Virus record (IMG/VR): IMGVR_UViG_3300006641_000098
Location: 1 to 32,305 of that record
Source: a virus
Length of the DNA: 32,305 nt
Strand: one strand, 5' to 3'
The notes below the pieces were generated by a model. The model saw only the letters and a program-made list of their open reading frames with translations, searched no databases and was not told the origin of the DNA. Below, one piece after another: positions 1-32,305 of the stretch (within the stretch, counting starts at the first letter, position 1; each line of letters begins with the position of its first letter). The translations under genes and the position numbers were made by a program.

Positions 1-1716
1 GAAATTTTCCCAGCCGCCAGTGCCATGCACAAGACCGCGAAGATCAACACCGGTAATTGACCTCGCCATATCAACAGCGCGATCTGTGACGGTTTGTGTG
101 ACCTGATACTGGCGCTCAACTGGAAGAGCTGCAAATCTATCGCCAAACTTTTGAGCCCAAGGAGATCCTTCGCCAGGGGCAACCTCCATAGAGATTCTTC
201 GGAAGTTACGCTCCAGCGCGGTAACCGTGTTGTCGGCAGCGTCTGCAGTCAATCTAGTCATGGCCATCCAACCAATAGCCTGAATCTCATAGGGCTTCCA
301 GTCGTTACGGCCTTGCCATCCTATGTCGTTTAACTTCTGGGTCAACATGCGCCCAAAGTCTGCTCGATTTTCGTATTGAGTATCAGTGGGGCCAGCTTGG
401 AAATCGACCTTAACAGCATCTTTGTCTACTTTATAACCAAGTCTCTCAAGGTGATTCAAAAGAATTGGATCAACTAAACCGGTGTCGCGAGCGGTATGAA
501 TATCTACAACAAACGGCTGGCCAGCTTGAGAATCATTACCGTAAAAAGACCTTGTCTCTTTGTTTGCTGCGCTATCAACAAAATCTGCAATCTTTGCTCC
601 AACGCCACTTGTAATTGGTTCGTTTTGCAAAGCTCGTCTTGCGGCCTCTGTTGCTGTTGGCAAACCTCCACCTTGCATTTCAGACTCAGGGATGCCGCGT
701 GCAAATTGCTCTGCTTGACGCAAAGCATTTGCCATTGCAGAGTCAACACTTGTATTTTGATTTGCTACTAACCACGCGTTCATGTAGCGATCAGCCTTTT
801 GCTCATCGCCATTTGTGTACTTCATAAACGTATCTTTGATCTCTGAATACCAGCGCGAGTACTCATCAATCTGCTCTGGTGTAAGCAAAGACTCGACGCG
901 ATTTTTCCAATCATCGACGGTAATTTTTCCAATAGCAAAATCTGGAAGGTTGCTACCCTCTGGCGCTGGAATTACTACACGATCATTTTTGGGAGATCCG
1001 GGTAATGCCTTGCCTTGTTGCATGGCTGCATTTCGCTGCAACTTTAATCTTAGTCTTGTATCAATTTCTGTTTGTGGGAATACAAGCCCGCTTGATATAT
1101 TTGACGAACCTGCTTTTCCTGCGCCTCCAGGTACGACATCCATGATCATGCCGCTTTTGCGCAGGCCGCTTTCCATCATGTTCGCGGCGGTCGGTGCCAG
1201 TGCCTTGCCTGCACTTTTAAGTCCAGCAGCCGCCGGCTTGGCATTGAATGCCACATCCATTGCAGCCAGCTTGGCATCCTCGGACAGCCGCATTGCTTGA
1301 CCCTTGCCGGTCACAATTGGCTGACCTGCAGCAGGAGCCTGCAATACCTTCGGCGTGCCTTGCCAGTCGGGCTCACCCATCACGCTGCGCGTGCCAGGCT
1401 TGGCGCTGCCGACAAACGGCATGATGTCGGCTAGGCTGATCGGGCCGAGTAACGGCACATCCACTTGACCCAAACCATCCAGAAAGCGACCGGCCTGCTC
1501 AAGCGTCATACCTGCAGCCTGCAGCGCCTTCTCGACCCGCGTCGGCTCAATGGCGCGAATGGAGCCATAGCCCTGCGGCGCATCGGTGCGTGTCTGCGTC
1601 GGGCCAGCAGCCAGCTGCATACCTTCCAGCGACGGCTCCGCGGCGGGCTCAGGCGGCGGCAGCATCGAGTCTGCCAGCAGGTTCAGGTAGCTTTGTTCGA
1701 TCTGGTTGTATGCCAT
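1..1716 (-). CDS. Giant internal virion / polyvalent-type protein, N-terminal part (runs off left edge)
   Basis: The frame is open from an ATG at 1716 to base 1 without a stop (572 codons), so the protein is truncated by the window. The start lies one base after the stop of the preceding internal virion gene. The N-terminus (MAYNQIEQSYLNLLADSM) is followed by a Pro/Ala-rich stretch. The region near residues 420-570 contains the segment DIHTARDTGLVDPILLNHL and reads as a folded domain, but I cannot name it. In podoviruses the gene after the two smaller internal virion proteins usually encodes the largest core protein, ejected into the host envelope, and in many environmental phages it is a polyvalent protein of several thousand residues. 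That role is inferred from position. GC drops below that of the neighbouring virion genes around 400-1000. The likely continuation is the gene at 30987-32305. Confidence 0.8.
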   Translation of the reverse strand, partial: MAYNQIEQSYLNLLADSMLPPPEPAAEPSLEGMQLAAGPTQTRTDAPQGYGSIRAIEPTRVEKALQAAGMTLEQAGRFLDGLGQVDVPLLGPISLADIMPFVGSAKPGTRSVMGEPDWQGTPKVLQAPAAGQPIVTGKGQAMRLSEDAKLAAMDVAFNAKPAAAGLKSAGKALAPTAANMMESGLRKSGMIMDVVPGGAGKAGSSNISSGLVFPQTEIDTRLRLKLQRNAAMQQGKALPGSPKNDRVVIPAPEGSNLPDFAIGKITVDDWKNRVESLLTPEQIDEYSRWYSEIKDTFMKYTNGDEQKADRYMNAWLVANQNTSVDSAMANALRQAEQFARGIPESEMQGGGLPTATEAARRALQNEPITSGVGAKIADFVDSAANKETRSFYGNDSQAGQPFVVDIHTARDTGLVDPILLNHLERLGYKVDKDAVKVDFQAGPTDTQYENRADFGRMLTQKLNDIGWQGRNDWKPYEIQAIGWMAMTRLTADAADNTVTALERNFRRISMEVAPGEGSPWAQKFGDRFAALPVERQYQVTQTVTDRAVDMARSITGVDLRGLVHGTGGWENF

Positions 1717-1717
1717 G

Positions 1718-3436
1718 TCACTCTCCAGCCTCGTCAAGCAGCTTCTTGACCTGCTTAATTTCGTTGGCGTTCAGCTTGCCTTTCTGCTCCAGCGCCGACA
1801 GGTTGCTGCGGTTGATCGTGGTGCCTTCTGGCAAGCCAGCCTTCTTGCGATAAACGTCCAGCGACTTACGCGCAGCATCAACGGCGGTGCTTTTCATCCG
1901 CTTGGAAATAGACTCATCAATCTCGTCCAGAATCTGCTGGGCTGTCGGCTCCGGCTTGCCTTCGCGCAGATACCGCGCAGTGATCTCAGCGCCCTGCGCC
2001 TTGAGCTCCTGTTTGCGCTTGAACTCTGAGCCCTTGGGGTCAATGATAGCCATGCCGTTCTTCTCGACCGGGATGCCAGCACGCCGGTTGTATCCCTGAT
2101 CCAGCTTGTCAGAGTCACCCTTATCGGAGCGCTGCAAATATTGAAGCAGCTCGTTTGCCTGTTTGCCGCTCAATCGACCAGGGCCAACGTATGACCAAAT
2201 TTGTTCTTCTGACGTTATCTGATTTCTTTTGATCATCGTGCGCAGGTTGAACTCAATTTGTTGATTGCCAGATCCGTCTCCAGTTTTTGGGGGCTCAAGC
2301 AAGTCTTTCAGCACGCCAATCGGCACAGCATCTGGGTTGCGGTTGGCAATCTCAGCAATCTGACCAGCCAGCCGTTTGCGCTCTTTGCTGTTTTCCGGCA
2401 ATGGCAGGGCGCGGGTCAGCAGGTTGGTCATCTCCACCATATCCTGCCGCTTGCGATCCGCACGCGCCTCAGTCTCCATTGCCTTGCGTTGGTTCTGTGC
2501 AGTAAAGATATTGGCGTTGATCTTAGCGATGGCATCTTGATCCAGCGAGCCGACCACAGCGCCATGCATACCGACGTTGCCTTTCTGCACCATCTTGTAG
2601 ATCTGCGGGTTAGCCATCAGATTGTCATCTTCAAGAATCACCTTTGTGACAGCATTGATCTTTGACTCGCGGATTTCTTTGTCGATGTTTGTTGAATATT
2701 CTTGAAACACCGCAGGGCCTAAAAGTGCAGCTTGGTCAAGAATGTTCTTTTTGAACATGCTTGCAACCATTTCCGCATCTTCAGGACTATTGATAACAAG
2801 GTACTCATAAGTTTTGCGCTGGGCATCAAAATCTTCGCGCAACTTAATTATCTTTTGCTCTTTATTCTTTTTTACTTCTTGGCGCAGCGCTTCATTAAGC
2901 ACCGAATTGCCATAGGTCGCCATGCTGGCGCGAAACTTCAGCGCAGCCTCGCCGTCGATATTCGCCAGCGACTTGGTGTAACCGTCGGTCAGCGATGTGA
3001 TCTTGCTGCTGATCTGCTCTGCGGTAACCGGCTGACCTGACTCAATCTGGGTCAGCATCTGAGCCAGCTGCTGCCTGCCTTCCATCTCAAAGGCATTAGA
3101 AAGCTCAAAGCTGCGAGCCTTGCGCACAGCCTGGTCGAAGTAACTGAAGTTGCCTTGCGGGATAATCTGCGATGTGTCGCCGTTCTTTGCTGCCTCAATC
3201 TGCTCAGGTGTGATCGGATTTTGTGCGGTGTACTTCATCGCCTGATCGACGCGGATGTCGCGGATCACGGTGTTGGCAAACTGACCCATGCGGTCAATTA
3301 CTTGAGCCAGCGTCTGGTTTGCCTGTGCCTCCGCACGCGGGCCGACGTAATCCACGCCACGCGGCACGATCTGCTGCATCGGAGCAGCGTTGACTTGGCG
3401 CAGCTGAATGTTTCCTGAGTCGAGTCTGGTCGCCAT
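1718..3436 (-). CDS. Internal virion protein (T7 gp15-like position)
   Basis: This 572-residue protein is rich in Gln, Lys, Glu and Ala, with long helical stretches and no signal peptide or membrane segment. It lies between the smaller internal virion protein and the giant protein, where T7-like phages encode the middle-sized core protein that leaves the capsid during DNA ejection. The function comes from position and composition; I see no catalytic motif. It starts at the ATG at 3436, directly abutting the stop of the upstream gene at 3437, which indicates translational coupling. The section near 2680-2900 is more AT-rich than the rest of the gene. Confidence is high that it is a real virion gene and moderate for the exact role. 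Confidence 0.75.
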   Translation of the reverse strand: MATRLDSGNIQLRQVNAAPMQQIVPRGVDYVGPRAEAQANQTLAQVIDRMGQFANTVIRDIRVDQAMKYTAQNPITPEQIEAAKNGDTSQIIPQGNFSYFDQAVRKARSFELSNAFEMEGRQQLAQMLTQIESGQPVTAEQISSKITSLTDGYTKSLANIDGEAALKFRASMATYGNSVLNEALRQEVKKNKEQKIIKLREDFDAQRKTYEYLVINSPEDAEMVASMFKKNILDQAALLGPAVFQEYSTNIDKEIRESKINAVTKVILEDDNLMANPQIYKMVQKGNVGMHGAVVGSLDQDAIAKINANIFTAQNQRKAMETEARADRKRQDMVEMTNLLTRALPLPENSKERKRLAGQIAEIANRNPDAVPIGVLKDLLEPPKTGDGSGNQQIEFNLRTMIKRNQITSEEQIWSYVGPGRLSGKQANELLQYLQRSDKGDSDKLDQGYNRRAGIPVEKNGMAIIDPKGSEFKRKQELKAQGAEITARYLREGKPEPTAQQILDEIDESISKRMKSTAVDAARKSLDVYRKKAGLPEGTTINRSNLSALEQKGKLNANEIKQVKKLLDEAGE

Positions 3437-4036
3437 TTATTTACCCTTGTAAGCCTTGTAAGCGTCGATGCCACCCTGCACCAGCGCAGCAGTCTCAAGC
3501 AGACCACCCTGCCGACGAGCAGCCGACGCTGCCTGCGAATATTGACCGGCCTGACGCTTGGCAGCAAACCTGTCGAGCGTGTTCTGCAGTTCAGTCGATT
3601 GGATCATCGCCGTCGCATCCTCAAAGCCCAGCACCCGCGCCGTCAGCGCATTCAGGTCTGCAATGCCTACGTCAAACATCGTGTTCTGCACGTTCTGTTG
3701 CTGCACCGCCTGAAACGATCCTTCGCCAACCACCACACCAGATGCAGCTGCTCGAGCACGGATAGCAGCATTGGTCTTGCGCATGTTCGACAGTAGGGTG
3801 TTGCCTGCGATCTCATAGTTGCGTGCTTCGATCTCCGCACGCTTTAACATCCGACCGGCCTGGATGTTGGCGTATTGCTCAGAGAACTGAGCGCGAACGT
3901 CAGCCAGCGCCACAGAGTCAGCGGCCTGCAGCAGAAAGCCCGTTTCCTGATTGATCGCTGCAGCCTTCTGCGCCTGGCCGGTAGCGTAGGCGTTCAGGAA
4001 ACTGGCTGCGGCAAGTGCATTGTTTTCAAAAGCCAT
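3437..4036 (-). CDS. Internal virion protein (T7 gp14-like position)
   Basis: This 199-residue Ala/Gln-rich protein is predicted largely helical. It starts MAFENNALAAASFLNAYATG and has a Gly/Val-rich patch near residue 100 (ASGVVVGEGSFQAVQ). Size, composition and position, directly after tail tubular protein B and before two larger core proteins, match the smallest ejected core protein of T7-like phages (gp14), which inserts in the outer membrane. No clear transmembrane helix is visible. The gene starts 3 bases after the upstream stop and abuts the next gene, so it is part of the late operon. Function is by synteny. Confidence 0.7.
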   Translation of the reverse strand: MAFENNALAAASFLNAYATGQAQKAAAINQETGFLLQAADSVALADVRAQFSEQYANIQAGRMLKRAEIEARNYEIAGNTLLSNMRKTNAAIRARAAASGVVVGEGSFQAVQQQNVQNTMFDVGIADLNALTARVLGFEDATAMIQSTELQNTLDRFAAKRQAGQYSQAASAARRQGGLLETAALVQGGIDAYKAYKGK

Positions 4037-4039
4037 GTT

Positions 4040-6031
4040 TTACGTTCCCGAATAAACAGCCACGCGGTAATCCAATCCCAGCAGGTTCATCTTCAGCGGC
4101 AGATTCTGCGTCACCTCAATGGCCTGCTCGTTGCGGTAGCCCAGCACGCCGTTGACCCGCTTGATGCCGGTGAACGTCGGCACAGCCAGGTCAAGCAACG
4201 GGTTGTCCAGCGCCCGCGTAATCACCGGCTGGGCGTTCATCAGCATGTGCTGCGTGTCTTTAAGCACTGCGCTGATCTCCACGATCCGCTTCTTGAATGA
4301 CACCCGGCTACCGGTTTGCAGCTTGATCTCGACCGGCATCGTCTTGACGTACACCGTGATCGGCAGTCCGACCTCATAGCTGGTCGTGCTCTCGCGGTCG
4401 AACGTCACCGCGCCGCCTGCGCTGACAGTCTCGTTGGACTGCGGCACGCCGTCCGTGATGACGTTCAGCGACTTGCCGATGTGCGGCAGGCCAGATCCCA
4501 CACCGCCAGCAGAGCCGCCAGTAAAGGCACAGTCGGTGTACAGATCGTCCTTAAACTGCTCAATGAAATACCGTGTCGTGCTGTTGAATACCCGCTTGGT
4601 CACAGCGTAGATCGCCGTCACATCCACGCCGACATCGATGAACTCACCGTCCGTGGTGAACTCTGACGGGGCAGTGATTTGCTGGCTTCGCATGATCGAA
4701 AAGACCGCCATGCTGCCGTCGTTGGTGTTGGTCATCAGCAGCAAGTCAGACTCGTCCGTGCTGGATGCGCGACGCAGGGCGATGCGCTGCGGGCCTTTGA
4801 GCAGATGACCAGACAGCAGCGAGATCCGCTGCGTGATGTATGTCTGCTGCGTGTCCGTAAAGACGAACTCGTTAAGCGACTTGCCTTGGCGCTGGATGTA
4901 CACCGAGCCGGATTCAACCAGCTGCACCCGCGTGCCAGGCTTGATGCCGTTTCGGCTGACGTTCTTGAAGGTGAAGGTCAGCGGCGTGATCGGGTCTGTT
5001 CCCTGCTGCGGCACATAGAACTCACCACCCGTCGTGAACACTTGGAAGTCACGCGAGCTCACAATGTCGGTGATGACGTTTAGTTCATTGGTGTCCAGCG
5101 TTGCCTCGACCGCATCGTCATCCAGCGACTCAGACGGCACGAAGTCAAAGAACAGGCCAATCTTGCTGCCCCAGATGGTCGATGGCCTGGACTTGCTGCC
5201 GCCGAAGTACAGCCTGCCTTCATGGAATGTCACACTGCGTGGCCAGCCCTTGCCTGAGCTCCACACATCCTCATAGCCAGACTCGATCTCCCAGTTGCCC
5301 TGGGCGATGTTGCTGGTGTCAAAGAATGGGTATTCGGTGATCGCCTTGACCTTGGTCGTGCTGATGTACTCGACAATCCTGGCACGACCCTGCGGGCTGG
5401 CATTGATGTACTGATTGACGCTGGCAGCAGTAAATGCCGCGCTCTGCGATGTCAGCTCGACGTTGCCAGACACCGCGCTGGGCGTTAAATGCCCTGATGT
5501 TGGCGTGGTAATAGTCAACGTAAAGGCATACTTTGGAATGCTGTCGAACGTGATGCTTGTCGCTGTCCAGCTTGAGTCAGACGCGCCGCGTACCAGCTTG
5601 ACCGGTTGCATATCCGGGTGAACGATAATCAGCGTGTCGGCGCTCTGCGTCCAGCACATGTCATCGACAATGCTGCTGCCGATGGTCGTTGTCAGGTAGT
5701 TATTGCCGGTGCTGTTGATGTTGCTGACAACCGCGCCGTTCTTGATAACATACATGCGGTTATGCGTGAAGCAGAGCATGTACGAGTCATCGACGGAAAA
5801 CTGAAACGGCACCAGGCGCACGCCGTTGCCTGCAGACGCGGTGCTGGTGTTCGGCAACTCAAGGATGTGCTTCAGACCTGGGCGACGGCGCAGACCGCCC
5901 TGCGGCTGGATCAGCACATTGGTCGCCTTGGATAGCGCGTTGCTGTACGCCTGCAGATCCACGCGAGCTCGCAGCAGCGGGTCAAGCTCCCCGGTGCTGA
6001 AGTTCGTTGTGAAGTCAACAAAGCGCGGCAT
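4040..6031 (-). CDS. Tail tubular protein B (nozzle, T7 gp12-like)
   Basis: This 663-residue protein begins MPRFVDFTTNFSTGELDPLL, and the segment with ALSKATNVLIQPQGGLRRRPG near residues 33-53 is typical of the podoviral tail nozzle family: an N-terminal strand that declares many copies, followed by the conserved RRPG. The rest is beta-rich. Six copies are expected to form the nozzle below the adaptor ring and hold the fibres. Length is close to that of T7 gp12 (about 790) and of related proteins of 600-700. The ATG overlaps the stop of tail tubular A at 6031, indicating coupled translation. The motif and gene order support the call well. Confidence 0.9.
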   Translation of the reverse strand: MPRFVDFTTNFSTGELDPLLRARVDLQAYSNALSKATNVLIQPQGGLRRRPGLKHILELPNTSTASAGNGVRLVPFQFSVDDSYMLCFTHNRMYVIKNGAVVSNINSTGNNYLTTTIGSSIVDDMCWTQSADTLIIVHPDMQPVKLVRGASDSSWTATSITFDSIPKYAFTLTITTPTSGHLTPSAVSGNVELTSQSAAFTAASVNQYINASPQGRARIVEYISTTKVKAITEYPFFDTSNIAQGNWEIESGYEDVWSSGKGWPRSVTFHEGRLYFGGSKSRPSTIWGSKIGLFFDFVPSESLDDDAVEATLDTNELNVITDIVSSRDFQVFTTGGEFYVPQQGTDPITPLTFTFKNVSRNGIKPGTRVQLVESGSVYIQRQGKSLNEFVFTDTQQTYITQRISLLSGHLLKGPQRIALRRASSTDESDLLLMTNTNDGSMAVFSIMRSQQITAPSEFTTDGEFIDVGVDVTAIYAVTKRVFNSTTRYFIEQFKDDLYTDCAFTGGSAGGVGSGLPHIGKSLNVITDGVPQSNETVSAGGAVTFDRESTTSYEVGLPITVYVKTMPVEIKLQTGSRVSFKKRIVEISAVLKDTQHMLMNAQPVITRALDNPLLDLAVPTFTGIKRVNGVLGYRNEQAIEVTQNLPLKMNLLGLDYRVAVYSGT

Positions 6032-6645
6032 CAGTTCCTCACTGCCAGAAGCGTAAAGTCCTCAATGGCGCGGGTTGGCTGACCCTGCGCGTCGATCTGC
6101 ATTGCCGTGCGCAGATAGCCGCCGCGACCGTTCTCAGACGGGTCGCCCACAGCCTTGCGCTCCCAGCGCAGTGACTTGTCCTGCTGCTCAGTGATCGGCT
6201 CTGCCAGATGCCAGGCCATCATGTACTTCATGAGTTGGACGAAATACTGCGGCCAAGCGAACTCACCGATGCTGTATTGGTAATCGATGAAAACGTATTC
6301 GAGATTCGTCAGCAGCTGGTCGCCTTGGATCTCCCAGTCTTTCTGCACCGGAGCGCCGGGGCTGGCGCTGTCATAGACGGCACGCGGGCCTGCAAGGCGA
6401 TCACCCGGCAACTGATACGCATAGCGCCAGACCGATGTCGGCGCAGTCAGCAGGCGGGCAAGCTGAATCTTCTTGGTGTTGAACGACCACGGGTACATGA
6501 CGAGCGTCGAATCCCGCGTGTCAGGGTACAGACGGTCGCAGGCATTGGACTCGTCGGTGCCGTCATTGAAAGACGAAATGGGCTCTGCGCCCAATAGGAT
6601 CAGGGCATCTGCACAGATCGAAACGCCAGTGTCGCCTGCTGCCAT
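6031..6645 (-). CDS. Tail tubular protein A (adaptor, T7 gp11-like)
   Basis: This 204-residue protein starts MAAGDTGVSICADALILLG. The segment DRLYPDTRDSTLVMYPWSF (about residues 38-56) carries the typical gp11 features: an acidic residue ahead of RLYP, then an arginine-led helix ending in PWSFA-like residues. The length equals T7 gp11 (196). Twelve copies are expected to form the ring between the portal and nozzle. It is immediately upstream of tail tubular B, with stop and start overlapping. The segment between it and the upstream decoration gene carries a hairpin (6667-6697). Confidence 0.9.
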   Translation of the reverse strand: MAAGDTGVSICADALILLGAEPISSFNDGTDESNACDRLYPDTRDSTLVMYPWSFNTKKIQLARLLTAPTSVWRYAYQLPGDRLAGPRAVYDSASPGAPVQKDWEIQGDQLLTNLEYVFIDYQYSIGEFAWPQYFVQLMKYMMAWHLAEPITEQQDKSLRWERKAVGDPSENGRGGYLRTAMQIDAQGQPTRAIEDFTLLAVRN

Positions 6646-6666
6646 TGCAACCTCTTAATGTGAGAA

Positions 6667-6697
6667 GGGGCTGGCCCGTATTTCAGAGTCCAGCCCC
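6667..6697 (-). terminator. Hairpin between decoration protein and tail genes
   Basis: A perfect 8-bp stem (GGGGCTGG at 6667-6674, CCAGCCCC at 6690-6697) encloses a 15-base loop. On the minus strand it is followed by TTCTCACATT rather than a clean T-run. It could be a weak terminator or an mRNA 3'-end stabiliser that lowers tail-gene expression relative to capsid genes. No other element is visible in this short intergenic stretch. Confidence 0.5.
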
Positions 6698-6719
6698 CGG
6701 TACTACGGTTGACTGCGGT

Positions 6720-6998
6720 TTAATCGCCGTCGGTAGCCGACAGAGTGGTGCCGTCAGTCACATCAACCACGCCCGACGAGTTGGACACGACATAGACCAA
6801 GGTGACAACGGCGGTCGAGCCGGTCGAAGTCACGCAATGGATGATGTCGCCAACCTCAAGGGTGTTGGCCAGCGTGTTGAAGTAACCCGAAGTGTTGACA
6901 TCCGCGATTGCATCTGCGGTTTTGTAGCCATACATCGACGGGGCATTGCCGCGCTTGGACGCGGAGTAGGCGGTAAAGCCAGCTGCATCAAAAGCCAT
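6720..6998 (-). CDS. Putative capsid decoration / head-stabilising protein
   Basis: This 92-residue protein (MAFDAAGFTAYSASKRGNAP) lies directly after the major capsid gene. It contains a pattern common in small phage head proteins in this position, VNTSGYFNTLANTLEVGDII, followed by beta-rich Ser/Thr/Val sequence (residues 55-90). This suggests a small all-beta protein exposed on the capsid, but no enzyme motif is visible and the function is inferred from position and composition. The ATG at 6998 follows the capsid stop by 16 bases and is preceded by GGAGGG. Confidence 0.65.
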   Translation of the reverse strand: MAFDAAGFTAYSASKRGNAPSMYGYKTADAIADVNTSGYFNTLANTLEVGDIIHCVTSTGSTAVVTLVYVVSNSSGVVDVTDGTTLSATDGD

Positions 6999-7014
6999 GA
7001 TTCAGCCCTCCCTA

Positions 7015-7869
7015 TTAAGCTGCAGCCGCGGTGTCGCGGGCAGTGATCTTGACGATACCCTCGGCATCGATGGCAACCGAACCCGCCGAGAACAGCGCAT
7101 TGACCAGCCAGCTGGTCTTTTCGGGGATGTAGTTGATCTCAGTCTTGGGCGCGATGCCTTCTGCGTAGCCGATAGCATCCTTGTGGAATGCGTACAGGGT
7201 ACGGTCGGACGAACCGTCGATGGGCAGGCCACCTTCGGAGCGGTCGCCCAGCACATGGAACGTGAAGCCCAGGAACGAGTTGATCTCGCCCTGCACCAGT
7301 GCCTTGACGGTGTTGAAGTCCGAGCTGGTGACGGAAGTCTGCTCAAGCATCGCAGCCAACGAGTTGGCGTGGATGATGATGTGACGGCCATCAGCAGGCA
7401 CGTTCTTGGTGTTCAGGATCTTCGCAGCTTCGCGCAACTTGGCGACGTTCATATTGGTAGTCGAGCCACCAATCGAATTGGCCACGGTGCCGGTGCCAGA
7501 AGCAGCAGCCAGAGCGTCCAGAATCAGCTGATCCTGGCGACGGCCAATCGCAGCGCCGACCACTTGGGCGAGCTCAGAGCGCTCGTCAAAGTTCACCTTT
7601 GCCTGCGAGAAGATGTCCGAATATTCGGCGGCGTTCCAGTCCGACAGCGTGCAGGTCACGGTCGAGAAGCCGACGTTCATCGGGGTGACATCGGTCTGGG
7701 TTACGCGGGCAGTTGCCACGCCGCGACCGACTTTCGGAAATTTTACTTGGGAGCCTTCGACACCACGACGCTGACGCACAGCGCCCACCAGCATTGCCTT
7801 GCCCTGGTAAGCCTGTTTGACTTCAGCATCGAACAGCGTCACAAAGGCATTGCTCAGAGAGATAGCCAT
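7015..7869 (-). CDS. Major capsid protein
   Basis: This 284-residue protein (MAISLSNAFVTLFDAEVKQAY) follows the scaffold gene. The N-terminal arm, the segment VKFPKVGRG (residues 42-50) and the VGAAIGRRQDQLILDAL helix (about 104-120) are typical of HK97-fold coat proteins of small podoviruses. A C-terminal stretch (IPEKTSWLVNALFSAGSVAID) resembles the closing beta segment of the A-domain. The gene has its own leader of about 130 bases with a promoter-like element at 8009-8036, and a strong terminator lies just upstream, so it is probably expressed separately at a high level. RBS-like GAGG lies just before the ATG. Confidence 0.88.
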   Translation of the reverse strand: MAISLSNAFVTLFDAEVKQAYQGKAMLVGAVRQRRGVEGSQVKFPKVGRGVATARVTQTDVTPMNVGFSTVTCTLSDWNAAEYSDIFSQAKVNFDERSELAQVVGAAIGRRQDQLILDALAAASGTGTVANSIGGSTTNMNVAKLREAAKILNTKNVPADGRHIIIHANSLAAMLEQTSVTSSDFNTVKALVQGEINSFLGFTFHVLGDRSEGGLPIDGSSDRTLYAFHKDAIGYAEGIAPKTEINYIPEKTSWLVNALFSAGSVAIDAEGIVKITARDTAAAA

Positions 7870-8008
7870 GTTGACCTCGTTCGGTTAAGTAGTCAGGGTT
7901 TTGCGCGTCGGTGAGCCGGATGTCCGGGCCTTGCTTGCCACTTACGGAGGCCAGTCGGTGGTGTCTCGCCACAGGTCAGGGCCGGTCGCCCGGTATGCCT
8001 TGCGGCTG

Positions 8009-8036
8009 ATTGTATTGTCGCGTGAACTATTTGCAA
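8009..8036 (-). promoter_or_regulatory. Candidate sigma70 promoter for the capsid gene
   Basis: Reading the minus strand, TTGCAA (8036-8031) is separated by 16 bases from TACAAT (8014-8009). The -10 matches the sigma70 consensus at 5 of 6 positions and the -35 at 4 of 6. It lies between the terminator at 8059-8090 and the capsid start at 7869, in a 255-base gene-free segment, so it would make a dedicated transcript for the capsid and downstream tail genes. This is a prediction from sequence only. Confidence 0.5.
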
Positions 8037-8058
8037 CCAGTCCGATTGGCAAATGAAC

Positions 8059-8090
8059 AAAAAAAGCCCCGCCGGGGGAGGTGGCGGGGC
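8059..8090 (-). terminator. Strong rho-independent terminator after the scaffold gene
   Basis: A GCCCCGCC/GGCGGGGC stem (8066-8073 with 8083-8090) has a 9-base loop and is followed on the minus strand by seven T residues (8059-8065). It lies 35 bases downstream of the scaffold stop and upstream of the capsid gene, separating their transcripts. Confidence 0.9.
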
Positions 8091-8124
8091 AAAGACGCGG
8101 CAATGGCAGGCCGCGTGCGAGAGA

Positions 8125-8916
8125 TCAGTCCTTGACCACCTGGGCGAACAGCTTTTCTACCTTTTGGCGGTACGCCGCGTCGGTCTTGTATTTGGGATCG
8201 CCCACCATCTGATAGAGCTCCTCCTTGGTCGGAGCGCCTTCCAGCGGGGTGGTTTCAATGGGCATCCTGCCCTCGTAGGTTTCGCGCAGCTTGGCAAGCA
8301 TCGTGATGCCGCGAGCCGTGCCAGCCATGATCTTGAACTCGTCCCAGTCATCCTGACCCCAGGTTCCCTTGGCGATCAGACCGCGAGCCCAGTCGGCCAT
8401 GCCGTTGACCAGTGCGCCGCCGTTCGGGCCGAGCTTCTGCATCTCGGTGGCAGCGTCCACAGTCTCGCCGCCGACCAGTTCCTTGGCCGTTTCCTGCAGC
8501 TGGCGGGACAGTTCATCGAACTGCGCTTGCGAGATCCCGGCTTCCTTTGCCCAGCCGACCAGCGTCTGCGCCATCGGGTTGTCGGCAGCGTTGTCGCCAA
8601 ACGAGCTCACATCATAGTTGCCGTCTGTCGGTGCCTTGTGCTTGCCCTGGCTGATCTGCTTGCGCAGGTCTGCCCAGCTTTTGGACATAGCCTCAAGATT
8701 GGCCTCGCCCTTGTCGGCATCCCAGAAGTTGTCAGGCAGATATTCCGGTTTGGTTTTGGGTGCGCCGGTATCGGATGCCGGTGCTGCCGGGTTCTCAGGA
8801 TTCTTGTGGTCGATAGCGACCGCATCCTTGCTTTCGGTGTTTGTATCGTCTTGCAGGTTCACGTTGTCGAGTAGGCCAGTGCCAGCACTGGGCTCGACGG
8901 CGGTGTCTGTAGTCAT
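8125..8916 (-). CDS. Capsid scaffolding protein
   Basis: This 263-residue acidic protein has a disordered N-terminus rich in Asp, Asn, Pro and Thr (residues 1-60). The segment YLPDNFWDADKGEANLEAM (about 59-77) is a common signature of podoviral scaffold proteins, and helical sequence follows. The C-terminus is Lys/Gln-rich (AYRQKVEKLFAQVVKD), where scaffolds usually carry the coat-binding helix. It sits between the portal/Bbp19 genes and the capsid gene, as expected for an assembly chaperone that is lost from the mature head. The start overlaps the upstream stop (8913). A strong terminator follows. Confidence 0.85.
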   Translation of the reverse strand: MTTDTAVEPSAGTGLLDNVNLQDDTNTESKDAVAIDHKNPENPAAPASDTGAPKTKPEYLPDNFWDADKGEANLEAMSKSWADLRKQISQGKHKAPTDGNYDVSSFGDNAADNPMAQTLVGWAKEAGISQAQFDELSRQLQETAKELVGGETVDAATEMQKLGPNGGALVNGMADWARGLIAKGTWGQDDWDEFKIMAGTARGITMLAKLRETYEGRMPIETTPLEGAPTKEELYQMVGDPKYKTDAAYRQKVEKLFAQVVKD

Positions 8917-9176
8917 AGGTTCCTTGCTTGGTTAATCCGCGCCATTAAATCCCGCACGACATTACGCTGCCCCTCGGCAAAGTAAGCGTGCGAGGAGTCC
9001 GTACCCGGCACGGCGACAGGTACGTCCACATACATTTCCTGCAGCCATTTCATCAGCGCCAGACCGTCCTCGGTGCCGAATACGCGCAGGCAAAGTCTTG
9101 CCAGATCCTCCCGCTGCTGGGTAGCAGCACGGATGTCCGGCGACTCCTCAAGTTGTTCCAGATCGTCCCAGCCCAT
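8913..9176 (-). CDS. Bbp19-like small head protein
   Basis: This 87-residue protein matches the small family named for Bordetella phage BPP-1 Bbp19. A central FGTEDGLALMKWLQEMY helix (about residues 33-49) is followed by a Tyr-Phe-Ala-Glu-Gly-Gln-Arg segment (YFAEGQRNVVRDLMARIN). The family is short, encoded beside the portal or scaffold, and has no well-defined biochemical role, though a head-assembly or virion role is likely. The ATG overlaps the portal stop as TAATG and the stop overlaps the scaffold start. The family assignment is from remembered motif shape. Confidence 0.75.
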   Translation of the reverse strand: MGWDDLEQLEESPDIRAATQQREDLARLCLRVFGTEDGLALMKWLQEMYVDVPVAVPGTDSSHAYFAEGQRNVVRDLMARINQARNL

Positions 9177-10780
9177 TACATTGCTCCTTCAGGTGCGGGC
9201 AGGGCAGCTTGCTGCTGTTGCATCATCTGGGCTTGCGCCATCGCAGCCATTGCCTGCTGCTGCTGGGCTTCTTCCTTGATGACGGCGCGTTCCTCGGCGG
9301 TGTTGCGCACCATTGCCGGGACACCCAGCTTGTCGCCCACATAATCGACCGCGACCTCGTTCTTGAGTGCCAGCTGGCCATCTGAGCCAAAAGCGCCGGA
9401 CTGCATCAGCTGCTGGTACTGGATGATTGCGTTGACCTCCTCCATGTTCTGCGCCATCGCCAGCGGTGCGACCGGCACCACCTTGACCTCAAGGCCGTTG
9501 ACGCGCAGGGGCAGCTGGATCAGGCCACGCTCGTCCATGACCTCAAGGATCTTGGCCACTAGCGGAATCATGGTTTCGTTAATCAAGCGACCGAAGGCAG
9601 AGCCCAAGTTCTGCGAGAGCTCCTTCATGCGCTCGACAATCTCGGTGGCCGAGCGTGCCGACATATTCTCAGGTGGCAGGGACTCGTCCAGCAGAATGCG
9701 CTTGATGTTGCTGCGCAGGTCGTTGATGACCAGCTGCGACACATTAAAGTCACCGGAGCGGGGCAGGGCTTGCAGGGCTGGGCCTTGCGGGCCACCGTTG
9801 CGGGCAACCGGGATGATCGCGCCAGGGATGATCTTGACCGTGTTCGGGTTCAGCACGCCATCGTCTGCTGCGGTGTACACACCAGCAACCGCAATGCTGG
9901 CGTTTTTCAGCAGCAGCTCAATGGTTTTGTTCAGCGTCTTGATGTCGGGCAGGGCAGTCATCAGCGGGCCGCGACCGTAGATCTCGCCTGCGACCTTCAT
10001 GTACCGCGAGATCACCCAGGGCGACGACTTGCGGCGGCGGTAGACAATCTCCTCTTTGCCTTCTTTCCAGATAACGTGGTAGCAGTAATCGCCGCGACCA
10101 GCGTCATAGATGGTGGCCTCGAGGAACTCAATGTCATCAGCAGGCTTGTCTGCAACCTTGCGCTTTAAGTTGGGCGACATCTTGGCATCAGGCCACTGGC
10201 GCTCGATGCTCTCGCCCTTGATCCTCATGCGGCGGTAGACGTTATCGACCTGGCCGTTCGCGCCTTCCTCGTAGCTGACCAGGAACAGCGGCACCGGCAC
10301 AAAGTTAATGGGCGACACATCGTCACCAGGCTGCACCATCATGCAGGCAGTGCCGACCGCCAGATCCAGCAGGAACTCACCAATGGCGATGTCGAAGTTG
10401 GACTGCTTCAGCACATCAAACATCTTGTCCCCGTAGGAATCCAAGATCTGCTGCAGCATGGTTTTCTTTTCAAACGGGATGGTCGGGCCAGCCTCAAGCC
10501 GCGACCACTTGCGCTGCGGAGGGAACACCACGGATTGCAGACGGTTGGCAAACCGCTGGGTCGAGTTGATGGCAGTCGAATCAAACACCCGCTGCATCTT
10601 CTTGCTGCCAGTCGCGCCACCTTCCCAGACACCATACAGCTGGCGCTGGGGCAGGGCGAACTCATAGGCATCCTGGTACAGCTGCTGAAACTCGTCCTTT
10701 TTGGTTTGCGCTGCAGCCTGGCGCTTGATGATCTCCTCGACCTTCAGACGCTTGCCGCCAAGCGGTGTCTTGTATTCCAT
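9176..10780 (-). CDS. Portal / head-to-tail connector protein
   Basis: This 534-residue protein belongs to the T7-type head-tail connector family. Visible signatures are the N-terminal stretch ending YEFALPQR, a block with INSTQRFANRLQSVVFPP (about residues 71-88), the central IYGRGPLMTALPDIKTLNK (about 269-287), and a Gln/Ala-rich C-terminal tail after residue 490 (poly-Gln and Met-rich) typical of the portal's disordered end. Twelve copies form the DNA channel, nucleate head assembly with the scaffold, and dock the terminase. It starts at an ATG one base after the stop of the small upstream gene. Confidence 0.93.
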   Translation of the reverse strand: MEYKTPLGGKRLKVEEIIKRQAAAQTKKDEFQQLYQDAYEFALPQRQLYGVWEGGATGSKKMQRVFDSTAINSTQRFANRLQSVVFPPQRKWSRLEAGPTIPFEKKTMLQQILDSYGDKMFDVLKQSNFDIAIGEFLLDLAVGTACMMVQPGDDVSPINFVPVPLFLVSYEEGANGQVDNVYRRMRIKGESIERQWPDAKMSPNLKRKVADKPADDIEFLEATIYDAGRGDYCYHVIWKEGKEEIVYRRRKSSPWVISRYMKVAGEIYGRGPLMTALPDIKTLNKTIELLLKNASIAVAGVYTAADDGVLNPNTVKIIPGAIIPVARNGGPQGPALQALPRSGDFNVSQLVINDLRSNIKRILLDESLPPENMSARSATEIVERMKELSQNLGSAFGRLINETMIPLVAKILEVMDERGLIQLPLRVNGLEVKVVPVAPLAMAQNMEEVNAIIQYQQLMQSGAFGSDGQLALKNEVAVDYVGDKLGVPAMVRNTAEERAVIKEEAQQQQAMAAMAQAQMMQQQQAALPAPEGAM

Positions 10781-10781
10781 C

Positions 10782-10937
10782 TTATTTTTCCTTTGCTGCG
10801 GCCATGTTGTCGATTAAGTTTGGATAGGGTCTGCCAGCCTTCTGCGCACGACGCATGGCATTGCGCTTCTCCGCGCTCGATAGCTTCTCAGGCTTGCCAA
10901 GATCCTTTGGCCTTGGCTTGTCCCAGACTTCTTTCAT
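10782..10937 (-). CDS. Small basic phage protein upstream of portal
   Basis: This 51-residue basic protein begins MKEVWDKPRPKDLGKPEKLS and contains AQKAGRPYPNLIDNMAAAKE. Small Lys-rich proteins with a GRPYPN motif occur near terminase and portal genes in many phages, but I know no established function. I chose the ATG at 10937 over a longer in-frame start at 11099 because it overlaps the stop of the preceding gene as ATGA, is preceded by AAGGA, and the upstream extension is the shadow frame of that gene. It is followed by the portal gene after one base. Confidence 0.7.
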   Translation of the reverse strand: MKEVWDKPRPKDLGKPEKLSSAEKRNAMRRAQKAGRPYPNLIDNMAAAKEK

Positions 10938-11095
10938 GACTGTTCCTTCATCAAGCCGCGCTTGCGCTTGGCACGCTCTTGCTCGGACAAGGCAATGGCA
11001 ATCGCCTGGTCGCGGCTCGTTACCTTTTGACCAGAGCTCGACTTCAGCTTGCCCTCTTTGTACTCGCCCATCACTTTGCGAACCTTGTCCATCAT
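10934..11095 (-). CDS. DUF6496-like small protein
   Basis: This 53-residue Lys/Ser-rich protein (MMDKVRKVMGEYKEGKLKSS) continues with GQKVTSRDQAIAIALSEQER. The pattern VM.E.K.GKL.S..G..V..R.QAIAIALSE is that of the DUF6496 family, common in phages and bacteria and without a known function. The ATG at 11095 overlaps the upstream stop (ATGATGG) and the stop overlaps the next start; a second ATG at 11092 would shorten it by one residue. It lies in the late operon between a coiled-coil protein and the portal gene. Confidence 0.75.
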   Translation of the reverse strand: MMDKVRKVMGEYKEGKLKSSSGQKVTSRDQAIAIALSEQERAKRKRGLMKEQS

Positions 11096-11769
11096 GCATC
11101 TTTTAATAAAGGTCTGGATGTTTTACGTCCAACGGCTGCCAGTCGCGCACCTTTTCGCTCGCCGACTTCGCGCTGATAGCCTGTTTGCAGCTGCTGCTTC
11201 TGTTGCTCAAATTTTCCCGTGTCGAATTCAGGCAGTTGCGGAGCTGTCGGAGCAGATGGCGCTTCAGGAGCTTTTTCGGTAAATGTCGGAACAGGGCCGC
11301 GCTCTCTCGGCTTGTACAGCTCGAAAGTTATTTTTCCTTGTGGCGTAGTGATTCGTTTTGCTGAGTAGCCTTCAGGTAATTCATGCAAGAAATAATCCCT
11401 GCCATTGATGTTTGCATACGCTGTTGATGCGTTGCCTTTTTGAATAAGCCTTACATTCTTGTCTCCAGGAACGACAAGATCTTGACCTCCGACATCGGAC
11501 TCATACTGAGAAAGTCTGTTGTTGAAAGCATCAAGACGCTGCCTATATGCAGCTGCCGCAGATTCGTACTGAGGCATCTGCACTTCTCTGTATTGCTTGA
11601 CCGCAGCCTCATACGGAGCCATGAGTTCATCGCGCTGCTTTTGGTAAGCGGCGAACTCTGACTGATATTGGCCAGTCATCGCCTCAATGTTTTTCTTGTA
11701 CTGCTCTGCAATCCGAGTCAGATCGGACTGCTTGCGCAGCATCATCCGCTTCTGGTATGCGGTCGCCAT
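11092..11769 (-). CDS. Coiled-coil protein, possible virion component
   Basis: I do not recognise this 225-residue protein. Residues 1-95 are Gln/Tyr/Glu/Lys-rich with repeated YxxxVxxY spacing (EAAVKQYREVQMPQYESAAA), a probable long helix. A short beta-like middle part follows (NGRDYFLHELPEGYSAKRIT, about residues 120-139), then a Pro-rich linker (about 158-182) and a basic Gln-rich C-terminus. Position between terminase and portal, without enzyme motifs, suggests a head or minor virion role. It starts at the ATG overlapping the stop of the upstream gene. GC is lower than in its neighbours (about 28 of 60 bases in 11341-11400), which may mark acquired DNA. Confidence 0.65.
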   Translation of the reverse strand: MATAYQKRMMLRKQSDLTRIAEQYKKNIEAMTGQYQSEFAAYQKQRDELMAPYEAAVKQYREVQMPQYESAAAAYRQRLDAFNNRLSQYESDVGGQDLVVPGDKNVRLIQKGNASTAYANINGRDYFLHELPEGYSAKRITTPQGKITFELYKPRERGPVPTFTEKAPEAPSAPTAPQLPEFDTGKFEQQKQQLQTGYQREVGERKGARLAAVGRKTSRPLLKDA

Positions 11770-12215
11770 TACTGCATCCTCATGCCGGAGCCGAGGGTTG
11801 TGGCCTCAACGCCGAGCTCAGGTGTCATGCGCTCCTGTGACAGCAGCGACCTGCGACCACCGCGGGTGCGGGCACGCAGCGCAGATGCTTCTTGCTGTGC
11901 AGCCTTGCGACGTTCCTCGTCTGCCGCTGCCTGCACTTCTCTGGCTTTGTTTTCCATTGCCAGCTTGTTCTCTTTGTACTGCAGCTGCTGCGCGTCGAAC
12001 TGCTGTCGCGCCAGATCCGACTGCTGTTGCAGCGATGTGCTCTGCTTCTGGTATTCAGCGGTCTGACGGGCTACCTCAGTGCGCATGGCTTCAGCGTCAG
12101 CCTTCTGCTGCTGCAGTGCTCGATCTTGTTGGCGTTGTGCTTCCTTGCGAGCTTTGCGCCCCTCATAGGCGTTGTAAGCGGTCGAAGCAATAATTGCCGT
12201 TGCGATCCAGACCAT
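11769..12215 (-). CDS. Membrane-anchored or helical Gln-rich protein
   Basis: This 148-residue protein has a short hydrophobic N-terminus (MVWIATAIIASTAYNAYEG) followed by about 80 residues of Arg/Gln/Glu/Ala-rich helix and a basic Gly/Arg-rich segment (RARTRGGRRSLLSQERM, about 113-129). Proteins with this shape recur in podoviral late operons and are sometimes annotated as internal virion or minor structural proteins; I cannot assign a family. It abuts the cupin-like gene upstream and overlaps the next start by one base. Confidence 0.65.
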   Translation of the reverse strand: MVWIATAIIASTAYNAYEGRKARKEAQRQQDRALQQQKADAEAMRTEVARQTAEYQKQSTSLQQQSDLARQQFDAQQLQYKENKLAMENKAREVQAAADEERRKAAQQEASALRARTRGGRRSLLSQERMTPELGVEATTLGSGMRMQ

Positions 12216-12683
12216 TTATTTCTCCTTCAATTTCAACAGTTCCAAATAGGAATCAAGCTCTGCAAAGTCAGGAGCGATCAGCTCCTGTTCCAGCTTTTCC
12301 ATGTCAGTCTCAAACGAGTGATGCACGTTCAGCATCACCAAGTCCTCATGCACAAAGCCCACGCGCTTGGCACCAGGCTTGGACACAAACGTCGCTGGAG
12401 CCTGCAGCTTTACCACGCCTTCATCGGTTAGCAGCGTGATGCAGCCCTGCGCGATGATGACGATGTGCTCAGACTTGTGGATCTTCCCCACAAACGCCTG
12501 ACCTGCTGGCATCCTCATCTGGCGCACATACAGCCCATGTGCAAACCAGTGTTCAATCGGCACATCGACCTGCGGCTGCTCTGCCATCCACGCCTGAATG
12601 TTCATGACCTGATCGCGCACAGACTTTGTGGCAAAGCCTGAGATCAGCTGCTTTGCGTCATCCGCGCTTATCAAGTCGCTCAT
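12216..12683 (-). CDS. Cupin-like protein next to terminase
   Basis: From the ATG at 12683 this gives 155 residues (MSDLISADDAKQLISGF). The central part, about MPAGQAFVGKIHKSEHIVII through LQAPATFVSKPGAKRV, has the spacing of a single cupin barrel: Gly, His at KIHKSEH, and a late His at LNVHHSF. Such small cupins are known beside terminase genes in phages, with no proven substrate. A TTG at 12746 would add 21 residues and overlap the terminase stop. I prefer 12683 because the domain begins there, although neither start has a strong RBS. Confidence 0.65.
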   Translation of the reverse strand: MSDLISADDAKQLISGFATKSVRDQVMNIQAWMAEQPQVDVPIEHWFAHGLYVRQMRMPAGQAFVGKIHKSEHIVIIAQGCITLLTDEGVVKLQAPATFVSKPGAKRVGFVHEDLVMLNVHHSFETDMEKLEQELIAPDFAELDSYLELLKLKEK

Positions 12684-12742
12684 GCAAAGGATTCTATTGA
12701 AAGTTGGACACCGGGCAATCAATGTGATTGCGCTGCGATATA

Positions 12743-14296
12743 TCAAGCAAAGATGTCAAAGTCAGTCCCGGCCTGTACCTGTGCCGGTGGTCTGCCGCCG
12801 AGCTGGTGGGTTCTTGTCATGCGGTTGTACTCGCCGCCGCCAAGCATCAGGTAGCCAAACGAGTCACCGATGTGGGAGTGCTCGTTCTTGTTTGGCGCAT
12901 CCCTGAACCGCTCTTGCCCAGCCCCGATGGCCACCCGCTTGAAGTGGTAGCCACCGCCAAGGGCTTTTCTCAGCAGCTTGCACTTGCGGTTGACGATCAG
13001 CCCCGGCTTGCCTTGGATTAGGCGCTGCATGGGCGCTGCAGCGGCTTCCCGGCGCACCTTGAAATCGTTGCTGGCAGTGGGCTGCGCACGCAGGCCAAGG
13101 GTTTTCAGGAAGTCAAAAGCCGTGACCTCATAGATCGCATCTCGAGCCATGCCTGCGGGGTCGCCCCAGATCATCACCTGGTGGTTCGGATAGGCAGCGT
13201 TGAGCTCCGCGAGCAGCTGGTGGCCGAAGCGCTCCAGACCCATGTCAAAGGTGACGATCTCGTCGTGGATGACCCAGCGGCCATTTGGCAGGCGCTGGCC
13301 AATCGTGGCAGCAGGGGTCAAACCAAAGTCCAGCCCGACCTGAATCGGCACCGTTGGATCGATCTCGGTGTCACCGGACATGGTGCCGTCCTCATACTCT
13401 GGCCATACGGGGCGACCTTCCTGCACATAGGTGTACTGCCCGCCTGCGTAGCACTTGATCCAGTCAAGGTTCTTACCAAGCAGCATCTGCTGGTAGTAGC
13501 CGGGCGGCAGGTTGTTGATGTTCTCAGCCCGCGGGTTGACCTTCCACCACTTGCCTGCAGCGAATACATGGTCGTTGGCCTCGGGGTTGTCGGGCAACTC
13601 CTCCGGCACGACATCAATGACCCCGCCTGGCTGCTTCCAGAACTTCCAAGCGTATGCGCCGGTCATCTTCTCCTTCTCGGCCATGTTGTGCCACCAGTGG
13701 TCATCGTCCATCGGGTTGGTGTCCATCCAGATGCCGTGCCAGGTAGCGCCACCGTCGCGCTTGGTCGGGTATCGACCGACCCGGTGCGTCAGACCATCAA
13801 TTACAGCCTTGGGCAGTTCGCGGGCTTCGTTGACCCATGCGCCGGTGAGCTCAAGCGAGAGCAGCTTTCTAACGTCCTTGGGCTGATCGAGCGCCAGAAA
13901 GATGACCTCGCAATCAATGCCAGCAGCATCACCCCTTGCTGGCAGTCGGATGTGGTGGGTGATCGGTGGAGTCCACAGCATCGGGCCGAACGTCGCCTCT
14001 GGGAACAGATCCAGCCAGGTTTTGATCGTGGTGGTTTTCAGCATGGGGTAGCTGTTCCTGACCACTGCGAACCGGGTATACCTCACGTTGTCGATGGGGG
14101 AGGGCTTTTGCTTGATGGCCTTCAGGAAGATCTTGCTGGCGCAGCCGTATGACTTGCCCGACCCGACCGGCCCCATGATGCCCTGCACGAACGCATTGCT
14201 CTGGATGAAGTCGTAGATCACCGGGCTCTGGCTGAAGTCCAGATTCAGGCCGGCTTGCGAGACTGCTTTGTCCGATTGTTCTTTCGTTCTTGCCAC
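12743..14296 (-). CDS. Terminase large subunit
   Basis: This 517-residue packaging motor has Walker A GPVGSGKS (residues 42-49), a Walker B-type strand EVIFLALD (130-137), a nearby catalytic Glu in AWVNEARE (E157), and a C-terminal RNase H-like nuclease with acidic residues in GLDFG (D323), WGDPAG (D379) and HIGDSFGYL (D478). The ATPase translocates DNA through the portal and the nuclease cuts concatemers. Length is normal for the family. The ATG is preceded by GGAGG and 15 bases after the stop of the previous gene. It is upstream of the portal, as expected, and separated from the small subunit by two small genes. Confidence 0.95.
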   Translation of the reverse strand: MARTKEQSDKAVSQAGLNLDFSQSPVIYDFIQSNAFVQGIMGPVGSGKSYGCASKIFLKAIKQKPSPIDNVRYTRFAVVRNSYPMLKTTTIKTWLDLFPEATFGPMLWTPPITHHIRLPARGDAAGIDCEVIFLALDQPKDVRKLLSLELTGAWVNEARELPKAVIDGLTHRVGRYPTKRDGGATWHGIWMDTNPMDDDHWWHNMAEKEKMTGAYAWKFWKQPGGVIDVVPEELPDNPEANDHVFAAGKWWKVNPRAENINNLPPGYYQQMLLGKNLDWIKCYAGGQYTYVQEGRPVWPEYEDGTMSGDTEIDPTVPIQVGLDFGLTPAATIGQRLPNGRWVIHDEIVTFDMGLERFGHQLLAELNAAYPNHQVMIWGDPAGMARDAIYEVTAFDFLKTLGLRAQPTASNDFKVRREAAAAPMQRLIQGKPGLIVNRKCKLLRKALGGGYHFKRVAIGAGQERFRDAPNKNEHSHIGDSFGYLMLGGGEYNRMTRTHQLGGRPPAQVQAGTDFDIFA

Positions 14297-14311
14297 GTTT
14301 CCTCCAGAGAC

Positions 14312-14563
14312 TCATTGTGATCTTGCGCGGATAGCTTCGGCAGCAACATCAAGTTCACGCGCAAATCCGTGCAACGGAACTTCACGCTGATCCCAATGCC
14401 TTGCCCGTGTTTCAACACATTTCGCGCACGCCTCGCGCTCTGCCTCAATCAATTGCATCGCGCCTTTTACGAGGTTATCCCAGCCAATTTCTATGCCGCC
14501 ACTAAAGTCGTTCATGTGTCCATCTGCGTCCATGAACACCTTAATTATTTCTTTGCGATTCAT
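14312..14563 (-). CDS. Small conserved phage protein, paralogue A
   Basis: This 83-residue protein has an N-terminal helix (MNRKEIIKVFMDADGHMNDF), a central LIEAEREACAKCVETRA and the closing AAEAIRARSQ. The C-terminal half matches the neighbouring gene at 14560-14817, which ends IIAERIRARGKQ after LVAAAEREECAKVCDE. The pair shares AERExCAKxC...A-I-RAR and probably arose by duplication. The signature is frequent in uncharacterised small proteins of phages; no function is known to me. Its start overlaps the upstream stop. Confidence 0.65.
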   Translation of the reverse strand: MNRKEIIKVFMDADGHMNDFSGGIEIGWDNLVKGAMQLIEAEREACAKCVETRARHWDQREVPLHGFARELDVAAEAIRARSQ

Positions 14564-14817
14564 TGCTTTCCCCTTGCGCGGATACGCTCCGCAATAATTC
14601 CAGCAGTGAATGCAGCATGATCCCCGTCTTTTGTGCGTTTGCCGCTTTGCATTGATACTTCAACTTCATCACACACCTTCGCGCATTCCTCGCGCTCTGC
14701 TGCTGCGACTAGGGCGGCGAAGCGTTCAAACGAGTCTTGGTCGCGAAAATAAACGCCGTCGCAATCGTTGATTAGACCGGCTTTGCGCGCCATGCGGATA
14801 ATGTCATCTTTTGTCAT
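14560..14817 (-). CDS. Small conserved phage protein, paralogue B
   Basis: This 85-residue protein (MTKDDIIRMARKAGLINDCD) has a central FERFAALVAAAEREECAKVC and a C-terminal AGIIAERIRARGKQ. It shares the C-terminal pattern of the adjacent gene, and both lie between the terminase subunits in frame-overlapping order. The N-terminal DDIIRMARKAGL looks like a short helical domain. Function unknown. It overlaps the small terminase stop by a few bases. Confidence 0.65.
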   Translation of the reverse strand: MTKDDIIRMARKAGLINDCDGVYFRDQDSFERFAALVAAAEREECAKVCDEVEVSMQSGKRTKDGDHAAFTAGIIAERIRARGKQ

Positions 14818-15236
14818 TGCTCTCCCCTTGGTGGTGCCACCACGTTCACATCGATCACAGACGGTTTGTCAGACCCATCATCCGGGTTGTCCAGCAGACC
14901 ACTCGCTTTGGCCAGCAGACGCAGCACGCCCACCTTGTCGTACAGCTCGACCTCAAGCGTGGAGTTGCCATCCTTGTCCGTTTTGACCCGGATGTTCTTG
15001 ATCGCCTGCAGCGCGGTTTCAGGGATCTGGTGAGCAGGTTTGACCTTCACATTGCCGTACTCGTCCCAGGTCATGATGTCCGTGATCTTCGTATTGGCCA
15101 TGCACAGCAACGCATAAGCCACCGCCTCACGGTTCTCAAGGATCGTGGCAGAACGCTCCAGCCTTCTCTGCACAGACCTGACCCCACCCCAGTTCGTAAG
15201 CGGTGGGATCACATTGGTTTGCTTAGGGCGTGCCAT
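14814..15236 (-). CDS. Terminase small subunit (putative)
   Basis: This 140-residue protein lies two small genes upstream of the large terminase. The N-terminal part contains AVAYALLCMANTKITDIMTW (about 39-58). The C-terminal part DKVGVLRLLAKASGLLD (about 100-116) resembles the oligomerisation/ATPase-contact end of phage small terminases, and an acidic tail follows (NPDDGSDKP). The protein should bind the packaging start site and load the motor. The call rests on position, size and the C-terminal pattern; I see no certain helix-turn-helix. It overlaps the stop of the SSB-like gene. Confidence 0.7.
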   Translation of the reverse strand: MARPKQTNVIPPLTNWGGVRSVQRRLERSATILENREAVAYALLCMANTKITDIMTWDEYGNVKVKPAHQIPETALQAIKNIRVKTDKDGNSTLEVELYDKVGVLRLLAKASGLLDNPDDGSDKPSVIDVNVVAPPRGEQ

Positions 15237-15502
15237 CAGAAGGGAATGTCAGAGTCATTCTGCGGCTGGTACCCATTGGCCTTGGCCTGGTTATGCGCAG
15301 ACACCTGAATCGAGCAGGCATCACCAATCTGGCAGCTGTAGAAAGCCTGACCAGTCGCATCCTCCTTCCTCCACGCCTTGAACCAATGCAGCTGACCATC
15401 AGGCAACATGATCCGACCATCCAAGTCAGGATCTTTCTTGCCCTCACGCTTCTTCTTATTCGCAAACAAACTGCCCTGCCCAGGCCGATGCTCAAATGCC
15501 AT
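15236..15502 (-). CDS. SSB-like single-strand DNA-binding protein
   Basis: From the ATG at 15502, which has GGAGG upstream, the protein has 88 residues, starting MAFEHRPGQGSLFANKKKRE. The core (GRIMLPDGQLHWFKAWRKED, then ATGQAFYSCQIG) is beta-rich and resembles small phage OB-type proteins that replace SSB. The last residues, NDSDIPF, closely match the acidic DDIPF tip by which bacterial SSB recruits replication and repair enzymes. This suggests it coats phage ssDNA and contacts host proteins through the same surface, supporting the RecT-type recombination. It lies first in the packaging operon, just after a terminator hairpin. The longer frame start at 15520 is less likely. Confidence 0.65.
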   Translation of the reverse strand: MAFEHRPGQGSLFANKKKREGKKDPDLDGRIMLPDGQLHWFKAWRKEDATGQAFYSCQIGDACSIQVSAHNQAKANGYQPQNDSDIPF

Positions 15503-15518
15503 CTTGCTACCTCCAGTC

Positions 15519-15535
15519 AAAAACCCCTTGCGGGG
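15519..15535 (-). terminator. Short terminator/attenuator hairpin before the SSB-like gene
   Basis: A GC-only stem (CCCC at 15524-15527, GGGG at 15532-15535) with a TTGC loop is followed on the minus strand by five T residues (15519-15523), just before the GGAGG ribosome site of the SSB-like gene. It probably separates the early replication operon from the packaging operon or lowers read-through into it. Confidence 0.65.
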
Positions 15536-15875
15536 AAATAGTCAGAAAAATTTTGGTGTGGCCCCCGCACGCACAGGGCGAGGGGGAGGGGGGAAAGGTG
15601 TCCTTTCGGCAACTGACTGCCCAGCGCCAGCCAGCACGACCGTTTGTCCAACCAGTCTGCGCCAGGCCTGCTTCCGACCAGACACCCCTTGACCCCCCTG
15701 CCTGTCCAGACACCCGTTAAAACCCATACCAGCGTATGGATTCTGTACATCCACATGCCCGACCGCTTTAAACGCTCTACAAGCCGTTTTCCCTACCCAC
15801 CCATGTCTGCCTATCACCTGCCCCCTGATCGCGCCTTGTAGGTACCTTAGAACCCGCGGAAACGGCATCGGCATT
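15536..15875. other. Gene-free region between replication and packaging operons
   Basis: No convincing gene is present in these 340 bases. Overlapping minus-strand frames exist, the longest at 15542-15874 (110 codons), but they lack an RBS and are Gly/Arg/Pro-rich like GC-driven shadows. Visible structure is a 6-bp inverted repeat CCATAC/GTATGG with a 4-base loop (15724-15739) and two copies of CCAGACACCC (15678-15687 and 15706-15715), 28 bases apart. A packaging or control site is possible from the location upstream of the terminase genes. Confidence 0.4.
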
Positions 15876-16787
15876 TCACAGCTGGTCTGCAGATATGGTC
15901 AGCAGTGCCAGCAGCAGCTCCTCGCCCTCCGGAACGCCCAACCCCTCCGCTTGCTGTTTTGACAGCAGCGTCTGACAGGTTGCGCATAACTCATTGTCAG
16001 TTATACCACTGTCAATTAACTTCATTGTCAGTTCATTGTTTAAAGTTACTTTTAATTCTCTTTCAATTATCTTTATAAATAACCTTCTATTACCTTCTAC
16101 TTCGATCTTCTGTGCAACCTCAGGAGGTTGCCTATGAGAGCCTTTTTGGTTGCCTATGGGAGCCTGTTCATTGGCTACCTCTTGGTGTTGCCTATGGACT
16201 GTCTTTTTGTTGCCCATGATTTCCCCTATTGGTCTTGGTTGAGAATGCTTGATGTTCCCGTTCATGTTCAGTCCTGACAACATTTCAGCCAGTCTGATCT
16301 TGTTGGCGCGGATCTGTTCTGGGCTCAGGTCTGGCAGTCCGTCTGCTGCCAGCTTGGCATCGTTCTGTTTCATGGTTGGCGACCTTGTATCCTCAATACT
16401 GCTGGTGATGGCCACGGCATCTTCAGCTGTGACGCTGGGATCGAAAATGACCTGCAAGGTGTTTGACCGTTCGCCCCTGAATCCCTTGCTGGCAATGGTG
16501 ACGTACCCCAAGTCTCTGAGCTTGGTCAGCTGCCTGGTAATCGACTGCCGACTGACCTTGAAGTCCTGGGCGAGCCGCTTCTGGCTGACCCAAGTGATGC
16601 CAGCCCGGTTGGTGTAACTGCACAGGGCCAGCAAAACCTTGAGCATCCCGTGCGTGATGGCAGGGTCGTGGATTGCTCGAGCAGGGATCACCGCGTACTT
16701 CTTCTGAAACGGCTGCTCCTCTTTTTCCCTGACCTTGGGCTTTTTGGGTAGCTTGAAGTCCACGACGTTTGAGGGTAGGGCGCTCAC
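15876..16787 (-). CDS. Replication initiator with winged-helix domain (lambda O-like organisation)
   Basis: This 303-residue protein has a winged-helix DNA-binding domain at about residues 45-112, including the recognition-helix segment WVSQKRLAQDFKVSRQSIT, where MarR/RepA-type phage initiators have theirs. A polar linker (about 125-225) contains duplicated peptides with GN.K..HRQ and EVA motifs, followed by a C-terminal helical domain that could bind a helicase or helicase loader. The linker DNA carries iteron-like repeats (16126-16220) beside an AT-rich stretch, as in lambda O, where the origin lies inside the initiator gene. No helicase, primase or polymerase gene is visible, so host enzymes must be recruited. 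Its ATG overlaps the preceding stop as ATGA. Confidence 0.75.
   Translation of the reverse strand: MSALPSNVVDFKLPKKPKVREKEEQPFQKKYAVIPARAIHDPAITHGMLKVLLALCSYTNRAGITWVSQKRLAQDFKVSRQSITRQLTKLRDLGYVTIASKGFRGERSNTLQVIFDPSVTAEDAVAITSSIEDTRSPTMKQNDAKLAADGLPDLSPEQIRANKIRLAEMLSGLNMNGNIKHSQPRPIGEIMGNKKTVHRQHQEVANEQAPIGNQKGSHRQPPEVAQKIEVEGNRRLFIKIIERELKVTLNNELTMKLIDSGITDNELCATCQTLLSKQQAEGLGVPEGEELLLALLTISADQL
15991..16110. other. AT-rich segment, candidate DNA-unwinding element
   Basis: Bases 16021-16080 contain only 12 G or C of 60, against about 55-60% GC in most neighbouring DNA. The stretch borders the iterons. A 12-base direct repeat, TCATTGTCAGTT, occurs at 15991-16002 and 16022-16033. In lambda and many plasmids such an element next to iterons is the first duplex to open. 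It lies within the coding part of the initiator. Confidence 0.6.
16114..16220. repeat. Iteron-like repeats, candidate origin of replication
   Basis: The core GTTGCCTATG occurs at 16127 and 16149, with GTTGCCTATG again at 16187 and GTTGCCCATG at 16209. A degenerate copy (ATTGGCTACC) is at about 16170. Start-to-start spacings are 22, 21, 17 and 22 bases, close to two helical turns. The first copy overlaps a perfect 7-bp dyad GCAACCT/AGGTTGC (16114-16131). The repeats fall in the polar linker of the initiator gene next to an AT-rich block, matching the lambda ori plan. Confidence 0.65.
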
Positions 16788-17080
16788 CTGTTCTTTTCCT
16801 TCAGCGCCCGTTCTACTGCCGCACCATAAAACACCCAGTCAGCTGACGCGCAGCCAGCCTCAACGGCGATATTCGCGTGTTCCTGCTCTGTCAGCCCTTG
16901 CCATTGGCGCTCAGGCTGTGCAAGTTTGGCGCGAAGCAGGCGCATTGCGTTCATGCAATAGACCGCCTCAAACGTGCCGCCGTATACTGTCCAAAACTCC
17001 GCGCCCTTGTCATCGCCCTCAAATACGCCCTCAAAGGCTTCCAAAACCTGCTGCGCTTCCTCTTTGGTCAAAGTAATCAT
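16784..17080 (-). CDS. Small conserved phage protein (LTxEEAQQVLEAxE family)
   Basis: This 98-residue protein begins MITLTKEEAQQVLEAFEGVF and includes QWQGLTEQEHANIAVEAGCA (about 59-78) and VFYGAAVERALKEKN at the end. The LT.EEAQ.VL.A.E opening and the GLT.EE segment are widespread in small phage proteins next to replication genes, but no biochemical role is known. Start and stop overlap both neighbours in ATGA fashion, placing it in the early operon directly before the initiator gene. Confidence 0.7.
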   Translation of the reverse strand: MITLTKEEAQQVLEAFEGVFEGDDKGAEFWTVYGGTFEAVYCMNAMRLLRAKLAQPERQWQGLTEQEHANIAVEAGCASADWVFYGAAVERALKEKNR

Positions 17081-17220
17081 GCTGTCCCCCGCGACTTGTA
17101 AATGCTCACCGTCTTGCGCTCAACGCAGCACTGACAGACCCACCTCGCCGTGCTCCTGAGCCGCCTAAACTCCCCGCCTGCAAGCTCTCTGACGGCCTGG
17201 CAGCTGGTGCAAAACCTCAC
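17077..17220 (-). CDS. Small zinc-ribbon-like protein A
   Basis: This 47-residue protein from a GTG at 17220 contains FCTSCQAVRE, then about 20 residues, then RWVCQCCVERK. This is a C-x2-C ... C-x2-C pattern suited to bind one zinc ion. It closely resembles the gene at 18081-18278 (WCSSCQQSRY ... RWMCSWCVERR), so the two are probably paralogues. The GTG overlaps the stop of the upstream membrane peptide as GTGA. An in-frame ATG at 17343, also with an AGGAG upstream, would give 88 residues, but the added part looks like a shadow of the membrane ORF. Likely a DNA-, RNA- or protein-binding regulator. Confidence 0.55.
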   Translation of the reverse strand: MRFCTSCQAVRELAGGEFRRLRSTARWVCQCCVERKTVSIYKSRGTA

Positions 17221-17327
17221 TCCCAGATGTCGATGACCAGCGCCAGGAACGCTGCAAACCCCGCCATCATCACCAGTATTCCGCACAGCATCGCCACCAC
17301 GCCTGCGATCATCATGTAATTGCCCAT
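17217..17327 (-). CDS. Small membrane peptide
   Basis: This 36-residue ORF from ATG 17327 has an AAAGGGG ribosome site and is almost all one hydrophobic helix (MIAGVVAMLCGILVMMAGFA), ending in charged residues. It overlaps the zinc-ribbon ORF that follows. The frame has strong hydrophobic bias, unlike the alternative frame, so I think it is translated. Function unknown; a membrane-directed role such as exclusion or host control is possible but unproven. Confidence 0.45.
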   Translation of the reverse strand: MGNYMMIAGVVAMLCGILVMMAGFAAFLALVIDIWE

Positions 17328-17339
17328 CGGTAACCCCTT

Positions 17340-17597
17340 TCATTTTTTGTATCTCCTCACCATTTCGTTGCGCAGCTTGGTTCTCGCTTCCGTGCCGCGC
17401 TCTTTTTCAATCCCGTTCAGGTAGTCCAGCTTGCTGATCCGGGGCCTCCTGGCTTTGTCTGGCAGCTTCAATGCGTACCTGACTTCGCACTCATGCCGCC
17501 ATGCTTCGCTGTGCGTACAGATTTGCACGCCGTCGAGCTCAACCGTCTGCGGCTTCCAATGGCTGCGGTTGCAGATTGGACAATACTCACAGACCAA
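17340..17597 (-). CDS. Small phage protein with Cys/His zinc-site motif
   Basis: This 85-residue protein has CEYCPICNRSHW near the N-terminus and ICTHSEAWRHECEVR (about 26-40), which carry Cys and His residues able to form a zinc site, followed by a basic C-terminus (LRNEMVRRYKK). Similar small proteins with WRHECE occur in phage early operons, function unknown. The only good start is TTG at 17597 with an AGGCG-like site; it overlaps the end of the upstream 38-residue ORF by 11 bases. Confidence 0.65.
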   Translation of the reverse strand: MVCEYCPICNRSHWKPQTVELDGVQICTHSEAWRHECEVRYALKLPDKARRPRISKLDYLNGIEKERGTEARTKLRNEMVRRYKK

Positions 17598-17703
17598 GGA
17601 AGCGCCTGTGATAACGACGCGCAGCTTTCATTGCTGCAAACACACCCAAGCCGCTGCACTTCCACAGCCAGAAGCAGCGCCAGAACTTGCGTATCTTGGT
17701 CAT
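17587..17703 (-). CDS. Small basic aromatic peptide
   Basis: This 38-residue ORF begins MTKIRKFWRCFWLWKCSGLG and ends with basic residues (AARRYHRRFLGL). It has ATGA overlap with the upstream gene and lies within a run of coupled ORFs, so I judge it real although too short for a confident family. Trp- and Arg-rich short proteins of this form occur in other phage early operons. Confidence 0.5.
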   Translation of the reverse strand: MTKIRKFWRCFWLWKCSGLGVFAAMKAARRYHRRFLGL

Positions 17704-17918
17704 TCGCCCCTCGCTATCAGCATCTCGGCTGCAATCGAATACGCCCAGCGTGCCATCTCAGCATCGCAGTCGGGCTCATCTGGGTAGTCAAAGTCAGGCA
17801 CTTGCATGCCGTACTTGGCCACGATGCCTTGCAGGGCAGCTGCGGCAAAGTAGTCGCGCAGGGTCATGCCTGGGTGGCCATAGGCACCGTTTGGAAAGGC
17901 GAGGGGGCTGTCGATCAT
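17700..17918 (-). CDS. Small conserved phage protein (LRDYFAAAALQG family)
   Basis: This 72-residue protein has MTLRDYFAAAALQGIVAKYG (about 18-37) and ends with WAYSIAAEMLIARGE. The LRDYFAAAA motif followed by a C-terminal A.. ..MLAAR helix is a common small-protein signature in temperate phages and phage-like operons of Proteobacteria. No established function. Both ends overlap neighbours by ATGA. Confidence 0.75.
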   Translation of the reverse strand: MIDSPLAFPNGAYGHPGMTLRDYFAAAALQGIVAKYGMQVPDFDYPDEPDCDAEMARWAYSIAAEMLIARGE

Positions 17919-18109
17919 TTGACCCTCCGCATCTTCTTGGCCTGCTCGTCCTCAATCATCTGCTTGCGGATGCGCTTGAACTTCTCGGCCAGATCCATTG
18001 CCGTGCCGCCAGGCTTGTACTTCCAGTTCGGGTTCCACACGCTTGGCGTGGTGTCCTTTTCCTTGGGCTTCTTCACTTGCTCAGGCGCTAACTTCAACTT
18101 TGGTTGCAT
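17915..18109 (-). CDS. Small Lys-rich protein
   Basis: From ATG 18109 (with AAGGAG upstream) this is a 64-residue basic protein, MQPKLKLAPEQVKKPKEKDT, followed by a helical acidic/basic C-terminal half (AEKFKRIRKQMIEDEQAKKM). It is likely disordered and nucleic-acid-associated. The longer ORF start at 18181 lacks an RBS. Function unknown. Confidence 0.6.
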   Translation of the reverse strand: MQPKLKLAPEQVKKPKEKDTTPSVWNPNWKYKPGGTAMDLAEKFKRIRKQMIEDEQAKKMRRVK

Positions 18110-18278
18110 TGCTTCTCCTTTCCACGCACCAGCTGCACATCCAACGCTGGCGCAAACCATCTGATGACTTAATGTATTCACCGTCTTTCCGGTATCTGCT
18201 CTGCTGGCAGCTGCTGCACCACTTGGCCGACAATGCCGATGTCAAGATGGTGCTGTGTACCCATGACCGCAGCTTCAT
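18081..18278 (-). CDS. Small zinc-ribbon-like protein B
   Basis: This 65-residue ORF from ATG 18278 has a short N-terminal arm and the C-x2-C ... C-x2-C motif KWCSSCQQSRYRKDG, then RWMCSWCVERRSNATKVE. It shares the R-W-x-C-x-x-C-V-E-R ending with the ORF at 17077-17220, suggesting duplication in the operon. The ATG overlaps the stop of the winged-helix gene. It may bind a nucleic acid or protein partner; no target can be assigned. Confidence 0.6.
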   Translation of the reverse strand: MKLRSWVHSTILTSALSAKWCSSCQQSRYRKDGEYIKSSDGLRQRWMCSWCVERRSNATKVEVSA

Positions 18279-18619
18279 TTGTCCACGATTCGCCACAGGT
18301 TGATCCCCTTTCCGCTGTTATCTGCACGCGCCTGCCGCTCCGCCTTCAGCAGGTTTCGCCTGGTCATCTTCTTGAGCACGCCGTACATCGCCTCGTAACC
18401 GACTGCATGGCCTTGCATGACCAGCTCCTCATGCAGCTGCACCGTGGTCATGGCACCAAAGTCCGTCAGGATCTCCACGATGGCCTCGCGCACCTCAGAC
18501 TTCTCCTGCTGTCCCTTGTTGTAGTGGCCAAGGCCGACGCGGATGACCTGCCTGCCTTCGGTGGCAGCGAGCTTCACTTTCTCGCCTGCCAGCTGCCTGA
18601 CGACGAGATCCCAGTTCAT
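18275..18619 (-). CDS. Winged-helix DNA-binding protein
   Basis: From ATG 18619, which overlaps the resolvase stop as ATGA, this gives 114 residues (MNWDLVVRQLAGEKVKLAAT). The helices around VREAIVEILTDFGAMTTVQL and VGYEAMYGVLKKMTRRNLLK, followed by a basic stretch and IRRIVDK-like strand, fit a winged-helix regulator with the recognition helix at about residues 80-95. It is likely a transcription regulator or replication accessory; the target is unknown. The longer start at 18751 would extend into the resolvase frame and is not supported. Confidence 0.6.
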   Translation of the reverse strand: MNWDLVVRQLAGEKVKLAATEGRQVIRVGLGHYNKGQQEKSEVREAIVEILTDFGAMTTVQLHEELVMQGHAVGYEAMYGVLKKMTRRNLLKAERQARADNSGKGINLWRIVDK

Positions 18620-18936
18620 TTGAGCTGGTCGCGCATCATTGGAATGAAATGCTCCAACCGCAGGCACACGCGCCAGGGCTGCCCATTGCGCCTGTACATC
18701 AGCACCGGCACTTCGCCGGGTGACGCGCAGCCCTCGACCTGTTCGCTCCATTTGTCCACCTGTAATCGTTCCTGACGCTTCACTTCAATGCGGAACTGGG
18801 CGACCGTCAGATCGTCTGCCCCGTCCCGCGCTTGTCCCAGGTTGCGCTTGACCACAAAACCCAAGTGCTCAGAGAGCAGGGCGGCAAGCTCACGTTCGCC
18901 AGCAGCTCCTTTGTTCCGCTTGCCCCGACCGTTCAC
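18616..18936 (-). CDS. Hjc-like Holliday junction resolvase (PDDEXK)
   Basis: This 106-residue protein has the order expected for the Hjc-type PDDEXK nucleases: E at AAGERELAALL (about residues 11-21), RNLGQARDGADDLTV with the catalytic Asp (about 31-45), and IEVKRQE (about 50-56) with the E-x-K pair. It should resolve branched DNA from recombination or replication before packaging. The position in an early operon opposite a Red-like pair fits. Its stop overlaps the next gene. Confidence 0.8.
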   Translation of the reverse strand: MNGRGKRNKGAAGERELAALLSEHLGFVVKRNLGQARDGADDLTVAQFRIEVKRQERLQVDKWSEQVEGCASPGEVPVLMYRRNGQPWRVCLRLEHFIPMMRDQLK

Positions 18937-19118
18937 GCAGACCTCAGCAGCTTGTCCAGGCGGCTTTCGGTGGTGCTGTAACGCTCCCTGAGTGCCTGGT
19001 GGACGAGCTCGTCAACGATGGATGCCCTCGAGCGGCGCTGATCCCGCGCAGCCTGGTCGAGCAGGGCGCGTGTCTCAGGGCGCAGACGCATCATGAAATG
19101 CTTGAATTCAGATCGCAT
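18933..19118 (-). CDS. Ribbon-helix-helix (Arc/MetJ-type) DNA-binding regulator
   Basis: From ATG 19118, with GGAG upstream, this 61-residue protein has the Arc-like layout: a short strand (FKHFMMRLRPETRALLDQ), then a helix-turn-helix pair ending in SRASIVDELVHQALRER. It probably represses one or both promoters of the divergent region that starts 20 bases upstream. It is first in the minus early operon and overlaps the resolvase ATG. A longer frame start at 19166 lacks an RBS and lies in the control region. Confidence 0.8.
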   Translation of the reverse strand: MRSEFKHFMMRLRPETRALLDQAARDQRRSRASIVDELVHQALRERYSTTESRLDKLLRSA

Positions 19119-19140
19119 GTCCAATCTCCAAAAGGTAGTA

Positions 19141-19219
19141 TTGCGCGACGGTATACCAAAATTCAAACGATGCCAATGGTTGCAGCATTGTTAATGTCGC
19201 GCAAAAGATACGTTTGAAT
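19141..19219. promoter_or_regulatory. Interleaved inverted repeats in the divergent control region
   Basis: Two perfect 9-base inverted pairs lie between the regulator and the recombinase. They are TTGCGCGAC (19141-19149) with GTCGCGCAA (19196-19204), and ATTCAAACG (19161-19169) with CGTTTGAAT (19211-19219). The arms alternate, A-B-A'-B', with centres near 19172 and 19190. They may be operators for the ribbon-helix-helix protein or a recombination (res/att) site for the serine recombinase next door. Confidence 0.6.
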
Positions 19220-19221
19220 GC

Positions 19222-19250
19222 TTGACAGATGTATCGGCGAGATATATTTT
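19222..19250 (+). promoter_or_regulatory. Promoter of the recombinase operon
   Basis: A perfect -35 TTGACA (19222-19227) is followed by TATATT at 19243-19248 (spacer 15) or TATTTT at 19245-19250 (spacer 17). It lies about 50 bases before the recombinase ATG, right after the second inverted repeat arm, so an occupied operator would overlap it. Confidence 0.6.
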
Positions 19251-19301
19251 TCGTCTTACGGTTATTCCCGACCGCGACCACCGAGATCCAGGAGTCGAAA
19301 C

Positions 19302-19982
19302 ATGGCACCGCACACAGGCAAATTCGTCGCCTACTACCGAGTCAGTACAGACAAACAGCAGCGCTCTGGCCTTGGCCTTGAGGCACAGCAGGAACTGGTA
19401 CGCAACTACCTCAACGGTGGTCGCTGGTCTGTCATTGGTGAATTCACCGAGATTGAGTCAGGCACTCGCAAGCGCCTCAAGAACCGTCCAATGCTCAAGG
19501 CAGCACTTGAGCTCGCCCGCAAGCAGAAAGCCACGCTGGTGGTCGCCAAGCTTGACCGCCTGGCGCGTGACGTTCAGTTCATCTCGACCTTGCTCAACGG
19601 CCAGGTCAAGTTCATCTGCGCCGACATGCCCGAAGCTGACCGCACGTTCCTTCAGATGGTCAGCGTGTTTGCAGAATACGAAGCCAAACGAATTTCCGAG
19701 CGCACCACCGAGGCATTGGCCGCATTGAAACGCCAGGGCAAAAAGCTTGGCAGCCCATCGCCCGAGATCGGCAGCGCTGAGGGCGTTAAGGTTCTCAAAG
19801 CCAACGCAGATGCTTATGCCGAACGCGTCGGCCCTATCGTGCGCGACATCATCCGCAAGACCGGTTCTGGCACCCTGCGCGAGATCGCCGCAGCACTGAC
19901 CGCTCGCGGTGTTGAAACCCCCCGCGGCAACACTGACTGGCGTGCCAGCCAGGTCAGCAACCTGCTGAAAAGGATCAAGTAA
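19302..19982 (+). CDS. Serine recombinase (resolvase/invertase family)
   Basis: From ATG 19302, with AGGAG nearby, this has 226 residues. The N-terminal catalytic domain has AYYRVSTDKQ with Arg13 and nucleophile Ser15, KLDRLARD (residues 83-90) with the conserved Arg residues, and the long helix EYEAKRISERTTEAL (about 125-139). The C-terminal part (about 175-226) is a helix-turn-helix recombinase segment containing ARGVETPRGN. Enzymes of this class cut four strands and rejoin them via phosphoserine. It is the only site-specific recombinase in the window and could integrate the genome, resolve multimers or invert DNA. The frame continues 28 codons upstream without a good start. Confidence 0.88.
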   Translation: MAPHTGKFVAYYRVSTDKQQRSGLGLEAQQELVRNYLNGGRWSVIGEFTEIESGTRKRLKNRPMLKAALELARKQKATLVVAKLDRLARDVQFISTLLNGQVKFICADMPEADRTFLQMVSVFAEYEAKRISERTTEALAALKRQGKKLGSPSPEIGSAEGVKVLKANADAYAERVGPIVRDIIRKTGSGTLREIAAALTARGVETPRGNTDWRASQVSNLLKRIK

Positions 19983-20203
19983 TGGACAAATTCATACCAG
20001 CGTTGCTGGTGCTGGCTTTCTTTGCCAGCTATTTCGGCCTGGCTTATTTGATTGGCCTCGAGTGGGCATTTGGCGTGTACTTAACCGGCCCATTTGTTGC
20101 TGTGGTTCTGCTTAGGAAAGCAGCCAAGCGCCGCCAGCAACGCATTGCAGCCGAAAAAAACAGGCTGATCGAGCAGTTTGTTGATCGAGATATTGCTGAG
20201 TGA
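19982..20203 (+). CDS. Small two-helix membrane protein
   Basis: This 73-residue protein begins MDKFIPALLVLAFFASYFGL, has a second hydrophobic helix (LEWAFGVYLTGPFVAVVLL, about 26-44), and ends in a basic/polar helix (KAAKRRQQRIAAEKNRLIEQ). Its ATG overlaps the recombinase stop as TAATG, so the two are co-translated. Function unknown; immunity, superinfection exclusion or membrane anchoring are possible. The SOS-type promoter lies at the end of this gene. Confidence 0.7.
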   Translation: MDKFIPALLVLAFFASYFGLAYLIGLEWAFGVYLTGPFVAVVLLRKAAKRRQQRIAAEKNRLIEQFVDRDIAE

Positions 20204-20209
20204 TATACT
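20181..20209 (+). promoter_or_regulatory. Promoter of the SOS-type gene
   Basis: TTGATC (20181-20186), a 17-base spacer, then TATACT (20204-20209), a good sigma70 match (-10 is 5 of 6). The -10 overlaps the LexA-type palindrome, so a bound repressor would block transcription. The promoter lies within the end of the membrane-protein gene. Confidence 0.65.
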
Positions 20210-20226
20210 GTTCTTTCATACAGTAT
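20205..20226. promoter_or_regulatory. LexA-type SOS operator
   Basis: TACTGT-N8-ACAGTA at 20206-20225, extended to ATACTG/CAGTAT at 20205-20226. The core CTGT-N8-ACAG is the consensus of LexA boxes in E. coli and other Gammaproteobacteria, also used by many Betaproteobacteria. It overlaps the -10 of the promoter just above and lies 24 bases before the next ATG. Confidence 0.8.
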
Positions 20227-20249
20227 CATTATTTTAAGGATCACCATCA

Positions 20250-20582
20250 ATGACTTACCAACCTGTTAAGCCGCTGGACGGCATGAAAGATCTGGATCGA
20301 AAAACCGTCGCCAAGTATTTCAATCGGGTTGGCCGTGGTTTGAACTGCCGTTTGGATGTGCCCATTTTGGTCATTGATGACATTAAATGGGCAGCCAAGA
20401 TCTTCGGCGAGCTCTCCAAAGACCTAACGCAGATCGCCTGGGAAGATGACCGCACCGACATTTGGCGCGTGCTCGAGGCCAGGTACGCGATGGAAGCCGC
20501 CAAGCGCGAGCTGCACCAGCGCAACGAGAAAAAGGTTGGCAAAGCAGAATACAAAAAGCTCACCAACAACCCCTACAGGTAG
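20250..20582 (+). CDS. SOS-operator-controlled protein of unknown function
   Basis: This 110-residue protein begins MTYQPVKPLDGMKDLDRKTV and is polar and mostly helical, with a central VPILVIDDIKWAAKIFGELS (about 37-56) and a basic C-terminal half (AKRELHQRNEKKVGKAEYKK). I recognise no family and see no signal peptide, membrane helix or enzyme motif. A ribosome site AAGGA precedes the ATG. A LexA-type box overlaps its promoter and a terminator follows 5 bases after the stop, making it a one-gene transcriptional unit. By analogy with damage-induced phage genes it may act in induction, host division control or DNA repair; this is inference. Confidence 0.7.
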   Translation: MTYQPVKPLDGMKDLDRKTVAKYFNRVGRGLNCRLDVPILVIDDIKWAAKIFGELSKDLTQIAWEDDRTDIWRVLEARYAMEAAKRELHQRNEKKVGKAEYKKLTNNPYR

Positions 20583-20587
20583 TAGCT

Positions 20588-20615
20588 CAAACGGAAATAC
20601 CCGTTTGGATTTTTA
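20588..20615 (+). terminator. Terminator of the SOS-type unit
   Basis: A 7-bp perfect stem CAAACGG (20588-20594) / CCGTTTG (20601-20607) with a 6-base loop is followed by GATTTTTAT. It lies just after the stop of the SOS-controlled gene and before the hairpin-repeat ORF. Confidence 0.8.
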
Positions 20616-20651
20616 TAACTAGCAGCAAGTCCTTGTCGAAGGAGGAAAACA

Positions 20652-20873
20652 TTGAAAAAACATAAGCAAACATGCGGCGTTTCCCGCGCATATGTGTATT
20701 GCGGTTATTTGAACCGCAACAACTATATAGCGGGTATTTCGCATAATTTGTATTCCGGTTATTTGACCGGCATACACAAGATTCTTGCACCGCAGCAAGA
20801 CCCTGATACCCCTGTTTTGATTGTCAGCGCCGTCGGCATTTTGGCCGTCATTGCCCTGGCGATCCTTACCTGA
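20652..20873 (+). CDS. Repeat-containing small membrane protein
   Basis: A 73-residue ORF starting at TTG 20652 with a strong GGAGG six to seven bases upstream. Residues 7-43 contain short repeats with a G-[VYI]-[SL] core (TCGVSR, YCGYLN, IAGISH, YSGYLT; spacing 9, 10, 8), then a Pro/Gln linker and a C-terminal membrane helix (VLIVSAVGILAVIALAIL). The repeats are encoded by DNA hairpins (see repeat entry). The N-terminal part is rich in Tyr, Asn, Gly and Cys. I know no family; the ORF may encode a structural protein or be selected for RNA structure. No ATG start exists near the RBS. Confidence 0.5.
   Translation: MKKHKQTCGVSRAYVYCGYLNRNNYIAGISHNLYSGYLTGIHKILAPQQDPDTPVLIVSAVGILAVIALAILT
20674..20770. 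repeat. Array of four similar hairpins
   Basis: Hairpins are spaced at about 27 bases: GCGG/CCGC at 20674-20687; TTGCGGTT/AACCGCAA around loop ATTTG at 20699-20719 (8-bp perfect stem); weak GCG/CGC with loop GGTATTT at 20730-20742; and CCGGT/ACCGG with loop TATTTG at 20755-20770. Loop sequences share (G/A)TTT, and copies two and four share TGTATT-n-CGGTTATTTGA. The array lies in the coding region of the small ORF. Confidence 0.65.
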
Positions 20874-20885
20874 CGGGGGTTCAAC

Positions 20886-21182
20886 ATGCTCCCCGTTACC
20901 GGTCGCGATCTACGCGATGCGCAACTTGCGCTTTTTGAGCACAGAGACACAGAGTTTCTGTGCCACTGCCGAGCACTAGCCGTTGAGATAGCTCGAACAC
21001 AAGGCACTGTGTGCATCAATGACATAAGAGCACAGCTGCGCTTGCCCGCTGAGTTGCACCCGTCTGTCCTGGGTGCCGTTTTCCGTTCAAAAAAATTTAA
21101 GCCGGTTGGCTTTACTGAAGCCACCCACAAGGCTGCGCACGCCCGCGTGGTACGCGTCTATCAACTATCTGAGGAGTCCTGA
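20886..21182 (+). CDS. Small phage protein in the recombination operon
   Basis: This 98-residue protein begins MLPVTGRDLRDAQLALFEHR and ends AAHARVVRVYQLSEES. Alternating helices and the GTVCINDIRAQLRL segment suggest a winged-helix-like fold, possibly DNA-binding. The RBS-like GGGGG lies before the ATG. It is directly upstream of the exonuclease, and similar small proteins often precede recombination genes in phages. Function unknown. Confidence 0.65.
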   Translation: MLPVTGRDLRDAQLALFEHRDTEFLCHCRALAVEIARTQGTVCINDIRAQLRLPAELHPSVLGAVFRSKKFKPVGFTEATHKAAHARVVRVYQLSEES

Positions 21183-21184
21183 TC

Positions 21185-22138
21185 ATGGCAGGTAAAAAAA
21201 CACCCGATGACATCATGTCTGCATCCCGACTGCCCGCGCTGCTGGGTCTGTCGCGGTATGCCACGCCGAACGACGAGCTCGCATACAGCATCAACGCCAT
21301 CAAAGGCAACGAGCGCGAGGACAAGTCCAACGAATCCATGCGCTGGGGCGACAGACTTGAGGCACTGATCCTGAAGGAAGCAGCCGAGCGCCTGCAGCTG
21401 TCCGAGCTGGCAACTGAGTTCAGCGCCGCTTTCTACCACCCGACCCTGCCGCTGTGCTGCAGCCTGGATGGTTACGCAGACGGACGCGGGCAGATTATCC
21501 GCACCGACGAGGACGCAGGCATCTACGTCATTGGTGCCGAGCAGATCGAGCTCGCAGGCCACGGCGTGCTGGAAGCGAAGCTGACAGCTGTGTCGCCTGA
21601 GGAAATCCCTGCTTTGTACCGCGGCCCCGTCCAACTGCAGGCACAGATGGACATTATGTCTGCCAAGTGGGGAGCAGTCTGCGTGCTGTACCAGGGCACG
21701 GCGCTGCGCATCTTCCTGTTTGAGCCGCACGCCCAGACGCTGGCCACCATCAAAGCTGCGGTGCTGGAGTTCCAGGACAAGCTGGAGCGGTTCCGCGCTG
21801 ACGGCACGATTGATTACTACCCGCCAGCAACCAGCGAGGACGCTGATCGGTTGTGGCCAGCAGCTGAAGATAAGGTTGTGCAGCTCGACACTGAGGCTGA
21901 ATTACTGGCCGAAAAAATTGCAACAGCAAAAGCCACAATCACCAAGGCCGCAAAGGATTGCGCGGATGCAGAAAAGGATCTGAAAGCATTGCTTGGCACC
22001 GCCAGCAAAGGCATTGCAGGCCGGTTTGAGATCCGCTGGCCGATGCGTAATTACCAGGCGCAGCCCGCAAAGACAGTGCCTGCAAAGGCCGCGTACACAA
22101 TCCGGCAGTCCACTCTCAGCGTGAAGGAACTGGCATGA
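21185..22138 (+). CDS. YqaJ-family 5'-3' exonuclease
   Basis: This 317-residue protein carries the lambda Exo/YqaJ nuclease pattern. RYATPNDELAY (about 24-34) is followed by WGDRLEALIL (E59), CSLDGYADG (D95), LEAKLT (E130 and K132) and the Gln-rich VQLQAQMDIM (about 149-158). The C-terminal third is a helical coiled-coil (about 225-275) of the kind seen in phage YqaJ proteins. It should digest one strand of dsDNA to leave 3' overhangs for the RecT protein encoded just downstream. A GAGGAG ribosome site precedes the ATG. Confidence 0.9.
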   Translation: MAGKKTPDDIMSASRLPALLGLSRYATPNDELAYSINAIKGNEREDKSNESMRWGDRLEALILKEAAERLQLSELATEFSAAFYHPTLPLCCSLDGYADGRGQIIRTDEDAGIYVIGAEQIELAGHGVLEAKLTAVSPEEIPALYRGPVQLQAQMDIMSAKWGAVCVLYQGTALRIFLFEPHAQTLATIKAAVLEFQDKLERFRADGTIDYYPPATSEDADRLWPAAEDKVVQLDTEAELLAEKIATAKATITKAAKDCADAEKDLKALLGTASKGIAGRFEIRWPMRNYQAQPAKTVPAKAAYTIRQSTLSVKELA

Positions 22139-22320
22139 AAAGCCTGGACCTGCGACCGCTGGAGCTCGCCCACGCCCGCGCCGTCAATGCACTGATGGGC
22201 AACATCCCGAAGCTGTCCAACGATGATGCGTGCGAAATCATTGAGGCAATGATGGCCGTCGTTTTTGAAACGCTCAAACAATACGCACAGGAGGAAGATG
22301 ATGCAGCTGACTACAACTAA
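22135..22320 (+). CDS. Small protein between exonuclease and RecT
   Basis: A 61-residue acidic helical protein (MKSLDLRPLELAHARAVNAL) with a stretch DDACEIIEAMMAVVFETLKQ. The ATG overlaps the exonuclease stop as ATGA; its tail overlaps the RecT start region by 20 bases. Function unknown, probably co-expressed with recombination. Confidence 0.65.
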   Translation: MKSLDLRPLELAHARAVNALMGNIPKLSNDDACEIIEAMMAVVFETLKQYAQEEDDAADYN

Positions 22321-23335
22321 TCGCCAAGGCTTTGCCCCGACCACGCTAGGTGAAGCGATGGACTTCAGCCACATGCTGGCCAAGTCCCAGATGGTGCCGA
22401 AGCAGTACCAGGGCAAGCCGGAGGACATCATGGTTGCAGTTCAATGGGGATATGAAATTGGTTTGCAGCCCATGCAGGCGCTGCAAAACATCAGCGTCAT
22501 AAACGGCAAGCCCAGCGTATACGGTGACGCAGCGATGGCGCTGGTGCAGGCCAGCCCGGTCTGCGAGGGCGTGGACGAGAGCATGGAAGGCGAAGGCACA
22601 CCGAACCCGGTCGCCGTCTGCATCGCTAGGCGCAAAGGGCGCAACCCGGTGATCGTCCGTTTCAGTGTTGAAGATGCAAAGCGGGCAGGGCTGTGGGGCA
22701 AGCAGGGGCCGTGGCAGGCGTACCCGAAGCGGATGCTGCAGATGCGAGCTCGTGGCTTTGCCCTGCGTGATGCCTTTCCTGATGTGCTCAAAGGGCTGAT
22801 TACCGCGGAGGAGGCGCAGGATTACCCAGACGAGTCAAAGCCCAGGCCAATCAAGGATGTCACGCCCATGCCAGCCAACCCGCTGGATGTGATCGCGCCG
22901 CCCAGCCTGCCGGAGCCTGAACCTGAGCCGGTCGAGGCAGTGACAGTTGACGAGTATGTGCCAGACCTGGACGAATCAGATTTGCAGAACGATTCTGCAG
23001 AATCTGCAGAACCTGCTGCAGAACTCGATGTGATAGACGGCGTGCCGATCATGGTGCCTGGCAAGGCCGAGCCGCACGCAGTGTTCGCCAGCCTGGATGA
23101 CTGGGCAGCTGCGCTGGAAGATCTGTTTGACAAGACTGCCAGGGCAGGCAAGCGCCCGGTGCGCGAGCGCATGACCATCCTGAAGGAGTTGCGCCAACTG
23201 AACGAGGAAAATCTGCAGCGGGTCGAGCTCACCAAAAAGACGGCACTGATCTCGATGTACGGCAGGCGTATCAGGGCGCTGGGTGCGCAGCTGACCGAGG
23301 AGGAAAAGGAAGCGGAGAAAAAAACCCCGGCCTAA
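22301..23335 (+). CDS. RecT/Bet-type single-strand annealing protein
   Basis: Start at ATG 22301, with AGGAGG six bases upstream (22298 would leave only three), gives 344 residues. The core has VQWGYEIGLQPMQALQNISV (about 47-66) and WQAYPKRMLQMRARGFALRD (about 138-157), typical of the RecT family used with YqaJ exonucleases. An acidic Glu/Pro-rich linker (about 195-255) and a C-terminal helical tail follow; the tail probably binds partners. The protein anneals complementary ssDNA for concatemer formation. Stop and terminator hairpin coincide with the end of the opposite lysis operon. Confidence 0.88.
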   Translation: MQLTTTNRQGFAPTTLGEAMDFSHMLAKSQMVPKQYQGKPEDIMVAVQWGYEIGLQPMQALQNISVINGKPSVYGDAAMALVQASPVCEGVDESMEGEGTPNPVAVCIARRKGRNPVIVRFSVEDAKRAGLWGKQGPWQAYPKRMLQMRARGFALRDAFPDVLKGLITAEEAQDYPDESKPRPIKDVTPMPANPLDVIAPPSLPEPEPEPVEAVTVDEYVPDLDESDLQNDSAESAEPAAELDVIDGVPIMVPGKAEPHAVFASLDDWAAALEDLFDKTARAGKRPVRERMTILKELRQLNEENLQRVELTKKTALISMYGRRIRALGAQLTEEEKEAEKKTPA

Positions 23336-23342
23336 GCCGGGG
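23318..23342 (-). terminator. Terminator of the lysis operon
   Basis: A perfect CCCCGGC/GCCGGGG hairpin (23325-23331 with 23336-23342) with a CTAA loop holding the recT stop is followed on the minus strand by seven T residues (23318-23324). It lies 29 bases past the Rz stop and separates convergent operons. Confidence 0.85.
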
Positions 23343-23370
23343 CAAAGTCGCGCCGATCACGGCTGAAGGA

Positions 23371-23838
23371 TCACTTTGATCTTAGGGTTTCGTATTGGGC
23401 GTAGCATTGCTTGAGGGCGGCTGTGAGTTCGTCGGCTTCTCTGGCGAGCCTGACAGCCACTTCAGCGTCCTGTCGGTAAAGCTCTCTTGGGGTACATCCA
23501 CCTTGTCCAGCGCTGGTGGCACCGGGCAAGGCACTGCCCTCGGGGGGGCGGTCGGCGCGCTTGCGCAGGCTGTCAATAGCACTGGCAGAACGCTGATTGA
23601 TAGCTTTAAGTTCATTGCTCATCTCCTGTCTCAGCTGGTCTGCATTGGCCTGCAGCGCCTGCTCTTTCTCACGCGCAGCGGCCATCGCTTTGGCGTGCTC
23701 CTCTGCCAGCTGCGCACGTTCACGATCCCATGCTGCCTGCACCTTGGCCTCGCCAGCGTTATGGCCGCGCCAGTACCCGGCACTGCCAGCAATGGCAGCC
23801 ACCAGTACGCAGCCAGCGGCCATGTGTAGAGGGCTCAT
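23371..23838 (-). CDS. Rz: i-spanin (Rz-like)
   Basis: This 155-residue protein has one N-terminal membrane helix (AAGCVLVAAIAGSAGYWRG, about 7-25) followed by a long helical periplasmic domain rich in Ala, Glu, Gln and Arg (about 30-95), the classic Rz topology. It spans the periplasm with Rz1 to fuse inner and outer membranes at the last stage of lysis. Rz1 is encoded entirely inside it in another frame. The ATG overlaps the stop of the 53-residue secreted-protein gene. Confidence 0.85.
   Translation of the reverse strand: MSPLHMAAGCVLVAAIAGSAGYWRGHNAGEAKVQAAWDRERAQLAEEHAKAMAAAREKEQALQANADQLRQEMSNELKAINQRSASAIDSLRKRADRPPEGSALPGATSAGQGGCTPRELYRQDAEVAVRLAREADELTAALKQCYAQYETLRSK
23382..23615 (-). 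CDS. Rz1: o-spanin (Rz1-like), nested in Rz
   Basis: This 77-residue protein is embedded in the Rz frame. An AGGAG precedes the ATG at 23615. It starts MNLKLSISVLPVLLTACASA, with signal peptide and lipobox LLTAC (Cys17), followed by a Pro-rich mature part (TAPPRAVPCPVPPALD). This is the outer-membrane lipoprotein partner of Rz. The nested arrangement is the lambda plan. Confidence 0.85.
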   Translation of the reverse strand: MNLKLSISVLPVLLTACASAPTAPPRAVPCPVPPALDKVDVPQESFTDRTLKWLSGSPEKPTNSQPPSSNATPNTKP

Positions 23839-23996
23839 TTCGGTGGCACCTTGGTGCCTTCCAGTTTCTTATGCACGGTGATGACCTTGCAGACCTGCTT
23901 CTTGGTCTTGGGATCTTCCTTGCAGACTTCTTTCTTTTCGCCGCCAGCAAATGCAAGGGCAGGCACCAGGCACAGCAGGGCAATCAGGTTCTTCAT
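23835..23996 (-). CDS. Small secreted Lys-rich protein
   Basis: A 53-residue ORF, ATG at 23996, starts MKNLIALLCLVPALAFAGGE (signal peptide, cleavage at AFA-GG), followed by a charged mature part with two Cys (KKEVCKEDPKTKKQVCKVIT). Its start overlaps the stop of the holin-like gene and its stop overlaps Rz, so it is translated in the lysis operon. It probably acts in the periplasm; function unknown. Confidence 0.65.
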   Translation of the reverse strand: MKNLIALLCLVPALAFAGGEKKEVCKEDPKTKKQVCKVITVHKKLEGTKVPPK

Positions 23997-24427
23997 CAGT
24001 CGATCTCCGGTTGAGGGGCAGGGGGAGGGGCAGGCTTGCCACCGAAGCCAGTCACCACAGGCGGGGCTGACAGCGGTGCAATCGTCGGCTCAGTGCGTTG
24101 TACTGGCGCAACACTTTTCGGTGCGGCAGGCGGCGGGTCTTGCCAGTCGCTGGCCTTCGACACACCTGGCGGCGGGTCTACCAATTTGGCGACACCGTCT
24201 TTGCCTTTGATGGCAAGTAATGTCGCCAACGCCCCGAGGCAGTACTTGCTTATATCGCTGAGTAATGCAAACAGTGCTTTGTCTGCAGGCGCAATCCCTG
24301 TCATCGGTTGGGTCACGAACACGATTGAGTAAGTAGCCAGCCCCGACATCATCAGAATCACTAGACAGAAAGTTGAGCCAATGATCAGCTTGATGACCGA
24401 GTCGATTTGATCAGGAGTCCATTTCAT
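23996..24427 (-). CDS. Putative holin-like protein with two membrane helices
   Basis: This 143-residue protein has a short N-terminus followed by two membrane helices (about residues 16-37 and 57-70) and a long Pro/Ala-rich C-terminus (PPPGVSKASDW ... APPPAPQPEID). Its position between endolysin and spanin genes and its topology suggest a holin or other envelope-disrupting protein. The start has GGAGGG and overlaps the lipoprotein stop. The length and Pro tail are unusual for a holin, so this is a moderate call. Confidence 0.55.
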   Translation of the reverse strand: MKWTPDQIDSVIKLIIGSTFCLVILMMSGLATYSIVFVTQPMTGIAPADKALFALLSDISKYCLGALATLLAIKGKDGVAKLVDPPPGVSKASDWQDPPPAAPKSVAPVQRTEPTIAPLSAPPVVTGFGGKPAPPPAPQPEID

Positions 24428-24615
24428 TTTTCACCCTCCGGCTTGAAGTCAGCAGCTGGCACCAGCTGGTCGGGGCAGGTGCCGGTCATGGCACAAGTCG
24501 GGCGCTGGCACTCAGGCTTGTTCCAGTTCTTGTTGTCCTGGCATGGATAGCGAAAGCGGTCTTCGCAGCTGGCCATCGCCATCACGACTGCTGCGGCAAT
24601 CAGCAGAGCTCGCAT
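24424..24615 (-). CDS. Small cysteine-rich lipoprotein
   Basis: From ATG 24615 this is a 63-residue lipoprotein, MRALLIAAAVVMAMASCEDR, with lipobox MASC (Cys17) and a Cys-rich mature part (FRYPCQDNKNWNKPECQRPT then CAMTGTC). Six Cys residues in the mature protein suggest disulfides in the periplasm. The frame-start ATG overlaps the endolysin stop as TGATG. It may assist lysis or protect the envelope; the family is unknown to me. The longer reading frame up to 24759 is a shadow of the endolysin. Confidence 0.7.
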   Translation of the reverse strand: MRALLIAAAVVMAMASCEDRFRYPCQDNKNWNKPECQRPTCAMTGTCPDQLVPAADFKPEGEK

Positions 24616-25241
24616 CAGTGGCCTCCTTCCATGACCTTGAGCGCATGGTTGTAATGCTTGATGCGGTCGTTCAGTCCGATGGTGCCGCCGTTGATGCGCT
24701 TGGTCAGCGTCAGGATGTCGCCCTTGTCTGCGATGTCGTTGAGCTTGTTGCTCTCCCAAAACCAGCAGGCCGACTGCGCTGCGCCCTCGAATGTCTCCAG
24801 GTATTCGATAGCTTCTTCTGGTGTGATACTGATGCTGTCAGCAAAGTTAGTTACATTTGTTTTGCCGGTCAGCTGGATAAGACCTCGGCCACGAAACGCG
24901 AAACCATCACCGCTAGACTCGTCACCATTGCCCATGCGATTAGCGTAGATGCGGTTTGCAATGGCCTGCTGCTTGTTTGGTTTTGATGCGTACTGTTCTG
25001 CGAGCTCATCGGTGGGAAAGTATTTAGGGAACAGCCGACGCAGGGCGCTGGCTTTGTAGTTCAGGTTTTCTTGGATGACTGTGAACTCAGCCGACTCATG
25101 GGCGCACTGGGCGACAAAGGCCGCAATGCGCTTTGGCGTGTTGATGTCGTAGTCGGGCAGCAGTTGTTCCAGCGCCTTGTGCCAGTAGGACACATACTTA
25201 TTGCGCGGGATCATCTCCTTGAGTTGTTGTTCGGTCAGCAT
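24615..25241 (-). CDS. Endolysin, GH19 chitinase-like
   Basis: This 208-residue protein has the GH19 pattern of phage endolysins: AAFVAQCAHESAEFTVIQEN (about 40-59) with catalytic Glu49 and a second Glu at E58, and FRGRGLIQLTGKTN (about 115-128) forming the substrate cleft. It should cut the glycan strands of peptidoglycan. No signal peptide is visible, so a holin must release it. An AGGAG lies 7 bases before the ATG. Its stop overlaps the lipoprotein gene. Confidence 0.9.
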   Translation of the reverse strand: MLTEQQLKEMIPRNKYVSYWHKALEQLLPDYDINTPKRIAAFVAQCAHESAEFTVIQENLNYKASALRRLFPKYFPTDELAEQYASKPNKQQAIANRIYANRMGNGDESSGDGFAFRGRGLIQLTGKTNVTNFADSISITPEEAIEYLETFEGAAQSACWFWESNKLNDIADKGDILTLTKRINGGTIGLNDRIKHYNHALKVMEGGH

Positions 25242-25527
25242 CCAGTCGCTCCTTCAAAATCTTCAACCGCAGTTCCTTCATCTTGCGGATCTCATTCAGC
25301 GCAGCATTGGTGGCGTTGTTCATGTCCATATACATGATGCCCATGACGGGCAGCGCGATGACTAGCACAAGACACATGACCACCACGGTGACGAGTAAAG
25401 TCCACGGTATGTGCTGCTCATTCGTAGCAGGATCAGGAGGCCGCTGAACCACGCCAGGACGAACACCACTGCTCCAATCCATACCGCCTTTGCCCGTAGA
25501 TCCGCGAGTGTCCTTTCCCGTTGCCAT
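25198..25527 (-). CDS. Single-helix membrane protein overlapping two genes
   Basis: This 109-residue ORF has a disordered N-terminus (MATGKDTRGSTGKGGMDWSS), one hydrophobic helix (WTLLVTVVVMCLVLVIALPV, about 42-61) and a charged helical C-terminus. It overlaps the last 166 bases of the gene at 25362-26084 in another frame and the first 44 bases of the endolysin. Its long membrane helix and composition suggest it is translated; a holin or antiholin role is possible. The overlap with another gene lowers confidence. Confidence 0.55.
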   Translation of the reverse strand: MATGKDTRGSTGKGGMDWSSGVRPGVVQRPPDPATNEQHIPWTLLVTVVVMCLVLVIALPVMGIMYMDMNNATNAALNEIRKMKELRLKILKERLDADRTTTQGDDPAQ

Positions 25528-26084
25528 CTCGCTACCTGCGCCTTTCTCATTTCCTCAGCCAGTGCCGCGTTCTGCTCCTGTACGATCTGCTGCCACATCT
25601 TTTCAAACCGAGTCCACAGGTCGCCAAGTTCTGGCGGCGCGTTGTAGACCATCTGCTCGCGCACCTCAGCCAGCATGAAGTCCAGCTGATGCCTCACCTT
25701 CAACCGCTCCAGCGCACGCCTAGCAAGTGACATCTCGCCGCGGTAGACCTCCTTGGAGTTCACCTCGCTGGCGATGTACGCCTTGACCATGATGTCGTAC
25801 TGGTCAACGAACTGACCCAGGTTGTCCCAGACGCTGTTCAGCACATCAGCAGGCGCGGCTTTGGCTACCTCCTGCACCCGCTTGACTTCCTCGTTGTACT
25901 GCTTCTTCTGCTCCGGTGTCGGGCTGGTGATCTTATGGAACTGTTCCTTCAGATCCTTCAGAATCCCGCCGACCTCGCCGCCTGTCTGCTTAATTTCTTT
26001 GTAAAGGGCGATCCCTTTTTTTGCGAGTTCAATGCACGATGTCGCTGTCTTATATGCCGCGGCAATCGTTATGGGATCGATCAC
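25362..26084 (-). CDS. Helical protein with C-terminal membrane segment
   Basis: This 240-residue protein (GTG start at 26084, coupled to the stop of the preceding gene) is mostly helical and charged, with DILKDLKEQF-type spacing, and ends in one hydrophobic helix (VWIGAVVFVLAWFSGLLILL, about 201-220). It precedes the endolysin in the lysis region and could be a tail-anchored membrane protein. I do not recognise the family. The last part overlaps the ORF at 25198-25527. Confidence 0.6.
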   Translation of the reverse strand: MIDPITIAAAYKTATSCIELAKKGIALYKEIKQTGGEVGGILKDLKEQFHKITSPTPEQKKQYNEEVKRVQEVAKAAPADVLNSVWDNLGQFVDQYDIMVKAYIASEVNSKEVYRGEMSLARRALERLKVRHQLDFMLAEVREQMVYNAPPELGDLWTRFEKMWQQIVQEQNAALAEEMRKAQVARWQRERTLADLRAKAVWIGAVVFVLAWFSGLLILLRMSSTYRGLYSSPWWSCVLC

Positions 26085-26085
26085 A

Positions 26086-26367
26086 TCAGGTCACATGCAG
26101 CTTCTGCTTCAGTTCCATGATCTCTTGGTGCAGCTGGTCGTTGCGCTTCTCGCACTTGCGGTTCTGCTCTTCGACTGCAGCCAAGCGCTGCGACAGGCGC
26201 TCGACCTCCTCACGCAAGTTCGTAATCAGATGCTCAATGGCCTCGTCGTGCAGCGTCGCAACCTTGTCGTGACGCAGGTCTGCCAGTACCTTGCGGTACA
26301 TTCCGTAAGCGCCAGCACCAATGCCCGCAACAGCCGCACCCAGGGTTGTCCAGAAACCGCTTTCCAT
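26086..26367 (-). CDS. Membrane-anchored coiled-coil protein
   Basis: This 93-residue protein has a short N-terminal helix (GAAVAGIGAGAYGMYRKVLA, about 9-28) and a coiled coil (about 35-90: LREEVERLSQRLAAVEEQNR). It could be a class III-type holin, a phage membrane protein of the T7 gp18-like kind, or a spanin-like protein; spanins are already present elsewhere. GGAG lies before the ATG. A perfect palindrome precedes it at 26387-26403. Confidence 0.6.
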   Translation of the reverse strand: MESGFWTTLGAAVAGIGAGAYGMYRKVLADLRHDKVATLHDEAIEHLITNLREEVERLSQRLAAVEEQNRKCEKRNDQLHQEIMELKQKLHVT

Positions 26368-26386
26368 TTTTCACTCCAATTTATAA

Positions 26387-26403
26387 CCAATAGAATCTAT
26401 TGG
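26387..26403. promoter_or_regulatory. Perfect 17-base palindrome upstream of lysis genes
   Basis: CCAATAGA-A-TCTATTGG, an 8-base inverted repeat with a single central base. It lies in the 44-base gap between the tail-fibre accessory gene and the membrane coiled-coil gene. It may be a dimeric operator, a weak terminator or an RNA processing hairpin; nothing in the sequence decides between these. Confidence 0.6.
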
Positions 26404-26411
26404 TATTTGTA

Positions 26412-26738
26412 CTATGGCGATAAGCCGCCGATTTGCTCCGAAGTCATGGCAACAACCTGGCTGCTGGCCAGCGCATCGATCTGCACAGACTCGAGCTGCG
26501 GCTCGGCCTGGATCTCAACACCCGGCAGCTGGTACTCAATCCACTGCATCTGGTCGTGGTTCCACTTCCAGCGGTAGCCTTCGCGGTCTACAGGCTTCGG
26601 ATCGCGCACAACCCATTGCCAGTTCAGCCATACCACCTCTTTGCCTTCAGGCGCTTCTGGCGGCATCTCAACTTCGATCCATCCTTCAGTGCCATCTGTC
26701 TCAGGCTTGGGGATTGATCCGTTTTTTGTATAGAGCAT
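26412..26738 (-). CDS. Tail-fibre-linked small protein
   Basis: This 108-residue protein (MLYTKNGSIPKPETDGTEGW) has a Pro/Glu-rich N-terminal half, a Trp-rich block (EVVWLNWQWVVRDPKPV, about 34-50) and a polar C-terminus. Small proteins of this type directly after fibre genes are often fibre-assembly chaperones, but I see no named motif. It starts with AAGGAC upstream and 9 bases after the fibre stop. Confidence 0.6.
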   Translation of the reverse strand: MLYTKNGSIPKPETDGTEGWIEVEMPPEAPEGKEVVWLNWQWVVRDPKPVDREGYRWKWNHDQMQWIEYQLPGVEIQAEPQLESVQIDALASSQVVAMTSEQIGGLSP

Positions 26739-26747
26739 GGTCAGTCC

Positions 26748-28745
26748 TTATTGCAGAGCAAAGGCCGCAGTCGGAGTACTAATCGTTCTTGCGAATCTTG
26801 TTATGCGGAAATCATCTATATATCCGTTCAAATAATCACCAGAAGCAGAGCCAAAATTATTAAACCCAAGCGCAACAAGATTGCTTGCATTTGGGTACAC
26901 AGTTGTTGTGCTTGTTCCTTCTGATGAACCATTCAAATATAGTGTGAATGTTGAACCAGATTTAACAAGAGCAATGTAATACCACTGCCCAGTAGATAGA
27001 GTTGTTGTTCCAATGATTTTATTAGTGCCAGTACCAACTGATGTTTCACTATATAAATTTAATTTTGAAGACGATAGATACAAATTCATCCTATTTGAAG
27101 CAGATGTTCCAATATTCCAAATATGAGGCGAATTGGCAACGCTATTGAAATACACCCAACATTCAATAGTTACATCGGAAGGGAATACGTTATTTAGAAC
27201 TGAGGCTGGAGATAACAGATAATCTCCAGTTCCATCAAAGTACATCGAGCTACCACCAAACTTACTCTGCGTCGTGCTGATCTGCGCATTGCCAACAGTC
27301 TCCAGCGCGTTCTTGCCAGTGGCATCGATGATGCCGCCGTTGGTGAAGTTGATGCACAGAGTAGAACCAGTCGGGCTTGGTGGAGCTGTCGGGACTGTAA
27401 TGCTTGTGTCCGATGGAGAATAATTAGCCGTTCCGTTTGTAACAACAAAACCTGACATATAACCATTTACAGACTGCGTACCGCCCGGAATAGCGCCTAC
27501 ATTTATAGCGCCAGCAACATAATTTGTACTTACGGTTCCTTGTATGTTACGGCTGCCATTTACAAAGATCGCAGCGCCATTTGTAGATGTTGCGCTACGA
27601 ACTGCAACAACGTGATTCCATTGATTAAGTTTTACTGGTGTGCCAGTAGTTGATAACGTGGCTCCAGTTCCGTAAGTACCAATATTTAAATTCAATTGCC
27701 CACTAGACGCAACAAGTTGAACCTGAATAGCGCCATTTGTTGAACAACAAAAAACCATCCCAGTTGATGCAGCTAACGGATATACCCAAAACTCAACGGT
27801 AAAAGCATTAGTTCCAAACGTAAGCGTTGAGCTTGACGATAAGAAGTCCCCCGTCCCATCAAAATACCCACTGCCGCCGTTTGTCGCCGCGCTGTACGCA
27901 GCCGTAGGAGAGAACGGGCTGAAGGCTTGGACGGAGACGTTGGTAGGAGTAAGAGTGGATGCCGCCGTGCCGTAAATAGAAAACCTATTCTCCGACAGCG
28001 CAAGAATTCTTGTGTCGGCGTCTGGTGTAAACGCAGCAGTAGGAACGGCAATTGTGCGCGCTACAGTAGATACTCGAACATTCGAGAGATAACCGTTTAA
28101 ATATTGACCAGAGGTAAACTGGCCTATTGCAAAGTTTCTCGCCCCGGATCGAGTAGTGAGAGTCGTCGTTCCAGAAACGGTGTCCGCAGTAGCCGAGTTG
28201 ACGAATATGGAAATGGCGTTGCTGGAAACGCGTATCGCCACATAGTTCCAAGCGTTCAGCGTAAGCGCTGTACTTGCAGTGCAAGTTCTAGATGCGCCGT
28301 CGTACCAATAAAGTTGCGGATTGCCGGAGGTAGAAATCTGCGCGGAGATATAGTTAAGACTGCCGCCGATTGCCGGGTCCATGTCGCCAATAATCGCAGG
28401 GTTCCCGGCAAAAGACGTTGGGTAAATCCAGAAATCAATAGTGAAAGTTGACGTAGACGTTGCAGGAAGCATCGTAGTGCTACCTGCCAAATTGCTTGTA
28501 ACAGACGCAGTGCCAGCAAAGCTTCCACTCCACCCCGTCTGCGAGAACGGCGAGAACGTACCCTGCGTCGTGTTGCCGTTGCGGGTGATGGTGAAGTTAT
28601 TTGTGGACGAGTCTAGGAACGTGTTGTTCTGCGCGCCGTTCGTGCCGTTGCCTGAGAGCAGCAGTGTCGTCAGGTTGAAGTAGGTGTCGACTGCCGTAGC
28701 AATAGCAGTCTTAATACCAGCAAGTGCAGCCAGAATGCCACTCAT
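26748..28745 (-). CDS. Tail fibre with three LamG-like lectin domains
   Basis: This 665-residue protein has three concanavalin A/LamG-like modules, marked by the strand patterns TFTIDFWIYPTS (about 100-111), AFTVEFWVYPL (about 312-322) and DVTIECWVYFNS (about 523-534), each followed by the fitting beta-rich glycan-binding stretch. The second half of each module includes NGYLSNVRVST- or NGYIDDFRITR-type closing strands. It probably forms the host-recognition part of the tail. Its ATG overlaps the stop of the upstream gene. GC falls to about 30% in 27001-27120, far below the genome average, suggesting recent exchange. Confidence 0.8.
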   Translation of the reverse strand: MSGILAALAGIKTAIATAVDTYFNLTTLLLSGNGTNGAQNNTFLDSSTNNFTITRNGNTTQGTFSPFSQTGWSGSFAGTASVTSNLAGSTTMLPATSTSTFTIDFWIYPTSFAGNPAIIGDMDPAIGGSLNYISAQISTSGNPQLYWYDGASRTCTASTALTLNAWNYVAIRVSSNAISIFVNSATADTVSGTTTLTTRSGARNFAIGQFTSGQYLNGYLSNVRVSTVARTIAVPTAAFTPDADTRILALSENRFSIYGTAASTLTPTNVSVQAFSPFSPTAAYSAATNGGSGYFDGTGDFLSSSSTLTFGTNAFTVEFWVYPLAASTGMVFCCSTNGAIQVQLVASSGQLNLNIGTYGTGATLSTTGTPVKLNQWNHVVAVRSATSTNGAAIFVNGSRNIQGTVSTNYVAGAINVGAIPGGTQSVNGYMSGFVVTNGTANYSPSDTSITVPTAPPSPTGSTLCINFTNGGIIDATGKNALETVGNAQISTTQSKFGGSSMYFDGTGDYLLSPASVLNNVFPSDVTIECWVYFNSVANSPHIWNIGTSASNRMNLYLSSSKLNLYSETSVGTGTNKIIGTTTLSTGQWYYIALVKSGSTFTLYLNGSSEGTSTTTVYPNASNLVALGFNNFGSASGDYLNGYIDDFRITRFARTISTPTAAFALQ

Positions 28746-29365
28746 GACACATTCCCAGAAATAATACAGACCGTACCACTCAAAAATACTACCGTAGCCA
28801 GACCACGAGTCGCCAGAGTTACAGTAGATTTATCCGTATCCGTACCAGCGATATAGGCAGTGGTAATCGAGCAAGTGATTGTCACGCCGCTAGATGTATT
28901 GTTAGCAATCGCAATAATGTCGCCCTCTGCAAATGTCGCATCAGGGATAGTGATTGAACCACCTGAGCCGACCTGCACATACTTTCCTACATCGCCAGTT
29001 GCCAGAGTGTAAGAGCCAGTCTTTGTGCCGACTGCTGGCAGGTCGCGGTAGCCAATCTGGTTAGTCCCATCAACCGTACAGTTTGTCAGAGTCCCGCTAG
29101 ACGGAGTACCCAGAGCGCCACCCGGAGCCACATAATCCGTACCGGCTGTAGCGGCAGAAGCCACACCTGAAGCAGCTTTAATAATGCCGGTAATGGTTGC
29201 TCGCTTAATCAGCTTGCCTGTGGTTGAATCGAACAGAACGATCTCTGAATCGACAGAGCTGGCTGGGCCTGATACATCACCAGCACCAGTGCCAGTTAGC
29301 GTATCGCCTGATTGCAGTTCTTGAATCGTAGTCCCGTTTAGGACAAGCGGGTATCTTGCAGTCAT
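28742..29365 (-). CDS. Tail-fibre-associated beta-rich protein
   Basis: This 207-residue protein is rich in Gly, Thr, Ser and Ala. It contains GALGTPSSGTLTNCTVDGTN (about 83-102), a common peptide of phage tail proteins, and VGKYVQVGSGGSITIPDATF (about 126-145), followed by a beta-strand end. It lies between two fibre genes and overlaps the next start, so it is part of the fibre cassette. It probably forms a beta-prism or cap. No enzyme residues are visible. Confidence 0.65.
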   Translation of the reverse strand: MTARYPLVLNGTTIQELQSGDTLTGTGAGDVSGPASSVDSEIVLFDSTTGKLIKRATITGIIKAASGVASAATAGTDYVAPGGALGTPSSGTLTNCTVDGTNQIGYRDLPAVGTKTGSYTLATGDVGKYVQVGSGGSITIPDATFAEGDIIAIANNTSSGVTITCSITTAYIAGTDTDKSTVTLATRGLATVVFLSGTVCIISGNVS

Positions 29366-29375
29366 GATCTATCCT

Positions 29376-30953
29376 TTAAGAAACAGGTACATTGATGGTT
29401 GAACCAGAACGATTGGTAATGGCAAGGAAGCCATTTGTCAGCGGAACTGAAACTAGGCTGCCTGACCTGTTGGTCACAGACAGCGTTGTAGCGCCACCAC
29501 CGCCACCAATAGCGCCCCATGCGGTTCCGTCGTAACCCTCAAATGAATCTGAATCCGTGTTAAATCTAAAGTATCCGGCAGCAGGAGCGCCATCCCTTTG
29601 AGCATCCGTTCCAGAAGGTATGACTGCCGACCCTGTATCGCTAGTCTTTGCCACGCCACCAGATGTAGTGAATGCAGCAGCATCCCAAGCAGAACCAGTC
29701 CAGACATAAAGCTGGTTGCCGGTCGTGTTCCAGTAGATAGCGCCAGTCAGCAGGGCATTACCGTCATTGTCAACAGACGGGGCTGAAGACTTAGCACCAA
29801 GGTATCTGTCATCAAAACTGTCATAGCTTGCAGCCGCAGCCGATGCGGAGCTGGCCGCAGCAGTCTCGCTGGCCGCAGCTGCTGTCGCGCTGTTCGACGC
29901 ATTTGTCGCGCTGGTGCTGGCAGAGCTTGCCGAGTTGGCTGCATTAGTTGCACTGGTCGATGCGTTGCTGGCGCTGGTGCTGGCCGCAGACGCAGAGCTC
30001 GACGCATTGCTGGCCGATGTGCTGGCAGATGACGCGCTGTTGCTGGCATTGGTTGCAGCCGTGCTGGCCGTTGACGCACTACTGCTTGCGTTGGTTGCTG
30101 CTGTTGATGCCGTGCTGGCAGAGCTCGCTGCAGCCGTTGCAGAGTTGGATGCGTTGGTTGCAGACGTTGAGGCATTGGATGCCGATGTGCTGGCCGACGA
30201 GGCCGACGATGCCGCATTAGTGGCAGACGTTGATGCGTTAGACGCAGACGTTGACGCTGCCGAAGCAGAAGCCGCAGCCGCCGAAGCGGAAGATGCCGCA
30301 GCCGCAGCATCGACAATGATTGCCCACTTGGCAGAATCAGCATTGCTGCTGATCGGCGTGGTGCCGGTAGACGTATGCGCGGTCACGCACAAATAGACGT
30401 TGCTGTTGCTGGCATCCTTTACCAGATCGCGCAGCGCGTATGCCGTGCTCGCAGCCCAGTTGCCGCGCCATGTCCCGATAGTGTCGCCGATGATCGGGTT
30501 GCCGTTGCCGTCAAACGCCAGCGTCTTGTTCGCCCGCACTGATGCTCGAGGCAGGGTCATGTTGATGCTGGTCGGGTCAGTCTGCGGTGCCTGCATGGCG
30601 CGGGCCAGACCTTCAGCATTCTGCTGGTTGAAGATCGTCTGCTGGTCGAGCTCGTCGTTCAGCGTGTTGGCAAAGAAGTCGCCGCCGGTCACAAAGTCCG
30701 TCGTGCGCTGGATCGACCTGTTGCCGACAATGGCGATCTGCGTTGCACCCGTCGGGCTCGCAGTCAGGGTCACGCTGCCGGTGCCGTTGCTGTTGATCGT
30801 CACCGTGTAGTCGGTGGTCAGCGTCAGCAGGGTATCGTCCCGGTACACAGCGATGTCGGTCGCCGCCAGGATCTCGAAGGTGAACGCATACGGGCCTGTG
30901 CCGCTTGCGGCAAAGACCACCCTGCGAGTCACATTGTTAATTGGCACGCCCAT
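29376..30953 (-). CDS. Tail fibre with T7 gp17-like N-terminus
   Basis: This 525-residue protein has an N-terminal anchor of the T7 tail fibre type: YAFTFEILAATDIAVYRDDT (residues 22-41), then GDFFANTLNDELDQQTIFNQ (91-110). A small aromatic module follows (WAASTAYALRDLVKDASNSN then VYLCVTAH, about 166-193) with the layout of a chitin- or carbohydrate-binding module, then a heptad Ala/Ser repeat (222-375) and a C-terminal domain that ends in a Ser/Gly/Val-rich beta structure. It attaches the fibres to the tail. An AAGGGG ribosome site precedes the ATG. Confidence 0.85.
   Translation of the reverse strand: MGVPINNVTRRVVFAASGTGPYAFTFEILAATDIAVYRDDTLLTLTTDYTVTINSNGTGSVTLTASPTGATQIAIVGNRSIQRTTDFVTGGDFFANTLNDELDQQTIFNQQNAEGLARAMQAPQTDPTSINMTLPRASVRANKTLAFDGNGNPIIGDTIGTWRGNWAASTAYALRDLVKDASNSNVYLCVTAHTSTGTTPISSNADSAKWAIIVDAAAAASSASAAAASASAASTSASNASTSATNAASSASSASTSASNASTSATNASNSATAAASSASTASTAATNASSSASTASTAATNASNSASSASTSASNASSSASAASTSASNASTSATNAANSASSASTSATNASNSATAAAASETAAASSASAAAASYDSFDDRYLGAKSSAPSVDNDGNALLTGAIYWNTTGNQLYVWTGSAWDAAAFTTSGGVAKTSDTGSAVIPSGTDAQRDGAPAAGYFRFNTDSDSFEGYDGTAWGAIGGGGGATTLSVTNRSGSLVSVPLTNGFLAITNRSGSTINVPVS
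29826..30290 (-). repeat. Heptad Ser/Ala repeat in tail fibre shaft
   Basis: About 22 copies of a seven-residue unit S-A-x-x-A-x-x (for example SASNAST, SATNASN, SASTAST) encode residues 222-375. The DNA is a 21-base tandem array with third-position drift. Such a repeat should form a long trimeric helical shaft, and copy number can vary by slippage. Confidence 0.85.
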
Positions 30954-30986
30954 AGTTCAACCCCTTCTTATGAAAATTGTACAAAG

Positions 30987-32305
30987 TCATCGCGCCTTGT
31001 AATAGAGTCCGTTTGCTTTCCGAAGCTCCTCAAGCTCAGCCAGCTTGGCCTGCAGCTCAGGATTGCGCGAGATCAACAGGTCTTTTGCTCCAACAATCCC
31101 TTTTTCTTTGTCTCCATTCATTAACAAAGAATGCACTCGCTGCACCGTCTTTTGCTGGTCATCCAGATTTAGCATGTCAAAACCAGGCGCTTGTATCACA
31201 TCAAGAATTGCTTGTTTGGCATTAAGCTCTTTGCCGTAAATAGTCAGCAATTCGTTGTATTGCGGGTCTGACAATTCAACGCCGTTCAGCTTCTTGTCAG
31301 GCATACCGACGGGGCCACCCAGTCTGGCAAGCGCATCGTCCACTTCGCTGAACTGCTGCGGGCTGACGCGGGTCGGATTGACCCAGCTGGAGAACCGCAC
31401 CCAGGGATTCTTGCTGGGAATCTGCTGCTTCGGGTCGCCCCATAGGTTAAGCTCGTCTGGCAGGTCATCGTTGTACGCAGGGATGCGGCTGCGGTATTTG
31501 TTGAAGCCCTCGACAAAACCGCGCACGCCCATCGGCAGGTCAGGGCTGGCGCGAGTGCCTTTGGCGGTCGGGTCGTACATGCGCTCAATCGCTCCGACCA
31601 GGGAGCCATACGCGCCAATGGGCGAGCCGCCAATAACGAAGCCGCTGAACTGCTTGGTCAGATCGTTGACAGCTTTGACGGCATCCGGCGTTTGACCGGC
31701 GCGTGACAGCCCAAGCGCCTTGGCGATTTCGCCAATACCCTGCAGATAGGGCTGCTCCTTCAGGTACTCATACATGCCGAACAGCGCACCCATGAATACT
31801 TCCTCGACCTTGCCCTGGTCAGGCTGGTACATGCCGTACTCAGCATAGTCAGCTGCAATGGCCATCAGCGCCGAGACAGGTTCCATGCCTTGGTAGCTGT
31901 AGTAAGTGTCGCCAATCTTCAGGCTGTACGGTTGCCAACCATCGCGCATTAGCGCCTCGCGGTGCTCCTTGCGGGTCGGGCCGCTGCCGGTGATTGATCC
32001 GCTTGCAGCCTCATGCGCTAGGTACCCAAGGATCGCAGAGCCCATCGACACCTTCGCCAGCGCCATGTCCCGGTGGATGCCACCCTTTGCCATGTCGTCG
32101 CGGAAGCGGGACGAGAGCGGGGCAAACGGCGTGCGCTCGACAACCTCCAGCCCGATGTTGGCCGGGGTCTTGAAGAAAGGCACCACGACCTTCAGCGGCC
32201 CCCAGTTGAACACTCGCTGCAGCTGCTCAAGGGCAGGGGGCAGGTCAGCGGTGAACGTGCCGCGTTTGGCAAACTCCATCGCCGCCTCGTCCAGATCCGC
32301 TGGCG
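30987..32305 (-). CDS. Giant virion/polyvalent protein, C-terminal part (enters from right edge)
   Basis: The frame is open past the first Met (32279) up to the right edge, so the true N-terminus lies outside. Residues after 32279 contain LKVVVPFFKTPANIGLEVVE (about 31-50) and ERTPFAPLSSR, then a hydrophobic segment (VSMGSAILGYLAHEA), matching the LPD38-type C-terminal region of large polyvalent proteins of podoviruses. The gene ends 33 bases before the tail fibre. Position and type suggest it is the end of the protein whose start is at 1716, with an internal piece missing. The role would be as an ejected core protein. Confidence 0.75.
   Translation of the reverse strand, partial: PADLDEAAMEFAKRGTFTADLPPALEQLQRVFNWGPLKVVVPFFKTPANIGLEVVERTPFAPLSSRFRDDMAKGGIHRDMALAKVSMGSAILGYLAHEAASGSITGSGPTRKEHREALMRDGWQPYSLKIGDTYYSYQGMEPVSALMAIAADYAEYGMYQPDQGKVEEVFMGALFGMYEYLKEQPYLQGIGEIAKALGLSRAGQTPDAVKAVNDLTKQFSGFVIGGSPIGAYGSLVGAIERMYDPTAKGTRASPDLPMGVRGFVEGFNKYRSRIPAYNDDLPDELNLWGDPKQQIPSKNPWVRFSSWVNPTRVSPQQFSEVDDALARLGGPVGMPDKKLNGVELSDPQYNELLTIYGKELNAKQAILDVIQAPGFDMLNLDDQQKTVQRVHSLLMNGDKEKGIVGAKDLLISRNPELQAKLAELEELRKANGLYYKAR

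Follow-up and report, generated by a model that had tools for sequence, protein, structure and literature searches.

Tum of coliphage 186 is a LexA-controlled antirepressor. The GfoA and GfhA proteins of the Gifsy prophages are described as antirepressors under the same control in the cited part of PMC3121763, and the cited part of PMC6182141 describes GIL01 of Bacillus thuringiensis as a phage that does not integrate and that employs host LexA at its promoters. CtrA sites in phages of Alphaproteobacteria have been discussed under the name "lytic deferment" (PMC9437464, in the part cited). As far as the cited parts of these papers go, phage genes controlled by host LexA are mostly induction devices of temperate phages. 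The LexA operator reported for most beta- and gamma-Proteobacteria is CTGT-N8-ACAG (PMC3323433), by the cited part of that paper, and the reference list of PMC8565304 includes work on a noncanonical LexA motif of some Betaproteobacteria.

Here, we analyze a virus record of 32,305 bases, classed as linear, the whole of which we call the window. It carries a LexA-type box in front of a gene for a 110-residue protein, ORF110. Like Tum, and like GfoA and GfhA as described in the part cited, ORF110 is a small phage protein behind a LexA-repressed promoter (here a predicted one) and outside any immunity region. It differs from them in that no repressor partner was recognized, in that its gene stands among recombination genes, and in that its distant relatives lack the box. 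GIL01, by the cited account, resembles this phage in being non-integrating and in having host LexA at its promoters (again, predicted here), but it has a host of another phylum and another LexA motif, and it places early and late operons under control rather than one gene. No relationship was established between ORF110 and GIL01 gp7 or gp6. In the phages with CtrA sites, as described, a host master regulator likewise times uncharacterized phage genes, although the regulator and the hosts differ. By analogy, the ORF110 case would work at the promoter level as these known host-regulator phages do. The nearest named phage, MEP301 (MW452941; terminase 74.5% identical), infects a Methylophilales bacterium and has the same layout, with leftward structural genes and a rightward recombinase and YqaJ exonuclease. 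However, its recombinase is only 32% identical, and tblastn at E ≤ 1 found no ORF110 relative in it.

Results

Operator, predicted promoter, and terminator in the window

The operator, TACTGT-N8-ACAGTA (TACTGTTCTTTCATACAGTA; positions 20206 to 20225, plus strand), matches at all 12 half-site positions, and no other site in the window comes within two mismatches. An exact 12/12 match is expected 0.0003 times per window and occurred in 0 of 300 simulated windows, while looser LexA-like sites are frequent (a site with ≤2 mismatches in 33 of 100 shuffles). The box begins 44 bases ahead of the ATG of ORF110 (20250 to 20582, plus strand), and the box overlaps the RNA polymerase site at TATACT, the -10 of the predicted promoter, which has a TG upstream. 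The earlier note had placed a LexA-type box over the -10 at exactly this position and a 110-residue frame at 20250 behind it, and both placements hold.

The same note had proposed a sigma70 promoter with 17-base spacing. The arrangement TTGATC-17-TATACT is indeed present at 20181 to 20209, but the -35-like hexamer TTGATC (20181 to 20186, plus strand; -69 to -64) is poorly conserved, each position agreeing in only 12 to 18 of 23 distinct upstream sequences, whereas GTGATATA is invariant among them. An extended -10 promoter is therefore likelier than a -35/-10 pair. On the same grounds we rejected TTGATC as an essential -35; it is probably dispensable. In the extended -10 element itself (TGATATACT; 20201 to 20209, plus strand), the TG, the TATA, and the last T are found in 23/23 distinct sequences and the C in 20/23. 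An ATATT block (20190 to 20194, plus strand; -60 to -56, 10 bases before the -10), in which we recognized no known promoter element, is likewise present in 23/23, as is the ribosome binding site AAGGAT (20236 to 20241, plus strand), which belongs to an invariant TAAGGAT.

An intrinsic terminator follows the gene (20587 to 20614, plus strand), with an 8-pair stem at 20587 to 20608 and then a T run that begins ATTTTT. The description of this terminator as perfect applies to 7 of the 8 pairs, since the last is G-T. Among 23 of the 27 box-bearing sequences described below (L006, L013, L024, and L026 were left out, and 3 boxless loci were added to the comparison), the stem folds in 17, is altered in 4 (L014 and L019 to L021), and is missing in 2 (L023 and L025).

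Conservation of the box among close relatives

Scanning IMG/VR with ORF110 gave 31 loci, 29 of them with upstream DNA; L030 and L031, in which the gene is cut by a contig end, were excluded from the upstream comparison. The earlier note had suggested looking in related phages for the box and the gene together, and 26 of the 29 relatives have the dyad, always at exactly -44. All 26 are at least 80% identical to the window protein, and the dyad is missing from L027 to L029, the most distant of the 29 (67 to 70% identity). With the window included, these 27 sequences contain 18 distinct boxes, of which the form CTGT-N8-ACAG is found in 16/27 sequences and CTG-N10-CAG in 23/27. The right half, ACAGTA, overlaps neither the -10 nor the ribosome site; at every one of its columns, 21 to 23 of the 23 distinct upstream sequences agree, and the spacer of the box is variable among them. 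In the seven pairs compared, dS is 0.64 to 1.46 and dN is 0.05 to 0.16. The silent sites of the ORF110 gene are near saturation, and with such dS values the conserved dyad is not the result of recent copying. Among 299,716 bases of box-bearing loci, there are just two further sites with ≤2 mismatches, about 7.6 to 7.9 kb away.

Four of the 27 sequences break CTG-N10-CAG. L015 and L022 both read TAGTG-N10-CACTA, so that the half-sites are altered symmetrically and in step; in L011 the left half alone has changed, and L016 reads CTTA. The tree gives no order for the changes in L011, L015, and L022. Two other variant left halves, CTGA and CTGG, are also found in sites upstream of E. coli uvrA/ssb and uvrB, which we take to be LexA operators. 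The same site search did not recover the E. coli uvrD operator (best, 5 mismatches).

The commonest box form in the clade is the E. coli LexA consensus, and the window contains an exact match to CTGT-N8-ACAG, the operator of the beta/gamma-proteobacterial type of LexA regulon. From the placement of the box, the earlier note had concluded that host LexA is in control. Conservation of the box speaks for this; against it, the four sequences just described depart from CTG-N10-CAG and fall outside the LexA consensus. We regard host LexA control of the ORF110 promoter as the best reading and as quite likely.

A search for GTGATATACTG-N10-CAGTA returned 29 stretches, of which 20 are known ORF110 contigs and nine are others. 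SRAP is a known SOS associate, and in L098, an unrelated viral contig, the string adjoins a divergent SRAP gene (E = 5e-33). This is the one SOS-linked neighbor recognized among the nine contigs (1/9); L086 and L104 share one stretch, and some of the nine look like chance matches. The promoter-operator string of L098 lies within positions 8540 to 9293, where the gene on the side away from SRAP has no Pfam match; by eye, its protein resembles one beside a similar box in L102.

Distant loci that have the gene but lack the box

Wider IMG/VR scans reached ORF110 relatives down to 46% identity to the window protein. No box was found in the 250 bases upstream of the ORF110 homologue (226 bases for L046 and 110 bases for L049) in 27 of 27 distant loci, the best sites having 4 to 6 mismatches of 12. 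Scanning 22 of these loci over their whole length (near-duplicates L041, L046, L059, L060, and L064 were left out) gave eight weak or core-only sites, none of them upstream of ORF110. In L037, L038, and L040 to L042, the ORF110 homologue overlaps the recombinase stop codon.

The gene order is nevertheless kept. In L001 to L051, ORF110 comes after the recombinase and before ORF98, the exonuclease, and RecT in every contig long enough to include these genes, and the order agrees in nine further loci checked from L054 to L083, with ORF98 undetected in L082 and L083. Because all 27 distant loci are boxless yet keep the gene between the recombinase and the exonuclease and RecT genes, we conclude that the gene predates the box, and thus that SOS control was superimposed later, in one clade, and does not explain why the gene exists. 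L063 and L064 provide a natural swap that supports this view: their RHH and nuclease proteins are 98% and 99% identical to those of the window, while their ORF110 is 62% identical and has no box. These two are mosaic phages, in which the leftward operon is for the most part that of the window and ORF110 is divergent. Within the boxed clade, median identity is 90.0% for ORF110 (a figure inflated by retrieval of the loci with ORF110 itself), 90.1% for terL, 88.2% for ORF98, and 85.5% for the recombinase, compared with 56.1% for RHH and 39.7% for the replication protein.

In eight distant loci, the serine recombinase gene carries a tract of 12 to 18 G at its 3' end, immediately ahead of the ORF110 homologue (L043:2590, L044:2296, L045:9881, L046:116, L047:2388, L049:6, L050:5766, and L051:5456). 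No other G runs of at least 9 were found in the loci examined for them. In the L044 to L047 group, G counts that are multiples of three are followed by an early end of the protein, and in L047, with 13 G, the frame continues into a different C terminus. Phase variation is possible.

Gene neighborhood of ORF110

ORF110 lies in a rightward gene block, flanked on both sides by leftward genes, in the order recombinase, small ORF, ORF110, ORF73, ORF98, exonuclease, and RecT-type gene. The serine recombinase frame (19218 to 19982, plus strand; PF00239 and partial PF07508), upstream of ORF110, probably has its true start at 19302 and has a promoter-like site of its own at 19222 to 19250. The small rightward ORF (19982 to 20203) is between it and ORF110. 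The downstream recombination set (20886 to 23335, plus strand) consists of ORF98, a YqaJ/RecE-type exonuclease (21185 to 22138, plus strand), ORF61, and a RecT-type annealing protein (22265 to 23335, plus strand).

On the other side, an Arc-like RHH gene (18933 to 19166, leftward) is the first of an operon running away from the recombinase. It encodes the only repressor candidate seen, in a record that may be incomplete. The statement that the phage has no other visible induction genes was a fair one, subject to the presence of this RHH gene at the head of the opposite operon. After it comes a leftward PDDEXK-type nuclease gene (18616 to 18936; PF24608, E = 1e-10; RusA-like PHROG), whose product is about 88% conserved within the boxed clade. 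The two ends of the record, 1 to 1737 and 30987 to 32303, are each inside a long leftward open frame, and a circular or permuted genome may therefore have been opened within one gene.

Downstream of the unit, inside ORF73, positions 20660 to 20800 are conserved at the DNA level in 12/12 aligned sequences, with CGCATAATTTGTATTC, for example, invariant and with two similar halves. The stretch folds well in the window (z = -4.4) but shows little covariation, and Rfam gave no match within 19000 to 21500. It is perhaps a DNA site (an origin or res site) or an RNA element.

The ORF110 protein

ORF110 is a basic, helical protein of an orphan family. Its pI is 9.4 to 9.8 in the eight members computed, and the residues invariant in 30/30 members include R17, R26, R34, R68, R73, R78, K46, W47, and C33. 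The earlier note had assigned it to no known family, and profile and fold searches bear this out, PHROGs, Pfam, NCBIfam, and PADLOC yielding nothing convincing. The weak hits, none of which led further, are Pfam DUF188 (YaiI/YqxD; 3/30 members, best E = 0.0018), Dmd (2/30, best E = 0.0063), and AD (anticodon-binding; 4/30, best E = 0.067); NCBIfam YaiI/YqxD (1/27, E = 0.024) and TrmB (7/27, best E = 0.074); phrog_8340 of PHROGs, of unknown function (2/27, best E = 0.01); and PADLOC GajA (E = 0.014 over 33 residues, in the window protein only of 3 scanned). Searches of named phages and plasmids found no relative, a single named-phage match at E = 0.2 being unconvincing. Pattern scans of 84,980 genomes also found none, and so give no sign of prophages. 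A literature search found no paper on the gene or its unit.

Among solved structures searched with the ORF110 sequence, the best match was sc-apCC-4 (E = 0.072). The mean pLDDT was 53.4 for a first fold model and 68.8 for a second, in which residues 27 to 37 are under 50. The second model predicts a helical hairpin (residues 42 to 65 and 70 to 91; block pLDDT of about 80 to 93) and is poor in the N-terminal half. In the PDB, the best fold match had an E value of 1.8 and, on a second look, a Z score of 6.8, which the tool's note calls ordinary for helical hairpins. In BFVD, rank 1 is the uncharacterized protein A0A6J5M475 (E = 0.002, 30% identity). These fold searches gave no relative with known function, which does not show that the modeled fold is new. 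An Acb2/Tad1 sponge, suggested by two weak Foldseek matches (E = 2.5 and 2.6), was rejected. PF24729 has no match in the window at E ≤ 10, nor among the families of the 30 members, while the positive control, T4 Vs.4 against PF24729, gave 7e-20. Aligning ORF110 with 13 T4-type Vs.4 proteins by hhalign gave 0.9% over 11 columns.

Discussion

We propose that ORF110 forms an SOS-inducible, one-gene unit repressed by host LexA, and that its product is a helper in recombination, repair, or replication restart. Bound to TACTGT-N8-ACAGTA, a LexA dimer would cover the -10 and the start point of the extended -10 promoter. DNA damage, fork trouble, or single-stranded DNA during infection would activate RecA, LexA would be cleaved, and ORF110 would be made from a message that stops at the terminator. 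Because of this terminator, and since the recombinase has its own promoter-like site, ORF110 would rise alone. It would then assist the phage recombination set in DNA recombination, repair, or replication restart, under an SOS control that one clade may have added to an older gene. The operator, promoter, gene, and terminator are read from the sequence and its conservation, whereas we infer that LexA binds and that damage induces the unit. We place ORF110 with the recombination set on the basis of the order recombinase, ORF110, ORF98, exonuclease, and RecT, although gene order alone does not prove function. We consider the whole explanation moderately probable, while the recombination-accessory function, taken alone, is a tentative assignment.

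A chance palindrome without function is vanishingly improbable. Loose LexA-like sites do occur often in shuffled sequence, but an exact match is rarely expected, and 26 of 29 relatives with the dyad at the same offset tell strongly against chance. It is unlikely, though far less so, that a phage regulator, either ORF110 as autorepressor or an unseen protein, uses the palindrome as its operator, with a preference for TACTG-N10-CAGTA and a specificity that drifts among members of the clade. The symmetrical TAGTG/CACTA boxes of L015 and L022, with L011 as a possible intermediate, are what a coevolving dimer would leave, and since any dimer of shifted specificity would leave such a pattern, either a phage regulator or a variant of host LexA could account for it. 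A single site per genome would suit autoregulation, and the box accompanies only close variants of ORF110. However, the commonest box form is the exact LexA consensus, the tree leaves the order of the changes undecided, and ORF110 matches no DNA-binding family, with the proviso that its N-terminal half is poorly modeled. The RHH protein is an unlikely binder, being nearly unchanged in the boxless L063 and L064 and only about 56% identical in boxed relatives. That it tracks with neither ORF110 nor the box speaks against it both as the regulator of the box and as the target of an antirepressor.

In another reading, the SOS response would induce ORF110 as an antirepressor or switch, which would rouse the phage from a dormant state as Tum or GfoA does. 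A LexA-type box before a small, stand-alone phage gene outside any immunity region fits such a role, and the antirepressors already known are controlled by LexA directly (PMC3121763, in the part cited). The profile searches in Pfam, PHROGs, and NCBIfam gave no convincing match that would place ORF110 among known antirepressors. Against this reading, no CI-like repressor was recognized among the proteins scanned, and RHH, the sole candidate partner, was disfavored above. In addition, the gene is boxless in the distant loci, overlaps the recombinase stop in five of them, and has no relative in the genomes covered by the pattern scans. The boxless loci, together with the kept gene order, favor an accessory recombination or replication protein over a dedicated antirepressor, and the antirepressor or state-switch role suggested in the earlier note is not favored here; we judge it slightly less likely still than a phage regulator. 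A role for ORF110 as a modulator of repair or of division, also suggested there, is possible. More broadly, ORF110 might act on the host, by modulating LexA or RecA (as GIL01 gp7 acts on LexA), by affecting cell division, or by counter-defense. Predicted damage-linked expression and a small, basic protein would suit this, and GIL01 offers a precedent (PMC6182141, in the part cited), but the constant position within the recombination set does not, and neither do the defense searches, in which PADLOC gave nothing beyond the short GajA match and Acb2/Tad1 found no support. We consider action on the host improbable.

Under the proposal of a LexA-repressed recombination helper, a LexA-type box fronts an old, highly conserved gene of a recombination cluster in an environmental lineage for which no prophage was found, and ORF110 represents a 110-residue orphan family with clear, testable regulation. 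L063 and L064, set against the window, provide a natural comparison without and with the box. A more far-reaching account, which we hold to be somewhat unlikely, is that a phage lineage without a recognizable lysogeny module put a recombination gene under host LexA, that it reads damage in order to tune recombination and repair rather than for prophage induction, and that the operator half-site later shifted with host LexA in part of the clade. If this is true, a non-integrating phage, whether virulent or episomal, would tune its own recombination and repair by the DNA damage of its host.
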